A stretch of 64,000 nucleotides of DNA from Candidatus Poribacteria bacterium (GTDB lineage: Bacteria > Poribacteria > WGA-4E > WGA-3G): assembly GCA_028824125.1 (NCBI GenBank), contig JAPPES010000032.1, positions 1 through 64,000 of the forward strand. Direction: 5' to 3'. Below are positions 1 to 64,000 of the stretch, piece by piece (the stretch's first letter is position 1; each line of letters opens with the position of its first letter). A program made the translations under genes and the position numbers. The notes under the pieces are model-generated. The model was not told where the DNA came from. It did no database searches and saw nothing but the letters and a program-made list of their open reading frames with translations.

Positions 1-616
1 CATGGCGAATGCCATACGCGCATTCGTCTTTAGGCATTCCCCGCCTCGCCAGCAGCAGTTGTACATCTCTGCTGCGAGGCGGGGAATCATGGCGAATACC
101 ATACGGGGAATCATGCAGCATGCCACACGGGGAATGCCAACAGGCATTCATACCGTTGATTTGGCGCATGCTGCCACGTGTATTCATACCGTTGATTTGG
201 CGTATTCACCAGGATTCATACCCGGGGAATGACTAAACGTCATTCATACCGTTGATTTCTTGATTTCTTCCTAACCTCGCTAAATTATCCAACTTATTTT
301 TTTAATCTTCATAAAGTTTGCTCTACAAAAATTGCTTACACCGAACGCACGTTATAATTACTGATCCGGCTGAGATCCATTAAGTTTGTCTAAAAAGCCA
401 ATTTCCTCCGATTTAGTCCAGGGTTATTTAGTTTAAGGATTTTCTAAACATAGGAACCTTCTTCATGCTATAAACATATCATCCCTGCCAAATACCATGC
501 GCGTATTTGGCGTTGATTCACGGGACTGAAGAGCACTTAAAATGTTCCGAATATGCATAATGAAAAATTACCGAATTAATAAATTAATCTTCGGACAGTT
601 TGTGCTACAAAACTAA
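1..616. repeat. Repeat-rich intergenic region (palindromic REP-like cluster)
   Basis: No gene is supported here; open frames over the first 236 bases are made of repeated units. A long imperfect hairpin lies at 36-87 (arms ATTCCCCGCCTCG / CGAGGCGGGGAAT). The unit CATACCGTTGATTTGGCG and variants recur near 147, 190 and 242. A single arm of the TGAAGATTAAA element family ends at about 311 and a related arm lies at about 572-594. At 420-434 there is a solo end CAGGGTTATTTAGTT that matches the ISAs1-type ends at 11913 and 12476. Related repeats occur at 3.15, 10.3, 38.9 and 60.4 kb. Confidence 0.75.
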
Positions 617-1768
617 TTACTCAAAAAACTGAAGCTCTCCGTCCTTGACCACCATTATAATCTGGTCATACAGTGCGTCTCCGTCAGGATTGAAAGAGAA
701 CTTACCTAACTTTCCTAAAATTGTAGGAAAATCTGTCGTTTGTGCAAGCGCGTCCCGAATGATGCTCGGATCTGTGGATTGTGCCACCTCAATCGCATTG
801 GCAAGCACATAGAGGGTTGCATACGACTGTGCCGCCCACGGTTCAGGTTGAATACCATATTTCGCCTGATAATTCCGAACAAAGGCTTGGTTTCCGGGTG
901 CGTCAGATGTATTCGACCATCCGATAAAACCTATTGTCCCTTCGGCGGCATCGCCAGCCTGTTGGACTTCATTCATGGTTAAATCGGGAGCAATAATATC
1001 AATACTGTCGGGAACACCTACCTCGGATGTTTGCGCGATAATCTTTGCTATTTCTTGCGAAAGTGCGGAGATAAAGAGCGCGTCAGGTTTTACCGCTATT
1101 ATATTGGTTAGTTGCTGAGAAAAATCGGTATCACCGGTTTGGAAAGTTTCCATGGTTAGAATCTCGACACCGTTTGCCGCAAGTGCTGTCCTTAGCACTT
1201 CATTACTATTTTGGGCGTAGACATCGATCTCATCAAATATCGTTGTCACTTTTTTATAGCCAAGTTTCTCCTGAGTCGCCATCAAACCACTGGGAATGCT
1301 TATATTTGTGGCGAGGCTGGTGCGGAAGATAAAATCCCCGATCCCACTCAAACCTGCAGCGGAGGAGACTGAACTGAAAGCGATAACGCCGCTTTCCTGC
1401 GCAATCGGAGCAGCCGCTTTAAGGTGTGTCGAAATAGCAAGTCCGACTATAGCAGAGACACCTTGATCCACTAAGTGCTGTACAGCTGCCTTTGCCCCCT
1501 CTGGCGTGCTTTGATCGTCCACAGTGATAAACTTGAGCTTTACATCACCGTGGTTGTTAATCTCTTCTCGTGCCAATTCAAAACCGCGTTGCATAGCAAA
1601 CCCATACGCCTCGGCATGTTGCCCTGTCAGTGCCACAACAACACCGATGGGGACATCTTCACTCATCTGATTCCCTTTGTTATCAGCCGTTTTACAATTG
1701 AAAAGTCCGACAGTCAAAGCAACAAGTGTTAACACATATACGAATGTTATAATTCTTTTTGTCCTCAT
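617..1768 (-). CDS. ABC transporter substrate-binding lipoprotein (branched-chain amino acid type)
   Basis: Predicted periplasmic ligand-binding protein of the LivJ-like family (Peripla_BP_6), which captures amino acids or similar small molecules for an ABC importer. The upstream frame remains open to 1813, but ATG at 1768 is preferred: it has AAAGGA about 8 bases upstream and opens a signal sequence (MRTKRIITF...VGLFNC). Cys25 is a possible lipidation site, although Asn at -1 of the lipobox is unusual. The mature part begins with the family pattern PIGVVVALTGQHAEAYG and includes repeated Rossmann-like segments (ISALSQEIAK, DIIAPDLT). Length 383 aa is normal. No permease or ATPase is adjacent, so it is an orphan here; the ligand is unknown. 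Confidence 0.85.
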   Translation of the reverse strand: MRTKRIITFVYVLTLVALTVGLFNCKTADNKGNQMSEDVPIGVVVALTGQHAEAYGFAMQRGFELAREEINNHGDVKLKFITVDDQSTPEGAKAAVQHLVDQGVSAIVGLAISTHLKAAAPIAQESGVIAFSSVSSAAGLSGIGDFIFRTSLATNISIPSGLMATQEKLGYKKVTTIFDEIDVYAQNSNEVLRTALAANGVEILTMETFQTGDTDFSQQLTNIIAVKPDALFISALSQEIAKIIAQTSEVGVPDSIDIIAPDLTMNEVQQAGDAAEGTIGFIGWSNTSDAPGNQAFVRNYQAKYGIQPEPWAAQSYATLYVLANAIEVAQSTDPSIIRDALAQTTDFPTILGKLGKFSFNPDGDALYDQIIMVVKDGELQFFE

Positions 1769-1779
1769 GCCAATTTCCT

Positions 1780-1980
1780 TTATTTCTCCACATAAAAATT
1801 CGAGGGCATCCACGTGTCTTTGAACGCAGCACCAGCTGCCTCGCTGCCAATCGGCGCAGCATAGTTACGGTTAGAGTTAAACGGTGGGTCAAGATAGATG
1901 AGGTCAACGGACTCGCTGTCTATCCCGCGTAGAATGGGGAGGTTATCGTGTGAGAATACCGTACGGTTTTGAACGTTCAT
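1780..1980 (-). pseudogene. 5' fragment of a DNA methyltransferase (N4/N6-type, motif IV DPPF)
   Basis: This 66-codon frame reads like the beginning of a beta-class site-specific DNA methyltransferase: SHDNLPILRGIDSESVDLIYLDPPFNSNRNY. This contains catalytic motif IV (DPPF) with the usual NSNRNY continuation, and then AFKDTW. It stops about 14 codons later, whereas intact family members are several hundred residues and need the AdoMet-binding motif I region. A second frame stays open across 1692-1907, consistent with frameshifting. The fragment abuts the binding-protein gene, so the rest was probably lost by deletion. It should be inactive. Confidence 0.75.
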
Positions 1981-1984
1981 TCGC

Positions 1985-2212
1985 CTAAGTTACTCTCGCT
2001 TTTAAAACTCCAATCTTTAAACCAGAAGCCAGAGCATTTTGGAGGTCATTCAGATTTTCTTCAGCTTCTGTTTTATTATCATAAGAGACATAAATTTTGC
2101 TGTTGTCTTCCACATTAATGATATGATACATACCATCTAATTCCTGAACACGTAGACTGCAATTACCAGATAAAATATAAGCTATTTCATCTGGAGTTTC
2201 TGTAACAAACAT
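1985..2212 (-). CDS. Small hypothetical protein
   Basis: A 75-residue frame with an AAAGGAG ribosome site 8 bases before ATG 2212, which is the main support that it is a real gene. It ends 4 bases before the methyltransferase fragment. The sequence (MFVTETPDEIAYILSG... NKTEAEENLNDLQNALASGL) is acidic, without membrane segment or recognised motif. The pattern of a beta-rich first half and a helical tail is reminiscent of small accessory or antitoxin-like proteins, but I do not recognise a family and assign no function. Confidence 0.5.
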   Translation of the reverse strand: MFVTETPDEIAYILSGNCSLRVQELDGMYHIINVEDNSKIYVSYDNKTEAEENLNDLQNALASGLKIGVLKARVT

Positions 2213-2317
2213 AGTATTCTCCTTTCAGCTTATTAGTGTGAGGTTTAGTGTCTCCCAATAGAACGAGGCACGAAGACCTCACGCTACAAATTGGGTTAAT
2301 TTGGTATTACAAAGGCA

Positions 2318-2797
2318 TCAAGAACCGAGTGTTTGAAGTTGTTTGCGAAGGTTCGCCATTTCAATTGCAGTTACAGCGGCCTCAGCACCTTTGTTCCCTG
2401 CTTTTGTGCCTGCACGTTCAATCGCTTGTTCAATCGTATCTGTGGTAATAATTCCATAGATAATCGGAATTCCCGTATTCAGAGAAACGTGCGCGATGCC
2501 TTTAGCACTTTCACCAGCAACATAATCAAAATGTGGCGTTGCACCGCGAATAACAGCACCTATACAGATAAGTGCATCGTATCGCTCACTTTCGGCAAGT
2601 TGTTTGGCAATACTTGGTGTTTCAAAAGCACCAGGAATCCACACAACATCCACTTCATCTAAGTTGCCGCCGTGGCGTTTGATTGCATCAAGTGCGCCAT
2701 CCAAAAGTTTTGTTGTGATAAAACTGTTAAACCGACTTACAATGATCCCGAATTTGAGTCCACTGCTATTTAGGTCACCTTCATATATGTTTGGCAT
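2318..2797 (-). CDS. ribH: 6,7-dimethyl-8-ribityllumazine synthase
   Basis: Penultimate enzyme of riboflavin synthesis: condenses 5-amino-6-ribitylaminouracil with 3,4-dihydroxy-2-butanone 4-phosphate. The 159 aa length is typical. Visible signatures are the N-terminal strand [13 protein letters not shown], the substrate-binding [25 protein letters not shown] and the catalytic-loop [23 protein letters not shown]. It is the last gene of the ribD-ribE-ribBA-ribH series but is separated from ribBA by a 443-bp gap carrying mobile repeats, so it may now have its own promoter. Cytoplasmic, normally a multimeric capsid-like assembly. Confidence 0.97.
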
Positions 2798-3240
2798 ATT
2801 TCTTTTTAATCCTGAAAGAAGATAATTTGTTTAATAATCCAAGTTACTACTTTGTCCCACAATCTGTATAAAGATTAATTTTTTAATTCAGTAATTCTGA
2901 TTTCTTTTCTGTCTGAATCGCGGAGAACACGGAGAACGCGGAATTAAGAGATTCTTTGTTACCGACCCGTCTCTTAAAAAAGGAAATGCCCGAAACACAA
3001 AAGCATTTTCCGCGTCCTCCGTGAACTCCGTGCCTTCCGTGATTCAGACAACAAGATAATGGACCTCACACAAGAACAATATAAAACAAGATGTCTATGG
3101 TTATGAAATTACCGAAATATTTTTTAATCTTCATTCAGTTTGTGCATCCGTAGAACACGGGGAATGCCATAGGGCATTCATACCGTTGATTTACTAAAAG
3201 TTTGCGCTACAAAATCTTGTCCATACCAACTTGGGTTAAT
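2798..3240. repeat. Intergenic gap with MITE-like inverted-repeat element and REP units
   Basis: This 443-bp gap splits ribBA from ribH. At 2910-3050 there is a 141-bp element whose ends are inverted copies: TGTCTGAATCGCGGAGAACA at the left, and the complement of the right end reads TGTCTGAATCACGGAAGGCA. Next to it, 3107-3133 carries one arm of the TGAAGATTAAA family (ATTTTTTAATCTTCAT). Then comes an AGTTTGTGC unit and a CATACCGTTGATTT REP copy at about 3171-3192. I see no coding sequence here. Confidence 0.7.
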
Positions 3241-4458
3241 TTAGAGGAGATGTCCCAGTTTTGTACGCTTCGTTTGTAGATAGCTTTGGTTAAATGGATT
3301 CGGTGTTGTTTGTAAGGGGATTTGTTCTACAATCTCCAACCCATAACCTGACAATCCTTTGACTTTATGCGGATTATTGGTCATAAGCCGCATCTTTTTC
3401 ACGCCTAAATCCACGAGAATTTGCGCGCCGATACCGTAGTCACGTAAATCTGGTGGAAATCCGAGCCGTTCATTCGCTTCAACAGTGTCCAACCCTTCGT
3501 TGTCTTGGAGATGATAAGCACGAATTTTGTTTTTAAGTCCCATCCCTCTGCCCTCTTGGCGCATATACAACAACACGCCCCTGCCCTCTTTCTCAATGTT
3601 TTGAAGCGCAATTTGGAGCTGTTCGCCACAATCACAACGGAGTGAACCAAAGACATCGCCTGTTAAACACTGCGAATGCACCCTCACCAATATAGGCTCT
3701 CCATTCGCAATTGTGCCTTTCGTTAACGCAACGTGTGTATCAGCTGGCTCACCCGGTGTAGGTTCCCCATCAACGTTGCTCTCATAAGCGTGTAGTTTGA
3801 ATTCTCCGTGAGCAGTCGGAATTTCTGCCGTTGAAACCTGTTTAATCAAGGTTTCGGTTCTTCGGCGGTATGCGATAAGGTCAGAAATAGTGATAATTTT
3901 GAGGTTGTGTTGTTGTGCGAATTTAAATAGTTCAGGGACACGCGCCATCGTGCCATCATCGTTTAGGACTTCACACAAGACGCCTGCAGGATATAATCCT
4001 GCGAGTCGTGCTAAATCCACCGTTGCTTCCGTATGTCCAGCGCGTCGAAGTACGCCGCCCGGTTTTGCTTCCAACGGAAAAATATGCCCCGGTCTCACAA
4101 AATCTGATGGAACAGCGTTTTCATCAACAAATTTCCGAATGGTGTAAGCTCTTTCTTGAGCAGAAATCCCTGTAGTGACCTCTTTCGCGTCAATCGTCAC
4201 AGTAAACGCAGTCTGCATCTGTGCTGTGTTGTCCATGACCATGGGATTAAGTTGGAGTTCCGCGAGACGTTCTGAACAAGTGGGAAGACAGATCAATCCG
4301 CGCCCGTGCTTTGCCATAAAGTTAATGGATTCTGCCGTTACCTTCTCTGCCGCCATAATGAGGTCGCCTTCATTCTCGCGGTCAGGTTCGTCAACAACAA
4401 TAATCATCTCACCCGCTTTAATAGCAGATAATGCCTCAGGGATGGTACTAAATTTCAT
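3241..4458 (-). CDS. ribBA: Bifunctional 3,4-dihydroxy-2-butanone-4-phosphate synthase / GTP cyclohydrolase II
   Basis: Supplies both precursors of lumazine: DHBP from ribulose 5-phosphate (N-terminal half, about residues 1-200) and the pyrimidine from GTP (C-terminal half). The RibB part shows the metal/substrate loop [16 protein letters not shown] and [18 protein letters not shown]. The RibA part shows the zinc-binding [18 protein letters not shown] (C-x10-C-x-C), [13 protein letters not shown] and the C-terminal [12 protein letters not shown]. Length 405 aa is standard for the fusion. It follows ribE by 23 bases on the minus strand, consistent with one operon. Confidence 0.97.
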
Positions 4459-4481
4459 AATATTTTCTCGCCTTCGCTTCC

Positions 4482-5126
4482 TTAACCGTACCCATGTTTT
4501 TGTAAAAATTCTAAGTCTATCGTTTGCGATGGTGGGACATGGTTTTGTATCAGGGTTTCAATATAACGCGCCATCACATCAACTTCAATATTCACGCTAT
4601 CGCCGCTTCGCTTATTTCCAAGGGTCGTAACTTGTAAAGTATGCGGAATGAGCGCGACCTCAAACTTATTATCAGATACGTTTGCGATGGTTAAACTCAC
4701 GCCATCAACAGCAATAGAACCTTTATAGGCGATGTAGGGTTTCACTTCTGGACTAACTGTTACCTGCATGACTGCAGAGGTGCCTTCGTTCTTCCATCCG
4801 CTAATAGTCGCAATTTCATCAACATGACCTAACACCAAATGCCCGCCAATACGATCCCCTAACCGAAGTGAACGTTCCAGATTGACACGTGTGCCGACTT
4901 TGCATGAACGTAAAGTGGTTTTGCGGAGCGTTTCCTCACTTATATCCACAATAAACGTTCCCTGTTCAAGATTGCGGACTGTCAGGCACGGACCATCAAC
5001 AGCGATACTATCACCTATTTTGGCATCTTCCAGCACCGTTTCTGCCTTAATTTTGGCAGTTACACCGCTGGATTGCGGATGTACTTCGGTAATTGTGCCA
5101 ATTTCTTCAACGATTCCGGTAAACAT
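4482..5126 (-). CDS. ribE: Riboflavin synthase, alpha chain
   Basis: Dismutates two lumazine molecules to riboflavin. The protein starts with the diagnostic [10 protein letters not shown] and contains two lumazine-binding repeats: the first ends near residue 95, and the second begins at [17 protein letters not shown]. Length 214 aa is normal. Its ATG overlaps the TAA stop of ribD by one base (TAATG), which predicts translational coupling. The ribBA gene follows 23 bases after its stop. Confidence 0.96.
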
Positions 5127-6241
5127 TATTTAACGAAATATCCTTCAATCAATAGGTCACAGTCAAGTTGGGTGATAGTCAGTCGTTCTAATTCGGGTGC
5201 ATCAACTAAACGCGCTATCCCTTCACCGTCAAACACACCCGGTGCATCTTTGCCACCGATGAATTTGGGAGCAACAAAGCACATTGCCTTATCCACAACA
5301 CCTGACGCTAATGCACTCGCATTGACTTTGCCACCACCTTCTACCAAAACACTTGTTATCCCGCGTGCTCCTAATGTCTTCATCAACGTTTTGAAGCAGA
5401 CCTGACCATCTTTCGTAGGTGTAACGATAACTTCGGCACCCGCCTTTTCCAAAATAGCGATGTTTTTGTCAGGGGCTTGCGGCGTAACAGCAATAATAAC
5501 GCCAGCTTCACTTTCTGGGTTAAATATCTTTGCTGATGTCCGTGTGCGCCCGTGTGAGTCTAATACAACCCGCGTCGCGTCTTTTCCCTGTTTGTTCGGT
5601 AGTCTTGTCGTTAGAGCAGGGTTATCGCTTGTAATAGTCCCAATTCCGACAAGAATTGCGTCTACTTCATCGCGGACCTCATGCGCTTTTTGGCGTGATG
5701 CTGGAGACGTAATCCATTGCGATTCACCTGTGGACGTTGCGATTTTTCCATCCAAACTCATCGCCATTTTCAATATAACAAACGGGTAACCCGTTTTCAC
5801 ATGTTTTATGTAAATCTCATTTAAATTTTCCGCTGCTTCTGCACACACTCCCACGTTAACTTTTATACCTGCTTCTACTAACTGCTGAATACCTTTACCT
5901 GCAACTTTCGGATTCGGATCTAAATGTGCAGCAAAAACCTGGACAATTCCCGCTTCAATAAGCGCATCAGCGCAAGGTGGTGTTCGTCCCCAATGACAAC
6001 ACGGCTCAAGATTTACATAGAGTGTGCCACCTTTTGCTTTCTTATTAGCTGCGCGCAATGCGTGAATTTCCGCGTGGGGTTCACCTGCTTTCTGATGCCA
6101 CCCTTCACCGACAATCTTCCCAGCATTAACAATCACCGCGCCGACAAGTGGATTCGGACTTGTGCGTCCTTTTCCTTGCTGCGCCAAAGCCAATGCGCGG
6201 TTCATAAACGCTACGTGCGTCTCATTCATCGCATGCATCAC
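5126..6241 (-). CDS. ribD: Bifunctional diaminohydroxyphosphoribosylaminopyrimidine deaminase / reductase
   Basis: Carries out the second and third steps after GTP opening in riboflavin synthesis. The N-terminal deaminase has the zinc ligands in HAEIHAL and PCCHWGRTPPC. The C-terminal reductase begins about residue 150 (VILKMAMSLDGKIA) and includes GITSVLVEGGG. Length 371 aa is usual. Several Met codons lie at the start (MMHAMNETHVAFM); MNETHVAFMNRAL would also be an acceptable beginning. Only 22 bases separate it from the selenoprotein-like peroxiredoxin gene upstream, so both may be co-transcribed. No FMN riboswitch was recognised in that short spacer. Confidence 0.95.
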   Translation of the reverse strand: MMHAMNETHVAFMNRALALAQQGKGRTSPNPLVGAVIVNAGKIVGEGWHQKAGEPHAEIHALRAANKKAKGGTLYVNLEPCCHWGRTPPCADALIEAGIVQVFAAHLDPNPKVAGKGIQQLVEAGIKVNVGVCAEAAENLNEIYIKHVKTGYPFVILKMAMSLDGKIATSTGESQWITSPASRQKAHEVRDEVDAILVGIGTITSDNPALTTRLPNKQGKDATRVVLDSHGRTRTSAKIFNPESEAGVIIAVTPQAPDKNIAILEKAGAEVIVTPTKDGQVCFKTLMKTLGARGITSVLVEGGGKVNASALASGVVDKAMCFVAPKFIGGKDAPGVFDGEGIARLVDAPELERLTITQLDCDLLIEGYFVK

Positions 6242-6263
6242 CTACAATGCTGTACATATAATA

Positions 6264-6788
6264 TTATACCACATCTTTACTGCAATTCAAAATCATTTTA
6301 TTGCTATCTATTGACTTCAGACATTCAAGCACCTCAGTATGATCCACCAAATCAAACTGGTGCGATCCGATATACATATACCGAATTGTCCCAAGTTTGT
6401 CAATGAGGAAGGTGGCTGGTCTGGCAATGTTATATGCCTCAAAACTGAGCCAGTGATATACGCCATAACTCTTGATAACGCTCCGATCTTTGTCAACTAA
6501 TAGTGGGTAAGTAATTCCGTTTCGTTCAGCAAAACCTCGCAGTTCGCGAGGCCACTGTCCCGCAATAGCGATCGGTGTTGCGTTATATTTTGCGTAATCG
6601 TCAGAATGTTCTTGTACTGCAGCCAACTGGCGGCGGCTGTTTGGTCACCAGGTGCCTCGGAAAAAGGCTAAAATCACGTGTTGTTCTTCACGATAAGAGG
6701 CAAGTGACACAACCTGTCGCCGATGTGATGGCAGTGAAAATAGGGGCGCTGTATCGCCTATATTGAGGATTTTGTTTTTGCGTGGCAT
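6264..6788 (-). CDS. Peroxiredoxin-like selenoprotein (AhpC/TSA family) with in-frame TGA at the catalytic position
   Basis: Reading from ATG 6788 gives MPRKNKILNIGDTAPLFSLP... and then FFRGTW-U-PNSRRQL, where codon 48 (6645-6647, complement) is TGA. The frame then continues without interruption for 126 codons: AAVQEHSDDYAKYNATPIAIAG...YPLLVDKDRSVIKSYGVY...RPATFLIDKLGTIRY. In this thioredoxin-fold family the residue after GTW/GGW is the peroxidatic cysteine (pattern RGxWCPxC), so TGA sits exactly where catalytic Cys/Sec belongs. Total length of 174 aa is right for the family. The residue corresponding to the second Cys is Ser51, so resolution would need another thiol. An ordinary start at TTG 6626 would remove the active site. 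No strong ribosome site is seen before 6788. Confidence 0.85.
6620..6639 (-). promoter_or_regulatory. Candidate bacterial SECIS hairpin
   Basis: Five bases after the in-frame TGA, the transcript can fold CAGCC (6639-6635) against GGCUG (6624-6620) around a ten-base loop GCCGCCAGUU. Bacterial SECIS elements are stem-loops within the coding region just downstream of the UGA, with a G/U-containing apical loop. Position fits, but the stem is short (5 bp), so the structure is only tentative. Confidence 0.4.
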
Positions 6789-7238
6789 ACAGTTATTTTC
6801 GCAGAAAATAGGGGTTATGTCAAGTGTGTTAATCTGAATCGCGGATTATGCGGATTGCGAGAATTTTAAGAGTATCAGTGTTTGTAGTCGCGCAATTCAT
6901 TGCACCTCTTTGCCAACTATCAATCATCAGCGGTAGGCGCGTTTTGTAAACGCGCCTATATCTGTGCCAAAGTAACTACGGCGCGATTTTGCAAAATGCG
7001 CCTACAAGCGGCAGTGGAACGCTAAATTGACACCTATGGGTTAAGTTGCGAAAACTAATTTGCACGCTTGTGTATTCAGCATAATACGTGCAGGCAATTC
7101 CACCTCAAAGCCATAATCCGAGATTCAGACAAGTTTTTAGACACCCCAAATCAAAAATAGCTGAGTTTTCATTAGATTATGTGTTATAATAAGAGCATTG
7201 AATTTTGAACAATTTTAGGATTCTAATGAGGAGTTAGC
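6789..7238. repeat. Intergenic region with 297-bp MITE-like element
   Basis: No gene seen. The ends of an element lie at 6833-6850 (TCTGAATCGCGGATTATG) and 7112-7129 (CATAATCCGAGATTCAGA), which are inverted copies matching at 17 of 18 bases and sharing TCTGAATCGCGGA with the element at 2910-3050. Inside are two long hairpins, one with arms AGGCGCGTTT / AAACGCGCCT near 6935-6958 and a second with GGCGCGATTTTG / CAAAATGCGCC next to it. A good -10 box TATAAT at 7185-7190 could serve the following toxin-antitoxin pair; the -35 is poor. Confidence 0.65.
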
Positions 7239-7571
7239 ATGGTCCCCGAAATACAAACTGCTCAAGATATATGGCCAGAACTTGCTTCTATTGTATTCGT
7301 CCCGCGCACAGAGACTGATTATCAACGACTTTCAACGCTATGGGATGAGTTAAAGACTCTCATCGGTAAAAGCGAAAATCATCCGTTGGTTTCATTAATG
7401 GAAGTGGTTGAAGCACTTATTGAAAAGTACGAATTAGAACAAGCGTCCGCAGAACGCGAAGCATGGTGCGATCTCTCCATGAAAATGCTTGCACGAGCAT
7501 ACGGTGAAGATGAACCTGAGTACACAACAGATATGCTTAAATGGGTGAACCCAGATTATGAAGGAAAGTGA
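7239..7571 (+). CDS. Putative antitoxin of a type II TA pair (HigA N-terminal-like)
   Basis: A 110-residue acidic protein whose middle (VPRTETDYQRLSTLWDELKTLIG...LVSLMEVVEALIEKYE) resembles the N-terminal helical region of HigA-family antitoxins (RTExDY...LxxxVExYE). The helix-turn-helix domain that normally follows is absent; instead there is a short acidic tail (GEDEPEYTTDMLKWVNPDYEGK). It overlaps the MazF-like gene by 14 bases in a different frame, the arrangement expected for an antitoxin-toxin operon. A GAGG ribosome site precedes the ATG. Confidence 0.65.
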   Translation: MVPEIQTAQDIWPELASIVFVPRTETDYQRLSTLWDELKTLIGKSENHPLVSLMEVVEALIEKYELEQASAEREAWCDLSMKMLARAYGEDEPEYTTDMLKWVNPDYEGK

Positions 7572-7899
7572 TGTCATTCTTGCGCCGTTATACCAGTCTG
7601 ATGAAGAGCTAAAGTACAGACCCGCAATCGTTTTGCGAGAAATGCCAGCACCTTATCGCGACCTACTTGTATGTGGTGTAAGTACGAGATTGGATCAAAA
7701 CATCCAAGGATTTGATGATATTATTTCACCGTCTGACGCTGATTTTGCTTTAAGCGGTCTACGCTCGGAATCACTAATTCGACTTAGTTTTTTGGCAGTG
7801 ATCCCGCGTAGATTAGTACGTGGCACGATCGGCAACATTTCAGAGGAACGTTACAACCGTTTGAGGCAGAGGTTAGTTGATTATCTTATAAACATCTAA
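7558..7899 (+). CDS. MazF/PemK-like endoribonuclease toxin
   Basis: A 113-residue protein with the features of the MazF/PemK barrel: an N-terminal GDVxLxxF-like strand (SDVILAPLYQSDEELKYRPAIVL), the conserved KxRPAIVL core, VCGVSTRL, and the second-half SLIRLSFLAVIPRRLV followed by GTIGNISEERYNRLRQRL. Members cleave mRNA at short sequences and are neutralised by the neighbouring antitoxin. The start lies inside the end of the antitoxin gene. Family assignment is by motif only. Confidence 0.8.
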   Translation: MKESDVILAPLYQSDEELKYRPAIVLREMPAPYRDLLVCGVSTRLDQNIQGFDDIISPSDADFALSGLRSESLIRLSFLAVIPRRLVRGTIGNISEERYNRLRQRLVDYLINI

Positions 7900-7993
7900 A
7901 TAGCCGGAGCTGTAACACCTGAAAATGAGGATTCGCGTAAGTCCTATTTTTACACTGAATAACCCCGCTGTGGCAGTGAAAAGTTCTTAAGGT

Positions 7994-9409
7994 TTAATCA
8001 AACGCAAACTTCGTCCGAAATTCGCCTAAAACAAAAATTCCGCCGCCATAAAATACAATTGCCAACGGAATCAGAATCCAAATAGACAGAATCCCCTTCA
8101 ACAACACCAAACCTACGCCCATCACAGCAGAAAGAAGAATGGATTTAAAAACAAAACGGGTTTCAGTCAGTATAGCAATCCGTTTTGAAATATAGCCAAA
8201 CCCAACGACAAGTAGATATATTTCACTAATGACCATCGCAATTGCAGCACCAACGTGGCTGAAACGCGGAATCAACACCAGATTCAAACCGATATTCAGT
8301 AGTGTCGTTGTTCCCATCAGAACTGAAAACGCGCGACGTTTATCGGCAGCACGCAACATTGTCAAGACAACGGTCGTCAAGAAAATCAATCCACCTGATC
8401 CGCTTAACCAAAGCAACGCAGTTGCGATTTTCTCTAAAGCATCTGGCGTATAGGGAATAGGAAGCACAGCGATAATTTCATGGGAAAGTGCTGCAAGACC
8501 AACTGCAAACGGCACACCGCAGATCACCATCCAACGCACCCCGAATGTATATGCTTGAGGTAATCTATCGCGTTCATTTACATATAAACGGGATAGCAAA
8601 GGAAACATCGCACCCATGAAAGCGCCCGGTAGAATCGTGAAAGCATTAACAATCGTATACGCTAACCCATACCACGTATTTGCATCAACGCCATAGGGAC
8701 TCAGTTTTGACAACATAATCACATCAATTCGCAAATAGATAAGATTGAACAGATTGCCAACTGCAAACGGCAGTGCCTGCTGCATCAGCACTACCACAAT
8801 CCGACGACTCGGTTCAAAGCGTAACGGTGTGAAACGGGACCGGGTGAATCCGATGCTCAAAATTAGGTTAATACCGCTTGCTATCAACATCACCTGACAC
8901 ACATTTACAAGTTCATATCCGAGTAGAATTGCTCCACCGCCGCCGAGAAAAAAAACACCCCGTTCTGCAACCACCGTCCACGCTTCATACTTCATCTCTT
9001 CATGGGCACGGAAAACGCATCTATAGAGTTGTGCAATGGAATTGACAATTTCTGCCAATCCTAAATAGGCTATCATCGCCACGATTACTGAGGTATATCC
9101 GAGAGATATACCACTGATAATCATGAGCGCGTATGCCACAACTGATAAAACGAGGCGGACGAGGAGTGTATTACCAAGATAATGACACGTTTGCGAGAGG
9201 TTTAGTGTCATCTCCCGAATCAACGGGTTATGTATGCCGAGTTCTGTCAGACTCGCAATTAGGTTTGTTAGGGCGATTGCAACAAAATAGCCGCCCAACG
9301 CACTCTCCGAAAAACGAGGCATCAACCAAAGCGTTAGGACGAGTGAGCCGAGGCGGCCAATAAGGTGGGCACTAAACAATGTAGATGTGTTTTTGAAAAT
9401 ACGGTTCAT
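7994..9409 (-). CDS. Polysaccharide flippase (Wzx/MATE-like membrane protein)
   Basis: A 471-residue integral membrane protein with about 12-14 hydrophobic segments, matching the oligosaccharide flippase family that moves lipid-linked glycan units across the inner membrane. It starts with the family-typical NTSTLFSAHLIGRLGSLVLTLWLMPRF and has YTIVNAFTILPGAFMGAMFPLLSRLY in the middle. It lies 57 bases downstream of tsaB on the same strand and is far from the large glycan locus at 29-46 kb, which encodes a different, MurJ-like flippase. Confidence 0.85.
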   Translation of the reverse strand: MNRIFKNTSTLFSAHLIGRLGSLVLTLWLMPRFSESALGGYFVAIALTNLIASLTELGIHNPLIREMTLNLSQTCHYLGNTLLVRLVLSVVAYALMIISGISLGYTSVIVAMIAYLGLAEIVNSIAQLYRCVFRAHEEMKYEAWTVVAERGVFFLGGGGAILLGYELVNVCQVMLIASGINLILSIGFTRSRFTPLRFEPSRRIVVVLMQQALPFAVGNLFNLIYLRIDVIMLSKLSPYGVDANTWYGLAYTIVNAFTILPGAFMGAMFPLLSRLYVNERDRLPQAYTFGVRWMVICGVPFAVGLAALSHEIIAVLPIPYTPDALEKIATALLWLSGSGGLIFLTTVVLTMLRAADKRRAFSVLMGTTTLLNIGLNLVLIPRFSHVGAAIAMVISEIYLLVVGFGYISKRIAILTETRFVFKSILLSAVMGVGLVLLKGILSIWILIPLAIVFYGGGIFVLGEFRTKFAFD

Positions 9410-9466
9410 TTCATGGAAAAGCGAATTGAAGAAACGGGTGGGTTATTTAGGAATCAGTTTCGGTTG

Positions 9467-10186
9467 TTAATACAATCCAATTCTAACATAGTTCGGCACC
9501 AAAGTCCAGTAACTATCGCTGTCACTTTGCGTTAGGCGTTGCGCACCGAGTGTGGCAATCGTTGCGCCGCGCGGCACATTAAAAATGGCATCTGCGAAGT
9601 GGACTGTGTCTCCTCTTGTCCGAGGGGTTTGTAACCCCGATTTTGTCTTATCAAATTTCTCCCGGACTGCGTCTCCATAACTTGAAAGTCCGTCCCCTAC
9701 AAAAGTAATAGCAGAATCTGGTGAGATATGGCTATCCAGTTCGTCTAAAAATGCATCAATCGGTAAGCAGAGATCGTCCGTGAGACGTTGCCATTCTGCG
9801 CCACCGTGAAAGATACCACCATAAATCTCATTCCGCCGCGCATCAAGGATCGGACAAACAACACCATCTGTCCATCGTAGATTGGACGCAATAGCCTCTA
9901 ATGTTGATACGCCAACGATTGGTTTGTCAACAGCATAGCAGAGCGATTTTGCTGTCGCTACACCAATGCGGATGCCAGTAAATGACCCAGGCCCAATACC
10001 GACAGCACAGCCATCTAAGGCATCTGGCGTAATCTCTCCCCATTTCAGAACTGTGTCAATTGCGGGCATCAGCCTGGAGGAATGAGTATGGACGATATTA
10101 AGGGTATGTTCAGCAACTATGTTGCCATCATCTATAAAGGCTACACTGCCGATAGGGGTTGAGGTGTCAATACCTAAGATTTTCAT
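9467..10186 (-). CDS. tsaB: tRNA threonylcarbamoyladenosine biosynthesis protein TsaB
   Basis: Partner of TsaD in making t6A37 of ANN-decoding tRNAs; an inactive ASKHA-fold scaffold. Diagnostic features are the start MKILGIDTSTPIGSVAF, THSSRLMPAID and the strongly conserved GIGPGSFTGIRIGVATAKSL, followed by VGVSTLEAIA. Length 239 aa is normal. Likely essential. The flippase gene lies just downstream and may be co-transcribed. Confidence 0.95.
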   Translation of the reverse strand: MKILGIDTSTPIGSVAFIDDGNIVAEHTLNIVHTHSSRLMPAIDTVLKWGEITPDALDGCAVGIGPGSFTGIRIGVATAKSLCYAVDKPIVGVSTLEAIASNLRWTDGVVCPILDARRNEIYGGIFHGGAEWQRLTDDLCLPIDAFLDELDSHISPDSAITFVGDGLSSYGDAVREKFDKTKSGLQTPRTRGDTVHFADAIFNVPRGATIATLGAQRLTQSDSDSYWTLVPNYVRIGLY

Positions 10187-10646
10187 TTAAATTCAATCAA
10201 TAATTACGTAAGTTCGAAATAAAGACTCAAGTGTAGGTTGGATAGAACTCAGCAAAACCTAAATTAACGCTATGAATGCACTTGGCAGAACGTGCGTGGT
10301 AGAATACGCGTATGGTATTCTACATGATTCTGCATGATTCAGTGAGTGTCCACTTAAGGGAATATCTTTGTTATTTTAAACCCTTTTCAGTCCGCATGAT
10401 TATTGAGAAAATCCTATATTTAGTCCCGTAGGGACGCTATGTTTATAGCATTTCGCATCTATACATTGAGCTCCGTAGGAGCGACATATTCCGATGGGTT
10501 AATGATCGGACAACATATCACCCCTACGGGGTTCAAGAGGTGGATTATCCGTTTTCTATAAACATTACGTCCCTACGGGACTAAAGAAGGTTTTTCATAT
10601 TTGGAAAATCCTTAAGTTTACACCTCTGGGTAATCATAAAAACTCC
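10187..10646. repeat. Intergenic region with CCCGTAGGGACG-type composite repeat
   Basis: No gene. A composite inverted repeat covers about 10347-10623. Its left end GTCCACTTAAGGGAATATC and right end GATATTCC-like/CTTAAGTTTACACC flank two facing copies of TTTAGTCCCGTAGGGACG (10421-10438 and the complement at 10572-10589), with CTCCGTAGGAG and CCCCTACGGGG hairpins between. It matches the larger copy at 38432-38789. A REP copy related to CGCGTATGGTATTC is at about 10264-10345. Confidence 0.65.
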
Positions 10647-11480
10647 TTAATTCATCTTCGCAAGTATCTTTCGGAGCATCCGAATATTCTCAATCACCTG
10701 TTCTTCGTTGAATGGACTCTCTGTACCATCTAAATACGTCTCAAAAGCGGTCAATGCTTCATTATAATTCCCTATCTGATAGAAGAGATTTCCGAGGCGG
10801 CGGTATGGAGTCATATACTGTGGTGTAAGCCATGTGATACGTTTAAGTGCTTGAATTGCTTTGTCATATTCATTCTCATCAGTATATATCCGTGCCAAAT
10901 TACGTAAGATCCGAGCTAACGTCTCCTTATTTGCATCTTCATTGAGCGATCTACGCTGTAGATCAGCCTCATCTCCGTATGCAATTTCTAACTTCACTCG
11001 GAGTGCTTCCTCCGAAATAATCCGTCCTTCGTCCCCTAAATCTAAAAAAATATCAAAATGCTTGAATTTATACTTGACAATGCATTGGGAGGGCACATTT
11101 GCGGCTGAAAGTGGCAAACCCGCTTTCCTACCGATTTCAATATACAACACATAAAGCGTTACATCAATGCCGATTCTTCTATCAATCACATCATTAAGAT
11201 AGTTGTTAGCGGGATCGTAAAAACCGACAATCTCTCTTTTGAATCTATTTTCCGTAAAGAAATAGCGATTGTATTCAGCGATCTGTTCGTGAGGTGGTGA
11301 CGTTTCAGATATCCTCTCCCGCACTTCATCCGCCATTTCACCTAACTTTTGAAGGTAGTCGTCAATATCAACATTTGGATATTCACTTTGTGCAATAAGT
11401 AACGCACCGATGGCGAGTCCTACTTCACTATCCGGCTGATCTGCAAAATAAAAGAATACATCCATTTCACTATTATCCAT
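10647..11480 (-). CDS. SirB1-type transglutaminase-like protein with TPR tail
   Basis: The first ~180 residues resemble the SirB1/transglutaminase-like family (YFFTENRFKREIVGFYDPANNYLNDVIDRRIGIDVTLYVLYIEIGRKAGLPLSAANVPSQCIVKY), in which the pattern NxxLxxVIxRRxGxPxxLxxxY is diagnostic. The last ~80 residues form two TPR units (NLARIYTDENEYDKAIQALKRITWLTPQY; LGNLFYQIGNYNEALTAFETYL). Length 277 aa is standard. The protease-type catalytic Cys is replaced or degenerate in many members; its biochemical role is not established. AGGGA lies six bases before the ATG. Confidence 0.8.
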   Translation of the reverse strand: MDNSEMDVFFYFADQPDSEVGLAIGALLIAQSEYPNVDIDDYLQKLGEMADEVRERISETSPPHEQIAEYNRYFFTENRFKREIVGFYDPANNYLNDVIDRRIGIDVTLYVLYIEIGRKAGLPLSAANVPSQCIVKYKFKHFDIFLDLGDEGRIISEEALRVKLEIAYGDEADLQRRSLNEDANKETLARILRNLARIYTDENEYDKAIQALKRITWLTPQYMTPYRRLGNLFYQIGNYNEALTAFETYLDGTESPFNEEQVIENIRMLRKILAKMN

Positions 11481-11506
11481 AATTTCCCTGAAAAACTAAA
11501 ATTTAT

Positions 11507-11535
11507 TTGCATTTTACGCAGATATATGTTATCAT
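11507..11535 (+). promoter_or_regulatory. Probable sigma-70 promoter of tRNA-Ala
   Basis: TTGCAT (11507-11512) and TATCAT (11530-11535) are separated by 17 bases and end 20 bases before the tRNA. Both are good matches to the -35/-10 consensus (TTGACA/TATAAT). Confidence 0.5.
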
Positions 11536-11555
11536 TAAAAAAAGTTAAATCAGGT

Positions 11556-11631
11556 GGGGGATTAGCTCAGTTGGGAGAGCACTTGCATGGCATGCAAGGG
11601 GTCACCAGTTCAAGTCTGGTATCCTCCACCA
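11556..11631 (+). tRNA. tRNA-Ala (anticodon GGC)
   Basis: A complete cloverleaf can be drawn: acceptor GGGGGAT with ATCCTCC (one G-T wobble), D stem GCTC/GAGC, anticodon stem CTTGC/GCAAG with loop ATGGCAT (anticodon GGC, reading GCC/GCU), T stem ACCAG/CTGGT with TTCAAGT loop, discriminator A and an encoded CCA at 11629-11631. Total 76 bases. It sits between divergent neighbours, with the ISAs1 remnant 280 bases downstream. Confidence 0.97.
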
Positions 11632-11912
11632 TTTTTATTGCGATGTCTCTGTCCTGCGATTGTTCAGCAGGCGTTGGAGCATCGTTATTTTTTTGTCTTG
11701 CCGCTTTATCTGTTTGCGCCCTTGATGTTCTGCGTGGCAAAAACCGTTGTCGAAAATACCTAAAACTGTTAGATGGAGTTGTACTCGTGGCGATAAAGTC
11801 TGTATTAATGATTCTTCTGCCTTATCAATCTCTTCCACAATTTTCGCATAGTTCTTCTCCTTTTGTTTAAAGAATAGCATAACTTTTGCAAAATATCCAA
11901 TTTATGTGGAGT

Positions 11913-12476
11913 GCAGGGTTATTTAGTTTTAGGCATTTTAGTCGTTTCTTATCACAAACGTTAATATTTTTGGATATGCAGATATAGCGTGATTTTCACG
12001 TTATATCTGCTATATTCACCTTAAAAATCCTAACCTTTGGGGTGAAAAATGCCAAAGAAAGACGCTCGACACTTGTTAGATAGATTAGCAGAAATCGAAG
12101 ATCCGCGCAACGAGAAAGGAAATGACACCTGTTGCACTCAATCCTTGGACTTGTCATCATTGGTTTTATGTCTGGACATAAGGATATACCTCCACCGCAA
12201 AGTGGGCACGATCTCAACAGCCCTCGTCTAAGCACTCAGTTTTACACACAAGACATCGCCTTGTCCGGCAACGATACATAATGTTCTGCGAGTGCTAAAA
12301 GTTGATGTTATTGAGAAGACATTTGTAAATGTCAGCCTGATTTAGAAGTTGTTTTGACGTAGTCGCTATATTTGCTGGGGTTACACGTATAGCAAATAAA
12401 ATAAAATATTATGCTTCAAAACCTTTACTTTCAGTTAACTTGATAACTGAGGGTTTTTAAAACTAAATAACCCTGC
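11913..12476 (+). mobile_element. Internally deleted ISAs1-family insertion sequence
   Basis: The ends are inverted copies: GCAGGGTTATTTAGTTTTA at 11913-11931 and its exact complement at 12458-12476. They bracket the N-terminal part of an ISAs1/H-repeat-type transposase. ISAs1 elements are roughly 1.2-1.4 kb, so at about 564 bp this copy has lost most of the catalytic region. No flanking target duplication is evident. Another solo end of the same type is at 420. Confidence 0.8.
12049..12345 (+). pseudogene. ISAs1-family transposase fragment (frameshifted)
   Basis: Joining three frame changes gives the transposase-associated N-terminal domain: MPKKDARHLLDRLAEIEDPR in the first frame; HLLHSILGLVIIGFMSGHK in the second (from 12126); GYTSTAKWARSQQ in the third (from 12182); ALSFTHKTSPCPATIHNVL plus RVLKVDVIEKTFVNVSLI in the fourth (from 12232), ending in TAG. 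LxDxxDPR and YTSTAKWA are characteristic of this family. The DDE catalytic domain is absent. Non-functional. Confidence 0.85.
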
Positions 12477-12690
12477 GATAGGGCATTTATACTTGAAAAG
12501 ATGTTGATAGTCTGATAACATATATCTTAAGTGGGAAAGAGGAAACGTTTTGAATATCCTTTAAAAAAGTATTAATATATACTGATCTGCTTTTTGTCTT
12601 AAAAAATATTAAACCTGTCCAAACTGTATTAAAAAAGATAAGTCTTAGCCCATTTTTGACATTTTCAACATGAAATGCAAGGAAATTCTG

Positions 12691-13383
12691 ATGGAAGCGA
12701 AAATATTGATTGTAGAGGATGAACGCGATATCGTAGAGTTGCTAAGATATAATCTGCGGGAAGCAGATTTTAAAGTTGATACTGTGCGGAATGGTGCCGA
12801 CGCATTACAGCGTGCAGTAGATAACCCGCCCGACCTCATTTTGTTGGACCTCATGCTGCCTGAAGTTGACGGATTAATTGTCTGTCGACTCCTAAAGAAT
12901 GACCCCCGCACCAAAAACATTCCTATCGTGATGCTAACCGCAAAAACTGAGGAACAGGATCGCGTAACTGGACTTGAATTGGGCGCTGATGATTATATTA
13001 CAAAACCTTTTAGCCCACGCGAGGTCGTCTTACGTATCAATGCTGTGCTCCGGAGACTCAGAGCGAGCGAGCAGGATGATGAGGAAAACCAGATCGAAAC
13101 ACACGGTGTGACAATTGATTTAGCTCGACATCAAGTATTGACCGAAGATGGAGCAATTGATCTCACTGCGACTGAGTTTAAACTCATTACATTGTTTGCC
13201 CGTTCACCCGGACGCGTTTTTTCTCGCAATATCCTGATGGATGCTATTTGGGGACAGGAGTATTACGGCATTGATAGGACAGTTGACACACACGTCAGCC
13301 GTCTCAGACGTAAACTCGGTGATTTAGGAAAACATATTGAAACGGTGTACGGCGTTGGTTATCGGCTTAAAGAAGAGAAATAA
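12691..13383 (+). CDS. Two-component response regulator, OmpR/PhoB family (orphan)
   Basis: DNA-binding transcription factor controlled by phosphorylation. From ATG 12691 (AAGGAA seven bases upstream; the frame is open to 12670) the receiver domain occupies residues 1-120, with acidic pocket E9-D10-E11, phospho-acceptor D53 in LLDLMLPE, T83 in MLTAK and K105 in YITKPF. The C-terminal winged helix (about 133-230) contains LTATEFKLITLFARSPGRVFSR and VDTHVSRLRRKLG. Length 230 aa is normal. No histidine kinase is adjacent, so the partner is elsewhere. PhoB-like assignment is by sequence style, not by known targets. Confidence 0.93.
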   Translation: MEAKILIVEDERDIVELLRYNLREADFKVDTVRNGADALQRAVDNPPDLILLDLMLPEVDGLIVCRLLKNDPRTKNIPIVMLTAKTEEQDRVTGLELGADDYITKPFSPREVVLRINAVLRRLRASEQDDEENQIETHGVTIDLARHQVLTEDGAIDLTATEFKLITLFARSPGRVFSRNILMDAIWGQEYYGIDRTVDTHVSRLRRKLGDLGKHIETVYGVGYRLKEEK

Positions 13384-13460
13384 TTTGCTTATAGGGCATT
13401 TGATACCGCAGTATGATAAACAGTGTTTATAAAAGACCGAAATGAACATGGAGCCATTTT

Positions 13461-14231
13461 ATGAATTTAAGATTAAGAGATAAAGTTGTCGTTGTAACAG
13501 GTGCAAGTCGTGGCATAGGGAGAGCAATAGCAAACGGTTTTGCTGAAGAGGGCGCACGCCTCAGCATCTGTGGGAGAGACCCTGATACCTTACAAGCTGC
13601 AACCGAAGAACTCAGCGCACACGGTATAAAGGTGTTGTCAAAACCTACCGATGTAACTGATACTGCTCAAGTAGATGTGTTTATAACGGAAACATTGCAT
13701 CGTTTCGGTAGAATTGATGTTGTCGTTAATAATGTCGGTGGGAGCCGATGGACACCTTTAAATGAGATTTCTGATGACGAATGGCACGAGATTCTCGATC
13801 TGAATCTTGTTTCAGCAGCGCGTATTAATCGGCTTGTTGTCCCTGCAATGCAAAAACAGGGTGGCGGCGTAATTCTGATGATCGCCTCTATTTACGGTAG
13901 AGAAGGTGGCGGACACATCACCTACAATGCAGCAAAAGCCGCAGAAATTAGTATGGCAAAGTCGTTGGCAAAAGAACTTGCTCCCGATAATATACGTGTC
14001 AATAGTATTGCCCCAGGGTCTATTTTGTTTCCGGGCGGCGGTTGGGATCGCCGCATTAAAGCGGACCCTGAACGCATGAAAGCGTTTGTTGAAAGCGAGA
14101 TGCCACTCGGACGATTCGGAAAACCGGAAGAGATCGCGAATGTTGCTGTTTTTCTTGCATCTGAACGGGCAAGTCTTGTTACTGGGGCGTGTATTAATGT
14201 TGATGGATGTCAGTCGCGGTCAAATATATAG
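13461..14231 (+). CDS. SDR-family NAD(P)-dependent oxidoreductase (FabG-like)
   Basis: Classical short-chain dehydrogenase of 256 aa: cofactor-binding TGASRGIG (residues 13-20), NNVGG, active-site Ser in MIASIYG, and catalytic Tyr155/Lys159 in YNAAK. The tail GRFGKPEEIANVAVFLASERASLVTGACINVDGC is typical of 3-oxoacyl-ACP-reductase-like members. The substrate cannot be read from sequence, and no fatty-acid synthesis genes are nearby, so a role outside FAS is likely. Stands alone between the regulator and the LamG gene. Confidence 0.9.
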   Translation: MNLRLRDKVVVVTGASRGIGRAIANGFAEEGARLSICGRDPDTLQAATEELSAHGIKVLSKPTDVTDTAQVDVFITETLHRFGRIDVVVNNVGGSRWTPLNEISDDEWHEILDLNLVSAARINRLVVPAMQKQGGGVILMIASIYGREGGGHITYNAAKAAEISMAKSLAKELAPDNIRVNSIAPGSILFPGGGWDRRIKADPERMKAFVESEMPLGRFGKPEEIANVAVFLASERASLVTGACINVDGCQSRSNI

Positions 14232-14399
14232 TGCCATATCTATGCCATATCTAATTGAAAGGTGAATCCGATTGCACTACTATACATCCTTCAAATTAGA
14301 TTTGCGTAAAATCACCAAAAATGTTATGATGATCACGTTAACCATTTCACGCAAGTGTGCAAATCTCCATTCTCATTTTCATTTTTAAGGAGTATAACC

Positions 14400-15248
14400 A
14401 TGAAAAAACTGCTCTATTCTGTTACAATTACGATAATTAGTGTTACGATTGCTTTCTACTCTGCAGCGGAAACTATCGTGACTGATGGTCTGGTGAGTTA
14501 TTGGACGTTTGACGAACAAGATATTACGGATAAAACAGTCAAAGATGTCTGGGGTAAAAACAGTGGTACAATTGTTGGCGATCCAAAAGTTGTTGCTGGA
14601 AAGGTGGGCGATGCCCTGGAATTTGACGGTTCTGACGATTATGTAAACCTAACTAACCTTGGCGATTTCGGCAGTAAAGTCGGCACATCAACATTCGAAG
14701 CGTGGGTCAAAACAGACTTCAAGCAGGATTGGACAACGCTTTTCAAAGTGCTTGATGACGGTTGCAATATGGCGTGGGCAATTGATGTCAACCGTAGCGC
14801 GAAAGCCGGATTTCCGCTGGCACAAGATATAGTTCATTACTATGTCCGCCATCAAGCTGCCGGAGGATGTATTGATATTGCTGTTGAAATTGAGTTCGAT
14901 CTATCAGATGGAAACTGGCATCACGTCGTTTTTGCAATTGAGGATGCGGGTGAACCAAAAATTAGTATCTATATGGATGGCAATCCACAGGAAGTAATTG
15001 TTGGGAAAGAATCAAAGTTAGACAACTTTGTACCGTTTGTGCGACCTGTCTATATCGGTGCTGCGAACAATCGTGGTAATGTAGAAAGGCACTTTCCTGG
15101 TGTAATAGATGAAGTCCGTATTTATGACCGCCCTCTCACAGCAGAGGAAGTGACTCGTAATTTCGAATCCAAAGTTGGACTTGCTGTTGAACCTGATGAT
15201 AAGCTGCCGCTTGTATGGGGATCCATAAAAAGAGCATTTTTAAAGTAG
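14400..15248 (+). CDS. Secreted LamG/concanavalin A-like domain protein
   Basis: A 282-residue protein with a clear signal peptide (MKKLLYSVTITIISVTIAFYSAAE) and one LamG-like jelly-roll: YWTFDEQD at the start, GKVGDALEFDGSDDYVNL, FEAWVKTDF, NWHHVVFAIED, PVYIGAANN and the terminal GVIDEVRIYDRPLTAEEV. Such domains bind glycans or proteins outside the cell. ATG 14400 is preceded by AAGGAG and is preferred over 14355. It lies 160 bases upstream of the sigma-BNR fusion, with a hairpin between. Confidence 0.9.
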   Translation: MKKLLYSVTITIISVTIAFYSAAETIVTDGLVSYWTFDEQDITDKTVKDVWGKNSGTIVGDPKVVAGKVGDALEFDGSDDYVNLTNLGDFGSKVGTSTFEAWVKTDFKQDWTTLFKVLDDGCNMAWAIDVNRSAKAGFPLAQDIVHYYVRHQAAGGCIDIAVEIEFDLSDGNWHHVVFAIEDAGEPKISIYMDGNPQEVIVGKESKLDNFVPFVRPVYIGAANNRGNVERHFPGVIDEVRIYDRPLTAEEVTRNFESKVGLAVEPDDKLPLVWGSIKRAFLK

Positions 15249-15328
15249 CAAATAGGATTCCACCTTTCCTAAAAAATATACTATCACTTCCTTCTTTATT
15301 CTATCCATTCTAATTTAGTATTTGCATC

Positions 15329-15353
15329 AAAGGTTGCATTTTATGCAACCTTT
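15329..15353 (+). terminator. Possible terminator hairpin after LamG gene
   Basis: A perfect 10-bp stem, AAAGGTTGCA / TGCAACCTTT, with a five-base TTTTA loop lies 80 bases after the LamG stop and 55 bases before the sigma-fusion start. There is no good T-run after it, so it may be an attenuator or an operator rather than a classic terminator. Confidence 0.4.
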
Positions 15354-15407
15354 CCATTTACCAAACATCTCTTAAATTATAAGAGACAATGTTTTTAGAG
15401 GTGATGC

Positions 15408-18400
15408 ATGAAAAACGACGACGCCAATTTAATTCAACGTATTTTAACTGGCGATGAAGATGCTTTCAGTGCCCTGGTCCAAAAATACCAAAAACCTGTC
15501 CATGCACTCGCTTGGCGGATAATCGGAGACTTCCACATTGCTGAGGAAATCACGCAAGATGTCTTTCTAATTGTGTACAAACAATTATCTACTCTGAAAA
15601 ATCCGAACAGTTTTTCTGGATGGGTCTACGTTGTTACCACTCGCCACTGTATTGCTTGGTTAAAAAAGAAGCGGATTCCGATAAAGTCGTTAGATACAAT
15701 GCCCCCTGAAGAATTAGAAGAATTAGCTTATGCGCAATATCACACTGAGCATCTAAAAGAAATTGCAAGTGAACGACGGTGTGAAGTCGTCAGACGTCTC
15801 CTCCAAAAGTTACCAGAAAGTGAACGCACGGTGGTAACATTATATTATCTCGGTGAAATGGCATGTGAAGATATTAGCAAGTTTTTAGGAGTATCACCGA
15901 ATACAGTTAAGAGTCGACTCCATCGCGCCCGAAACCGACTGAAGAAGGAGGAACATATGATTCGCGAAACTTTGGACAATTTTCAGTTATCAACTAATTT
16001 TACCGAAAACATTATCCGAGAAATTGCACATATCAAACCTGCTAAACCAACGGGTGGAAAGCCGCGTGTGCCGTGGACGATAGCTGCTTCAACAGCTGCC
16101 TTATTGATTTTATTGATCGGAAGTGGAACACAATCTTTAGTACGCTTTCAGCAACCTTTCAACTTGGATGCGGCATCGGAAGCTACTATTGAAATTGTTG
16201 AGACCCCATTTATCCGAGATTCTAAGCAAAAACTGAGTTTGCGAAACCAATTTGGAAACACAAATATACCAACAAAAAATGACGGTAACGGGGATCCGGG
16301 AACAGACTCGTTTCAAGCCGCTGCCGAAAAACCTGAACAGTCTGACACATCCCTGATAAAATCGAGATGGATTCCAACTGAGGGACCAGACGGCACCTCA
16401 GGTGGAAGAGTTGGTCTATTCGCTACATCCGAAAAAGCCCTCTACGCTGTTGCTGCAAGAGGTATTTATCGGCTAACTGAAGATAAAAATGCTTGGAAAC
16501 TGATCTGCGAAAGCACACCGACGCGTCAGCTTCAAATGCCGATGGCAGAACAAGGGAATACGCTCTATGTTGTTACACCAGATGAACTATTATTCTCAAC
16601 CGATGAAGGGAAAACATGGAATACTGTTGGACCTCGACCTGCGGGGCGGGCTTATGAATTACTCCTCACAGATGAAGCATTTTATTTAGTTTTTGAAAAA
16701 GACATGTTTCGTTCTGATGATGGCGGCAGAAATTGGGTGTCAATAATGTTAGGTTTGCACACCACTGTGGCAAGGAAAGATGATGCGTCCAACATCTCAA
16801 TTTCGGACTGTGTTGTACTTGACAACAGAGTCTTCGTCGGAACAAATCAAGGACTTTACCGTTTTACCACTGGAACTTGGGAAAAAATACCTGTGCCGTT
16901 TCACCGGTTAGGTGATTCTCCTGGTTCCTGGTACATTACATCGTGGGATAAGTGCATCAATTCATTGATAGCCACAGAAAACCTGCTCTACGTTATAGCG
17001 GGTATTGACCCTACAGTATTGTCGGGACATTTTGAGGGATCCCGTGAACTCGGTAGTTCAACCCAGGTGGAGATGGGACTACCGAGAATTTTCCGCTCAG
17101 CTGACTTCGGTGTATCATGGGTCAATATCTCCCCCTCGGAGGATAAATCATGGATTAGGCTCCCTGCTACAGATGGCAATTCCCCGCTCAGGCTGTTCAG
17201 TGGGCTCCAGTTAGCCGCATTCGGAGAAACGCTTGTGGTGATGGGTGATAAACTGCTGATGCGTTCAGATGATGGCGGCGATACATGGACAAACCAAGAT
17301 ACGGGGAACTATTATTCAATGAGTCAGAGTATCTTCCCAACCGTTGCATTGGACGAATACAATTTTTACACGTCAGATGTCACTGGTATCGCTCGTTCAA
17401 CAGATGCTGGTGCATCATGGTCCCCTTTTATAAAAGGGATGGTCGATTCTCATGTCCTCAGTTTGATAGCTCTTGAAGAAACTCTTTATGCCCTAATCCC
17501 TGGCGAAATTGTCAAATCAACCGATCAAGGGGAATCATGGACACCTATTGACGCTAAACAAGGACGTTCAAATCCTTATCAAGGGGTGACAGATAAAAGA
17601 CCTCCGACTTTATTTTCCCTGAGCCAACAGGTACAAATTGCGAAGTCCGGTAGTCTTCTCTATGTTAGCCTTGACATTACGCGAAATGTTCAACTTTTTC
17701 ATCTTTCTGCTGGAAGCGATAGGTTGGTTTTCTTAAAGACATTACCAGGAGGAGAAGTCACCGTTCCAGCAGAATGGCATAAGAGATTTGAGGAAGCAAA
17801 AAAGAAAAATGCCGATTTGCGCGAATTACTTCGTGAGATAAATGCGGATATTCCCGACTCTGTTTCTCTTGAAGAAGAATTAACGAGCGGTGGATTTACT
17901 GTGACCAACGAAACGGTTTTTATAGAATTCGGACGCAAACTCTACAGATGGCGGCGAGGTGAAGCGGAATTGTTCACTACAGGTATTGTGGATACCACCG
18001 AACGCGCTCTTGGTGCTGACACATCTATAGGTTTCACGCTCGCAGCTTCTGGAGACATAGTTTATGCCGGAAAACGGGATGGATCGCTATTTCAATCGTT
18101 AGACAACGGAGAAAGTTGGCAGGATATAACTGCTAATTTACCTATTTCCTTTGCATATTTTAAAGAAATAGTGTTTGCGGGTTCGACCGTTTATATAATT
18201 ACAGATCAAGGTGTTATGAATTCACACGATGGCATCAACTGGAATGTCCTGCCTGATACCGAGGGTAACCACATTCTTATCACCCGTATAGCCGTTGATG
18301 GTGATACGGTCTACGGTGTATCCAACCAAGGCGTATATCGTATAGATTCTGATGCAAATACCTGGATCCGGATTTCTTCCGAAATTCCATATAAAATAAC

Positions 18401-18482
18401 CGCTCTCGCAGTTGATGGTGAAATGGTCTATATCGGCACGCGCCACCGTGGTGTACTTAGGTTGCAACTCGGTAAACTATAG
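15408..18482 (+). CDS. ECF sigma factor fused to a transmembrane anchor and BNR/sortilin-type propeller
   Basis: One 1024-residue frame. Residues 1-85 are sigma region 2 (LIQRILTGDEDAFSALVQKY, EEITQDVFLIVYKQL). Residues 125-182 are region 4 with helix-turn-helix (LPESERTVVTLYYLGEM, SPNTVKSRLHRARNRLKK). A single hydrophobic segment lies at about 222-240 (VPWTIAASTAALLILLIGSG). The remainder has at least seven BNR-like units with S-x-D-x-G-x-x-W: STDEGKTW, SDDGGRNW, SADFGVSW, SDDGGDTW, STDAGASW, STDQGESW, SLDNGESW. Inference: a membrane-anchored sigma factor with an outside sensor or ligand-binding domain. No anti-sigma gene is next to it. Internal ATGs exist near the TM, so separate translation of the second half is conceivable. 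Confidence 0.9.
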   Translation: MKNDDANLIQRILTGDEDAFSALVQKYQKPVHALAWRIIGDFHIAEEITQDVFLIVYKQLSTLKNPNSFSGWVYVVTTRHCIAWLKKKRIPIKSLDTMPPEELEELAYAQYHTEHLKEIASERRCEVVRRLLQKLPESERTVVTLYYLGEMACEDISKFLGVSPNTVKSRLHRARNRLKKEEHMIRETLDNFQLSTNFTENIIREIAHIKPAKPTGGKPRVPWTIAASTAALLILLIGSGTQSLVRFQQPFNLDAASEATIEIVETPFIRDSKQKLSLRNQFGNTNIPTKNDGNGDPGTDSFQAAAEKPEQSDTSLIKSRWIPTEGPDGTSGGRVGLFATSEKALYAVAARGIYRLTEDKNAWKLICESTPTRQLQMPMAEQGNTLYVVTPDELLFSTDEGKTWNTVGPRPAGRAYELLLTDEAFYLVFEKDMFRSDDGGRNWVSIMLGLHTTVARKDDASNISISDCVVLDNRVFVGTNQGLYRFTTGTWEKIPVPFHRLGDSPGSWYITSWDKCINSLIATENLLYVIAGIDPTVLSGHFEGSRELGSSTQVEMGLPRIFRSADFGVSWVNISPSEDKSWIRLPATDGNSPLRLFSGLQLAAFGETLVVMGDKLLMRSDDGGDTWTNQDTGNYYSMSQSIFPTVALDEYNFYTSDVTGIARSTDAGASWSPFIKGMVDSHVLSLIALEETLYALIPGEIVKSTDQGESWTPIDAKQGRSNPYQGVTDKRPPTLFSLSQQVQIAKSGSLLYVSLDITRNVQLFHLSAGSDRLVFLKTLPGGEVTVPAEWHKRFEEAKKKNADLRELLREINADIPDSVSLEEELTSGGFTVTNETVFIEFGRKLYRWRRGEAELFTTGIVDTTERALGADTSIGFTLAASGDIVYAGKRDGSLFQSLDNGESWQDITANLPISFAYFKEIVFAGSTVYIITDQGVMNSHDGINWNVLPDTEGNHILITRIAVDGDTVYGVSNQGVYRIDSDANTWIRISSEIPYKITALAVDGEMVYIGTRHRGVLRLQLGKL

Positions 18483-18561
18483 AAAAAATCAATTTTTTTC
18501 ATGGATATTGAATCCCCAAATTTACCCATCCTACGAACCATTTCGCAATTTTACCTTACAT

Positions 18562-18592
18562 GCCCCGAACCCTTCGGGGCTTCAATTTTTTA
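18562..18592 (+). terminator. Rho-independent terminator after sigma-BNR gene
   Basis: Perfect 8-bp stem GCCCCGAA / TTCGGGGC with a CCC loop, followed by TTCAATTTTTTA. It lies about 80 bases after the stop codon at 18482. Confidence 0.8.
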
Positions 18593-18983
18593 TCCTTCGT
18601 AGTATTCAAATTCGGACTACTGTTCTGTCTACACCAAAATTGCGAGTCGTGTGCGCAGTCGGGAATCAGAGTTCCCTCTTACAAAGAGGAATGTTCTGTA
18701 GGAGCGATCTCCGAATCGCGACCTTTACCCGCAAAATTGCGGCAGACACTCCACTACATATCAAATACAACTAAATTACCGATTTACTGCATTCAGTTAT
18801 CAGTAATTATGGTATCCGAAATTTAAAACCTTTCTCAAAATATCTAAAATTGGTATAATGGTACCTAAAGTATAAGTTTATACCTTTTCAGTATAGAATA
18901 ATATGATGCAATGGCTTGGTCACTTAGAGATCTTAAACATAAAACCTCTTTCATCGTCTTAAAACTACAAAACACATATAAAA
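18593..18983. repeat. Intergenic region with short hairpin repeats
   Basis: No gene is supported. A run of small palindromes at about 18650-18725 (GGGAA-TCAGAG-TTCCC; CTCTTACAAAGAG; GCGAT-CTCCGA-ATCGC) has the look of a bacterial interspersed repeat. A -10-like TATAAT occurs at 18854-18859, about 125 bases before the next gene. Confidence 0.5.
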
Positions 18984-20321
18984 ATGGATAGGAGGAATAA
19001 AAATTTGCGCTATTGTAAACCGACCTTTTGTCGGCTATTCATCTTTTTTCTTTTAATTACTATGTCGATGTCCGCTGTTGCCGACGATTGGCCAAGTTGG
19101 CGTGGACCTAATCAGGATGGCACATCTGCGGAAACAGGACTTATATCTAATTGGTCTGTCAAGGGCGAAAACCTTCTCTGGCAGGCAGATTTTATAGGAC
19201 GTTCTACACCAGTTGTGCTTAACAACAGAGTCTATGTCCTCGGACGCATCGGCAAAGATATAACCGAACAGGAACGCATTGCTTGTTTTGATGCAAAAAC
19301 TGGTGATCTGTTGTGGAATTATCAATTTAACGTTTTTCATACCACTATCACCTTCAACCGTGTCGGTTGGACAAATCCTGTTGGAGATACGGAAACCGGT
19401 AATATCTACGTCCACGGTGTTCAAGGACTTTTCATCTGCTTCAATAAAGATGGAGACATTGTATGGTCCCGATCTCTTACAGAAGAATATGGACGGATTT
19501 CTGGGTATGGTGGACGTGTTCATACGCCGATTATTGCTGGTAATCTGGTGGTAATCAGTTATCTAAATGTAAGTTGGGGCGCACAAGCTGTTCCACGCCA
19601 CCGTTACTTTGCTTTTGACAAACGGAACGGAGACCTGATTTGGGTATCTACTCCTGGCGGCAGACCGCTTGATACGACCTATTCCACGCCAGTTGTCACA
19701 GAGATCAATGGGCAATCACTTATTATTGGTGGCAATGCTGATGGAGGCATTTACGCGATGAAACAGACCACTGGTGAGATGGTGTGGGGTTTCAAACTAA
19801 GTAAGCGCGGTATCAATACCTCTGTCCTTGTCGCTGGCACAAAGGTTTACGCTTCCCATAGCGAAGAAAATTTTGACACTACGGCGATGGGACGTGTCGT
19901 CTGTATTGACGCTACAGGGACCGGAGATGTTACCGCTACCCATGAAGTATGGCGGTATGATGGCGTGGGGGTTGGCTATGCTTCGCCTACACTCAAAAAC
20001 GGGCAGCTTTATGTGGTTGATAACTCAGCAAATATGCATTGTCTCAATGCTGAAACTGGTGCAGTGTTATGGCAACACAGCATCGGCACCGTTGGAAAAG
20101 GTTCACCTGTGTGGGCTGACGGAAAATTGTATGTTACCGAAGTCAACGGAAAATTTCATATCCTTCAACCCAGTACGGATACGTGTGAGTCGCTCAATGT
20201 ACAAGAAATAAGCCGAGAAGAAGATGAGCACTATGTTGAAATCTTCGGTTCACCCGCTATTGCCAACGGACGTATCTATTTCACTACAGAGGAACGTCTC
20301 TACTGTGTGGGAGGGAAATAA
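18984..20321 (+). CDS. Secreted PQQ-binding-like beta-propeller protein
   Basis: A 445-residue exported protein: basic N-terminus, hydrophobic core LFIFFLLITMSMSAVAD, then DDWPSWRGPNQDGTSAETGL, the usual opening of this family in Planctomycetes and Poribacteria. Repeats with the PQQ/BamB blade pattern follow (GDLLWNYQF, GDLIWVSTPG, GEMVWGFKL, GAVLWQHSIGTVG). Such propellers may be scaffolds rather than enzymes; no quinoprotein dehydrogenase residues can be assigned. Its TAA overlaps the ATG of the next lipoprotein gene by one base (TAATG), so the two are coupled. An AGGAGG ribosome site precedes the ATG closely. Confidence 0.85.
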   Translation: MDRRNKNLRYCKPTFCRLFIFFLLITMSMSAVADDWPSWRGPNQDGTSAETGLISNWSVKGENLLWQADFIGRSTPVVLNNRVYVLGRIGKDITEQERIACFDAKTGDLLWNYQFNVFHTTITFNRVGWTNPVGDTETGNIYVHGVQGLFICFNKDGDIVWSRSLTEEYGRISGYGGRVHTPIIAGNLVVISYLNVSWGAQAVPRHRYFAFDKRNGDLIWVSTPGGRPLDTTYSTPVVTEINGQSLIIGGNADGGIYAMKQTTGEMVWGFKLSKRGINTSVLVAGTKVYASHSEENFDTTAMGRVVCIDATGTGDVTATHEVWRYDGVGVGYASPTLKNGQLYVVDNSANMHCLNAETGAVLWQHSIGTVGKGSPVWADGKLYVTEVNGKFHILQPSTDTCESLNVQEISREEDEHYVEIFGSPAIANGRIYFTTEERLYCVGGK

Positions 20322-21280
20322 TGAAGAGAATTTGTTTTACGACAAAGCAAAAAAAGTTTGTTTTCGAATATTATGTTCTTTATGCAAGCTTGATTATCTG
20401 CCTTTTTTCTATCGGATGTGCTACTAATACTAAAGAGATTGAAGTTCTAAAGATGAGTACTGACCCCGCAGTTGCGCTCCTACTCACACCTGCTGAAACG
20501 GTGACATCAGGTGAACCAGTCGAACTTAACGTTATCGGTTTTGATGAGAATGGAATACAGACAAATGCAATAGGCACAGTGGAATGGTCACTCACAGGTT
20601 TAAGCGGTGCAGTTGAAGATTCCAAATTTACGCCTGAAAAAAGTGCAGGTCCACATGCGGGTACAGTCACTGCTCAATCGGGAGAGTTAAAGGCGACTGC
20701 TCGGATTCGGGTTATTCCACCTCTACCGTGGACAGAAGACTTTGAAAAGGTTGAGCTTGAAAAAGCACCTTCACATTGGATTGCCGCTACAAACAAATAT
20801 TTTGTTCGTGAAAAAGATGGTAACAAGGTTTTAGTCAAGACACCTGTTCAGCGCGGTTTGAACAAATCTAATGTCTATATCGGTCCGCCAACAATGAAAG
20901 ACTATCAGATTCAAGTTGACCTGATGGGAACAAGAGACAAGCGCCGTATGCCCGATATGGGATTAATTGTAAACCGCTATACGTTGGACATGCAAGGTAG
21001 ACAGCAACGTCTTCAAATTCGGTCTTGGGCATCTGATTTGCGCATGGCAAAAACGATTGACTTCGCATGGGAGGCAGATGTCTGGTATACCATGAAAATG
21101 AAGGTAGAAGTTATTGACGATAAAGCGATAATCAGTGGCAAGGTGTGGCGCGCCAGTGAATCGGAGCCTGATGAATGGACAATTACTGCTGAAGACCCTC
21201 TCCCAAATCGAGAAGGTAGCCCAGGTATCTATGCCTATTCCGCGACTGAAATCTATTATGATAATCTTAAGGTATGGTGA
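20321..21280 (+). CDS. Lipoprotein with N-terminal Ig-like and C-terminal lectin-like regions
   Basis: A 319-residue protein with a lipoprotein signal (lipobox FSIGC). Residues about 45-135 look like an Ig-like/BIg-type domain (LLLTPAETVTSGEPVELNVIGFDENGI...KATARIRVIPP). The rest (TEDFEKVELEKAPSHWIAAT...KDYQIQVDLMG...LQIRSWAS...GIYAYSATEIYYDNLKVW) resembles concanavalin-A-like jelly-roll or DUF1080-type domains. It is sandwiched between two PQQ-propeller genes with which it is translationally coupled or nearly so. The function is unknown; a surface complex of the three products is an inference. Confidence 0.75.
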   Translation: MKRICFTTKQKKFVFEYYVLYASLIICLFSIGCATNTKEIEVLKMSTDPAVALLLTPAETVTSGEPVELNVIGFDENGIQTNAIGTVEWSLTGLSGAVEDSKFTPEKSAGPHAGTVTAQSGELKATARIRVIPPLPWTEDFEKVELEKAPSHWIAATNKYFVREKDGNKVLVKTPVQRGLNKSNVYIGPPTMKDYQIQVDLMGTRDKRRMPDMGLIVNRYTLDMQGRQQRLQIRSWASDLRMAKTIDFAWEADVWYTMKMKVEVIDDKAIISGKVWRASESEPDEWTITAEDPLPNREGSPGIYAYSATEIYYDNLKVW

Positions 21281-21283
21281 TTT

Positions 21284-22888
21284 ATGATTTTTGAATTTAG
21301 AAGCGATGTCAAACGCATCGCTATGTTTTCTGGTGTTTTAACTAAATTTTTTCGCAAATTAGATTACACGCCAAGTACAGGAAATTTATTACACAGACGC
21401 ACTTCTGAACAAAAGCATAGCTACGAAGTACGTTCTTATTCTTATGTCCTTTTCATTCTTTTTCTTGGTCTTCTCAGTATATTTCAAGTGCCAAATAGTT
21501 TTGCAGATTCATACGGTTTTGCTGAGAAAGAAATTGCGTTGTGGGGTGGTTCTTTAAGCCGTAACATGGTTTCGGATGAGAAAAACATCCCTGCCAAGTG
21601 GGATATAGCAACAAGTGAAAATATCAAATGGATAGCCGAACTCGGTTCACAAAGTTATGCGGGGCCTCTAATCAGCGGCGGCAAAGTGTTTGTCGGAACT
21701 AATAACGATGCGTTGAAAAATCCGAAATTGACAGGTGACCGTGGGAATATCATGGCGTTTCGTGAATCCGATGGCGAATTTCTGTGGCAAATTACACACA
21801 CAAAACTCCTTTCTGGACGTGTTAATGATTGGCCACTGCAGGGAATCTGTTCAACGCCTTATATTGAAGGGGATCGGCTCTACTACATCTCTAACCGCTG
21901 TGAAGTTGTTTGTGTTGATACAGAAGGCTTTTTGGATGGTGAAAATGACGGTCCCTTTAAAGATGAAACTGAGACGAGCGAAATTGACGGGGACATTATC
22001 TGGATTTACGATATGATGGATGAGTTAGATGTTTTTCCGCACAACCTTGCTACCTGTTCTCCACTTGCTGTAGGCGACCTGCTTTTCTTAGAAACAAGCA
22101 ACGGTGTTGATGAAACACATATCCACATTCCTGTTCCCGATGCTCCGAGTTTTATTGCCCTAAATAAAAACACAGGTGAACTTGTTTGGGAAGATGCTTC
22201 CCCTGGCGAAAATATACTGCACGGGCAGTGGTCAAATCCTGCTTACGGTGTTATCAAAGGCGTTCCACAGGTAATTATTCCTGGCGGTGATGGTTGGGTC
22301 TACTCGTTTGAACCGGAAACCGGTAAGATAATTTGGCAGTTTGACTGCAACCCGAAAGATTCTGAATGGGAACTTGGGGGGCGTGGCACACGGAACAATA
22401 TTATTTCAACCCCAGTCATTCATGACGGCAAAGTCTATCTCGCTGTTGGACAAGATCCAGAACACGGCGAAGGTGTCGGACACCTCTGGTGCATTGATGC
22501 TTCACAGACAGGTGATGTTTCCTCAACTGCTGCGGTTTGGCACTTTGGCAATGAACAATTTAATCGGACAATGTCAACCGTTGCTATCCATGACGGACTT
22601 CTCTACATCGCTGACTTAAGCGGATTCCTCTACTGCTTGGATGCGAAAACAGGCGACCTTTTTTGGACACATGACACGTTTGCTGCTATCTGGGGATCAC
22701 CCTATGTTGTAGACGGCAAGGTCTACCTCGGTGATGAAGATGGTGATGTTGTCATCTTAAAAACAGGTAAAGTCAAAGAAGTACTGTTTGAAACTAATAT
22801 GGGAAGTTCGGTTTATACCACACCTGTAGCAAAGGATGGTGTGCTTTACATCGTAACCCGTAATCAGCTGATTGCAATTTCTGAATAG
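21284..22888 (+). CDS. PQQ-binding-like beta-propeller protein, second copy
   Basis: A 534-residue exported propeller. A 55-residue hydrophilic stretch precedes the hydrophobic segment (SYVLFILFLGLLSIFQVPNSFADS), so the true start may be downstream of 21284, or the protein is membrane-anchored. Blade motifs include GKVFVGTNND, GEFLWQITH, GDIIWIYDMMDELDVFPHN, GELVWEDASPG, GKIIWQFDCNP and GDLFWTHDT. It starts 3 bases after the preceding lipoprotein gene and ends the operon. It is not a close duplicate of the first propeller: lengths and openings differ. Confidence 0.85.
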   Translation: MIFEFRSDVKRIAMFSGVLTKFFRKLDYTPSTGNLLHRRTSEQKHSYEVRSYSYVLFILFLGLLSIFQVPNSFADSYGFAEKEIALWGGSLSRNMVSDEKNIPAKWDIATSENIKWIAELGSQSYAGPLISGGKVFVGTNNDALKNPKLTGDRGNIMAFRESDGEFLWQITHTKLLSGRVNDWPLQGICSTPYIEGDRLYYISNRCEVVCVDTEGFLDGENDGPFKDETETSEIDGDIIWIYDMMDELDVFPHNLATCSPLAVGDLLFLETSNGVDETHIHIPVPDAPSFIALNKNTGELVWEDASPGENILHGQWSNPAYGVIKGVPQVIIPGGDGWVYSFEPETGKIIWQFDCNPKDSEWELGGRGTRNNIISTPVIHDGKVYLAVGQDPEHGEGVGHLWCIDASQTGDVSSTAAVWHFGNEQFNRTMSTVAIHDGLLYIADLSGFLYCLDAKTGDLFWTHDTFAAIWGSPYVVDGKVYLGDEDGDVVILKTGKVKEVLFETNMGSSVYTTPVAKDGVLYIVTRNQLIAISE

Positions 22889-22944
22889 ATGTTTCTTAAC
22901 CTCAAATAATACCCCATTCTATTCATGTATTTAGGAATAATCGC

Positions 22945-23550
22945 ATGTCGTATAGCAACTTTACTTTGCCAGCTGCGCGGGCAGCATTTGAATTAGAAGA
23001 GGTAGATACTGCTGGTCTATTTTCTGATATTGAACCAGTCGCCCCCAGTGAGTTACTTATATCTTTGTTAGCTCGAAACATACCATTAGCGACCGCAATC
23101 GGGACTGAGAAGGCAAAGTCAGAATTGATTGTTGCCCATGTTCTTGTTGAACTTCGTGAGCAATTGGACCATCGCGTCAGCCTTTTTTCCGGGATCGACT
23201 TCAATGTTGACGATGAGAGTGGATTGACCGGTGTTTGTGACTTTGTGATAAGTCTCTCGCCTGTCCAATTTGATTTGCAGGCACCGATTATTGTACTTGT
23301 TGAGGCAAAGAATGATAACCTTGAAGTAGGACTTGGACAGTGTGTGGCAGAGATGGTTGCTGCCCAATATTTTAATGTTGAACATGGAAACGACATTCCG
23401 CGAGTTTATGGTGCTACAACTTCAGGTACAGAATGGCGATTCCTAAAATTGGAGGGCAAAAAACTTGACATTGACATGCTACCCTACCAAATTGAGCGAT
23501 GCGACAAGGTCCTCGGTATCCTGGCAAGCATGGTAGCGCAAAAAGCATGA
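22945..23550 (+). CDS. PD-(D/E)XK nuclease-like hypothetical protein
   Basis: A 201-residue soluble protein. The core GVCDFVISLSP...APIIVLVEAKNDNLEVGLGQCVAEM fits a restriction-endonuclease-like fold: Asp in CDF, then ExK (VEAK), followed by a helix with Gln (GxGQCxAEM). Similar proteins are widespread in cyanobacteria and other genomes as uncharacterised genes. An AGGA site lies 8 bases before the ATG. It sits directly upstream of a toxin-antitoxin pair. I infer nuclease fold only; activity and target are unknown. Confidence 0.6.
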   Translation: MSYSNFTLPAARAAFELEEVDTAGLFSDIEPVAPSELLISLLARNIPLATAIGTEKAKSELIVAHVLVELREQLDHRVSLFSGIDFNVDDESGLTGVCDFVISLSPVQFDLQAPIIVLVEAKNDNLEVGLGQCVAEMVAAQYFNVEHGNDIPRVYGATTSGTEWRFLKLEGKKLDIDMLPYQIERCDKVLGILASMVAQKA

Positions 23551-23612
23551 ACTGCCTAACCGTAATCAATTGATTATAATAGAAAAAAAGAAATAGAGCG
23601 GTTTTGTAATAC

Positions 23613-23885
23613 ATGTATATCAGTCAACTGGAATGGGACGATTTTCGTGTTGAGTATATTGCAAAGCATGATGTAGAACCTCATGAAGTATGGGAAGTTT
23701 GTAATGACAATTCCCATTTAGCTCGCCGTCAAGGACGTGATCGCTATCTTGTTTATGGACAAACCTTGGATGGACGATACTTATTTGTAGTTTTAGAGCA
23801 GATAGAATGGTCTGTCTATAAACCAATTACTGCACGAAATATGACTGACCGCGAAAAAAGAAATTTTAGGAGACTCCGAAAATGA
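23613..23885 (+). CDS. BrnT-like (DUF497) toxin
   Basis: A 90-residue protein starting LEWDDFRVEYIAKHDVEPHEVWEVCND and containing RDRYLVYGQTLDGRYLFVVLEQ...ITARNMTDREKRNFRRLRK. This is the BrnT-family pattern (WDxxKxxxNxxKHGV..., GRYLxVV, I-x-ARxMTxxERRxYRR), a RelE-like ribonuclease toxin. Its stop overlaps the start of the partner gene by four bases (ATGA). Toxin first, antitoxin second, as in brnTA. Confidence 0.8.
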   Translation: MYISQLEWDDFRVEYIAKHDVEPHEVWEVCNDNSHLARRQGRDRYLVYGQTLDGRYLFVVLEQIEWSVYKPITARNMTDREKRNFRRLRK

Positions 23886-24139
23886 AAACGTTGCAGGTAC
23901 CAGAATTTTCGACTTATGAAGAAGAAGCCGCTTTTTGGGATAATCTGGATACCGCCGATTTTATGGAAGATGATGGGCAGTGGTTCCGTTTTGATACTAA
24001 CAAAGCGATTCGTGTGGCAATTCTTCCGGAAATAGCAGAAGAATTGATTAAAAAAGCCCAATCCCAAGGTGTATCAATTGAAACCTTAGTGAACGTTCTT
24101 TTGATTGAGCATATTAGGGAATCAGTTACTGCAAACTAA
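23882..24139 (+). CDS. CopG/BrnA-like antitoxin
   Basis: An 85-residue partner of the BrnT-like toxin. The first half (VPEFSTYEEEAAFWDNLDTADF) matches the acidic toxin-binding segment common in CopG-family antitoxins. The second half (IRVAILPEIAEELIKKAQSQGVSIETLVNVLLIEHI) reads as a ribbon-helix-helix domain that would bind the operon promoter. Confidence 0.8.
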   Translation: MKTLQVPEFSTYEEEAAFWDNLDTADFMEDDGQWFRFDTNKAIRVAILPEIAEELIKKAQSQGVSIETLVNVLLIEHIRESVTAN

Positions 24140-24190
24140 TTGGTTAAAGTTTGTAAAATTGAATAAAAGGACACTGAATAAAAGAACTTT

Positions 24191-25270
24191 ATGCAAAAAA
24201 CCCTTTCTCAAAAAATTGAAAATGCCCGTACTGCACTTGACGCGCATGTTCGGGAGATTGTAAACTGGCATTTCAGTCCAGAAACTGGATGTCCCTTTTG
24301 GTTAGAATTCGCTGAAAATTTGGATTTCGATCCACGAAAAGAGATTGATGGTTATGCCGATCTCAAATGTCTCGGACATTTCCAAGATGAATGGCTCCGT
24401 GGTGGACCGGTGCGCCGGTGGGTGCCAAAAGCTTATGCTAACAAACCGATCTATGTTTTTGAAACAGGTGGTTCAACGGGCGTCCCGAAATGTCGGATCA
24501 GTATCCGGGATTTCCATATTGATTATGAAATGTTTAGTAAAACGCTTTCCGATGAAAGTTTCCCACCCGGTAGCGATTGGCTGATGTTGGGTCCCACCGG
24601 CCCCCGTCGATTACGGCTTGCTGTTGAACATCTTGCCCAACATCGCGGCGGTATCTGTTTCCTTGTTGATCTTGACCCGCGCTGGGTGAACCAACTTGTC
24701 CGATATGGGAAACATCAGGAATTGGATGCGTATAAGAGCCATGTCATCTCACAGGCACTTAACGTTCTAAAAGCACACGAAAACGTCCAATGTCTATTTA
24801 CCACACCGAAACTGCTTGAGGCATTGTGTGAAAAAATTTCACTGGAAAAAGTTGGGATTAAAGGCATTTTTTGTGGCGGTACTGAGATGGATGCACAATT
24901 TCACCGTTTTGCCAGGGAAGAACTCGTGCCGGGGATCGATTTTGTGCCAACTTATGGCAATACCCTTATGGGATTAGCCACTTGTAAGCCCTTTGATCCT
25001 GCTGATAACTACGCGATTATTTATTATCCACCGCAACCGCGTGCTGTAATTGAATTGGTTAATCCCGAAAACCCCGAGCAACTTGTAGATTATGGTGAAA
25101 CGGGACGCGTGATGCTCACGACATTAACTAAGGAATTTTTTATTCCCCGATTTCTTGAACGCGACGAAGCAGAACGGGCTGAACCTATCTCAGAGTATCC
25201 TTGGGATGGCGTTGAAAACCTACGTCTGCTTTCTGAACTGCAGGAAAGTGTCGTGGTCGGTGTCTATTGA
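24191..25270 (+). CDS. Acyl-adenylating enzyme, PaaK/LuxE-like, short form
   Basis: A 359-residue ANL-superfamily-like protein. Visible signatures are the P-loop-like YVFETGGSTGVPKCRIS (A3), FVPTYGNTLMG (A5-like) and GETGRVMLTTLTKEFFIPRFLERDEA (A7-like, with Arg-Asp). The C-terminal ANL subdomain is missing, as in LuxE-type acyl-protein synthetases of about 370 aa. It would activate a carboxylic acid as acyl-adenylate, then transfer to CoA or a protein. With the ALDH-type gene downstream it could form an acid-to-aldehyde reducing pair; substrate unknown. A diverged copy of its last ~30 codons lies 0.6 kb downstream, beyond a TA pair. Confidence 0.7.
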   Translation: MQKTLSQKIENARTALDAHVREIVNWHFSPETGCPFWLEFAENLDFDPRKEIDGYADLKCLGHFQDEWLRGGPVRRWVPKAYANKPIYVFETGGSTGVPKCRISIRDFHIDYEMFSKTLSDESFPPGSDWLMLGPTGPRRLRLAVEHLAQHRGGICFLVDLDPRWVNQLVRYGKHQELDAYKSHVISQALNVLKAHENVQCLFTTPKLLEALCEKISLEKVGIKGIFCGGTEMDAQFHRFAREELVPGIDFVPTYGNTLMGLATCKPFDPADNYAIIYYPPQPRAVIELVNPENPEQLVDYGETGRVMLTTLTKEFFIPRFLERDEAERAEPISEYPWDGVENLRLLSELQESVVVGVY

Positions 25271-25295
25271 ACTCTCTTAATCAAAGGAGATAATC

Positions 25296-25598
25296 ATGGA
25301 ACATATCCAGATTGTTGAAATAGAAGACCCGGTATATGAAGAGACGTATACTGCACATATACAAAAAAACGGTGCAACGTGGATCGGATGGGTTCCAGAA
25401 GTTTCTGAAGTAAGTTGTGAAGAAAACACACAAGAAGAATTGCTGCAAACACTCGTAGAAAAACTTCATGAAACCTTAGTCACTGTAGATGAGGCGTGGG
25501 AAAAACAGTTTGAGAAAGATGTAAAAGCAGGACACCTTGACGATCTTCGCAAAGAAGCTCTTGAGGATTTGCGGGCAGGAAAATGTATTGATCTATAG
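25296..25598 (+). CDS. HicB-like antitoxin
   Basis: A 100-residue protein with a HicB-fold N-terminus (YTAHIQKNGATWIGWVPEVSEVSCEENTQEELLQTLVEKLHETL). Its helical tail is AWEKQFEKDVKAGHLDDLRKEALEDLRAGK, like the toxin-wrapping tail of RelB/ParD-type antitoxins. AAAGGAG lies before the ATG. It overlaps the RelE-like gene by about 11 bases, an antitoxin-toxin pair. The pair separates the acyl-adenylating gene from a fossil copy of its 3' end. Confidence 0.75.
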   Translation: MEHIQIVEIEDPVYEETYTAHIQKNGATWIGWVPEVSEVSCEENTQEELLQTLVEKLHETLVTVDEAWEKQFEKDVKAGHLDDLRKEALEDLRAGKCIDL

Positions 25599-25848
25599 AA
25601 CGAACCGTAAATTTTGGGAGTTTTATCAAGTACTACCTGAAGAGATCCAAAAACGTGCAGATGAGAAGTTTGAACTGCTAAAGCAGGATTCAAAACATTC
25701 TTCCTTGCGGTTGAAGAAGGTTGGACCAGATTGGGTTGTACGTATCAGCAAGGGCTATCGGGCTTTGGCAACTGAAGAAGACGGTAGCTTAGTTTGGTAT
25801 TGGATTGGAAAACATGATGAGTATATGAGGCGGATCCGAGAAAATTGA
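25588..25848 (+). CDS. RelE/ParE-superfamily toxin
   Basis: About 86 residues: RTNRKFWEFYQVLPEEIQKRADEKFELLKQDSKHSSLRLKKVGPDWVVRISKGYRALATEEDG...WYWIGKHDEYMRRI. The central LRLKKV...VRISKGYRAL and the C-terminal WIGKHDEYMRRI are typical of RelE/YafQ-like toxins. The TTG at 25588 is preferred because it follows AGGAAA and overlaps the antitoxin end; an earlier frame start at 25537 would run through it. Confidence 0.8.
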   Translation: MIYRTNRKFWEFYQVLPEEIQKRADEKFELLKQDSKHSSLRLKKVGPDWVVRISKGYRALATEEDGSLVWYWIGKHDEYMRRIREN

Positions 25849-25942
25849 CGAAACAGATCAAACCGAACCAATTTCTGGTGTAGATATTAAATCTCTGTTT
25901 ATTTCTGAACTCCAAGAGAGTGTCATTATCGTTGTTTACTAA
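25847..25942 (+). pseudogene. Fossil 3' end of the acyl-adenylating enzyme gene
   Basis: Thirty-one codons plus TAA read DETDQTEPISGV followed by DIKSLFISELQESVIIVVY. They align with the intact gene's C-terminus DEAERAEPISEYPWDGVENLRLL followed by SELQESVVVGVY. The last 42 bases match at 31 positions. It has no start and cannot be expressed as a functional protein. Confidence 0.75.
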
Positions 25943-26009
25943 ACTTTCGGCATGATTTTATCTGAAGTCATATTTAGCAAATGTTCCACCAAAAAAGAGG
26001 AAATTGAAC

Positions 26010-26711
26010 ATGACAACAAAAATTGAAAAAGTCTTTCGTTCACCCTACGCAGTTCCAAATGGTTTGCAGGTTACAGACGAAGGCTTGTGGATAGTAGACC
26101 AAATCACCGACAGAGTCGCTTTGGTTGAGATCACTTGTGATCCAGAGTATCATGTGCCGAAACATATCCGTGATATTCCAAGCGACTCCTCCAACACCAG
26201 CGGTATGGCGTTCGGTGGAGGGGCACTCTGGTTAGCAGCGAACGGTCCAGGGGATCGATGGCGCGCCGTTCGCGATACGGATGCCAAACCGGGTACGGGT
26301 GAAATTTTCCAAGTTGATCCTGCCACTGGTGAAACACTCGGACGTTATCCTGTACCAGAGGGTGGCGGCACACACGGCGTGGAATATGACAACTATGACG
26401 AAGGACATCTCTGGGTACAAACACTAAAAAATCAGGAGATACACAAGGTTAGAATTTCCGATTGGTCAATCCAACACACGTTACCCTTACCTTATGGCAG
26501 AGCACATGGCACTGTCCGAGTAGAAGACGGACTGTGGGTAACACACACCTCTGACCGGGTTATTGTCAAACTTGACCTTGAAGATGGAACAATATTGGAT
26601 AGAATTGAAGTGTCAGAAGATTACCCTGAGCCGCACGGTTTATCCATTTATGGTGATGATTTCCTGTATTGCGATGCATCTTCTGGGTGGGTTGCAAAGA
26701 TTACAAGGTAG
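26010..26711 (+). CDS. Vgb/SMP-30-like beta-propeller protein
   Basis: A 233-residue soluble protein of repeated propeller blades: VPNGLQVTDEGLWIVDQITDRVAL, SGMAFGGGALWLAANG, GGTHGVEYDNYDEGHLWVQTLKNQEI, AHGTVRVEDGLWVTHTSDRVIVKLD, PHGLSIYGDDFLYCDASSG. The GLW-(I/V)-x-x style is that of streptogramin-lyase/gluconolactonase-like proteins. No signal peptide is visible. GAGGAAA is eight bases before ATG 26010. It sits between the two putative acid-reducing enzymes and ends 8 bases before the ALDH gene, so it probably works with them; activity is not readable. Confidence 0.75.
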   Translation: MTTKIEKVFRSPYAVPNGLQVTDEGLWIVDQITDRVALVEITCDPEYHVPKHIRDIPSDSSNTSGMAFGGGALWLAANGPGDRWRAVRDTDAKPGTGEIFQVDPATGETLGRYPVPEGGGTHGVEYDNYDEGHLWVQTLKNQEIHKVRISDWSIQHTLPLPYGRAHGTVRVEDGLWVTHTSDRVIVKLDLEDGTILDRIEVSEDYPEPHGLSIYGDDFLYCDASSGWVAKITR

Positions 26712-26719
26712 CCGAAAAC

Positions 26720-28135
26720 ATGGTACACATCCCTATTCTACGCGCTGGACGTTCTTACAGAAGTTTGAAAACCGTTAGCGTTTCCCATATCAAAACAGGT
26801 GAACCGCTGGTTGAAGTTAGCCAAGCGAACACTGGTTTGATAGCCAAGGATCTGCGCGACCTACCACTTCACAAACAAACACTTTCACAACATTCCGTTT
26901 CAGAGTTGATTGGGATGTGCAACGATGCTGCGCGTCTATTCACTACTGCAGACCTTCCGCTTGATGGCGGCACACAATCGCCGACAGATTATATCAAACA
27001 GGTTTCTGGAACAACGGGTTTACCCGAGACACTTTGTCAACAAAACATGGGAAAGATACAAGGTGTTTTAGAAAATATAGAAACCGTTTTGGATGGCTTG
27101 ACCCGTGGACTTGATTTACAAATTTTAGACACCGGATGGGGTGTCCAAAATAAGCGTACGTCGAGTTACGTTTGCGAAACGGATGCGCTTGGTGCTGTGT
27201 TGCCGAGCAATTCTCCTGGTGTCCACTCTCTATGGATTCCTGCTGTTGCCTTAAAAGTGCCTCTTGTGTTAAAACCGGGACGTGAGGAACCGTGGACTCC
27301 GTATCGGATAGCGCAGGCGTTTATGGAAGCAGGGGCACCACCAGAAGCGTTCAGCTTCTATCCTACAGATTATCCCGGTGCCAACGAAATTCTATTCCGC
27401 TGTGGTAGATCTATGCTTTTTGGTGGTGGTTCAACTGTTGCTCCGTGGCTAAATGACCCACGCGTTGAAATTCATGGGCCTGGGCGCAGCAAAATTATCA
27501 TTCATGAAGGGCAGCAAAAAAACTGGGAAGAATATCTTAACCTTATCGTAGAATCAGTTTCTAAAAACGGTGGCAGGTCATGCATTAATGCATCTGGCGT
27601 GTGGGTAACGGCACATGGCAATGATATTGCTGAAGCGTTAGCAGAACGTTTGGGACGAATTGAACCGAAACCACTTGATCATCCAGAAGCGGGGATTGCG
27701 GCATGGGCAAATCCGAAAGCTGCCCACAGTATCTCTTCGTTGATTGACCGACACCTCAAAGAACCTGGCGCAACAGAACTGACAAAAGGTGAGCGAGTTG
27801 TTGAAATAGATGGTTGCACCTTCCTTAGACCAACGGTTATTTGGTGTGAAGACCCTGAACACCCCTTGGCAAACACCGAATTTCCATTCCCGTTTGTGAG
27901 TGTCGTAGAAGTGCCAACAGCGCAGCTTGTCGAATCTATTGGCGCTACGTTGGTTGCCACCGTTATTACCGAAGATGAGAAATTGACTCAAGAATTCCTC
28001 TCAACGCCTCTTGTTGATCGGCTAAATATAGGGGTAATTCCGACAAATCAGATTTCTTGGGATAGTCCGCATGAAGGCAATTTGTTCGAGCATCTCTACA
28101 GACAGCGCGCATTTCAAATGTCTTTGCTGCTGTAG
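26720..28135 (+). CDS. Aldehyde dehydrogenase-superfamily protein (acyl-CoA reductase LuxC-like)
   Basis: A 471-residue ALDH-fold enzyme. It shows cofactor-region AVLPSNSPGVHSLWIPAVALKVPLVLKPGREEPWTP, GGGSTVAPWL and catalytic Cys288 in NGGRSCINASGVWV. The open architecture, short length and neighbouring acyl-adenylating enzyme fit acyl-CoA/acyl-enzyme reductases (LuxC-type) rather than ordinary ALDH, but this is inference. Start 26720 lies 8 bases after the propeller gene; the frame is open further upstream. The C-terminus EGNLFEHLYRQRAF recurs as a fossil at 28.7 kb. Confidence 0.75.
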   Translation: MVHIPILRAGRSYRSLKTVSVSHIKTGEPLVEVSQANTGLIAKDLRDLPLHKQTLSQHSVSELIGMCNDAARLFTTADLPLDGGTQSPTDYIKQVSGTTGLPETLCQQNMGKIQGVLENIETVLDGLTRGLDLQILDTGWGVQNKRTSSYVCETDALGAVLPSNSPGVHSLWIPAVALKVPLVLKPGREEPWTPYRIAQAFMEAGAPPEAFSFYPTDYPGANEILFRCGRSMLFGGGSTVAPWLNDPRVEIHGPGRSKIIIHEGQQKNWEEYLNLIVESVSKNGGRSCINASGVWVTAHGNDIAEALAERLGRIEPKPLDHPEAGIAAWANPKAAHSISSLIDRHLKEPGATELTKGERVVEIDGCTFLRPTVIWCEDPEHPLANTEFPFPFVSVVEVPTAQLVESIGATLVATVITEDEKLTQEFLSTPLVDRLNIGVIPTNQISWDSPHEGNLFEHLYRQRAFQMSLLL

Positions 28136-28183
28136 GTTTACACTTTTACCCATTAACTCTTTTGGGTAGAATTCATAATCTTA

Positions 28184-28444
28184 TTGAGGTTGTTTCAAAA
28201 TTTGAAATCGACGGAATATTTTCAGTATATGCGTCAGAGACCTGACCGAGCAAAAATCAAAACTGAATGGATTGAAGAGACCATTAGGAATCCTGTCTAT
28301 ACAGAAATACAAGTTGATGGCAGAATAAGAAAATGGAAATTGATAGCCGAAGAAGGTAAGTTTCTCAGAGTGATTTTGCTGGAAGATGAAGAAACAGTTC
28401 ATAATGCTTTTTTTGATAGAAATTTTAAAGGAATACCAGAATGA
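28184..28444 (+). CDS. DUF4258-like putative toxin
   Basis: About 86 residues from a TTG start. YFQYMRQRPDRAKIKTEWIEETIRNPVYTEIQVDGRIRKWKLIAEEGKFLRVILLEDEETVHNAFFDRNFKG resembles small DUF4258 proteins, often paired with DUF2283 partners in TA-like operons. It overlaps the next gene by four bases (ATGA). The start is uncertain. No catalytic residues can be assigned. Confidence 0.65.
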   Translation: MRLFQNLKSTEYFQYMRQRPDRAKIKTEWIEETIRNPVYTEIQVDGRIRKWKLIAEEGKFLRVILLEDEETVHNAFFDRNFKGIPE

Positions 28445-28659
28445 AAGTGAAATATTTTCATGACACTGGCACAGCACTCATTGAATTTTCAACACATCCT
28501 ATTGCCGAAACAAAAGAAATCAATGAGAACATATATATAGACCTGGATTCTGAGGGTAATCCTGTGGCAATCACAATTGAACATGCCAACTTACATGCGA
28601 ATCTACCTGATTTGCTTTATGAGCAGATAGGGGCACCGAAACCACAACCCCTATTGTGA
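28441..28659 (+). CDS. DUF2283-like putative antitoxin
   Basis: A 72-residue protein: MKVKYFHDTGTALIEFSTHPIAETKEINENIYIDLDSEGNPVAITIEHA. The pattern YDxxxDALxIxF...T-x-EIxxxIxxDxDxxGxIxGIEI is that of DUF2283. It is coupled to the upstream DUF4258-like gene. The pair separates the intact ALDH gene from a diverged copy of its end. Confidence 0.75.
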   Translation: MKVKYFHDTGTALIEFSTHPIAETKEINENIYIDLDSEGNPVAITIEHANLHANLPDLLYEQIGAPKPQPLL

Positions 28660-28716
28660 GAAAATTAGGAGTTATGCACCTAACAAACATTGCTTTGACT
28701 GAAACAATATAGGTAA

Positions 28717-28812
28717 AACCTGATAACCCAAATTTCTTGGGATAGTCTGCCTGAAGGAAATCTGTTTGAGCATCTTTACAGACAGCGCGCATTTGAAAAA
28801 AGACTGCTATAA
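28717..28812 (+). pseudogene. Fossil 3' end of the ALDH-superfamily gene
   Basis: The frame NLITQISWDSLPEGNLFEHL then YRQRAFEKRLL and TAA matches the intact gene's NQISWDSPHEGNLFEHLYRQRAF. Over 66 bases (CAA ATT TCT ... GCA TTT) 59 are identical; five of the seven differences are synonymous. A stop codon lies just upstream (28714-28716), so it is not expressed as part of a longer protein. Confidence 0.85.
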
Positions 28813-28939
28813 CGTATCTCATAAACCAAACCAATGCGGGTTGCGCTTATGATATTCTTTAGATTTACGATAAGATTACAATGTATTAGAATCGCGTAAA
28901 TTTGAAGAAAAATTGAAAGTAAAACAACAAAATCAACAC

Positions 28940-29827
28940 ATGGATATTAAGCGTTTTCCATTATACTTTTGTATAATTTCTTTTTCTATTAGTTTATTAG
29001 TTTACGGATGCCAAGATCCTATAATTAATGGTGGCAAAAACGATTCTGAAGTAGTCCTAAGAGACTACCTACTTTCAGAAGGCGAAACTTGGGAACCTGA
29101 GAAAACCTATATTATACACGGAACATTAGAGATTTTACCTAACAGTGTGCTTGAAATATTGCCTGGAACGGTTGTAAAATTTGGTCGTGATGCGCACATT
29201 GAGGTACGGGGAAAACTAAAAATAGGAACCCCATTAGTTAGGGTTGAATTAAGTGAACCTGTGTATTTAACCTCAAATAGTACCAATCCACAATCTGGTG
29301 ATTGGAATGGTATACTATTTGACCACACACATGATTCAGAGAGTTTCCTGAGAAACACAGTAATAGAATACGCCACAGTTGCGCTTGACATTAAAACGAC
29401 CTCCCCTACATTGATAGATTGTACATTCCGCTATAACGAAACTTCAATTGCTTTAGATGGAAGTAACGCAAAAATTCAAAATAATGCTATTCATGATAAC
29501 GACATCGGCATTTATACTATTGGTCGACAAACCCGCCCACGAATTGAAAAAAATAACATTACAAAAAATGAGACTGGAATTTTTTGTGAGAATGTACAGT
29601 CTATCATTCAGGATAATAATCTTGAAAACAATGATTACGCGCTCAAGTTAAATGTCAAATTTGATCTTGGAATTCCTAACAATTGGTGGGGAACAGTTGT
29701 CCGTGAAGAAATTGACAAGACTATTCTTGATGTTCATGACATAAACATTATAACGAAACCTCTCGGAACGGTAGATTATGAGCCGATTGCCGAAATACGT
29801 TTCGAGGATGCTGGGCCTCGGGAGTAA
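28940..29827 (+). CDS. Right-handed beta-helix lipoprotein (NosD/CASH-like)
   Basis: A roughly 295-residue protein with a lipoprotein signal (LVYGC lipobox) followed by repeated beta-helix turns: VLEILPGTVVKFGRDAHIEVRGKLKIGT, TSPTLIDCTFRYNETSIALDGSNAKIQNNAIHDNDIGIYT, PRIEKNNITKNETGIF. Such helices bind or process carbohydrate. It is the first gene of the long plus-strand glycan locus, 5 bases before the glycosyltransferase. The start could also be TTG 28913. Confidence 0.8.
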   Translation: MDIKRFPLYFCIISFSISLLVYGCQDPIINGGKNDSEVVLRDYLLSEGETWEPEKTYIIHGTLEILPNSVLEILPGTVVKFGRDAHIEVRGKLKIGTPLVRVELSEPVYLTSNSTNPQSGDWNGILFDHTHDSESFLRNTVIEYATVALDIKTTSPTLIDCTFRYNETSIALDGSNAKIQNNAIHDNDIGIYTIGRQTRPRIEKNNITKNETGIFCENVQSIIQDNNLENNDYALKLNVKFDLGIPNNWWGTVVREEIDKTILDVHDINIITKPLGTVDYEPIAEIRFEDAGPRE

Positions 29828-29832
29828 AAATT

Positions 29833-31035
29833 ATGTTGACTATTCTGAATATCTCCCAAAATCATTTTGTTCGCGGCGGTTCCGATAGGTACTTTTTTAC
29901 GATGGGAGAACTGCTACAAAAACATGGACATAGGGTAATTCCGTTCACAGCAGCAAATCCGAATAATGAACCGACTGAATGGGAACAGTATTTTCCGCGT
30001 GCGGCTGATTTTGAAAACCCGAAACCAATTGACCTGCTCCGTTTTTTGTATTCACGCGATGCTGTTAAATCAATCCAAAGACTATTGAACAATACAGACG
30101 TGGATATGGCGCACTTTCATATCTACTATGGCAAGTTAACTGCCTCAATTTTAGGACATCTAAAAAAAGCGGGCATACCTCTTATTCAGACGTTGCACGA
30201 ATATAAATTAACGTGTCCTGTCTATAGTCACTTATCAAACGATGAGATTTGTGAAGACTGTGAAGGCAAACACTTCTGGCGTGCGGTTCCAAAGCGGTGC
30301 AATAGAGGTTCACTTGCACGCACTACTCTAAGTGTTACCGAATCTTATGTCTCTCGTTTTCTCGGTTCAGTAGATAAGTTTGATCACTTCATTTCAGTGT
30401 CTCATTTTTTGAGGAAGAAAATGATCCAGTATGGAATTCCTGAAGAAAAAATTTCAACGGTTCACAACTTTACAGATGTCTCCCACATAACCCCGAATTT
30501 CTCGGTTGGTGAATATGTGCTTTATTTTGGGCGGGTGCATAAAAGTAAAGGTATTCTGACACTAATAGAGGCTGCAGCGCCGTTGCAGCAGGTACCACTC
30601 TATATTGTCGGTGACGGAGAAGCAATGCCTGAAGTTCAGCAAATTGTAGAACAAAATGGGTGCGAACATATTCATCTCTTAGGCTTTAAACAGGGTGACG
30701 AACTCCAGGAACTGATTCTGAATAGTATCTGTACTGTATTGCCCTCCGAATGGTATGAAAATTGCCCTATGTCCGTTTTGGAATCCTTTGCTTACGGAAA
30801 ACCTGTGATCGGTGCGGATATAGGGGGTATCCCAGAATTAATTGATAACGAAGTTGACGGTTTTCTCGTTCCTTCTGCTGGAGCAGAAGCACTACGAGAG
30901 AAATTACTATGGATGTTTGAGCATAAAACCGAAGCAGCGGAGATGGGAAAAGCCGGCCGTAAAAAAATGGAAACCGAGTTTAATGCTGACATTCACTATG
31001 AAAAGATTATGAAGGTGTATCAAAAATTTTTGTAA
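29833..31035 (+). CDS. Glycosyltransferase, GT4 family
   Basis: A 400-residue retaining glycosyltransferase with the two-Rossmann GT-B fold. The N-terminal domain starts ILNISQNHFVRGGSDRYFFTMGELLQKHGH. The C-terminal domain has YVLYFGRVHKSKGILTLIEA, LYIVGDGEAMPEVQ and the donor-binding PSEWYENCPMSVLESFAYGKPVIGADIGGIPELI (E-x7-E pattern). A cysteine-rich HEYKLTCPVYSHLSNDEICEDC segment (a possible metal site) is found in some GT4 members. The donor sugar is unknown. Confidence 0.93.
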   Translation: MLTILNISQNHFVRGGSDRYFFTMGELLQKHGHRVIPFTAANPNNEPTEWEQYFPRAADFENPKPIDLLRFLYSRDAVKSIQRLLNNTDVDMAHFHIYYGKLTASILGHLKKAGIPLIQTLHEYKLTCPVYSHLSNDEICEDCEGKHFWRAVPKRCNRGSLARTTLSVTESYVSRFLGSVDKFDHFISVSHFLRKKMIQYGIPEEKISTVHNFTDVSHITPNFSVGEYVLYFGRVHKSKGILTLIEAAAPLQQVPLYIVGDGEAMPEVQQIVEQNGCEHIHLLGFKQGDELQELILNSICTVLPSEWYENCPMSVLESFAYGKPVIGADIGGIPELIDNEVDGFLVPSAGAEALREKLLWMFEHKTEAAEMGKAGRKKMETEFNADIHYEKIMKVYQKFL

Positions 31036-31176
31036 TACAGTAATTTTGTGTGAAATAGCATCTATATTAACGCCAATTGCTACCTATAGAAAATCCACAG
31101 GTTTTGACACAAACAGCGTGTTTAATCTCTGGCTTATTGGATAAGTTAAAAAATCAGTGATAAATTAGGTTATGAT

Positions 31177-33315
31177 ATGTATGAATGGAAATTTACAGAA
31201 ACACGTCCGTTCAGTCGACGTGATTTTCTGTCAACCAGTATGAAGGCAGGTGCTGCTGCATTCACAACAGCTCTTTTACCCAAACTCCAGACAGAAGCTC
31301 AGGAACAATACAATGTGTTATTCATCATGGTTGACGATCTCCGTCCTATGTTAGGATGTTATGGATACTCAGAGATGCAAACACCTAACATTGATAGGAT
31401 CGCACAACAAGGTACCGTCTTTAACAGGGCATATTGCCAATTTCCACTATGTAACCCTTCAAGGGGCTCTCTTCTGACTGGGTTACGCCCGAATACGACA
31501 GAAATAAAAGATAACACCTCTACTAACAAAGATACGCTTCCTGGTACTACGATCCCGCAGCAATTCAAAGATAACGGTTATTACACATGTTCAGTTGGAA
31601 AAATTGCACATGGGTGGTACGCTTGGACTGACAAAGTTTCCTGGAGCAAGCGTATATGGAAAATACCTTTTGAAGAGGAATATTATAATGCAAAACCCAC
31701 CGAATGGAAAATACTTGATGTCGCTGATGAGGAACTGAGAGATGGTATGGCTGCCCGTAAAGCAATTGAAGAAATGTCTACAATAAAAGATATCCCCTTT
31801 TTCCTTGCAGTCGGTTTTGATAGGCCACATGTTCCATTCCATGCACCCCGAAAATATTACGACTTATATTCGACCAAGGATTTCTCTTTACCCCCCAATC
31901 ATAGAAGTCTTCCCAAGAATGCACCTGGCTATTCATTGTCTGCTGACCTACAAAAGTTCTCTGAAGAGTTAATATTACAACTTACACATGCGTATGCGGC
32001 ATGTATAAGTTATGTAGACGCTCAGGTAGGTTTGTTACTGGATCATCTTGAAAAGTTAGAACTGACTGAAAAGACCATATTAGTTTTTATGAGTGATCAT
32101 GGATTTCATCTTGGGGAACATGCAAAGTGGGAAAAAGGCACGTTATTTGAGGTGGGGCTACGTACACCATTGATTGTTAGTGTGCCTGGACAGACACAAG
32201 TTGGCGTAAGAACTAATGCCTTAGTTGAACTTGTAGATGTTTTTCCAACTTTATGTGATGCATGTAACATTTCTATTCCATTTGAACTTGAAGGACACTC
32301 CATGCTGCCTGTTATTAAACAGCCTGACCTGCAATGGAAATCTGCTGCGTTTAGTCAACTCAGACGTAGACTTGGGCAGGTTTACTATAGAAAAGAATCT
32401 TTGAAAAAAATGACTGGTATTGAACTTACTGAGAAAGATACTGTAGATGGTTACTCTATGCGGACTAACAGATATCGATATACCGAGTGGGGGGCATATA
32501 CTGAACACGGCGAGAAATTCGCTGATTTAAGTGTTGAACTCTATGATTATCTTACTGATCCTGATGAAACTGTCAATATTGCGAATCTACCCGAAAATGC
32601 CGAACTTGTATCACAACTTAGCAAAAAACTCCAATTAGGATGGCAAGAAGTATTGTCTGAAATAGATGGTTCAATCTCCGTTTCCCATAAAAAATTACCA
32701 TGGGATATAAACGAGGACGGAATTGTTGATACTGAAGACTTACTGCTCGTGTCAAAAAGTTTCGGCTTAGAAAAATTGGAAAATCCTAAAGTGGACGTAA
32801 ACCGAGATGGAAGTGTAAACATCATTGATTTACTTATTGTAGCAGCACATTTTGGTGAAACAAGTAATTCTTCGGCGCCACAAATTCGTGCCAACATCCC
32901 TCAACATCAACTTGATATTTTAGCAAAACGCCTTTCTGAAGCATACTTAGCAGATGATGGGTCTTCAATTTTTCGTGAAGGAATATCCGTTTTGGAATCC
33001 ATTCTTGATTCATCATTGCCTGGAAAGACAACACTACTGCGAAATTATCCAAATCCGTTCAATCCTGAGACGTGGATACCTTATCAGTTGGCAAAACCTG
33101 CGAATGTTAGTATCTCCATCTATTCTATGAATGGAACACTCGTTAGGACGTTGAAGTTAGGGAACTTGTCTGCTGGTGTATATCGTAGCAAATCGAGAGC
33201 AGCGTACTGGGATGGTAAGAATAAGTTAGGTGAATCAGTTGCAAGTGGTATCTATTTTTATACACTCACCGCAGGAGAGTTTAAATCAACGCGTAAGATG
33301 CTGATACGTAAGTAA
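31177..33315 (+). CDS. Tat-exported sulfatase with dockerin motifs and C-terminal sorting domain
   Basis: A 712-residue enzyme. The N-terminus has a twin-arginine signal (SRRDFLSTSMKAGAAAFTTALLP). The alkaline-phosphatase-fold domain begins NVLFIMVDDLRPMLGCYGY and includes Cys92 of CNPSR, the site converted to formylglycine, plus SDHGFHLGEHAKWEK. This resembles iduronate-2-sulfatase-type enzymes that desulfate glycans. Residues about 509-566 contain two dockerin-like calcium loops (DINEDGIVDTEDLLLV, DVNRDGSVNIIDLLIV). The last ~85 residues are a NYPNPFNPETWIPYQL-type sorting/Ig-like domain. No maturase gene is nearby. Confidence 0.92.
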   Translation: MYEWKFTETRPFSRRDFLSTSMKAGAAAFTTALLPKLQTEAQEQYNVLFIMVDDLRPMLGCYGYSEMQTPNIDRIAQQGTVFNRAYCQFPLCNPSRGSLLTGLRPNTTEIKDNTSTNKDTLPGTTIPQQFKDNGYYTCSVGKIAHGWYAWTDKVSWSKRIWKIPFEEEYYNAKPTEWKILDVADEELRDGMAARKAIEEMSTIKDIPFFLAVGFDRPHVPFHAPRKYYDLYSTKDFSLPPNHRSLPKNAPGYSLSADLQKFSEELILQLTHAYAACISYVDAQVGLLLDHLEKLELTEKTILVFMSDHGFHLGEHAKWEKGTLFEVGLRTPLIVSVPGQTQVGVRTNALVELVDVFPTLCDACNISIPFELEGHSMLPVIKQPDLQWKSAAFSQLRRRLGQVYYRKESLKKMTGIELTEKDTVDGYSMRTNRYRYTEWGAYTEHGEKFADLSVELYDYLTDPDETVNIANLPENAELVSQLSKKLQLGWQEVLSEIDGSISVSHKKLPWDINEDGIVDTEDLLLVSKSFGLEKLENPKVDVNRDGSVNIIDLLIVAAHFGETSNSSAPQIRANIPQHQLDILAKRLSEAYLADDGSSIFREGISVLESILDSSLPGKTTLLRNYPNPFNPETWIPYQLAKPANVSISIYSMNGTLVRTLKLGNLSAGVYRSKSRAAYWDGKNKLGESVASGIYFYTLTAGEFKSTRKMLIRK

Positions 33316-33390
33316 AACAGAATCGTGCTATCACAAACGTTCTTATTTTTGTAAGGAAATTTGTTACATAACTACGCCACAAGGAGAAAA

Positions 33391-36012
33391 ATGCGAATTT
33401 TCATAACGTTATTGTTCATTTTCTGCCTGCTATCCGCAGCATTCAGTGACATCCAATTTCAAGAAGTATCCCATCAGGCGGGAATTACGCGTATAGGCGA
33501 GAGTTGGGGAAACGCGTGGGGAGATTTTGATGGTGACGGGTATTTGGATTTATGGGCAACCAACCATAAACACAAACCGAGCCTGTATCGTAACAATCGC
33601 GACGGGACATTCACAGACATTATTGACGAGGTATGGGATGCAAATCCGCATGCAGACACGCACGGTGTCGCATGGGCAGACTTTGACAATGATGGTGACC
33701 AAGATTTGATCGTTCTGTGTGGGAGTGGTGGTGGAACTAACCCAACAAACCCGAGACATGACAATCACTTCTATGTCAATGAAAATGGCATACTGGTTGA
33801 AAGTGCAGGTGAGTTCGGGATTGATTTTCCAAAATTGCGTGGCAGAGCACCGCTTTGGTTGGATTGGAATCGGGATGGTCGTCTTGATCTCCTTCTGACA
33901 GGAAGGGTCCGCCCCGATGGAGACGGTGGATTAGTAAAATCTTCTCTGTTTGAACAAACTCAAAACCGATTTGAAAATATGAATGATGCTGCGGGGTGCC
34001 AAATTGATAAAGATTCATCTTTGGCACAATTAACTGATTTGACCGGAGATAGTGTTATGGAGATTGTTGTTGATGGCAGTCCTTATCCACAAGTGGTATA
34101 TGATATATCATCATTCTCCTTTAGGGCACTAACAGAAACAATTAATTTCCCCAGAATATACAACGTCCAAGATACTGTTTTTGCCGATTTTAATGGAGAT
34201 TTATTACCAGACCTCTTCCTTGCGCGAGGCATATATCGCTCCTATATTGACACTAATACACCCAAACAGATAAAGATACAGATGCAAACAAATCGGGGAG
34301 AAAAAGGAGTGAGTTTTAAAACGGATGGAGATGTCCGTTTTGAAATCCATTCAGTTTGGACGACGCGAATTTGGCAGTTGTTTATCGGAAATGAGGGACA
34401 CACATTAAGAGAGTTTGGAGGCGAACATATTCCAACCGATCCAGTACGAAATGTGTCTTCTTTCATATTTGTATTATCTCCTGATGATCCAAGAATTGCT
34501 GGTTTGAAACCACGGCCTGAAGTGGAGAACTATGGAATTTACGTTGGCTATAATCCAGAACAGAAGATATGGACGCTGCTATACCATACAAATCCAACAA
34601 TAGACACCAATTGGACCGGATTAGAGGCGCGTATTGAATCAGAACATCCAATTTCAGAAATAGAACATATCAATTTTACACAGTTTGACTTGACAGCAGA
34701 TCCGCAATCAATGCTGTTAATTAATAAAACTAACAGGTTTGTGAAATCCGTTAATTTTTCTGAAGGACGCTCGGTCGCCGCGGGTGATTTTGACAACGAC
34801 ATGGACATTGACCTCTATCTTGTTCGTTCAAGTAGTGCTGGAAACCTGATAAATCGGCTCTATGAAAACCAAGGGAATGGTACTTTTATCCAGAACCCTA
34901 ATGCAGGTGGTGCCGAAGGCAGCATGGAGGGTAAAGGGCAGAGCGCTACAATGGCAGACTACGATCAAGATGGATATCTTGATTTGTTTGTCACTAATGG
35001 TCGAGGAGGATATCCTTTTAATAATGGTCCCGATCAGCTTTTCCGTAATATCGGGAGTGGTAACAACTGGCTGCAAATTGACTTGGAAGGCACTGTCTCT
35101 AATCGAGACGGTATCGGAGCACGACTGTTTGCCACGACTCCTGATGGCAAAACCCAATTGCGCGAAAACGGTGGCGGAATCCGTTGGTCCCAGCAAGACC
35201 AAAAACGGATTCATTTTGGACTCGGACAAAATGATAAAGTGAGTGAACTGGCAATCTATTGGCCCAGCGGAATACTCCAAAAGTTAACTGACATAAAAGT
35301 TAATCAAGTGTTGCACGTCGTTGAGAAAGGGGTTCAAACGCAGCTTCCAGGCGATGTTAATCGAGATGGACAAGTAGATATACTCGACCTTCTTGTCGTT
35401 ATATCTCACTTTGGAGAGGATCCTACCTCAAACGAGCGAATTGATGCTAACAAAGATGGAGAGGTAAACCTTGATGATGTGACTTGGATTGTCCAGATAA
35501 TAGAGGGTAACCAGAACAACGCCGCCGCGCCGTCACAGAAAGATCAAAGTGTCGTAATTTCAAGCACAATGTTAAATCGTTTCCCCTCGCTGACAGAAAA
35601 CGATATTGAGCTTCTCTATTCTTTTTATCTAAAAATTGAAGAAATACAGGACGACTCCACACAAATAGAATTGGTGAAACAATTTTTAAGACGTCTCTTG
35701 ATGCCGGTCAATGGTCCCATGAAAACACAACTCCATGCGAATTACCCTAATCCTTTTAATCCTGAGACGTGGATTCCTTACCAACTTGCGGAGGACGCTG
35801 AAATTACTATACGCATCTATGACACCTCAGGTAAGATTGTCCGGACGCTTTTTTCTGGACATCAGGCATCAGGGTATTATATCAGTCGAAGTAAAGCTGC
35901 ATATTGGGATGGTCAGAACGAATTCGGTGAAGCTGTGGCGAGTGGTGTCTATATCTACGAACTGGTGACACCAAAATCTAAATTAACAAAACGACTTGTA
36001 GTCCTAAAATAA
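33391..36012 (+). CDS. Secreted FG-GAP/VCBS and ASPIC/UnbV protein with dockerin motifs and C-terminal sorting domain
   Basis: From ATG 33391 (AAGGAG upstream) an 873-residue exported protein (signal MRIFITLLFIFCLLSAAFS). Calcium-binding FG-GAP-type repeats are seen as GDFDGDGYLDLWATN, ADFDNDGDQDLIVL, LDWNRDGRLDLLLT, GDFDNDMDIDLYLV and ADYDQDGYLDLFVTN. An ASPIC/UnbV region follows (NNWLQIDLEGTVSNRDGIGARL... FGLGQNDKVSELAIYWPSG). Then come dockerin-like loops (GDVNRDGQVDILDLLVV, DANKDGEVNLDDV, about residues 650-700) and the same NYPNPFNPETWIPYQL tail as in the sulfatase (from about 783). Probably a cell-surface adhesion or glycan-interaction protein. Confidence 0.9.
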   Translation: MRIFITLLFIFCLLSAAFSDIQFQEVSHQAGITRIGESWGNAWGDFDGDGYLDLWATNHKHKPSLYRNNRDGTFTDIIDEVWDANPHADTHGVAWADFDNDGDQDLIVLCGSGGGTNPTNPRHDNHFYVNENGILVESAGEFGIDFPKLRGRAPLWLDWNRDGRLDLLLTGRVRPDGDGGLVKSSLFEQTQNRFENMNDAAGCQIDKDSSLAQLTDLTGDSVMEIVVDGSPYPQVVYDISSFSFRALTETINFPRIYNVQDTVFADFNGDLLPDLFLARGIYRSYIDTNTPKQIKIQMQTNRGEKGVSFKTDGDVRFEIHSVWTTRIWQLFIGNEGHTLREFGGEHIPTDPVRNVSSFIFVLSPDDPRIAGLKPRPEVENYGIYVGYNPEQKIWTLLYHTNPTIDTNWTGLEARIESEHPISEIEHINFTQFDLTADPQSMLLINKTNRFVKSVNFSEGRSVAAGDFDNDMDIDLYLVRSSSAGNLINRLYENQGNGTFIQNPNAGGAEGSMEGKGQSATMADYDQDGYLDLFVTNGRGGYPFNNGPDQLFRNIGSGNNWLQIDLEGTVSNRDGIGARLFATTPDGKTQLRENGGGIRWSQQDQKRIHFGLGQNDKVSELAIYWPSGILQKLTDIKVNQVLHVVEKGVQTQLPGDVNRDGQVDILDLLVVISHFGEDPTSNERIDANKDGEVNLDDVTWIVQIIEGNQNNAAAPSQKDQSVVISSTMLNRFPSLTENDIELLYSFYLKIEEIQDDSTQIELVKQFLRRLLMPVNGPMKTQLHANYPNPFNPETWIPYQLAEDAEITIRIYDTSGKIVRTLFSGHQASGYYISRSKAAYWDGQNEFGEAVASGVYIYELVTPKSKLTKRLVVLK

Positions 36013-36023
36013 AAGGCAAGAAT

Positions 36024-37019
36024 ATGAAAAAAACCTCATTGGTTACTGGTGGAGCAGGTTTTATGGGTGCCCACGTTGTCAATGAATTGCTCCACGACAT
36101 TGACCATACAGTTGTTGTACTTGATGACATAAGTGGTGGATTTCGTGAAAATGTAAACCCCAAAGCAACATTCATTGAAGGAAGTATACTTGATGTGCCA
36201 CTCATAAACCGACTCTGTGAACAGTATAAATTTAATTATATCTACCATCTCGCGGCGTATGCAGCAGAAGGATTAAGCCACTTCATCAAACGATTTAACT
36301 ATCAAAATAACCTTATCGGTAGCGTTAACTTGATAAATGCCGCTGTGAACTATAATGTTGAACGTTTTGTATTTACCTCTTCCATTGCTGTTTACGGTGA
36401 AAACCAACTTCCAATGCACGAAGGACTCATACCGATGCCTGAAGACTCCTACGGTATCGCCAAATATGCTGTGGAACAAGAACTTGTTGTTTCTAAACGC
36501 CTCTTTGACTTGGATTATACCATTTTTCGACCACATAATGTTTACGGAGAACTTCAGAATATTAGTGATAAATATAGAAATGTTATCGGCATCTTCATGA
36601 ATAAAATTATGCAGGATGAACCTTTAATCATATTTGGCGATGGAGAACAGACACGCGCGTTTACACATATTGCAGATGTCGCGCCGCATATCGCGCGCTG
36701 CGTAGATATACCGGAAACCTCATGTGAAGTTTTCAATGTCGGTTCGGATAAACATGTTTCTGTCAATGAATTAGCACATCTCGTCATGACAGCCATGGAA
36801 AAGGAAGTGCCTATAAAATATCTTAGAGAGAGGGAAGAGGTGAAACATGCCTATTGCACGCATGAAAAATTCCACAAGGTTTTCGGGGAGTCGTCACAGG
36901 TTTCACTTCCAGAAGGTTTAGGGAGAATGGCAGCATGGGCAAAATCTGTCGGTCCACGGGATTCTACCTTATTTAAGGACATTGAAATTCGCAAAAATCT
37001 GCCTGAAGGTTGGAAATAA
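36024..37019 (+). CDS. NAD-dependent epimerase/dehydratase (nucleotide-sugar, GalE-like)
   Basis: An extended SDR of 331 aa: TGGAGFMGAHVVNELL cofactor motif at the N-terminus, HLAAYAAEG, the active-site FTSSIAVYG and DSYGIAKYAVEQ (Tyr-x3-Lys), then FRPHNVYGE and GDGEQTRAFTHIADV. It would alter a nucleotide sugar used in glycan assembly; which one is not certain. It starts 11 bases after the UnbV-type gene and is followed 25 bases later by the MurJ-like flippase. Confidence 0.92.
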   Translation: MKKTSLVTGGAGFMGAHVVNELLHDIDHTVVVLDDISGGFRENVNPKATFIEGSILDVPLINRLCEQYKFNYIYHLAAYAAEGLSHFIKRFNYQNNLIGSVNLINAAVNYNVERFVFTSSIAVYGENQLPMHEGLIPMPEDSYGIAKYAVEQELVVSKRLFDLDYTIFRPHNVYGELQNISDKYRNVIGIFMNKIMQDEPLIIFGDGEQTRAFTHIADVAPHIARCVDIPETSCEVFNVGSDKHVSVNELAHLVMTAMEKEVPIKYLREREEVKHAYCTHEKFHKVFGESSQVSLPEGLGRMAAWAKSVGPRDSTLFKDIEIRKNLPEGWK

Positions 37020-37044
37020 TCTTCGCCTCTGACTTGAAATTGCC

Positions 37045-38361
37045 ATGGTGAAAAAATTCCTACGGCACAACACCTTTTGGGTAATGGTGATTACCTCCGC
37101 TGGAATGGGATTGAGTCTCCTCGTCCGTGCCATCTTGATTCCTAAACGGTTCGATATCGGCATAACCTCAGACGCACTCATTACCGCATTAAAAGTTGTC
37201 CTGTTAGCCGATACAGTGGTACGAGAAGGTGCTAAGTTTAGTCTTGTTCCGCTTTTTATCACATGTGAAAAGGAGATGACAAAAACAGAATACCAGCGTT
37301 TTACCAATAGTCTCCTCAATTTTTTGCTCTGTGTAGGTTTAGGGGTTTTTATCTTAATTGAACTTTGCGCCCCTTGGATTGTGAGAGCATTATCGTCAAC
37401 TATTGATGTGCAAAAGACGACGGTCCTGTTGCGGTTATGTGCCCCATTGATTATCTTTGGATGCGGCAGCACAGTGCTCGGGGCGTTGCTGAACAGTCGG
37501 CAACATTTTAAAACAGTTGCCCTCCGAAACGCACTACCCCCTGCTGCCGCCGCGGTTGTTTTTCTATTGCTATGGAACACAGAGAACTTGGAAAACTGGA
37601 TTGCAGTCGCATACACGGGGGGTTTTATCTTATACTTTGGATGGTTATGTATCGGAATGTCCCGAACAGGATATCAGTTTCGGTTTGAAGGAATCTCTTT
37701 AGATACGCTGCGTTCTTTGAAAAACACGGTTACTTTGCCAACACTCGGTTTTACTATCCGGCAAGTTACGAATCGTTTGTTGGTTGAAGTATCCCTTGTC
37801 TCACAACTTGGAAATGGGGCAGTTACACTCTATGAATGCGCTTTTAGGATTTTCTCTGCATTACAGACACTCATCGGGATTAGTATTGCTACGACAGGTT
37901 TGCCCGAAATGTCTACTCAAGATGTGGAAGATAATCAATTTAAATTGAGACGCACACTTAAGCGAAACATAGCAATAGCATTTTGCATCGCACTTCCGGT
38001 GACATTGCTACTTCTTTTGAGCCATACAAAAATAGTCTCGCTTTTGTATACGGGAAATAAATTTGATCAGACATCAATTCAACAGATAGCCAAAGTGCTC
38101 TTCTGGCTCAGCACAGGTTTGGTATTTTCTTGTTTAATACCGGTACTAAATGCTGGACTCTATGCTCAAAAAGCATATCGTCTCATTTTTAGAAACATGG
38201 TAACAATGGCAGTTTTGAATTTTGCTTTGGCTTATGGATTTGTCAAAGCATGGGGGCTTCTTGGTATTGCTTTAGCCGTTTCGGTCACTGCAGTTCTTGC
38301 TGTTGTAAATTTGACATATTTACTTCGAAAAACCAGAATTGTCTTGCTACAACGAGATTAA
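37045..38361 (+). CDS. MurJ/MviN-like lipid-linked glycan flippase
   Basis: A 438-residue membrane protein with about 12-14 hydrophobic segments. The N-terminal GMGLSLLVRAILIPKRFDIGITSDAL and LRLCAPLIIFGCGSTVLGALLNSRQHF are reminiscent of MurJ-type (MOP superfamily) flippases. Within a glycan locus it is more likely to export polysaccharide repeat units than lipid II. It is followed by a 0.7-kb repeat cluster, so transcription may end here. Confidence 0.8.
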   Translation: MVKKFLRHNTFWVMVITSAGMGLSLLVRAILIPKRFDIGITSDALITALKVVLLADTVVREGAKFSLVPLFITCEKEMTKTEYQRFTNSLLNFLLCVGLGVFILIELCAPWIVRALSSTIDVQKTTVLLRLCAPLIIFGCGSTVLGALLNSRQHFKTVALRNALPPAAAAVVFLLLWNTENLENWIAVAYTGGFILYFGWLCIGMSRTGYQFRFEGISLDTLRSLKNTVTLPTLGFTIRQVTNRLLVEVSLVSQLGNGAVTLYECAFRIFSALQTLIGISIATTGLPEMSTQDVEDNQFKLRRTLKRNIAIAFCIALPVTLLLLLSHTKIVSLLYTGNKFDQTSIQQIAKVLFWLSTGLVFSCLIPVLNAGLYAQKAYRLIFRNMVTMAVLNFALAYGFVKAWGLLGIALAVSVTAVLAVVNLTYLLRKTRIVLLQRD

Positions 38362-39074
38362 AGCATGATTTTATATCTAATTAACGTGAGCCGTCTCGCT
38401 AAGTGTGCGGTTAGGAAACCGCACTATAAATGTCAATTTAAGAAAAATCTATGTTATTGTGAACATCTCTAAAGACGCATGATTATGGAGATTAGCCCTC
38501 TTTAGTCCCGTATGAAGATTAAAAAATAAATTGGGTAATTTAGCGAGGTTAGGAAACCTCGCCCCCTTACCGAAATATTTATTTAATCTTCATTAGGGAC
38601 GATATGTTTATAGAAAAACGAAATAAACGCCCTCTTTAGTCCCGTAGGGACGATATGTGGATACCAATGCAAGTCCATACACATTGCGTCCCTACGGGAC
38701 TAAAGAGGTGAGTTGAACATAATTCTATACACATATCGTCCCTACGGGACTGAAGAAGGTTCCCATGTTTAGAAAATCCTTAAATTGACGCATAAGGTGC
38801 GGTTAGGAAACCGCACCCGCTAAATCATGCAGAATACCATACGGGGAATGCCTAAAGACGAATGCGCCAAATCAACGGTATGAATGCCATTGGCAGAATG
38901 CGCGTGTGGCATTCTGCATGATTCCCCGTATGGTATTCGCCATGATTCATACCGTTGATTTGGCGTATTCTGCCAAGCGCATTTAGCGTTGATTCACCGT
39001 CGGGAAAAGATAAATCCCGTTAATTTGGTATTAGTTGACTTGAACCTAAATGATTGCAAAATGCAGGCGAATTT
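38362..39074. repeat. Repeat cluster with nested mobile element between flippase and sulfotransferase genes
   Basis: No gene. A composite repeat with inverted ends (GTCAATTTAAG at 38432, CTTAAATTGAC at 38779-38789) carries several TTTAGTCCCGTAGGGACG units. One of these, at 38501-38601, is split by the 81-bp insert described separately. Hairpins GTGCGGTT-AGGA-AACCGCAC flank the composite at about 38404 and 38797. REP copies of the CATACCGTTGATTTGGCG type, in both orientations, fill 38826-38994. Confidence 0.75.
38513..38593. mobile_element. 81-bp MITE-like element with TA target duplication
   Basis: The host repeat TTTAGTCCCGTA|GGGACG is interrupted exactly after TA. The insert begins TGAAGATTAAA and ends TTTAATCTTCAT, and TA is repeated at the other side (38511-38512 and 38594-38595). 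Inside is the hairpin GCGAGGTT-AGGA-AACCTCGC. Uninterrupted host copies are in the same cluster (for example 38641). Single arms of the family occur at 270-311 and 3107-3133. It encodes nothing, so it must be moved by a transposase elsewhere. Confidence 0.8.
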
Positions 39075-40055
39075 ATGAGCATTCCTACAAAAAAAGTCAG
39101 CGATTACCGTTATCTAATTGTAGGTGGGACAACTAAGGCAGCGACTACGTCCTTGTTTGCATATCTTGCAGACCACCCCACAATTTGCGGAGCTACATAT
39201 AAAGAAACACGATTTTTTCTCCACAGTGATTACCCGTTACCCTCAAAATATCGATACAGTGGAGATTTAGAAGAATACAATCTTTTGTTTCCGCTTTGTG
39301 ATGAAGATCAAGTACGCCTCGATTCAACACCGGATTATCTGTATTGCGGACATGCGCTTGAACGAATTGCGAAATTTTTACCGCATGCCAAGTTAGCCTT
39401 CAGTCTTCGCGAACCAATTTCACGGTTAATCTCGTGGTATCGGTTCGCGAAACAAATCGGAAAATTGCCGCAAGACCTCAGTTTTGATGCTTATGTGAAA
39501 AAACTTTTTGATATAGAAGAACAGTTTCAAATGGACAGCACGCCTACAGATGAAAAACCTATTCATGAACAGTACATGCAAGCACTTAGGCAAGGGTGTT
39601 ATGCTATCTACCTGAAGGATTATTTTAAAGAATTCGGGGCAAATCGTCCCTATATCTTCTTTTATGAAGACCTTGCTGCATACCCTTCAAAAGTTCTTAC
39701 GAACTTATGCAGCTTCGTTGGTATAGATGCTAAATTCTACGAAGACTACGCGTTTAAAGTCACAAACCGTACAGAAACGATGAAAAATACTGATTTTCAT
39801 AAAAAGTATAGAGATGTCCGATTTCGTATACGTCAGTGGACTCATAATAAACCAATAATTCACAACCCGTTAAGATTATTGAGACGCACAATTGAACCAC
39901 TCTATCTTCGATTAAACACACGTCCTACCGAGAACGTCCACATGTCAGAAGGGACGCGAAACCAATTGATAAATTACTACAAGGGCGATGTTAATGACCT
40001 TGCAGAATTAATCGACAAAGTGCCGCCTTGGGAACCGTTTTCTTCGGTGTCGTAA
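39075..40055 (+). CDS. Sulfotransferase (PAPS-dependent) 1
   Basis: A 326-residue cytoplasmic enzyme that would transfer sulfate from PAPS to a carbohydrate hydroxyl. The PAPS 5'-phosphosulfate loop is GGTTKAATTSLFAYLADHP near the N-terminus, followed by KETRFF. The 3'-phosphate-binding segment is LAFSLREPISRLISWYRFA. Later motifs include IYLKDYFKEFGANRPYIFFYEDL. ATG 39075 is chosen because the family N-terminus starts there; the frame opens at TTG 39054. First of four sulfotransferases in the locus. Confidence 0.9.
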   Translation: MSIPTKKVSDYRYLIVGGTTKAATTSLFAYLADHPTICGATYKETRFFLHSDYPLPSKYRYSGDLEEYNLLFPLCDEDQVRLDSTPDYLYCGHALERIAKFLPHAKLAFSLREPISRLISWYRFAKQIGKLPQDLSFDAYVKKLFDIEEQFQMDSTPTDEKPIHEQYMQALRQGCYAIYLKDYFKEFGANRPYIFFYEDLAAYPSKVLTNLCSFVGIDAKFYEDYAFKVTNRTETMKNTDFHKKYRDVRFRIRQWTHNKPIIHNPLRLLRRTIEPLYLRLNTRPTENVHMSEGTRNQLINYYKGDVNDLAELIDKVPPWEPFSSVS

Positions 40056-40093
40056 GATAAGTCATCCTGTTTTTCTGTTCGAGGAGATTCGTT

Positions 40094-40999
40094 TTGGCTA
40101 ACAAGTTAATTCAACTCATGATTGTGGGAACACAGAAGTCAGGTACGTCTTCGTTGCTGCGTTACTTAGCACAACATCCCGATATCTATACACACCTACA
40201 ACCTGAAATGACTTTTTTCCTCCAAGACCATGAGTATATACGCGGGTACGAATCAGCATTCGCAAAATACTTCCCTCAGTGCCCGGAAGACAGAAAACTT
40301 ATTGCCAAAAATGTGATGGTGATGCACTCACCGGAAATTATGCAACGAATTTATCAACACAATCCAGAGATACATCTCGTTGTCCTCCTGCGAGAACCAG
40401 TAGCACGAGCGTATTCTGCTTATTGGTGGGCAAGACGCAGAGGGTGGGAAAACATCAAAACATTTGAAGAAGCACTCACTGCTGAGGAAGCACGTCTAAA
40501 GGAAGATTGGTTTAAATGGCGACAGTGTGGTTATCTCAATAATAGCACTTACTATCCACACATCAAAAGTTTAATTAGCCAATTTGGAGAAAGCCACGTG
40601 CATTGCATTTTGACCGATGAATTAAAAGAAAATCCCCAGTCTGTTTGTCAACGGCTTTTTAAACTTCTTGATATCCAATCCGATTTTGAGCCTTTAGCAG
40701 AAGAACGACACAACCAAGCAGCAATGCCTCGGTCTGAAAAGTTTAGTTTTCTGTTTACACAATTTCTATCATCTCACAATCCACTAAAACGTGCGCTTCG
40801 AAAACTTGTGCCAGATGCTGCTGCTTACAAATTGAGAAAAACAATCCTAAACTGGAACGATAAGCCTTTCACACCGCCACCAATGAACCCGAAGACACGC
40901 GAACAATTGGAAGACTATTTTAAACCTTTTAATCAACAATTATCAGAATTATTAGGACAAGATTTAACACATTGGGATACTCACAATGTCCCAATTTAG
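40094..40999 (+). CDS. Sulfotransferase (PAPS-dependent) 2
   Basis: A 301-residue sulfotransferase: MIVGTQKSGTSSLLRYLAQHPDIY is the PAPS loop, LVVLLREPVARAYSAYWWARRRGWE the 3'-phosphate site, and YYPHIKSLISQFGESHVHCILTDEL a conserved later segment. It starts with TTG, supported by GAGGAG seven bases upstream. It is similar in layout to the preceding gene but clearly diverged, so it probably acts on a different acceptor position. Confidence 0.9.
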   Translation: MANKLIQLMIVGTQKSGTSSLLRYLAQHPDIYTHLQPEMTFFLQDHEYIRGYESAFAKYFPQCPEDRKLIAKNVMVMHSPEIMQRIYQHNPEIHLVVLLREPVARAYSAYWWARRRGWENIKTFEEALTAEEARLKEDWFKWRQCGYLNNSTYYPHIKSLISQFGESHVHCILTDELKENPQSVCQRLFKLLDIQSDFEPLAEERHNQAAMPRSEKFSFLFTQFLSSHNPLKRALRKLVPDAAAYKLRKTILNWNDKPFTPPPMNPKTREQLEDYFKPFNQQLSELLGQDLTHWDTHNVPI

Positions 41000-41036
41000 A
41001 GTTCAAAACTGATCTCATCCGGTTTGTGTCTGCAAA

Positions 41037-42386
41037 ATGTTAATAATCTATTTTCTTACAGGATACGTCGCTTTTGAAGAGTTTGTACTGAAATTTCTAC
41101 CTGTCAGTGATGCTGTTTATTCCTACCTAAGATTCTTAGGAGAACTACTTATCTATACAGCATTTGCCAAACTTGTAATCCACAAACTCTACAAAGGAAT
41201 ACCTTTCGTCAAAACAGCAATAGATATCCCCGTTATTGGGTTTTATATTGTGGTCTTTGTTTCAATGGTGCTAAACCGTTCACCTTTGATTGGAAGTGCT
41301 TATAATATCCGTCCATTCGCGCGATATATTGTTCTCTTTTATCTTATTGCTAATTCCCCTCTGTCTGAAAAACGTATTGCGACCCTTCTCAGGATAATTT
41401 TGTTCGTTGGGATAGCGCAACTCTTTATAGGTATGATTCAATGGGCTGGCGGTCGCAGTGCTTTTGACTTCTTCCTCCCGCGTGCATCAACGCTTGAAGT
41501 GGGTGGGTTCACAAAAGAGTACAGATTGCTTGAACTCGGTAGAGAAATTGGAAGCATTTACGGCACTTTAGGGGACACGGTTATTTATGGCGTATTTATG
41601 ATTCTTGTACTTGTAATTTTTCTTTCACGTGTAAAGCGGTTAGAGTATCTAAACCTACTCGGTATAGCCGTCCTATTAATGTTCATTGCGCGTTCTTACT
41701 CGCGCGCTGCTACTTTTTCCGCAATTCTTGCTTGTGCTGCATGGTACTTTTTTCAGTACGGTTGGAAAAAAACGCTCCGCTTATCGTTAGCGATTCTACT
41801 CGTTTTCGGAATTGTTTTAGCGATAGTGAACCCATTTGGCTTAGATTACGTTAATCCGCGCAAGGCAAAAGTTGGTTTGGTAGGGAATCTAACAGGTGTA
41901 TTTTCTGGTTCTTATGTCCGTGTTGCGCAAAAACAGAGACTCGGTGCTTTAATTGGAAATGTGCCCACAGTACTTGCGAGCAAACCGATTTTAGGATACG
42001 GTGCAGATCAGAACAGCACAATTGAAAAACTGAATATGAGTAAACGTTCATTTCTTTTGAAAGTCCTGAGTAAGAAAGGATTTAAGGATGTGTATTGGGT
42101 TGCGATTCTCTGTTTTTACGGTCTGTTAGGGTTAGGTTTATTCGGTTTAATATTTCTCCGTCTTTTTATGGCAGCGTTAAGTCTTTACAAGCGTGCAGTT
42201 AGTAAATATACAAAGGAGATCGCAATGGTTATGCTTTGTCTCATTACAGTTACCGTGTTTCTGCTTTTTTTCAATCGAACACTCGAATTTCGGGGCTACG
42301 GGTTCTACTTTTGGCTATGTGCAGGGCTAATGTTTGCAAGCGATGCTTCCCTTAAAACCTATAAACCGCTCAGGATTACTTTATGA
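41037..42386 (+). CDS. O-antigen ligase/polymerase-like membrane protein (Wzy/WaaL type)
   Basis: A 449-residue integral membrane protein with about 10-12 hydrophobic segments and a large loop near residues 140-180. It has the O-antigen-ligase style patterns GTLGDTVIYGVFMILVLV, RSYSRAATFSAILACAAWYFF and the glycan-binding ILGYGADQNS. It would polymerise or transfer lipid-linked repeat units in the periplasm. It overlaps the next gene by four bases (ATGA), so the two are translationally coupled. No obvious ribosome site before the ATG. Confidence 0.8.
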   Translation: MLIIYFLTGYVAFEEFVLKFLPVSDAVYSYLRFLGELLIYTAFAKLVIHKLYKGIPFVKTAIDIPVIGFYIVVFVSMVLNRSPLIGSAYNIRPFARYIVLFYLIANSPLSEKRIATLLRIILFVGIAQLFIGMIQWAGGRSAFDFFLPRASTLEVGGFTKEYRLLELGREIGSIYGTLGDTVIYGVFMILVLVIFLSRVKRLEYLNLLGIAVLLMFIARSYSRAATFSAILACAAWYFFQYGWKKTLRLSLAILLVFGIVLAIVNPFGLDYVNPRKAKVGLVGNLTGVFSGSYVRVAQKQRLGALIGNVPTVLASKPILGYGADQNSTIEKLNMSKRSFLLKVLSKKGFKDVYWVAILCFYGLLGLGLFGLIFLRLFMAALSLYKRAVSKYTKEIAMVMLCLITVTVFLLFFNRTLEFRGYGFYFWLCAGLMFASDASLKTYKPLRITL

Positions 42387-44008
42387 GACATATTAACCAG
42401 GCTCGAACTGAGAAACGGAAATTATTTTCATCACTGACATTCTTATTTTGCATCGTTTTAGCGGTATGTCTGCTACTCTTAGTGGTAATTCGTGGATGTG
42501 AAAATAGATCGCTAATTTCCGAGGGAGTCCGCTTTGAGGTTAACACGCAAGCAAAAACGCGTTTAAGAAAAGAACTTTTTGGCTTCAATACAAACATGAT
42601 AAGTGGAGATTACGGTTATCTTGATGATGATTTTTTTGCTTTAACAAAAGCACTTCAACCGAAAACATTAAGATTTCCCGGTGGCACAGTCGGCAATTTT
42701 TATCATTGGAAAAACAAAGGTTTTCTCAAAGATGAAATGGGTTCAACTCTCAGCCCTCAACTTAATAAGCGAAACAAAGGGAATTACGTTAAGCTCCAAA
42801 AGCGGCGGAACGGTATTATTTCTTTTGATGATTTTATGCAGTTATGCCAAAAATTAGATATTACGCCTATTATCGTTGTCAATCTGTGGACAGGGACTCC
42901 CGAAGAAAGTGCTGAATGGGTGCGTTATGCAAAAACTAAAGGATACAAGATTACACATTGGGAACTTGGTAATGAGTATTATCTTCCGCATTATGCAAAC
43001 AAATTTCGTACTGCTGAAATCTATATGAAGGAAGCCAAAAAACATGCTTTAGCAATGAAAGCGGTTAATCCTGATATAAAAGTATCTATATGTGCAACGC
43101 CTGTAGCTTTCCACAAAGAGGGTTGGTTAATAAAAACCGCACAACGTAAATGGGATGAAAAACTCGCTGAGAACATTTATCCCTCAACAAACAGTTGGTA
43201 TGATGCCTATACTGTTCACGTCTACGCTTATAAAGCAGTACGAAAAACAGATATTGAGATGATGCGAGGTTACCTCTTCGGTTGGATTCACTTCGGCATA
43301 GATGAAGCAATGGAGTACTATGAGCAATTATTTCCGAACAAGGAGATGTGGGTAACGGAGTGGAACATTGCTAATCCCGCGAACCGCGTTGCTAACACAC
43401 ACCTACATGCAATGTACGCTGGCGATTTCTTTCTGAAATTGCTCAGTATACCAAACATAACACAAGCAAACTTTCACGTGATTACTGGTCCTGGCAAAGG
43501 ATTTCCAGTTTTTTCGCGGATTACGCCCGCATCAAAACGCACCTTTTGGAAATATGGTGGTGAACCTGAAGCAGACTACGGGGACACAATTCGCCGCACT
43601 GTCTACTACTCTTTTCAATTAATTGGTGAAACATTCGCAGAATCAGATACGCAATATGCTGTTTCGCTACAAAATGCACATACACTTGAAGGACAATTAG
43701 AGTATAAAGGAAAACAGATGTCAACAATTCAAGTTCAAGCAATCGGGAACACAAAAACTACCTATATTATGGTAAGCAATCGTTCCGGGGACCAACTGAC
43801 TCCACAACTTCTTTTTGATGGAAAACGGCTCAAGGGTGAAGTCAGATATCGTTATGTTGCAAATGAGAGACTTACAGCAACCAACGGCGGGAATGCTGAA
43901 ATGGAAGGTTCTGGCAAAATTGAGGTGGATATTCAGGAATGGACAGGAAATTCTGCAGAACTCATAATTCCTAAGAACAGTTTCGGCGTGATAGAGGTCA
44001 AAAAGTGA
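42383..44008 (+). CDS. Membrane-anchored alpha-L-arabinofuranosidase-like glycosidase (GH51-like)
   Basis: A 541-residue protein with an N-terminal membrane anchor (about residues 15-37, LFSSLTFLFCIVLAVCLLLLVVI) and a clan GH-A-type barrel. RFPGGTVGNFYHWK is the usual beginning of GH51-like enzymes. The acid/base Glu198 lies in WELGNEYY, and the nucleophile Glu326 in WVTEWNIA. A C-terminal beta domain follows. The substrate is not certain. In this locus it may trim the sulfated glycan. Its stop overlaps the GTG start of the next sulfotransferase (GTGA). Confidence 0.85.
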   Translation: MRHINQARTEKRKLFSSLTFLFCIVLAVCLLLLVVIRGCENRSLISEGVRFEVNTQAKTRLRKELFGFNTNMISGDYGYLDDDFFALTKALQPKTLRFPGGTVGNFYHWKNKGFLKDEMGSTLSPQLNKRNKGNYVKLQKRRNGIISFDDFMQLCQKLDITPIIVVNLWTGTPEESAEWVRYAKTKGYKITHWELGNEYYLPHYANKFRTAEIYMKEAKKHALAMKAVNPDIKVSICATPVAFHKEGWLIKTAQRKWDEKLAENIYPSTNSWYDAYTVHVYAYKAVRKTDIEMMRGYLFGWIHFGIDEAMEYYEQLFPNKEMWVTEWNIANPANRVANTHLHAMYAGDFFLKLLSIPNITQANFHVITGPGKGFPVFSRITPASKRTFWKYGGEPEADYGDTIRRTVYYSFQLIGETFAESDTQYAVSLQNAHTLEGQLEYKGKQMSTIQVQAIGNTKTTYIMVSNRSGDQLTPQLLFDGKRLKGEVRYRYVANERLTATNGGNAEMEGSGKIEVDIQEWTGNSAELIIPKNSFGVIEVKK

Positions 44009-45066
44009 AATTAGAAAAAATGCTTTTTGTTGTAGGGAATAGTAGAAGTGGCACTACAATGATGGGACGTATTTTGGGTAAACATTCTGACGTTTATACT
44101 TTTGGTGAACTCCACTTTTTTGGACAGTTATGGTCTCCTGCATCCTCATCTGAATTATTACATAAACAGGAAGCAGAAAAATTGGTTGCGCAGTTATTTT
44201 GTATCCAACGTCAAGGTTACCGCACACACGGTAAACCAAGTAATTTTCTGAAAGAATCTCGAAATTTTCTCAGTGAATTAGCCGAATTTCCTGCAACACC
44301 TGACCATCTCTTTTCAGCGTTTCTCCAATACGAGACAGGACGAAACGGTAAAACTATCCCTTGTGATCAGACGCCGCGCAATGTATTCTATATTGATGAC
44401 ATCCTTCGATTTTATCCGCAGGCAAAAATCATTAACATGATTCGGGATCCACGGGATGTACTCCTATCTCAAAAGCAAAAGTGGAAACGTCGCTTCCTCG
44501 GTGGGACTGATATGCCAATGAAGGAAACGTTTCGTGACTGGATTAATTATCATCCTATCACTATCAGCCGAATCTGGCGGACCGCTGTTACCGCCGCAGA
44601 TAGATTTGTTGATAATGAGCGTGTCATTTCAATCTACTTTGAAAAACTTCTGGCACATCCTGAAACTACCGTCTCTGATGTTTGTCAATTTATCGGTATT
44701 GATTACGCTACTGCAATGCTGCAAGTGCCGCAGGTCGGTTCATCTGTTAACACTGATAAACCTGATCAACTCGGTATAAACCCAACTCGTGCAAACAACT
44801 GGCAAATTAGGCAAAATATGAAGAAAAGTCCTGAGCTTCCTTTGACCAAAAATCAAAGAACACTCAGTAGTACTGAAATTTATATATCCCAAAAAATAAA
44901 TAGAACACTAATGGTAAAGCATAACTATGTTCCTATTTCAATTCGTCCAAATATTCTTAGTTTAGTTGTTAATGTTCTCTCATTTCCAATGAAATTAGCA
45001 GCGGCATTTGTTTGTAACTTGGATAGGATTAAGAACATACGTGAAACCTTAAAAAGACGTGTGTAA
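44005..45066 (+). CDS. Sulfotransferase (PAPS-dependent) 3
   Basis: A 353-residue sulfotransferase starting with GTG inside the stop of the glycosidase gene. The PAPS loop is MLFVVGNSRSGTTMMGRILGKH, and the second site is KIINMIRDPRDVLLSQKQKWKRRF. The late motif ISIYFEKLLAHPETTVSDVCQFIGI is the conserved acceptor-side region. Its end overlaps the start of the fourth sulfotransferase by eight bases, so the pair is coupled. Confidence 0.9.
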   Translation: MKLEKMLFVVGNSRSGTTMMGRILGKHSDVYTFGELHFFGQLWSPASSSELLHKQEAEKLVAQLFCIQRQGYRTHGKPSNFLKESRNFLSELAEFPATPDHLFSAFLQYETGRNGKTIPCDQTPRNVFYIDDILRFYPQAKIINMIRDPRDVLLSQKQKWKRRFLGGTDMPMKETFRDWINYHPITISRIWRTAVTAADRFVDNERVISIYFEKLLAHPETTVSDVCQFIGIDYATAMLQVPQVGSSVNTDKPDQLGINPTRANNWQIRQNMKKSPELPLTKNQRTLSSTEIYISQKINRTLMVKHNYVPISIRPNILSLVVNVLSFPMKLAAAFVCNLDRIKNIRETLKRRV

Positions 45067-46099
45067 CCCTAAGATCGATCTGTATGAAAACATGATTGCC
45101 CAAATTAATTCTGATTATATCAAAACACGCCCAACAAAAGCACTAACTCGTCTCATGAGCTATGCCTTCTTTGAAGGGCGACCTGTAACAACAAAAGGCA
45201 GATGGATAAATCCGATCGTCTTTTTTATCCTGAAAACGGCAGCAAGAAGTAATAGACGATTTACACCTATTGAAAAACCTATCTTTATTCTTGGCACAGG
45301 ACGAAGCGGAACAACAGTCTTAGGGGTTGTACTTTCTATGCATAAAGATGTGGGGTATTTAAATGAGCCAAAGGCGATGTGGCATCTCATTCATCCGCAG
45401 GAAGACATCATCGGTAACTACAGTCAAGGGGCCGCTAAGTATCGCCTCACTGCCGAAGATGCAACAAGCGAAATGTGTGAACGTGCTGCCCAGATGTTTG
45501 GAGCATACTTGTCAGTAACTGGGTCGAAACGTTTGGTTGATAAATATCCTGAACTGATCTTCAGAGTAGATTTTGTCTGCTCCCTATTTCCTGATGCGCG
45601 CTTTATCTTTCTTGTACGAAATGGATGGGATACGTGTCATTCAATTGCCAATTGGTCAAAACGACTGGGGGTTCAAGTCAATGGTGAGAAACACGATTGG
45701 TGGGGAATAGATGACCGCAAATGGAAGTTTTTAGTGGATCAGTTGGTTACTACAGATGCTGACTTGAAAAATATTATTGAAGATGTCCAAAATTTTGATC
45801 GGCACTTAGATAGAGCAGCTGTTGAATGGGCGTTGACTATGCGTGAAGGGCTACATCTAATGAAAAACTTTCCCAATTCTACCTATAAAATTCATTTTGA
45901 AGAATTAACATCAAAACCTGAAGAGACACTTTCACCGCTGTGTGAGTTCTGCGAATTGCCAACTGACAGAACATTTGTAAATTATGCGCGACATACGCTA
46001 AACCCGGTGCCGCCAAGAGATCCTTTTGAGTTACATCCGAAGGTAGCACCGATTTTCTATGACACGATGACAAGATTAGGGTATAGTATAACTCGTTAA
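45059..46099 (+). CDS. Sulfotransferase (PAPS-dependent) 4
   Basis: A 346-residue sulfotransferase: PIFILGTGRSGTTVLGVVLSMHKDVGYLNEPKAMW (PAPS loop and acceptor region), RFIFLVRNGWDTCHSIANW (3'-phosphate site) and YKIHFEELTSKPEETLSPLCEFCEL. The GTG at 45059 overlaps the previous gene; ATG at about 45092 is an alternative. It is the last gene of the polysaccharide locus and is followed by a strong terminator. Confidence 0.9.
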   Translation: MCNPKIDLYENMIAQINSDYIKTRPTKALTRLMSYAFFEGRPVTTKGRWINPIVFFILKTAARSNRRFTPIEKPIFILGTGRSGTTVLGVVLSMHKDVGYLNEPKAMWHLIHPQEDIIGNYSQGAAKYRLTAEDATSEMCERAAQMFGAYLSVTGSKRLVDKYPELIFRVDFVCSLFPDARFIFLVRNGWDTCHSIANWSKRLGVQVNGEKHDWWGIDDRKWKFLVDQLVTTDADLKNIIEDVQNFDRHLDRAAVEWALTMREGLHLMKNFPNSTYKIHFEELTSKPEETLSPLCEFCELPTDRTFVNYARHTLNPVPPRDPFELHPKVAPIFYDTMTRLGYSITR

Positions 46100-46130
46100 T
46101 TATAGATTTTACTATATATGTAGAAGAAAT

Positions 46131-46162
46131 TAGGGAAAGACTAAACAGTCTTTCCCTATTTT
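46131..46162 (+). terminator. Strong rho-independent terminator of the glycan locus
   Basis: A perfect 12-bp stem TAGGGAAAGACT / AGTCTTTCCCTA with loop AAAC, followed by TTTTG, 31 bases after the last sulfotransferase stop. Confidence 0.9.
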
Positions 46163-46278
46163 GTGTCCAGAAGTGCATCCATTGATGTGTAACAATAAAA
46201 GCGTAACTTTTGAGAGTGATTTATTTCTTTAATTGCTTTTGACTGTTTCAACCTAAACAACGCACAACGGAGGAATTA

Positions 46279-47631
46279 ATGTCTTTGAGTTTATTGTTGA
46301 CTTCTGCAATAGCTGCAGGAACAGAAAACGAAACGGATGCACCCAAAATCCGCGTAGATTTTGAGGATGAATCCCTTATTGCAGCACAGGAATCTGCAAA
46401 CCTGAAAATATGCACACAAAACTTGGCAGCAATTGGCGAAGCGCTACAAACCTATGAAAAGGAACATGACAATTTTCCTGAGTGGCTTTCGGAACTGCAT
46501 CCCAAATATTTGACAAATACAAGCTCCTTAATCTGTCCCGCAGATGAAGATCAAGGTGTGCCAATTTTACCTTACGACACAGACCCGAACCTACCTGTAA
46601 GTTACAACTATGATTGCGATCCAGTATATTATCAGCAGTGGTTAAAAGAGGAACGACATGTCTACAATGATGCCAATCCGATTGTCCGATGTCCACACCA
46701 CGCAAACCCCGATTCAGATTCTACATTTGTGTCAGAACTTTATTTAAATTTAAGCTTTTCCAATACTATCTACTTATCGGAAGGAAATTGGAGAAAGGAT
46801 CCGATAGGAATGTACGGAAACCTTGAAGCAGCAATCGCTGGGTATGAAAGAGCACTTCAACTCGTGCCTGAAGACCCAAATTTTTTCAATTTCTACCCTG
46901 AGTTGATTCGTCTCTATGTTAGAGCCGAACAAGTAAAAGATGCGGAAAACCTGATTGATACCTTCAAATCCATCATGAAACCACATGATGAAGACATCAT
47001 GCGGTTCCGAGATTATTTTACGCTGCTGGAAATGTTACGAGCATGCAACAAACATCAAGAGGCACTTCAACTGTGTGAGAATCTTGAAAAAACAGAACAG
47101 AAAAACCCCTGGCTAAAGAGTCTTTATCGAGAATTTGCAGTGACTCACGAAGAACTGGGTAATATTGAACTTGCAGATACGTATTTTGATAAGTATGATT
47201 CAAAACGGGAGATGATTGGAAAGCCAGCACCTGACTTCTCAGCAATTGGTATTGATGGAAATCCGATCTCCCTTAAAGACTATAGCGGAAAAGTGGTGTT
47301 ACTCTATTTTTGGGCAACTTGGTGCGGACCCTGTATTGGTAATATGCCAATCGTCAAAAAGGTATATGATACGAATAGAGATTTCGGTTTTGATGTTATC
47401 GGTATTAACCGAGATACAGAAGAATCAGATATGTCCGAATACCTAAATGTGTGCAGCTTACCTTGGCGACAGATTTTTGATGGAAAGGATGGCCCTCTAA
47501 AAAAACTGTACCGTGTTAGTGGTATGCCATCTAAGTGGTTAATTGACAAAGATGGTAATATAATATCGCATAACTTTAGAAGTACAGAGTTAAATAAACT
47601 GGTCAGAAATATAGTGAATGAATCCAAATAA
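46279..47631 (+). CDS. TlpA-like thiol-disulfide redoxin with TPR-like region
   Basis: A 450-residue protein preceded by GGAGG. The N-terminus may be a short signal (MSLSLLLTSAIAAG). Residues ~40-160 (NLAAIGEALQTYEKEHDNFPEWLSELHPKYL... ICPADEDQG) resemble the DUF1559/G-secretion-type text found in Planctomycetes and Poribacteria. The middle (GYERALQLVPEDPNFFN...) has TPR-like helices. The C-terminal thioredoxin fold (about 315-450) has GKPAPDFSAIGIDGNPISLKDYSGKVVLLYFWATW and redox CGPC at residues 349-352. It would reduce or isomerise disulfides in the cell envelope. Converges with the following minus-strand gene. Confidence 0.85.
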   Translation: MSLSLLLTSAIAAGTENETDAPKIRVDFEDESLIAAQESANLKICTQNLAAIGEALQTYEKEHDNFPEWLSELHPKYLTNTSSLICPADEDQGVPILPYDTDPNLPVSYNYDCDPVYYQQWLKEERHVYNDANPIVRCPHHANPDSDSTFVSELYLNLSFSNTIYLSEGNWRKDPIGMYGNLEAAIAGYERALQLVPEDPNFFNFYPELIRLYVRAEQVKDAENLIDTFKSIMKPHDEDIMRFRDYFTLLEMLRACNKHQEALQLCENLEKTEQKNPWLKSLYREFAVTHEELGNIELADTYFDKYDSKREMIGKPAPDFSAIGIDGNPISLKDYSGKVVLLYFWATWCGPCIGNMPIVKKVYDTNRDFGFDVIGINRDTEESDMSEYLNVCSLPWRQIFDGKDGPLKKLYRVSGMPSKWLIDKDGNIISHNFRSTELNKLVRNIVNESK

Positions 47632-47644
47632 GTAAGAGGCCTGA

Positions 47645-48838
47645 CTAAAGAAATGCATTTTGGAAAACCGTTTCAGCACCAACATGGATATTTACTGGAA
47701 CTAAATATTGATGAATTGCCTCCGTATCCACCTGCACACCAAGTCCAGGTAGATCATTAACGCGAACCATTCCATCTGGATCAATTGGAAACGGATCCTT
47801 TACAAGTCGTTGTGATAGTTCAGAACCGGCAGCAGGAAATTCTAATAGGTTGAAATCTGGGTTTGTGGCAAAAACGTGAAGTGCGGAGGCAAGACTCAGA
47901 TGACTTTTGAAGGTATGATTAACATATTGGATACCTCGCTGTTCAGCAAGTTGGCGCACCTGAAAAGATGGCATAATACCGCCGATGCGTCCGGTGTCAA
48001 TTTGCACAAACCGGATTCCGCCATGCACGATTAAGTCTTCTGCCATGCGGTACGTATTTGAACCTTCGCCTGCAGCGATAGGAACACGCGGATTCTTTTT
48101 TGTTAGCGAACCGTAAGCATCAATTGCATCGGGAGCAAGTGGTTCTTCCAACCACGTCGGAGAAAATTGTGCAAATGCTTCAGCGCGTTTGTAAGCGGTT
48201 TCGTAATCAGTTCCCCAAACCACCCCTGCATCAATCATAAGCTGCGTGTCGGAGTCCATACCTTCACGCGCTGCACGTACAAGTGCAACATCGTTTTCCT
48301 CACCGAATTTTCCCATCGGTCCCCAACCGAATTTGGCAGCGCGATACCCTTGTTCACGCAATCCTGTTGCAATATGGTATGTATCTTCTGATGTGTCGCC
48401 AAATAGCACGGACGCATAGGGGAGTTTCGGATGTGCAATGTCAGATGCGCCAGACATCTCCGCGAGAAGAAGGCAAACAGGTTTTTCAAACTTCTTGCCG
48501 ATAATATCCCACAACGCGATTTCTGCACCGCTATAAGCATGCTGTATCTGTTGAATGTCCAACCCATTCCGCAGTACCTTTTCACTGAGGCGAAGTACAT
48601 CATCGGGACCATCAAGCGTTTCACCAATTAGTGAAGTACGGATGTTGATGATATTCCCATGCGACATCGGGCAGCAGTAAACCGCAATGCTAACCAAAGG
48701 CGAAGCATCACACTCTCCCCATCCTTCAATCCCCGTATCTGTACGAATTCGGACTAAGAGCGTATCTTGTGTTCCATCTGCTGCAGTTGTTACGTCTGGC
48801 ATCCGCAAATAAAAAGGATCTACCGATTCGATTTTCAT
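47645..48838 (-). CDS. Mandelate racemase/muconate lactonizing enzyme-family protein
   Basis: A 397-residue enolase-superfamily enzyme that would abstract a proton alpha to a carboxylate. Family markers are YRAAKFGWGPMGK (acid-base Lys region), LMIDAGVVWG (first metal Asp), WLEEPL (second metal Glu), AAGEGSNTYR (third metal Glu), FVQIDTGRIGGI and NHTFKS (base His region). The substrate cannot be deduced. It overlaps a small membrane-protein gene upstream by four bases (ATGA), which suggests co-translation. Confidence 0.9.
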   Translation of the reverse strand: MKIESVDPFYLRMPDVTTAADGTQDTLLVRIRTDTGIEGWGECDASPLVSIAVYCCPMSHGNIINIRTSLIGETLDGPDDVLRLSEKVLRNGLDIQQIQHAYSGAEIALWDIIGKKFEKPVCLLLAEMSGASDIAHPKLPYASVLFGDTSEDTYHIATGLREQGYRAAKFGWGPMGKFGEENDVALVRAAREGMDSDTQLMIDAGVVWGTDYETAYKRAEAFAQFSPTWLEEPLAPDAIDAYGSLTKKNPRVPIAAGEGSNTYRMAEDLIVHGGIRFVQIDTGRIGGIMPSFQVRQLAEQRGIQYVNHTFKSHLSLASALHVFATNPDFNLLEFPAAGSELSQRLVKDPFPIDPDGMVRVNDLPGLGVQVDTEAIHQYLVPVNIHVGAETVFQNAFL

Positions 48839-49341
48839 TCTTCTGTGGCTGGATTTTCCGATGCGGTTTCAACATCCTCAGCAGAATTGGCAGCCGCCGA
48901 AAGTTCACCATCTTCGCTATTTGGCACTGCAAGTGCCCGCATGACAGAAACGACAAACCAACCGACTAACCCAGCAGCAGCACCCGCACACACAGCAATC
49001 GCAGCACCTCTTGGTGTCGCAAACTGGTCTAACGTCTCTCGGTCTACCGCACAAGAGATGTTATTGATATTTTTTATAGCAACACTACGTGTTTCACCAT
49101 GTTGCACATATTCTACAGTGGGTGGTTCATCTGCCTCCATTTCAACATTCGCGCGCCATTCGCCAGTATCCATTTCGATGCTGCTTTTACCTTGTTCACC
49201 GATCCAACATGCTTTAATCCCTTTAGCACCATCTTCCTCACGAATCGGTTCAACACGCGTACTTGAAACAACACGACCAAGAAAATTAAGTGTAATATCC
49301 TTAGATTTTGATAAAGCCAAGCGTAGATTTTCTGAATTCAT
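48835..49341 (-). CDS. Hypothetical single-pass membrane protein
   Basis: A 168-residue protein I do not recognise. Its first ~110 residues are soluble and beta-rich (SKDITLNFLGRVVSST, GEWRANVEMEADEPPTVEYVQHG). A Gly/Ala-rich hydrophobic segment at about 118-135 (AAIAVCAGAAAGLVGWFVVSVM) could be a membrane helix, and the tail is acidic. Its stop overlaps the enolase-superfamily start (ATGA). No function is assigned. Confidence 0.65.
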   Translation of the reverse strand: MNSENLRLALSKSKDITLNFLGRVVSSTRVEPIREEDGAKGIKACWIGEQGKSSIEMDTGEWRANVEMEADEPPTVEYVQHGETRSVAIKNINNISCAVDRETLDQFATPRGAAIAVCAGAAAGLVGWFVVSVMRALAVPNSEDGELSAAANSAEDVETASENPATEE

Positions 49342-50412
<1,071 letters not shown>

Positions 50413-50422
50413 CAGACAAATT

Positions 50423-51793
50423 ATGAAGAACGCTATAGTTTTAGCAGCAGGATTAGGGCGTAAAGTTTGGCCGTATGGAGAATATCGTCAGAAATGCACG
50501 ATCCCTGTCGCAAATAAACCGATAATTCGCCGAATAGTAGAGAATCTCGTTGAAATAGGATGCTCAAGGATTATTGTCGTGGTAGGGCATTATGCGCAGC
50601 AGGTACGTGGTGCCATTGCGGATATTCCAAATGTTGAATTTGTAACCCAACACTCTCTTGATGGTACTGCAGATGCTGTTTTAACTGCGTTAAAAGAACT
50701 AAATGATGAAAATTTTCTCATAATTTACGGGGATGTTGTAACCATATCTGAAAATATTCGTAATTTAGTTAAAGAGTTCAATAATCAAGATGCAGAAGCA
50801 GCTGCGTTAATTCAGCCACTTAGCGATGAAGACGCGAGCAATTGGCTCTGTGCCAAAACGACTGATGGATGTTTGTCAGGTATTGAAGGGCATCCGCGAG
50901 GCGGTTCATATCGTCTATGTGGGATTTATGCTTTTAAACCGACTGCAATCCCTTATTTTTTAAGGAACCCCGGCATCGTCACGCAAGTCCCTGTCGGGGG
51001 CATGCCACCGCCTGAGGCTGAAGTTGCACAATCTCTCCAACTCATGATTGATGACGGGATAGAGGTGTTAGCAGTCGAAACAACCGACTTTTTTGTTGAT
51101 GTTGATAAACCTTGGCATGTTTTGGAAGCAAACCGTCGGTTAGTAGATTATCTCACAAAACAGATTGATGAAAACTCCATAGCAACGGGTGCTAAAATAT
51201 CCGATGCTGCGGAAATTAATGGACGCGTAATATTAGGAGAAAACACAGTTATTGGTCCGCGTGTTGTTGTAAATGGAACACTTATAGCTGGTGCAAATAA
51301 TAACATCACGAACGGCGCAATTTTACACGGAAACATATACATCGGTGATCAATGCCGCATCAGTGACTATTGTGATATTGAGAGCAGTGCCATCGGAAAC
51401 CGATGCATTGTAGGACACGGCGCAGAAATGTCCGGTGTCATGTTTGACAAGGTTTATCTATATCACTACTGTGAAATGTCCGGAGTTTTTGGATGCGCGA
51501 CAGATATCGGTGCTGCTACAGTGTGCGGTACCCTGCGTTTTGATGACCGTGATACACCAATTCAGGTAGAAGGACGGTATGAAGTGCCAACTTACGGCGC
51601 AAACGCTACCTATATGGGGGATTACTGCCGCACCGGAGTGAATGCGATAATAATGCCGGGAAGGCGTATCGGTTCTTATAGTGTTGTAGGTCCAGGAGTG
51701 ATTCTATACGAGGATGTTCCCAGCAAAACTATGGTCATGGCAAAACAGGAATTGATAACAAAGCCGTGGGGACCAGAACGTTATGGATGGTGA
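50423..51793 (+). CDS. GlmU-like sugar-phosphate nucleotidyltransferase with left-handed beta-helix
   Basis: A 456-residue protein. The N-terminal Rossmann domain starts AIVLAAGLGRKVWPYGEYRQKCTIPVANKPI (the motif usually LxAGxGxRxxP...KxxxP). It also has EFVTQHSLDGTADAVLTAL and the FVDVDKPWHVLEAN segment. From about residue 255 a hexapeptide-repeat beta-helix (ISDAAEINGRVILGENTVIGPRVVVNG) runs to the C-terminus. GlmU (N-acetylglucosamine-1-phosphate uridyltransferase) or glucose-1-phosphate thymidylyltransferase is possible; I cannot choose. Confidence 0.8.
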   Translation: MKNAIVLAAGLGRKVWPYGEYRQKCTIPVANKPIIRRIVENLVEIGCSRIIVVVGHYAQQVRGAIADIPNVEFVTQHSLDGTADAVLTALKELNDENFLIIYGDVVTISENIRNLVKEFNNQDAEAAALIQPLSDEDASNWLCAKTTDGCLSGIEGHPRGGSYRLCGIYAFKPTAIPYFLRNPGIVTQVPVGGMPPPEAEVAQSLQLMIDDGIEVLAVETTDFFVDVDKPWHVLEANRRLVDYLTKQIDENSIATGAKISDAAEINGRVILGENTVIGPRVVVNGTLIAGANNNITNGAILHGNIYIGDQCRISDYCDIESSAIGNRCIVGHGAEMSGVMFDKVYLYHYCEMSGVFGCATDIGAATVCGTLRFDDRDTPIQVEGRYEVPTYGANATYMGDYCRTGVNAIIMPGRRIGSYSVVGPGVILYEDVPSKTMVMAKQELITKPWGPERYGW

Positions 51794-51831
51794 GAAATAG
51801 GTTGCTGCAATACTTTTACAGTGTGGAAAAG

Positions 51832-52218
51832 TTAGTCTGAAAGAAGTTCCTTCAGCAGAGATGTTAATTCTGCGTTTCCAGCAGCAAGTTCAAAAGCACG
51901 TTTCTTTTTGCTTTCTCGTGAGTCTTCCTGTTGGTTGGTGGCATCCGGTTCCCAAAGCACTTCAAGGTCTTTTGGATTTAAACGGTCATAAGTAATTTTG
52001 ACAAGAGTGAGTGGGTAATTTTCAGGAATGAGGACAATCCAATCAATCGTTTCACCTCGTGCGGAATATTGTCTATCTACAGTAAGTTTTGTTTCTTGAT
52101 GTGGCACGTTTTTCTTGATCCACTGTTTACGTCCGAGTGAGTCAACTTCAAAAGTTCCGACCTCAAGCCAATTGCGCCCAGCGCCGTTAGGTTTCGTGGT
52201 AACTTCAATGCGTTGCAT
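51832..52218 (-). CDS. Hypothetical protein
   Basis: From ATG 52218 (GGAG upstream) a 128-residue soluble protein of unknown family: MQRIEVTTKPNGAGRNWLEVGTFEVDSLGRKQWIKKNVPHQETKLTV then VDRQYSARGETIDWIVLIPENYPLT, with a Lys/Arg-rich tail. No membrane segment. It is isolated between two plus-strand genes. No function is assigned. Confidence 0.6.
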   Translation of the reverse strand: MQRIEVTTKPNGAGRNWLEVGTFEVDSLGRKQWIKKNVPHQETKLTVDRQYSARGETIDWIVLIPENYPLTLVKITYDRLNPKDLEVLWEPDATNQQEDSRESKKKRAFELAAGNAELTSLLKELLSD

Positions 52219-52419
52219 GATTTTAATTCTCCGTTTGGGAATTCCAATGTAAAGCATATAAATTTTAGCATGCAGAATAAAAAAAATCAAGTTAAGTTAC
52301 GTGTGTTACATAAGATTTGGGTGTTTTTAAATTAACATATTGCAAGTTTCATGATATATTTGAATATGGCATCATAATTTTTTAAACTTAATCAGTTCTC
52401 TCGTTTCAGGAAATTATTC

Positions 52420-53703
52420 ATGCAAGTCGAAATGAAATATGGGCACAGTACAGTTGCGGTAGAGATACCTAACAAAAATTTGGCAGCTGTCTTGGAAACT
52501 GCGCAAAGCACTCCGTTAACCGATGCCGACCAAGCGGTGCGGCAAGCAATTTCGCAACCTATTGCTTCACCCCCCTTAGCAGAAGTAGCGAAAAGGCGTG
52601 ACTCTGCTTGCATTGTGATTTCTGATATAACGCGTCCTGTGCCAAATCAAGTCATTCTACCGCCGATATTAGAAACACTTGAACAAGCAGGAATACCGCG
52701 CGAGAAGATTACTATACTCATCGCCACAGGCATTCACCGTCCCAATGAAGGGGAAGAACTTGAGGAAATGGTCGGTAGTTCAATTATGGACTCGTACCGG
52801 ATTGTTAATCATTTTTCTCAAAAGCCAGAGACACATACATATCTGGGCGAGACAAACAAAGGCACACCGGTTTACATTGATAAGACATACCTCGCGGCGG
52901 ATTTGAAAATTATAACCGGGTTGATTGAACCTCACTTGATGGCAGGATACTCCGGTGGACGGAAAGCTATCTGCCCAGGACTTGCATCTATTGAAACAAT
53001 GAAGGTTATGCATGGTCCTGAACTGATGGAACATCCTAAATCTGCTGTCGGCATTTTGGATGGAAATCCATTTCACATGGAAGCGACCGAGATCGCTCTG
53101 ATGGCAGGTGTAGATTTTAACCTGAATGTCGCAATTGATAAACAGAAACAGATAACCGGTGTTTTTGCGGGGGATATGGTTGAATCTCACCTTGCTGGTA
53201 CACAATTCGTGGAAAAATACGCTAAAGTTGCGATTCCAACCCCTGTAGATGCGGTTATTGTTTCCAGCGCGGGATATCCTTTGGATACTACATTTTATCA
53301 GGCAATAAAAGGTTTACTAACTGCAGTTGAAATCGTCAAACAAGGTGGAAGTATTTTGCTTGTAGCTGCTTGTAGTGAGGGCATTGGGAGTAAACCATTC
53401 ACAGATCTATTATTTAAAACTGATGACCTGACTGCCTTTGTTCAAGGTCTTTACAATCCCGCGAACTTCGTTATCGATCAATGGCAGTTGGAAGAATTAG
53501 CAAAGGTTGCGCGTAAAGCCGATATCTATTTTTATACTGATGGCATCCCGTATCAACAAATATCTAAACTTTTTGTGCATCCGTTGAGAACGCCACAGGA
53601 AGGCATTCAGGAGTTTTTGGCACGTTACGGTGAGAACGTACAAATTGCTGCGATCCCTGAAGGACCTTATGTCTTAGCTAAAGTAGAGGGTGCCACAGCA
53701 TAA
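52420..53703 (+). CDS. larA: Nickel-dependent lactate racemase-family protein
   Basis: A 427-residue LarA-type protein (DUF2088 plus C-terminal domain). Visible are VISDITRPVPNQVILPPIL, ATGIHRPNEGEELEEM and ITGLIEPHLMAGYSGGRKAICPGLAS, whose Gly-rich loop and Lys hold the nickel-pincer (NPN) cofactor. The length is right for the family. Activity may be racemisation of lactate or another 2-hydroxyacid. The accessory genes larB, larC and larE needed for NPN are not in this window. Confidence 0.88.
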   Translation: MQVEMKYGHSTVAVEIPNKNLAAVLETAQSTPLTDADQAVRQAISQPIASPPLAEVAKRRDSACIVISDITRPVPNQVILPPILETLEQAGIPREKITILIATGIHRPNEGEELEEMVGSSIMDSYRIVNHFSQKPETHTYLGETNKGTPVYIDKTYLAADLKIITGLIEPHLMAGYSGGRKAICPGLASIETMKVMHGPELMEHPKSAVGILDGNPFHMEATEIALMAGVDFNLNVAIDKQKQITGVFAGDMVESHLAGTQFVEKYAKVAIPTPVDAVIVSSAGYPLDTTFYQAIKGLLTAVEIVKQGGSILLVAACSEGIGSKPFTDLLFKTDDLTAFVQGLYNPANFVIDQWQLEELAKVARKADIYFYTDGIPYQQISKLFVHPLRTPQEGIQEFLARYGENVQIAAIPEGPYVLAKVEGATA

Positions 53704-53765
53704 GAACATTTTTAATTACACAATGAGCATAGCCTCATAAGACAAAATAGTTTGGGTGTGAAAAA

Positions 53766-54437
53766 ATGGAAAATTCAATCGTGAAACTTAGAGGATATAA
53801 GGATGGTCTGCATCTGATTATCAATCCTAAAGTCTCGCTTACTGAGGTTGAAGCCGCAATCCGAGACTTGCTAAACGGGATGAACCAACCGTTAGCGGGA
53901 ACTTCTATTCATATTGATATGACGACATCTCCTTTGACATCTGACGATCTGAAAGATTTGGAAACGCACCTGACAGAAAACTACGATCTTGTTGTCAGTG
54001 GTGTCAACATATATGATGAAAAGAACGAATCCCCAATTTTGGCGGCACCTGCAACGCATAGTATTTCACCGAGTTTGACGACGGACAATCATCCGAATTT
54101 TGAACAAGCTCAAGTCGTCCGCCAAATGATTCGATCAGGACAGATAATATCCTGTTTAGCAGGAAGTGTTATTGTCTATGGTGATGTTAATCCTGGAGGT
54201 GAAGTTGTTGCTGCGGGAGACATCATTGTCCTTGGCGCTTTACGCGGCAATGCTCATGCTGGGGCCCACGGGAAGCTTTCTTCCGTTATTATCGCTATGG
54301 AGTTAGTCCCATTACAACTTCAAATTGGTTCGTATGTGAATCGTCCCCCGATAGACCAAAAGCCAAGGGGATATCCTGAAATAGCTCGTGTTGGAGCTGA
54401 AGATATTATCATCGTGGAGGAATTTATTAAATTCTAA
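53766..54437 (+). CDS. minC: Septum site-determining protein MinC
   Basis: Inhibits FtsZ assembly away from midcell. The 223-residue protein has an N-terminal FtsZ-binding region and a C-terminal beta-helix (VRSGQIISCLAGSVIVYGDVNPGGEVVAAGDIIVLGALRGNAHAG), highly diagnostic. It starts the minCDE operon; minD follows 12 bases later. Confidence 0.95.
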   Translation: MENSIVKLRGYKDGLHLIINPKVSLTEVEAAIRDLLNGMNQPLAGTSIHIDMTTSPLTSDDLKDLETHLTENYDLVVSGVNIYDEKNESPILAAPATHSISPSLTTDNHPNFEQAQVVRQMIRSGQIISCLAGSVIVYGDVNPGGEVVAAGDIIVLGALRGNAHAGAHGKLSSVIIAMELVPLQLQIGSYVNRPPIDQKPRGYPEIARVGAEDIIIVEEFIKF

Positions 54438-54449
54438 AAAAAGGAAGGT

Positions 54450-55250
54450 TTGACTATGGGTAAGGTTATCGTAATTACTTCTGGGAAGGGAGGAGTCGGC
54501 AAAACGACATCAACTGCAAACCTCGGCACCGCATTAGCGATGATCCGCAAAACAGTGGTTATGGTTGACGCGGATATTGGGTTGCGGAACCTTGATGTCG
54601 TGATGGGCTTAGAGAGTCGAGTCGTTTATACATCTATGGATGTAATTGAAAAACGATGCGATCTTGATAAAGCCCTTGTAAAAGACCGACGTGTTGAAGA
54701 TTTGATGTTACTTGCTGCTTCGCAACGAAATAGAAAGGACGATATAAAACCGGAACAGATGCAGGTAATTTGTGAAAAACTAAAACAAGAATATGATTTT
54801 GTGCTCATTGACTCCCCTGCGGGGATTGAACAAGGGTTCCATAATGCCGCTGCTGGAGCAGATGAAGCGATCATTATCACGACCCCTGATGTATCAGCCA
54901 TTCGAGATGCGGACCGCATCATCGGACTCTTGCAACATCAAGGTATTGAATCAATAAGTCTTGTACTAAACAGATTATCGCCAACACTGGTCAAAAATGG
55001 AAATATGATGAGTAAGAATGATGTATTAGACCATCTTAACATCGATCTTCTCGGCGTTGTTCCTGAAGATACCGGTGTTATCGCATCTACAAATCGTGGT
55101 GTGCCCCTTGTCCATAACGATGGGTCTCCTGGCGCGGCTGCATATATGCGAATCGCACGGCGCATGACTGGGCAACGTGTCCCTATCCCTGAAATGCGAG
55201 AAGAAAACTTTATGTCTAATCTATTAAACTGGTTTTCAAGAAATAAGTAG
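54450..55250 (+). CDS. minD: Septum site-determining ATPase MinD
   Basis: Deviant-Walker ParA-like ATPase that recruits MinC to the membrane. Residues 1-20 hold SGKGGVGKTTSTANLG; DADIGLRNLDVVMG and LIDSPAGIEQGF follow. The C-terminal amphipathic membrane-targeting helix is visible (FMSNLLNWFSRNK). Length 266 aa is normal. AAGGAAGG lies upstream of the ATG. Confidence 0.97.
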   Translation: MTMGKVIVITSGKGGVGKTTSTANLGTALAMIRKTVVMVDADIGLRNLDVVMGLESRVVYTSMDVIEKRCDLDKALVKDRRVEDLMLLAASQRNRKDDIKPEQMQVICEKLKQEYDFVLIDSPAGIEQGFHNAAAGADEAIIITTPDVSAIRDADRIIGLLQHQGIESISLVLNRLSPTLVKNGNMMSKNDVLDHLNIDLLGVVPEDTGVIASTNRGVPLVHNDGSPGAAAYMRIARRMTGQRVPIPEMREENFMSNLLNWFSRNK

Positions 55251-55258
55251 AGGATACT

Positions 55259-55516
55259 ATGAATTTTAGAAGTTTATTCACTCGTAAATCAAAATCAAGC
55301 AGTATTGCTACACAGCGTTTACAGCTCGTTCTTACACAAGATCGATTTGAGGTAGGCGAAGATTCTATGAAAAAGTTACAAATTGAATTAACCGAAGTGT
55401 TGGCGAAATACTTTGAATTTACTATGAATTCTGTCAAGATGTCCTTAAAACGTGAAGGTAATTCCTACGTGTTGATGGCAGATTTTCCGTATAATCAATC
55501 GAACAAACTTCGTTAG
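55259..55516 (+). CDS. minE: Cell division topological specificity factor MinE
   Basis: Drives pole-to-pole oscillation by stimulating MinD. The 85-residue protein has the usual membrane-binding start (MNFRSLFTRKSKSSSIATQRLQLVLTQDR) and the C-terminal IELTEVLAKYFEFTMNSVKMSLKREGNSYVLMADFP. It starts 8 bases after minD and completes the operon. Confidence 0.93.
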   Translation: MNFRSLFTRKSKSSSIATQRLQLVLTQDRFEVGEDSMKKLQIELTEVLAKYFEFTMNSVKMSLKREGNSYVLMADFPYNQSNKLR

Positions 55517-55557
55517 CTTCGTAGTTGTTTCTTAGAAATAGTAATCCTTTACTGGTA

Positions 55558-56358
55558 TCACAGAATTAATTCCGAGATCGCTTTGGCGACCCCGTTTTCA
55601 TCGTTTGTCGCGGTGATGTGATCTGCGCAGTCTTTAATTGGAGCAACTGCGTTTCCCATCGCTATACCGAAGCCTGCGGTTTTGAGTAGGCTTTCGTCGT
55701 TATAACTATCACCAAAAGCGACAACCGAATCTATCGGAATGTTGTACTGTTGTGCAAGTGCAGTCAGTGCCCGTCCCTTTGTAACCTCCGGATTCATGAA
55801 TTCAATATACTCTGGTTGTGTCTGCGTTACGTAAAGTTTGCCTGCATATTGTGTTTTGAAACTGTCTAAAAGCAGGGGCAGTTTTTCTGATGGATGAATG
55901 ATAAGCAGTTTTGTCGGTGTCTCACCAGCTAATTGCCGAAGATCACCTATCGGTGTGGCAGGAACCCCCGTGCGAGTTTCGTATAGTTCACTCCACTCGT
56001 TTCTTTTTACAACAAAGAGTTCATCGTTCAAGCAAAAATTGAGATGCAAATTTTGTTTAATGCAGTCATCAACTATTGCCATAGCATAATCTGGGGGAAC
56101 CGGCGTATGATGGTATACATCTCCAGTCATTGCATGCTTTACCATCCCCCCATTATACGAAATTATTGGGTTTTCTAAACCAATTTGATCGCTTATCGGT
56201 TTAATAGATCGGTGCATCCTTCCTGAAACTAAGACGACCAGAATTCCGTTTTCCGCAAGTTGTTGAAGTGCTTTGCAGTTTTCAGGCGATAACTCGTGAT
56301 TACTACTCAATAGTGTTCCGTCTAAATCGAAAGCTGCCAAACGACAAGGTATTTTCAT
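55558..56358 (-). CDS. Cof-type HAD-IIB family phosphatase
   Basis: A 266-residue haloacid-dehalogenase-family hydrolase. Motif I AFDLDGTLLSSNHELS, motif II region VLVSGRMHRSI, Lys of motif III in TKGRALTALAQQY, and motif IV VVAFGDSYNDESLLKTAGFGIAMGNA place it in the Cof/HAD-IIB group, which dephosphorylates sugar phosphates or flavin precursors. Substrate unknown. It lies 21 bases downstream of the ABC ATPase gene on the same strand and may be co-transcribed. Confidence 0.92.
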   Translation of the reverse strand: MKIPCRLAAFDLDGTLLSSNHELSPENCKALQQLAENGILVVLVSGRMHRSIKPISDQIGLENPIISYNGGMVKHAMTGDVYHHTPVPPDYAMAIVDDCIKQNLHLNFCLNDELFVVKRNEWSELYETRTGVPATPIGDLRQLAGETPTKLLIIHPSEKLPLLLDSFKTQYAGKLYVTQTQPEYIEFMNPEVTKGRALTALAQQYNIPIDSVVAFGDSYNDESLLKTAGFGIAMGNAVAPIKDCADHITATNDENGVAKAISELIL

Positions 56359-56379
56359 ATCTACTTTTATATTCCATGT

Positions 56380-57498
56380 TTACCAGATTGCCTGCTCCGT
56401 TTTCCGGTCAAAAAGGTGCATCTGATCGTCATCAAAATCCAACCAGATTTTATCTCCTACTTCAACATGAAAAGTTGGATGTGTTCTAACTCGGAGAAGG
56501 ATAGGTTCTTGTGTATCCCGATGTGTTCCGAGCGTTAAGTCAAGAATGTTAACTGAACCAAGGGGTTCAATCAGATGGACATCGGCGGCGATTTTACGCC
56601 CGACCGGTTCCCTGGATACTGTAATATGTTCAGGTCGGATACCGAAGACATAACCATTATTTTCAGTATTGCTGTTTCGGTGAGACTGCTGTTGTAGCGA
56701 AAGGTCTAACTGCACATCAGTATGACTTAGTTGCAACACGGTTTTGCCTTCCTGAGAAGTAAACGCTGCATCAATTAGATTCATAGCTGGCATTCCCATA
56801 AATCCTGCAACGAAAAGGCTTTTCGGTTTGTTATATACTTCGTGAGGAGTGCCAATTTGCTGTAGCACGCCTTGGTGTATAACAGCGATTCGATCCGCGA
56901 GAGACATCGCTTCAACTTGATCATGTGTAACAAAAATAGTGGTTGCCCCGATTTCGTGTTGAAGCCGTTTAATTTCTGCTCGTGTATCAATTCGAAGTTT
57001 CGCATCTAAATTTGCCATCGGTTCATCAAGCAGGTAGGCTAAGGGTTGACGGACCATTGCGCGTCCAAGGGCGACGCGTTGCATCTCACCTCCACTTAAC
57101 ACACTCGGTTTTCGATTTAAAATATCAGTTATCTGCAAAATCTTCGCGACCTTTTTAACGCGTGCATCAATCTCTGATTTTGCGACCTTCACCGCTTTAA
57201 GCGGAAATGCAATATTATCATATACATTTAGATGCGGATAAAGTGCATAGAATTGAAATACAAATGCGATATCCCGATCCGCAGGGGACAAATCGTTGAC
57301 ACGATGCCCATCGATCAGAATATCACCTTTTTCAGGTTGTTCTAATCCAGCGATTAATCGCAGCGTTGTCGTTTTCCCACAACCCGATGGACCTAAGAAT
57401 ACGACAAACTCTTTATCTTGAATTTCCAAGTTAAAATCTCTGACTGCGACAACATCGCCAAATCGTTTTTCTATATTTTGTAATTTGATATGTGCCAT
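56380..57498 (-). CDS. ABC transporter ATP-binding protein, MalK/UgpC type
   Basis: A 372-residue ATPase for a sugar-type importer. Walker A is GPSGCGKTTTLRLIAGLE, the signature is LSGGEMQRVALGRAMVRQP, Walker B is LAYLLDEPMANLDAKLR, and the switch His lies in IFVTHDQVEA. After residue ~240 a TOBE/regulatory domain follows (FGIRPEHITV). The ABC permeases are not here, so it may serve several importers, as MsmK/UgpC-type ATPases can. Confidence 0.93.
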   Translation of the reverse strand: MAHIKLQNIEKRFGDVVAVRDFNLEIQDKEFVVFLGPSGCGKTTTLRLIAGLEQPEKGDILIDGHRVNDLSPADRDIAFVFQFYALYPHLNVYDNIAFPLKAVKVAKSEIDARVKKVAKILQITDILNRKPSVLSGGEMQRVALGRAMVRQPLAYLLDEPMANLDAKLRIDTRAEIKRLQHEIGATTIFVTHDQVEAMSLADRIAVIHQGVLQQIGTPHEVYNKPKSLFVAGFMGMPAMNLIDAAFTSQEGKTVLQLSHTDVQLDLSLQQQSHRNSNTENNGYVFGIRPEHITVSREPVGRKIAADVHLIEPLGSVNILDLTLGTHRDTQEPILLRVRTHPTFHVEVGDKIWLDFDDDQMHLFDRKTEQAIW

Positions 57499-57971
57499 TA
57501 TTTCGTAATAACCGTGCTTCCATTTTCCAATTTAACGTTTGCCAAGCGTGGGGTCCATCTGGATTTTCTTTTATTTTTACCTAAGTTGTCATCTTTGTAG
57601 CACAATCTGTTAGATTGTGTCTCCGTGTAGCAGCGCAAACTAAAAGTTTGCGCTACAAAGATTGCTTGGATCGAACTCACGTTAGTTTAGCATACATGAA
57701 ATTAGTTTATCACAAATTATGCAAATTGAAAAGTGAAAATCAGCATTCGCCCTCAGGGTGTGGAGACAAAGCGATTCAATTGTCGCGTTTTCTAATCCAA
57801 AAGTAAATCGCGTTTTCCAAAGTTAAAGATATGTTTTAATTCTTTTGACAATCTGACAGAGGATTAGTTAAAATAATAAGGACGACAGCAAGATTAAGCA
57901 GATACATAGTTTAAACACACTATGTATTTTAGAAATAGCCAACCGATATTGTCTGCACACGTTTAAATCTT
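57499..57971. repeat. Intergenic region with three-way-junction-like repeat
   Basis: The outer arms CTTTGTAG (57593-57600) and CTACAAAG (57653-57660) enclose two hairpins: CACAATCT-GTT-AGATTGTG (57601-57619) and AGCGCAAAC-TAAAA-GTTTGCGCT (57632-57654). Related GTTTGYGCTACAAA units occur at about 312, 598 and 3197. The remaining 300 bases are AT-rich, with no gene seen. Confidence 0.6.
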
Positions 57972-60320
57972 ATGATCTATAAAACCTTTTCATATTGGAT
58001 GTGGTTCGCAATTTTTGGGATTTTAGCATTAGGGCTTGCCACAAAACCTCTGTTCAATATACTCGCTTTTGAGTTTTGTGCGATTATTACCCTCTGTGTT
58101 GCTTTTGCTTGTTCTCACGTTGCAATGACCGAATTCCAAACAATGAAACGTGATCCTGATAATCTGATTGGCTCAGCGAGTCAGGTTATTTTTGGGTGTT
58201 TTTGGCGTGCGTTTTTAGCGAATATTGTAGTACTAATAGCAGCGCTCACTATAATTCTGCTAAATGCATTCCGCATAAAAAACTGCAATTTCGGTGAAGG
58301 ATTTCTCTTTTTTCTGCTTTTGCCCACACTTAGCTGCATGACTGCAACCGCAGCAGGTTTATTCTTCAATGTGTGGATTCAAAAGAGATGGTTAGCGTAT
58401 CTGGCATATTTAGCGTTTCTTCTTATTTCATGTGTGCCTGTTGCCGTAAATTTGATTTTCCATCCGCCGGTGTTTGCTTTTCATCCTATTTTCGGATATT
58501 TCCCTGGACCTATATACGATTTCGTCATTTCAATCACAAGCACCTTGCTCATTGCACGTGGTGAGACACTGATATGGGCACTGTTATTTCTCACAATTTC
58601 CATTTATGCGTGTGAAATTGGTCGAGAGACAAGTTTTGTTCCAAAACTTCGATGGCGTAATCTTATTCAATTCTCCGCTAAGAATTCGCTTTGGCGGATC
58701 ATAACAGTATGTATATTGATTGTTGCATTAATCAGTTTGGAATTTTTCTCAGGAAAGTTAAGGATTCGTCCAACGCGAGGTGATATTGCCCAAGCATTAG
58801 GCGGTTATAAGGAAACAGAGCATTTTGAAATCTTCTATGCGCGAGAACTTGAAGATGAAATAGATTTATTTGCTGACGATTGTGAATTTCGTTATGTGCA
58901 GCTGTCTGAATATTTACAGACAACAATTTCGAGGAAAGTTCGTGCGTATTTGTATGCATCCCCTGAACAAAAAAAGAGATTAATCGGGGCTGGTAGTACG
59001 TATGTTGAAGACCCGTTTGGTTACGGTTTTCACATCCATTCAGCAAGTTTCCCGCATCCTGTTTTAAAACATGAACTTGCACACGTATTGACTGCCGATT
59101 GGTCACCGTGGAAGGTTAGCTTGAACGTAGGAGTGCATGAAGGCATTGCCGTTGCTGCAGATTGGGATGAAGGGCAGCTGACAGTGCATCAATGGGCGAA
59201 AGCGATGCGTCAATTAAAGGTAGCTCCGCGTCTTTCCAGTGTTATGGGTATAGGGTTTTGGAGCCATGCAAGTTCACGAAGTTACTTACTCGCAGGTTCT
59301 TTTATCCGCTTCCTTGTTGACACTTATGGGTTAGAGAAGTTAAAACAGGCTTTTCCATTTGGGAACTTATCGAAAAGCTACACGAAAGATTTGAGCGTTT
59401 TAGAAGCAGAGTGGATTAAATTCTTATCCAATGAAGTGCCGTTACAAGGGACAGACTTAGCCTATGCTGAACGTAGCCTGAAACGTGGCGGAATCTTTGA
59501 ACAGGTATGTGCTCATGAAATGGCTTCGTTGCGCAGTAAAGCGTGGGAAGCGTATTACCGAAATGATTTTAGATTTGCAACGAACACTTTTCAGCAAATG
59601 CTATCAGATGAACCAGAAAATTCAAGAACGCTCTTGGAATTGATGTACAGTGCATTTAAAATGGGGGATTACAAGCTAACGACCTCACTGGCTAAACGTA
59701 TGATTGCAGATGTAAACTCGCAATACAGATCCGAGGCAGCGCGGTTGCTGGGAGATATCTACTGGCTGCAGGAGGACGCAGAAAAAGCGTTGAATCAATA
59801 TAAGGAAGCGGTTTTGTTTGCCACCCGTGAAACTGTTGAACAGCGTCTTCTCAAACGTATTGCAGCACTTTCGGAAAATTATACACCTCAATCCAGAGAA
59901 CGGCTGCGCACTGTTATACTACCTAAAAGTTCAGCAGGTCGTATGGGGAGCGGGACGAAAATGGCACTTCTATTGCAAGTCATTGAAACTGAACCTGATG
60001 AGTGGTTAGCCTATTTTTTAGCAGGTGAATTACTTCATAAAGAGCGAACATGGGAATTGAGTACACAATATCTGCACCATACCATTGCCTTGGGTAAAGA
60101 AAAGGATAAACAAACAATGCCGCCTCAAATTGCATTGAAATCGCGATGGTTATTGGGGTTGAACGCTTTTCACATGACAGATTATAGAATCGCAGAAGAA
60201 ATATTTTCATCCGTAGCAACCGATCAAACACAACCGATGGGAACTCAGCTTTCTGCCCGATATTGGATAGAACGGTGTCAGTGGATTAAAAGCCGTACAC
60301 GAGATAAACAAAATCACTAA
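57972..60320 (+). CDS. Membrane gluzincin-type metallopeptidase with TPR tail
   Basis: A 782-residue protein. About six hydrophobic segments fill residues 1-260 (MIYKTFSYWMWFAIFGILALG..., FGCFWRAFLANIVVLIAALTIILL), resembling ABC-2-type or MEROPS MA-clan membrane proteins. Then a soluble peptidase region with HELAH (residues 367-371) and a plausible third zinc ligand Glu390 in GVHEGIAVAAD; this is the HExxH...E gluzincin pattern. The last ~250 residues contain TPR-like units (AARLLGDIYWLQEDAEKALNQYKEAV). Substrate unknown. Similar peptidase_MA-like architectures occur in Poribacteria-like genomes. Confidence 0.8.
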   Translation: MIYKTFSYWMWFAIFGILALGLATKPLFNILAFEFCAIITLCVAFACSHVAMTEFQTMKRDPDNLIGSASQVIFGCFWRAFLANIVVLIAALTIILLNAFRIKNCNFGEGFLFFLLLPTLSCMTATAAGLFFNVWIQKRWLAYLAYLAFLLISCVPVAVNLIFHPPVFAFHPIFGYFPGPIYDFVISITSTLLIARGETLIWALLFLTISIYACEIGRETSFVPKLRWRNLIQFSAKNSLWRIITVCILIVALISLEFFSGKLRIRPTRGDIAQALGGYKETEHFEIFYARELEDEIDLFADDCEFRYVQLSEYLQTTISRKVRAYLYASPEQKKRLIGAGSTYVEDPFGYGFHIHSASFPHPVLKHELAHVLTADWSPWKVSLNVGVHEGIAVAADWDEGQLTVHQWAKAMRQLKVAPRLSSVMGIGFWSHASSRSYLLAGSFIRFLVDTYGLEKLKQAFPFGNLSKSYTKDLSVLEAEWIKFLSNEVPLQGTDLAYAERSLKRGGIFEQVCAHEMASLRSKAWEAYYRNDFRFATNTFQQMLSDEPENSRTLLELMYSAFKMGDYKLTTSLAKRMIADVNSQYRSEAARLLGDIYWLQEDAEKALNQYKEAVLFATRETVEQRLLKRIAALSENYTPQSRERLRTVILPKSSAGRMGSGTKMALLLQVIETEPDEWLAYFLAGELLHKERTWELSTQYLHHTIALGKEKDKQTMPPQIALKSRWLLGLNAFHMTDYRIAEEIFSSVATDQTQPMGTQLSARYWIERCQWIKSRTRDKQNH

Positions 60321-60605
60321 ATTGACAGTTATAGGTTTCGCTATGTTTTAACCATAAGCGTTGATTTAAAAGTAGCAGGCACGCTCTGCGGGGAATGCCT
60401 AAATGGCATTCATACCGTTGATTTGGTGCCGTCCGCAAATTGACAGTTATGGGTTTCGCTACGTTCTAACCGACCACAACTATTGTAAACGAATGCCATA
60501 ACTGAATATCGCTTCAATTCCAAATTTGTTTTGAATACCTAACCCAATTATGATAAAATGTAGATTAAATGTCCCATTCTACGCCTTATCTTTGAGGAGT
60601 TTACA
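60321..60605. repeat. Intergenic repeat pair flanking a REP copy
   Basis: Two direct copies of AAATTGACAGTTATRGGTTT (about 60324 and 60438) lie on either side of a REP unit ending CATTCATACCGTTGATTTGG (60409-60428). No gene in this stretch; the last 40 bases likely hold the promoter of the carboxypeptidase gene. Confidence 0.55.
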
Positions 60606-62111
60606 TTGCAATCCAAATTTCAAGAACTTAAAACCCGTCTGATTGAAGTAAATGATGTTCGATCAGCATCAGGACTTTTGCACTGGGATCAATCCACCTA
60701 TATGCCACCCGGTGGTGCTGCAGCGCGCGCCCGGCAAACTGCGACACTTAGCCGTATAGCACACGAAAAATTTACTGACCCCGCCATCGGAAAGCTGCTT
60801 GATACCCTTACACCTTATGGAGAGAGCCTCGGTTACGACTCTGACGAAGCCAGCTTGCTTCGTGTTACCAGAAGAAAATATGAACGTGCCATAAAAATCC
60901 CGGCAAAATTCATGGCAGAGGTAGCAACCCATACATCAGAATCGTATCAAGTTTGGACAGAAGCGCGTCCTGCAAATGACTTTGAGAGAGTGCGTCCTTA
61001 CCTTGAAAAAACACTTGCGTATAGTCGTCAATCCGCCAATTTCTTTCCTGGATACGATCACATCGCAGATCCGTTGATTGAACCGAGGGATTACGGTATG
61101 AAGGCAGCAGATGTGAGTCGTGTCTTTGGTGAACTCCGCAAAGAACTTGTACCTATTGCTTCTGCTATTACATCACAACCCATCGCTGACGATTCATGCC
61201 TACATAAACATTATCCAGAGGAGAAACAGTTGGCATTCGGTATGGAGGTTGCCAAAAAGTTTGGTTATGACCTCAATCGCGGACGACAAGATAAAACACA
61301 CCATCCGTTTATGACAAAGTTTTCATTGGGAGATGTTCGAATTACAACCCGTTCGAAAGAGGATAGTTTGGGCGAGGCACTTTTTTGCACAATGCACGAA
61401 ACGGGTCACGCGCTTTATGAACAAGGAATCCGCATGGAATTTGAAGGCACACCGCTTGCCCGCGGCACTTCAGCGGGTGTTCATGAAAGCCAATCGCGTC
61501 TTTGGGAAAACATTGTTGGGAGAAGCAAAGGGTTTTGGAGATGCTTTTTTCCACAACTGCAAAATACCTTTCCTGAGCAGCTCGGTTCTGTGCCCCTTGA
61601 TACATTTCACCGTGCGATAAATAAGGTTGAACGTTCACTCATCCGCACAGAGGCAGATGAGGTTACCTACAACCTACATGTAATGCTACGTTTTGATTTT
61701 GAGTTGGCATTGTTAGAGGGTGAGATGGAGATCAAAGACCTACCTAACGCTTGGCGCGAAAGATTTGAAGATGATTTTGGTATTGTACCGCCAGACGACA
61801 AAGACGGTGTTCTGCAAGATGTGCATTGGTATTTTGGACTTATCGGTGGTTCATTTCAAGGATATACATTGGGCAACATTTTGGGTGCGCAATTCTTCTC
61901 GTCTGCGCTTGCAGCACATCCTGAAATTACGACTGAAATCGAAAATGGTGAATTCAGCACACTGCACAATTGGTTGAAAAACAATGTTTACCAACACGGA
62001 TCAAAGTACACTGCACCTGAAATTATTGAACGTGCAACCGGGAAATCTATGACGATTGCGCCTTATATTGACTATTTACGGACAAAGTATGGTGGATTAT
62101 ACACGTTATAG
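60606..62111 (+). CDS. Carboxypeptidase, M32 family
   Basis: A 501-residue metallocarboxypeptidase of the thermostable carboxypeptidase family. It has the HExxH zinc motif as HETGH (residues 264-268, MHETGHALYEQG), GTSAGVHESQSRLWEN, DEVTYNLHVMLRFDFE and the C-terminal YTLGNILGAQFF; all are strong family markers. TTG 60606 is the start because GAGGAG lies seven bases before it. The stop codon TAG is formed by the inverted end of the MITE-like element that follows. Confidence 0.95.
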   Translation: MQSKFQELKTRLIEVNDVRSASGLLHWDQSTYMPPGGAAARARQTATLSRIAHEKFTDPAIGKLLDTLTPYGESLGYDSDEASLLRVTRRKYERAIKIPAKFMAEVATHTSESYQVWTEARPANDFERVRPYLEKTLAYSRQSANFFPGYDHIADPLIEPRDYGMKAADVSRVFGELRKELVPIASAITSQPIADDSCLHKHYPEEKQLAFGMEVAKKFGYDLNRGRQDKTHHPFMTKFSLGDVRITTRSKEDSLGEALFCTMHETGHALYEQGIRMEFEGTPLARGTSAGVHESQSRLWENIVGRSKGFWRCFFPQLQNTFPEQLGSVPLDTFHRAINKVERSLIRTEADEVTYNLHVMLRFDFELALLEGEMEIKDLPNAWRERFEDDFGIVPPDDKDGVLQDVHWYFGLIGGSFQGYTLGNILGAQFFSSALAAHPEITTEIENGEFSTLHNWLKNNVYQHGSKYTAPEIIERATGKSMTIAPYIDYLRTKYGGLYTL

Positions 62112-62219
62112 TCCAATCCGAAAATATGTTCACATTTTAATGAACAACGATCCCACACCATAACGCTGGTGAGGTTTCCTAACCTCACCAATGTCCAGGT
62201 AATTATGAATTTCACTATA
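62107..62219. mobile_element. 113-bp MITE-like element, copy B
   Basis: Partner of the copy at 49434-49547. Ends are TATAGTCCAATCC and GAATTTCACTATA. The interior AATGTCCAGGTAATT and the hairpin arms GGTGAGGTT / AACCTCACC are shared with copy A. It begins within the last codons of the M32 gene and contributes its TAG stop codon. Confidence 0.75.
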
Positions 62220-62241
62220 AACTAAAAACAGGACGACTGTT

Positions 62242-62754
62242 ATGGTATTTCGGCACATTTTGTTTTTTTCTTTTATAAGCTGCTTGCTTGCAGGATGTGG
62301 GGCAACCAAACTGATTGATATTCCGAAAAGCAGTTCTGCGCTTCAACTCACCTATGAACAGAAGAAAATAATCCAACCTAAACTCAAACTTATTCGTGAT
62401 ATTGTTGATGATTACGACTTTGAGAAGAAGCAGCTGGATGGAGATTTGAGAGAATATCGTGCCCTGGCAAGTGATAGGAGACTTTACCGTTACGACGGCG
62501 GACTGAGCACTACACAAAGGCAACGTAGTCTTAACCAGATTCGCACCAAAGTGAGGAAATTCCTTTCACAAAGAAGCACATTGCTCAAAGAAATTGAAAA
62601 ACTCTTGCAAGAAATTCACGCTGAACTTACTGCTGAGCAAAAAGTTGCTTTCACTGAACTTAAAATGCCTGAATTAGAGATACCACGCGCCCTACGGCGC
62701 GACCCACATGCTGATCTACGTCGTATTCCGAGACATCTGATAGGCGTGCAATAG
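62242..62754 (+). CDS. Lipoprotein of unknown function (Spy/CpxP-like pattern)
   Basis: A 170-residue protein with a clear lipoprotein signal (ISCLLAGC). The rest is mostly helical and charged, with two LT-x-x-Q segments (LTYEQKKIIQPKL and LTAEQKVAFTELKM) like those of periplasmic Spy/CpxP-type proteins. That resemblance is weak. It ends one base before the convergent methylase gene. Confidence 0.7.
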   Translation: MVFRHILFFSFISCLLAGCGATKLIDIPKSSSALQLTYEQKKIIQPKLKLIRDIVDDYDFEKKQLDGDLREYRALASDRRLYRYDGGLSTTQRQRSLNQIRTKVRKFLSQRSTLLKEIEKLLQEIHAELTAEQKVAFTELKMPELEIPRALRRDPHADLRRIPRHLIGVQ

Positions 62755-62755
62755 T

Positions 62756-63910
62756 TCAAGCGTCCATATTAGTCGTTAATTTCTCAAGCAAGAAAAGGAA
62801 TTCTCGGTTCGGTTTTTCAGCTGCGCCCACCCATTCAAGTGTCCATCTCATATCTGCCATGACGTTCCGTTTGTAATTCATTTCAACAACAGCGAGGAGT
62901 TTCCCGTTTTCTTGCATCACTTCGTTGAGTTCTTCGGCAGTAGCACGACCATCAGAACTGTAAGATAGGATAATCCAACGTGCTTGTGTGGCACGAATCA
63001 GTTTTGCTATTGCCTCAACAGCGATGAAACGGCCGTTTGTGTTACGTCGAAACTCCTCAAATACGGATGCAGAAAGTTGATCAGACGTATCCTCGCGCCG
63101 TTTCGCCTTACCGAAAAGCGGCGGTTTGTCGAAAAGAATAATGCTTTTCCAAAGATGGTAATATGCCGCATATCTGACACGAGATGGCGGCATCTTTTCG
63201 TTGTTTGAACCGTAGGGTGGATCAAAATAGGCAAGGTCTACGGATACGCGCGAAACAAGATCAAAGACGTCAGTTTGGCAAACTTTATGGTTTCCTTCTG
63301 ATGTAAAGACTTTTGGCACTTCAAGCACCAATTCTTTATAGGCGCGAGGTGCCCAATCTTTGAGGTAGGCAGAGAAATGTCCAAGCGTACTGTCAACGCG
63401 ATCTAATCCTAAAATTAGGCTTGTCAGGGCAACCGCTTTATCAACTGGATCAAGACAAAGATTTTCAATTTCCTGTCGAATCGCATCTAATTTACGGGTA
63501 TTGTGTAACTGCCACGGTTTTTTGAGTCCATCTGTTTGGATTGCACACCCGTCGTTGACATGTCCACCGTAATGTTCTGTGAACCACCCATCAATCGTTG
63601 GCACAGCGTTTAAGTGGTTAATAAGCGGTTGATATTCTGATGGATGTTTTGTGTTGAGAAGGTAGCAAGTTCCAAAAACTTCTGACCACGGGGCGATGTC
63701 GTTGCAGATAACGGTATAGCCGAGTTTGGCGAATGCTTGTGAGACACGGGTTGTGCCTGAAAAACCGTCTAATATTGTCTTGGCGTCAACTTTTTGGGTG
63801 AGTTGGAGTATTTGAGGGATAAGTTTTAGTTTAGAGCCTGCGTACTTTATACCTTCTGTGGATGGCACATAAAGTGCCGGTTCATCAAAAAGGGAAAGTA
63901 GATCCGTCAT
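62756..63910 (-). CDS. DNA adenine methylase, D12 class
   Basis: A 384-residue N6-adenine methyltransferase. The N-terminal IKYAGSKLKLIPQI is the AdoMet-binding motif X/I region typical of D12-class enzymes, followed by KTILDGFSGTTRVSQAFAKLGY (motif I). YFDPPYGSNNEKMPP is motif IV. A long variable region lies between. Its target site is unknown. A second minus-strand gene ends 30 bases upstream, perhaps a partner restriction component. Confidence 0.9.
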   Translation of the reverse strand: MTDLLSLFDEPALYVPSTEGIKYAGSKLKLIPQILQLTQKVDAKTILDGFSGTTRVSQAFAKLGYTVICNDIAPWSEVFGTCYLLNTKHPSEYQPLINHLNAVPTIDGWFTEHYGGHVNDGCAIQTDGLKKPWQLHNTRKLDAIRQEIENLCLDPVDKAVALTSLILGLDRVDSTLGHFSAYLKDWAPRAYKELVLEVPKVFTSEGNHKVCQTDVFDLVSRVSVDLAYFDPPYGSNNEKMPPSRVRYAAYYHLWKSIILFDKPPLFGKAKRREDTSDQLSASVFEEFRRNTNGRFIAVEAIAKLIRATQARWIILSYSSDGRATAEELNEVMQENGKLLAVVEMNYKRNVMADMRWTLEWVGAAEKPNREFLFLLEKLTTNMDA

Positions 63911-63940
63911 AGTCTTATTCCCGACTTCTGCTTCAAGGTT

Positions 63941-64000
63941 TCAACGGCCAACCTCCCATGCCAAATGCTGTAATTCTGGGCCGATGAGTTTTTCCCACGC
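63941..64000 (-). CDS. C-terminal end of a gene cut by the window edge
   Basis: The last 19 codons plus TGA read AWEKLIGPELQHLAWEVGR. The gene continues beyond the window; 30 bases separate its stop from the D12 methylase start. Too short to name. Confidence 0.4.
   Translation of the reverse strand, partial: AWEKLIGPELQHLAWEVGR

Follow-up and report, generated by a model that had tools for sequence, protein, structure and literature searches.

The locus and its neighbourhood

The window, i.e. the whole stretch of DNA analysed here, comprises 64,000 nucleotides of a Candidatus Poribacteria genome (5.59 Mb, 94% complete; contig JAPPES010000032.1, positions 1 to 64,000). Its minus strand holds a frame of 174 codons beginning with ATG 6788, in which a single TGA occurs at codon 48 (6647-6645). 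A preliminary description of this DNA had pointed to the lone TGA, and indeed the frame is otherwise open to TAA 6266-6264. Homology to the AhpC/TSA family before and after the TGA, claimed there as well, was confirmed: the read-through product scores 96.8 bits with Pfam AhpC-TSA (PF00578; cut-off 26), the match covering residues 10-138. The features discussed below are:

6818..6823, minus strand: predicted -35 element, TTGACA
6795..6800, minus strand: predicted -10 element, GAAAAT, 17 nt from the -35 element and 6 nt before the ATG; arrangement present in 46/49 family loci
6267..6788, minus strand: coding sequence, 174 residues when UGA48 is taken as Sec, of the putative UxxS peroxiredoxin-like selenoprotein; terminated by TAA 6266-6264
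6645..6647, minus strand: in-frame TGA, codon 48, in all probability read as selenocysteine; TGA in 54/55 orthologs, TGT in 1
6636..6638, minus strand: codon of Ser51, canonical peroxidatic position (UxxS); Ser in 55/55, aligned with the peroxidatic Cys of solved peroxiredoxins
6616..6637, minus strand: SECIS-like hairpin with a C.A mismatch in the stem; loop AGUU 6628-6625, 16 nt after UGA
6417..6419, minus strand: codon of Pro124, corresponding to the cis-Pro of thioredoxin and to Arg in canonical peroxiredoxins; invariant in 55
5126..6241, minus strand: ribD, the next gene downstream (neighbour); mechanical ORF start GTG 6241, 22 bases after the selenoprotein frame

Among the loci of the window protein's own family, a TTGACA-17 nt-TATAAT-like pair scoring at least 10/12 was present in 46 of 49. 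Its gap to the ATG was 6 nt in 44 of these and 7 nt in the other two. As a control, 4431 other plus-strand ATGs in the same loci were considered, and 27 of them scored as high. A Shine-Dalgarno-like motif was found in none of the 49 loci. A promoter 6-7 nt before the ATG together with the missing Shine-Dalgarno-like motif predicts a leaderless mRNA, and in its own family the selenoprotein gene is probably transcribed in this form. A literature search brought up no leaderless bacterial selenoprotein mRNA in the titles and abstract starts of the matches listed. A similar promoter, likewise with 6 nt to the ATG, precedes another gene (about 184 aa, MEE[STA]TPFY[DE]WW...) in several loci (L061 189, L062 1109, L063 1190, L065 1609, L074 2279). 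Leaderless genes may thus be common in the phylum.

The gene had been placed at the head of a riboflavin operon in the preliminary description. This gene order recurs within the own family, where 40 of 49 loci have a ribD motif at most 450 nt past the gene and two have it farther away (about 1.1-1.5 kb). In seven of the 49 no ribD motif was found; one of these loci ends just past the gene, the others comprise 1.4-3.0 kb of sequence. The order does not extend to the six loci of other families, in which no ribD motif was found either. Ahead of ribD, where the selenoprotein gene ends (6263-6290, minus strand), there is a promoter-like TTGAAT-16 nt-TATAAT site, which occurs at the same place in L058, L060 and L062. 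Possibly, ribD thus has its own promoter. Two small overlapping ORFs lie upstream of the selenoprotein gene (7239-7899, plus strand), the second of which has, by eye, a PemK/MazF-type look.

The selenocysteine machinery

The source genome contains selA (611.4 bits), selB (349.8 bits, cut-off 242.25) with an adjoining tRNA-Sec (anticodon tca), and selD (369.3 bits), whose own frame has a TGA (CAG-U-ASK). SelA, SelB, SelD and tRNA-Sec are the set expected of a bacterium that makes selenoproteins. A search for these genes had been proposed beforehand, and the absence of any such machinery had been named as the finding that would overturn the selenocysteine reading; all four components are present.

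In the 59 genomes searched, selA was found in 50, and an ortholog of the window gene at E <= 1e-60 in 44 (hand count). Of the ortholog-bearing genomes 40 have selA, compared to 10 of the 15 without ortholog. No selA was found in the remaining four (G004, G006, G010 and G021; 81, 95, 73 and 86% complete), which we counted against the Sec reading.

Codon 48 among the orthologs

The search for orthologs returned 57 loci in addition to the window's own. L114 was left out, as the contig end cuts this locus at the TGA. L111 (labelled Latescibacteria) and L112 (labelled Gemmatimonadota) were left out of the residue counts, as they belong to other phyla and the residues after the codon differ. This left 55 distinct sequences. 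In 54 of them codon 48 is TGA and in one (L074) it is TGT, coding for Cys. TAA, TAG or any residue besides Cys, which the preliminary description had regarded as evidence against its reading, was found in none of the 55. Thus there is a conserved UGA at a redox position together with a Cys homolog, the combination by which bacterial selenoproteins are recognised. The two loci removed from the count likewise have TGA at the Sec codon. After the TGA they have RRS or KRS, and in their C-terminal half a stretch containing DKLG is repeated.

In a tree, the Cys copy L074 and the TGA copy L092 form a pair within the Sec clade; since long branches meet in this tree, it was used only to place the Cys copy and not for the origin of the UxxS motif. 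This position suggests that Cys replaced Sec recently in L074. In G019, the genome with the matching Cys copy, selA is retained.

Active site and fold

The motif FFRGTWUPNSRRQL was aligned with solved peroxiredoxins (ApTPx, Bcp4, Sulfolobus tokodaii Prx and AhpE), an alignment that the preliminary description had suggested. Its alignment with FFPAAFSPVCTKEL (2cx3) has no gap across the motif, and the same holds for 3hjp, 2ywn and 4x1u. Hence Sec48 corresponds to the Thr/Ser of PxxxTxxC, and Ser51 to the peroxidatic Cys. Arg44 aligns with the motif Pro and Pro124 with the peroxiredoxin Arg. This corrects the earlier assignment of the TGA to exactly the peroxidatic Cys; it is the first position of (C/U)xxC, and the peroxidatic position is Ser51. 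In place of the canonical PxxxT(S)xxC/U plus Arg, the window protein has R44, U48, S51 and P124 for P, T, C and R, and R-U-S-P was found in all 35 aligned orthologs (with Cys for U in the Cys copy). According to PMC2757866, peroxiredoxins have Arg at the cis-Pro position and usually Thr at the N-terminal Cys. With Sec at the first Cys position and Pro124, the window protein thus has the thioredoxin state at both positions.

The claim of a single Sec with Ser in place of the second Cys is supported, as UxxC relatives have Cys where Ser is present in 55/55. Nor is any other Cys conserved; the commonest occurs in 25 of the 55 orthologs. An invariant GQWPRE stretch is present in the orthologs. With GPx structures as a guide, we speculate that it may occupy a place suited to a helper Gln of the GPx kind.

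The predicted fold has a mean pLDDT of 85.1 (55 sequences). Its nearest solved folds are Bcp4 (3hjp; TM 0.84/0.92) and AhpE (1xvw, 4x1u; TM 0.80/0.87 for 4x1u_B). Like 1-Cys peroxiredoxins, the window protein has one redox residue, but compared with AhpE and Bcp4 this residue is shifted by three positions towards the N-terminus, and Pro takes the place of the catalytic Arg. ResA/TlpA-type oxidoreductases share the first-position nucleophile and the cis-Pro; the motif of ResA is GTWC. ResA chains were among the structural matches, the first of them (4nmu) at rank 38 among the best 50 listed. In contrast to ResA, the window protein has Ser instead of the second Cys and, by eye, no obvious signal peptide at its start, and it reaches only 51.6 bits with the ResA model PRK03147 of NCBIfam (cut-off 170). 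No NCBIfam family scored above its cut-off. Identity as a deiodinase or GPx was considered and dropped, as neither is in the Pfam list at E up to 5, in which most matches above about 0.1 are missed. Taken together, an AhpE/PrxQ-type fold combined with a thioredoxin-type site, in which a selenol is first in the CxxC motif, Ser second and Pro takes the place of Arg, is highly likely.

Seven more AhpC/TSA domains with one in-frame TGA each at a redox position are encoded in the same genome (L116-L121 and L137); they are of the TxxU-type, UxxC and UGC types, some of them as neighbouring domains. The UxxC paralogs L117, L118 and L120 (PF00578) have Sec at the first motif position, as does the window protein, and L117 and L118 also share FYRGxW-U. 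At the four motif positions they have R-U-C-P (L117), R-U-C-S (L118) and A-U-C-P (L120). The cis-Pro position is thus Pro in L117 and L120, like in the window protein, and Ser in L118. All three retain the second Cys, whereas the window family has Ser in 55/55 and does not belong to this type. The TxxU-type paralogs share the fold family and UGA recoding with the window protein at an identity of 23-25%. Unlike the window protein, they have Sec at the peroxidatic position and keep the motif Pro and the Arg, with P-T-U-R in L116 and L119 and P-G-U-R in L121 (GxxU).

In two reviews (PMC9312934, PMC13188914), the motifs given for PF00578 selenoproteins are TxxU, UxxC, UxxU and UGC. One AhpC/TSA UxxS family is listed there, filed under PF13911 or cd02970; for this 'peroxiredoxin-like' selenoprotein the tables cite a paper on an Olavius algarvensis symbiont. 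The AhpC/TSA superfamily and UxxS are common to this protein and ours. The window protein, however, matches PF00578 (96.8 bits) and scores only 15.4 bits with PF13911 (cut-off 27). Hence the window family would be new in having UxxS in PF00578 rather than in PF13911, and in matching no NCBIfam model at its cut-off. A literature search on Poribacteria with selenoprotein or selenocysteine found no paper on a UxxS enzyme; one of the papers, PMC9999580, was represented by its title.

A SECIS-like hairpin downstream of UGA48

The preliminary description had noted a short hairpin just downstream of the TGA. Such a hairpin can form and the codons following the TGA are constrained, but the structural support is modest. 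Codons U+3 to U+7 are AGY (55/55), CGY twice (54/55 each), CAG (55/55) and TTR (55/55), whereas over the whole gene the codons chosen for Ser, Arg, Gln and Leu are mixed. Codon diversity relative to expectation was 0.53 at the 7 positions after the TGA versus 0.81 at 74 others (one-sided p 0.012). Compared with synonymous recoding, the folding energy has the lowest z of the gene at the TGA (mean about -1.1; next lowest elsewhere -0.64). L111 and L112, outside Poribacteria, keep AGY CGY CGY CAG TTG though the two residues after Sec differ. That the Cys copy (TGT) retains the hairpin counts against the reading.

The AGUU-loop register was the best of 7 registers with 83.8% of cells paired (47/55 sequences) and also had the highest covariation score. 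One of its pairs is altered on both sides in five sequences; however, the count of pairs altered on both sides did not exceed that of shuffles (reached by 415 of 500) and tied with one shifted register. The register was picked after the fold tables had been seen, and its lead over the shifted registers is thus partly due to selection. RNAalifold alone (47/55 orthologs) gave a 4-pair structure of -0.2 kcal/mol. In the window's own sequence the AGUU register has -8.0 kcal/mol versus an MFE of -8.9 in another register. When forced into the AGUU register, 26 of the 55 orthologs reached -7.5 kcal/mol; outside the gene's own family, four of six loci came only to -1.4 to -3.9 kcal/mol. The AGUU loop at 16-nt spacing matches the published bSECIS rule cited in PMC13188914; by plain MFE, 25 of the 55 satisfy this rule, and 12 show the AGUU loop at a distance of 16 nt. 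Rfam found nothing on the window and no SECIS match; from 6500-6800 it gave one chance-level lncRNA match only. A hand-drawn first register with a second helix was dropped, as only 58.7% of its cells were paired. Altogether, a SECIS at the place following the UGA is likely, while the exact AGUU fold is unproven.

Alternative readings of UGA48

Under translation table 11 a stop breaks the frame, as it would in a pseudogene with a nonsense mutation or after a sequencing error. Yet 54 of 55 loci, which come from MAGs with different names, share this codon, and a second stop is absent from the window's frame. The median dN/dS was 0.094 before the TGA and 0.076 after it (250 pairs were sampled, of which 165 and 105, respectively, could be used). 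Purifying selection thus acts on both sides, and selection 3' of the TGA equals that 5' in strength. A broken gene is hardly conceivable on these grounds, and the earlier argument that a chance nonsense mutation is implausible at this codon holds. The in-frame TGA would also be explained if TGA were reassigned to an ordinary amino acid, or read through with Trp or Arg and without Sec. The terminal stop of the 55 orthologs is TAA in 30, TGA in 21 and TAG in 4; that TGA closes the same gene in 21 loci speaks against a general reassignment. In addition, the sole non-TGA codon at this position is TGT for Cys, and the in-frame TGAs of the paralogs land on redox motif positions. Decoding as an ordinary residue is thus very improbable, and UGA48 almost certainly encodes selenocysteine.

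What kind of site the selenocysteine occupies is a separate question. The AhpC-TSA match and the closest folds, AhpE and Bcp, would fit a canonical selenoperoxiredoxin with Sec as the peroxidatic residue of an AhpC/TSA enzyme. However, all four canonical residues are replaced, the alignments with four solved peroxiredoxins run ungapped across the motif, and it is the paralogs L116, L119 and L121 that have P-T-U-R or P-G-U-R instead. This makes a canonical enzyme improbable compared with a thioredoxin-type UxxS site. It is also conceivable that Sec is decoded but the AGUU hairpin is incidental and the codon constraint stems from another RNA structure, translation speed or an overlapping signal. 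The weak RNAalifold consensus, pair changes not above shuffles, the poor fit in four of six outgroup loci and the lack of an Rfam SECIS match point in this direction. On the other hand, the recoding z has a local minimum at the codon, loop and spacing agree with the bSECIS rule given in PMC13188914, and the two non-Poribacteria loci keep their codons with differing residues after Sec. We consider an incidental hairpin unlikely, and prefer a hairpin that serves Sec insertion.

Proposed mechanism and function

As a whole explanation, we regard it as very probable that UGA48 is read by SelB and Sec-tRNA(UCA) and that the product has a peroxiredoxin fold with a thioredoxin-type UxxS site. SelB and Sec-tRNA(UCA) would insert Sec at UGA48, aided by the hairpin directly 3' of the codon. 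The Sec48 selenolate, located at the start of the active-site helix, would then attack a peroxide or a mixed disulfide. Because there is no conserved resolving Cys, an external thiol, provided by a thioredoxin or a small thiol, would resolve the intermediate, as in CxxS/monothiol enzymes. As to the main role of the protein, the sequence gives a selenol peroxidase an even chance and makes a CxxS-type disulfide reductase somewhat less probable; the likeness of the whole fold to peroxiredoxins leaves room for peroxidase chemistry.

Although a stop codon seems to break it, the gene almost certainly codes for a functional selenium enzyme, which many sponge-associated bacteria have retained. More tentatively, this could be a new type of monoselenol enzyme found across much of the phylum, with a peroxiredoxin chassis whose chalcogen occupies the site of the thioredoxin nucleophile and which has no further conserved Cys, so that chemistry like that of GPx or glutaredoxin would fall to the lone Sec. 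Within the own family, the leaderless mRNA would begin with the start codon, and the SECIS would lie less than 180 nt from this 5' end. The family is a natural test of Sec alone: it lacks a resolving Cys, its redox position is displaced by three residues, and a single Cys copy occurs naturally for comparison. Gene callers working with table 11 are likely to shorten or miss the gene in poribacterial genomes.

The selenoproteome of the source genome was sampled with PF00578, PF10262, PF02627 and selD. This one genome of a sponge-associated bacterium has varied redox proteins with in-frame TGA (TxxU, UxxC, UxxS, UGC, SelW and SelD types). A CMD/AhpD-family match with one internal TGA, a candidate Sec codon at most, is present at G000:C118:8524-8685. 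In another AhpC/TSA domain (L134, FLIGST), which adjoins the TGA-containing domain L119 on the same contig, the peroxidatic position is Ser. A SelW-type protein with a CTS-TGA motif (CTSU) is encoded at 1498-1719 of L143.
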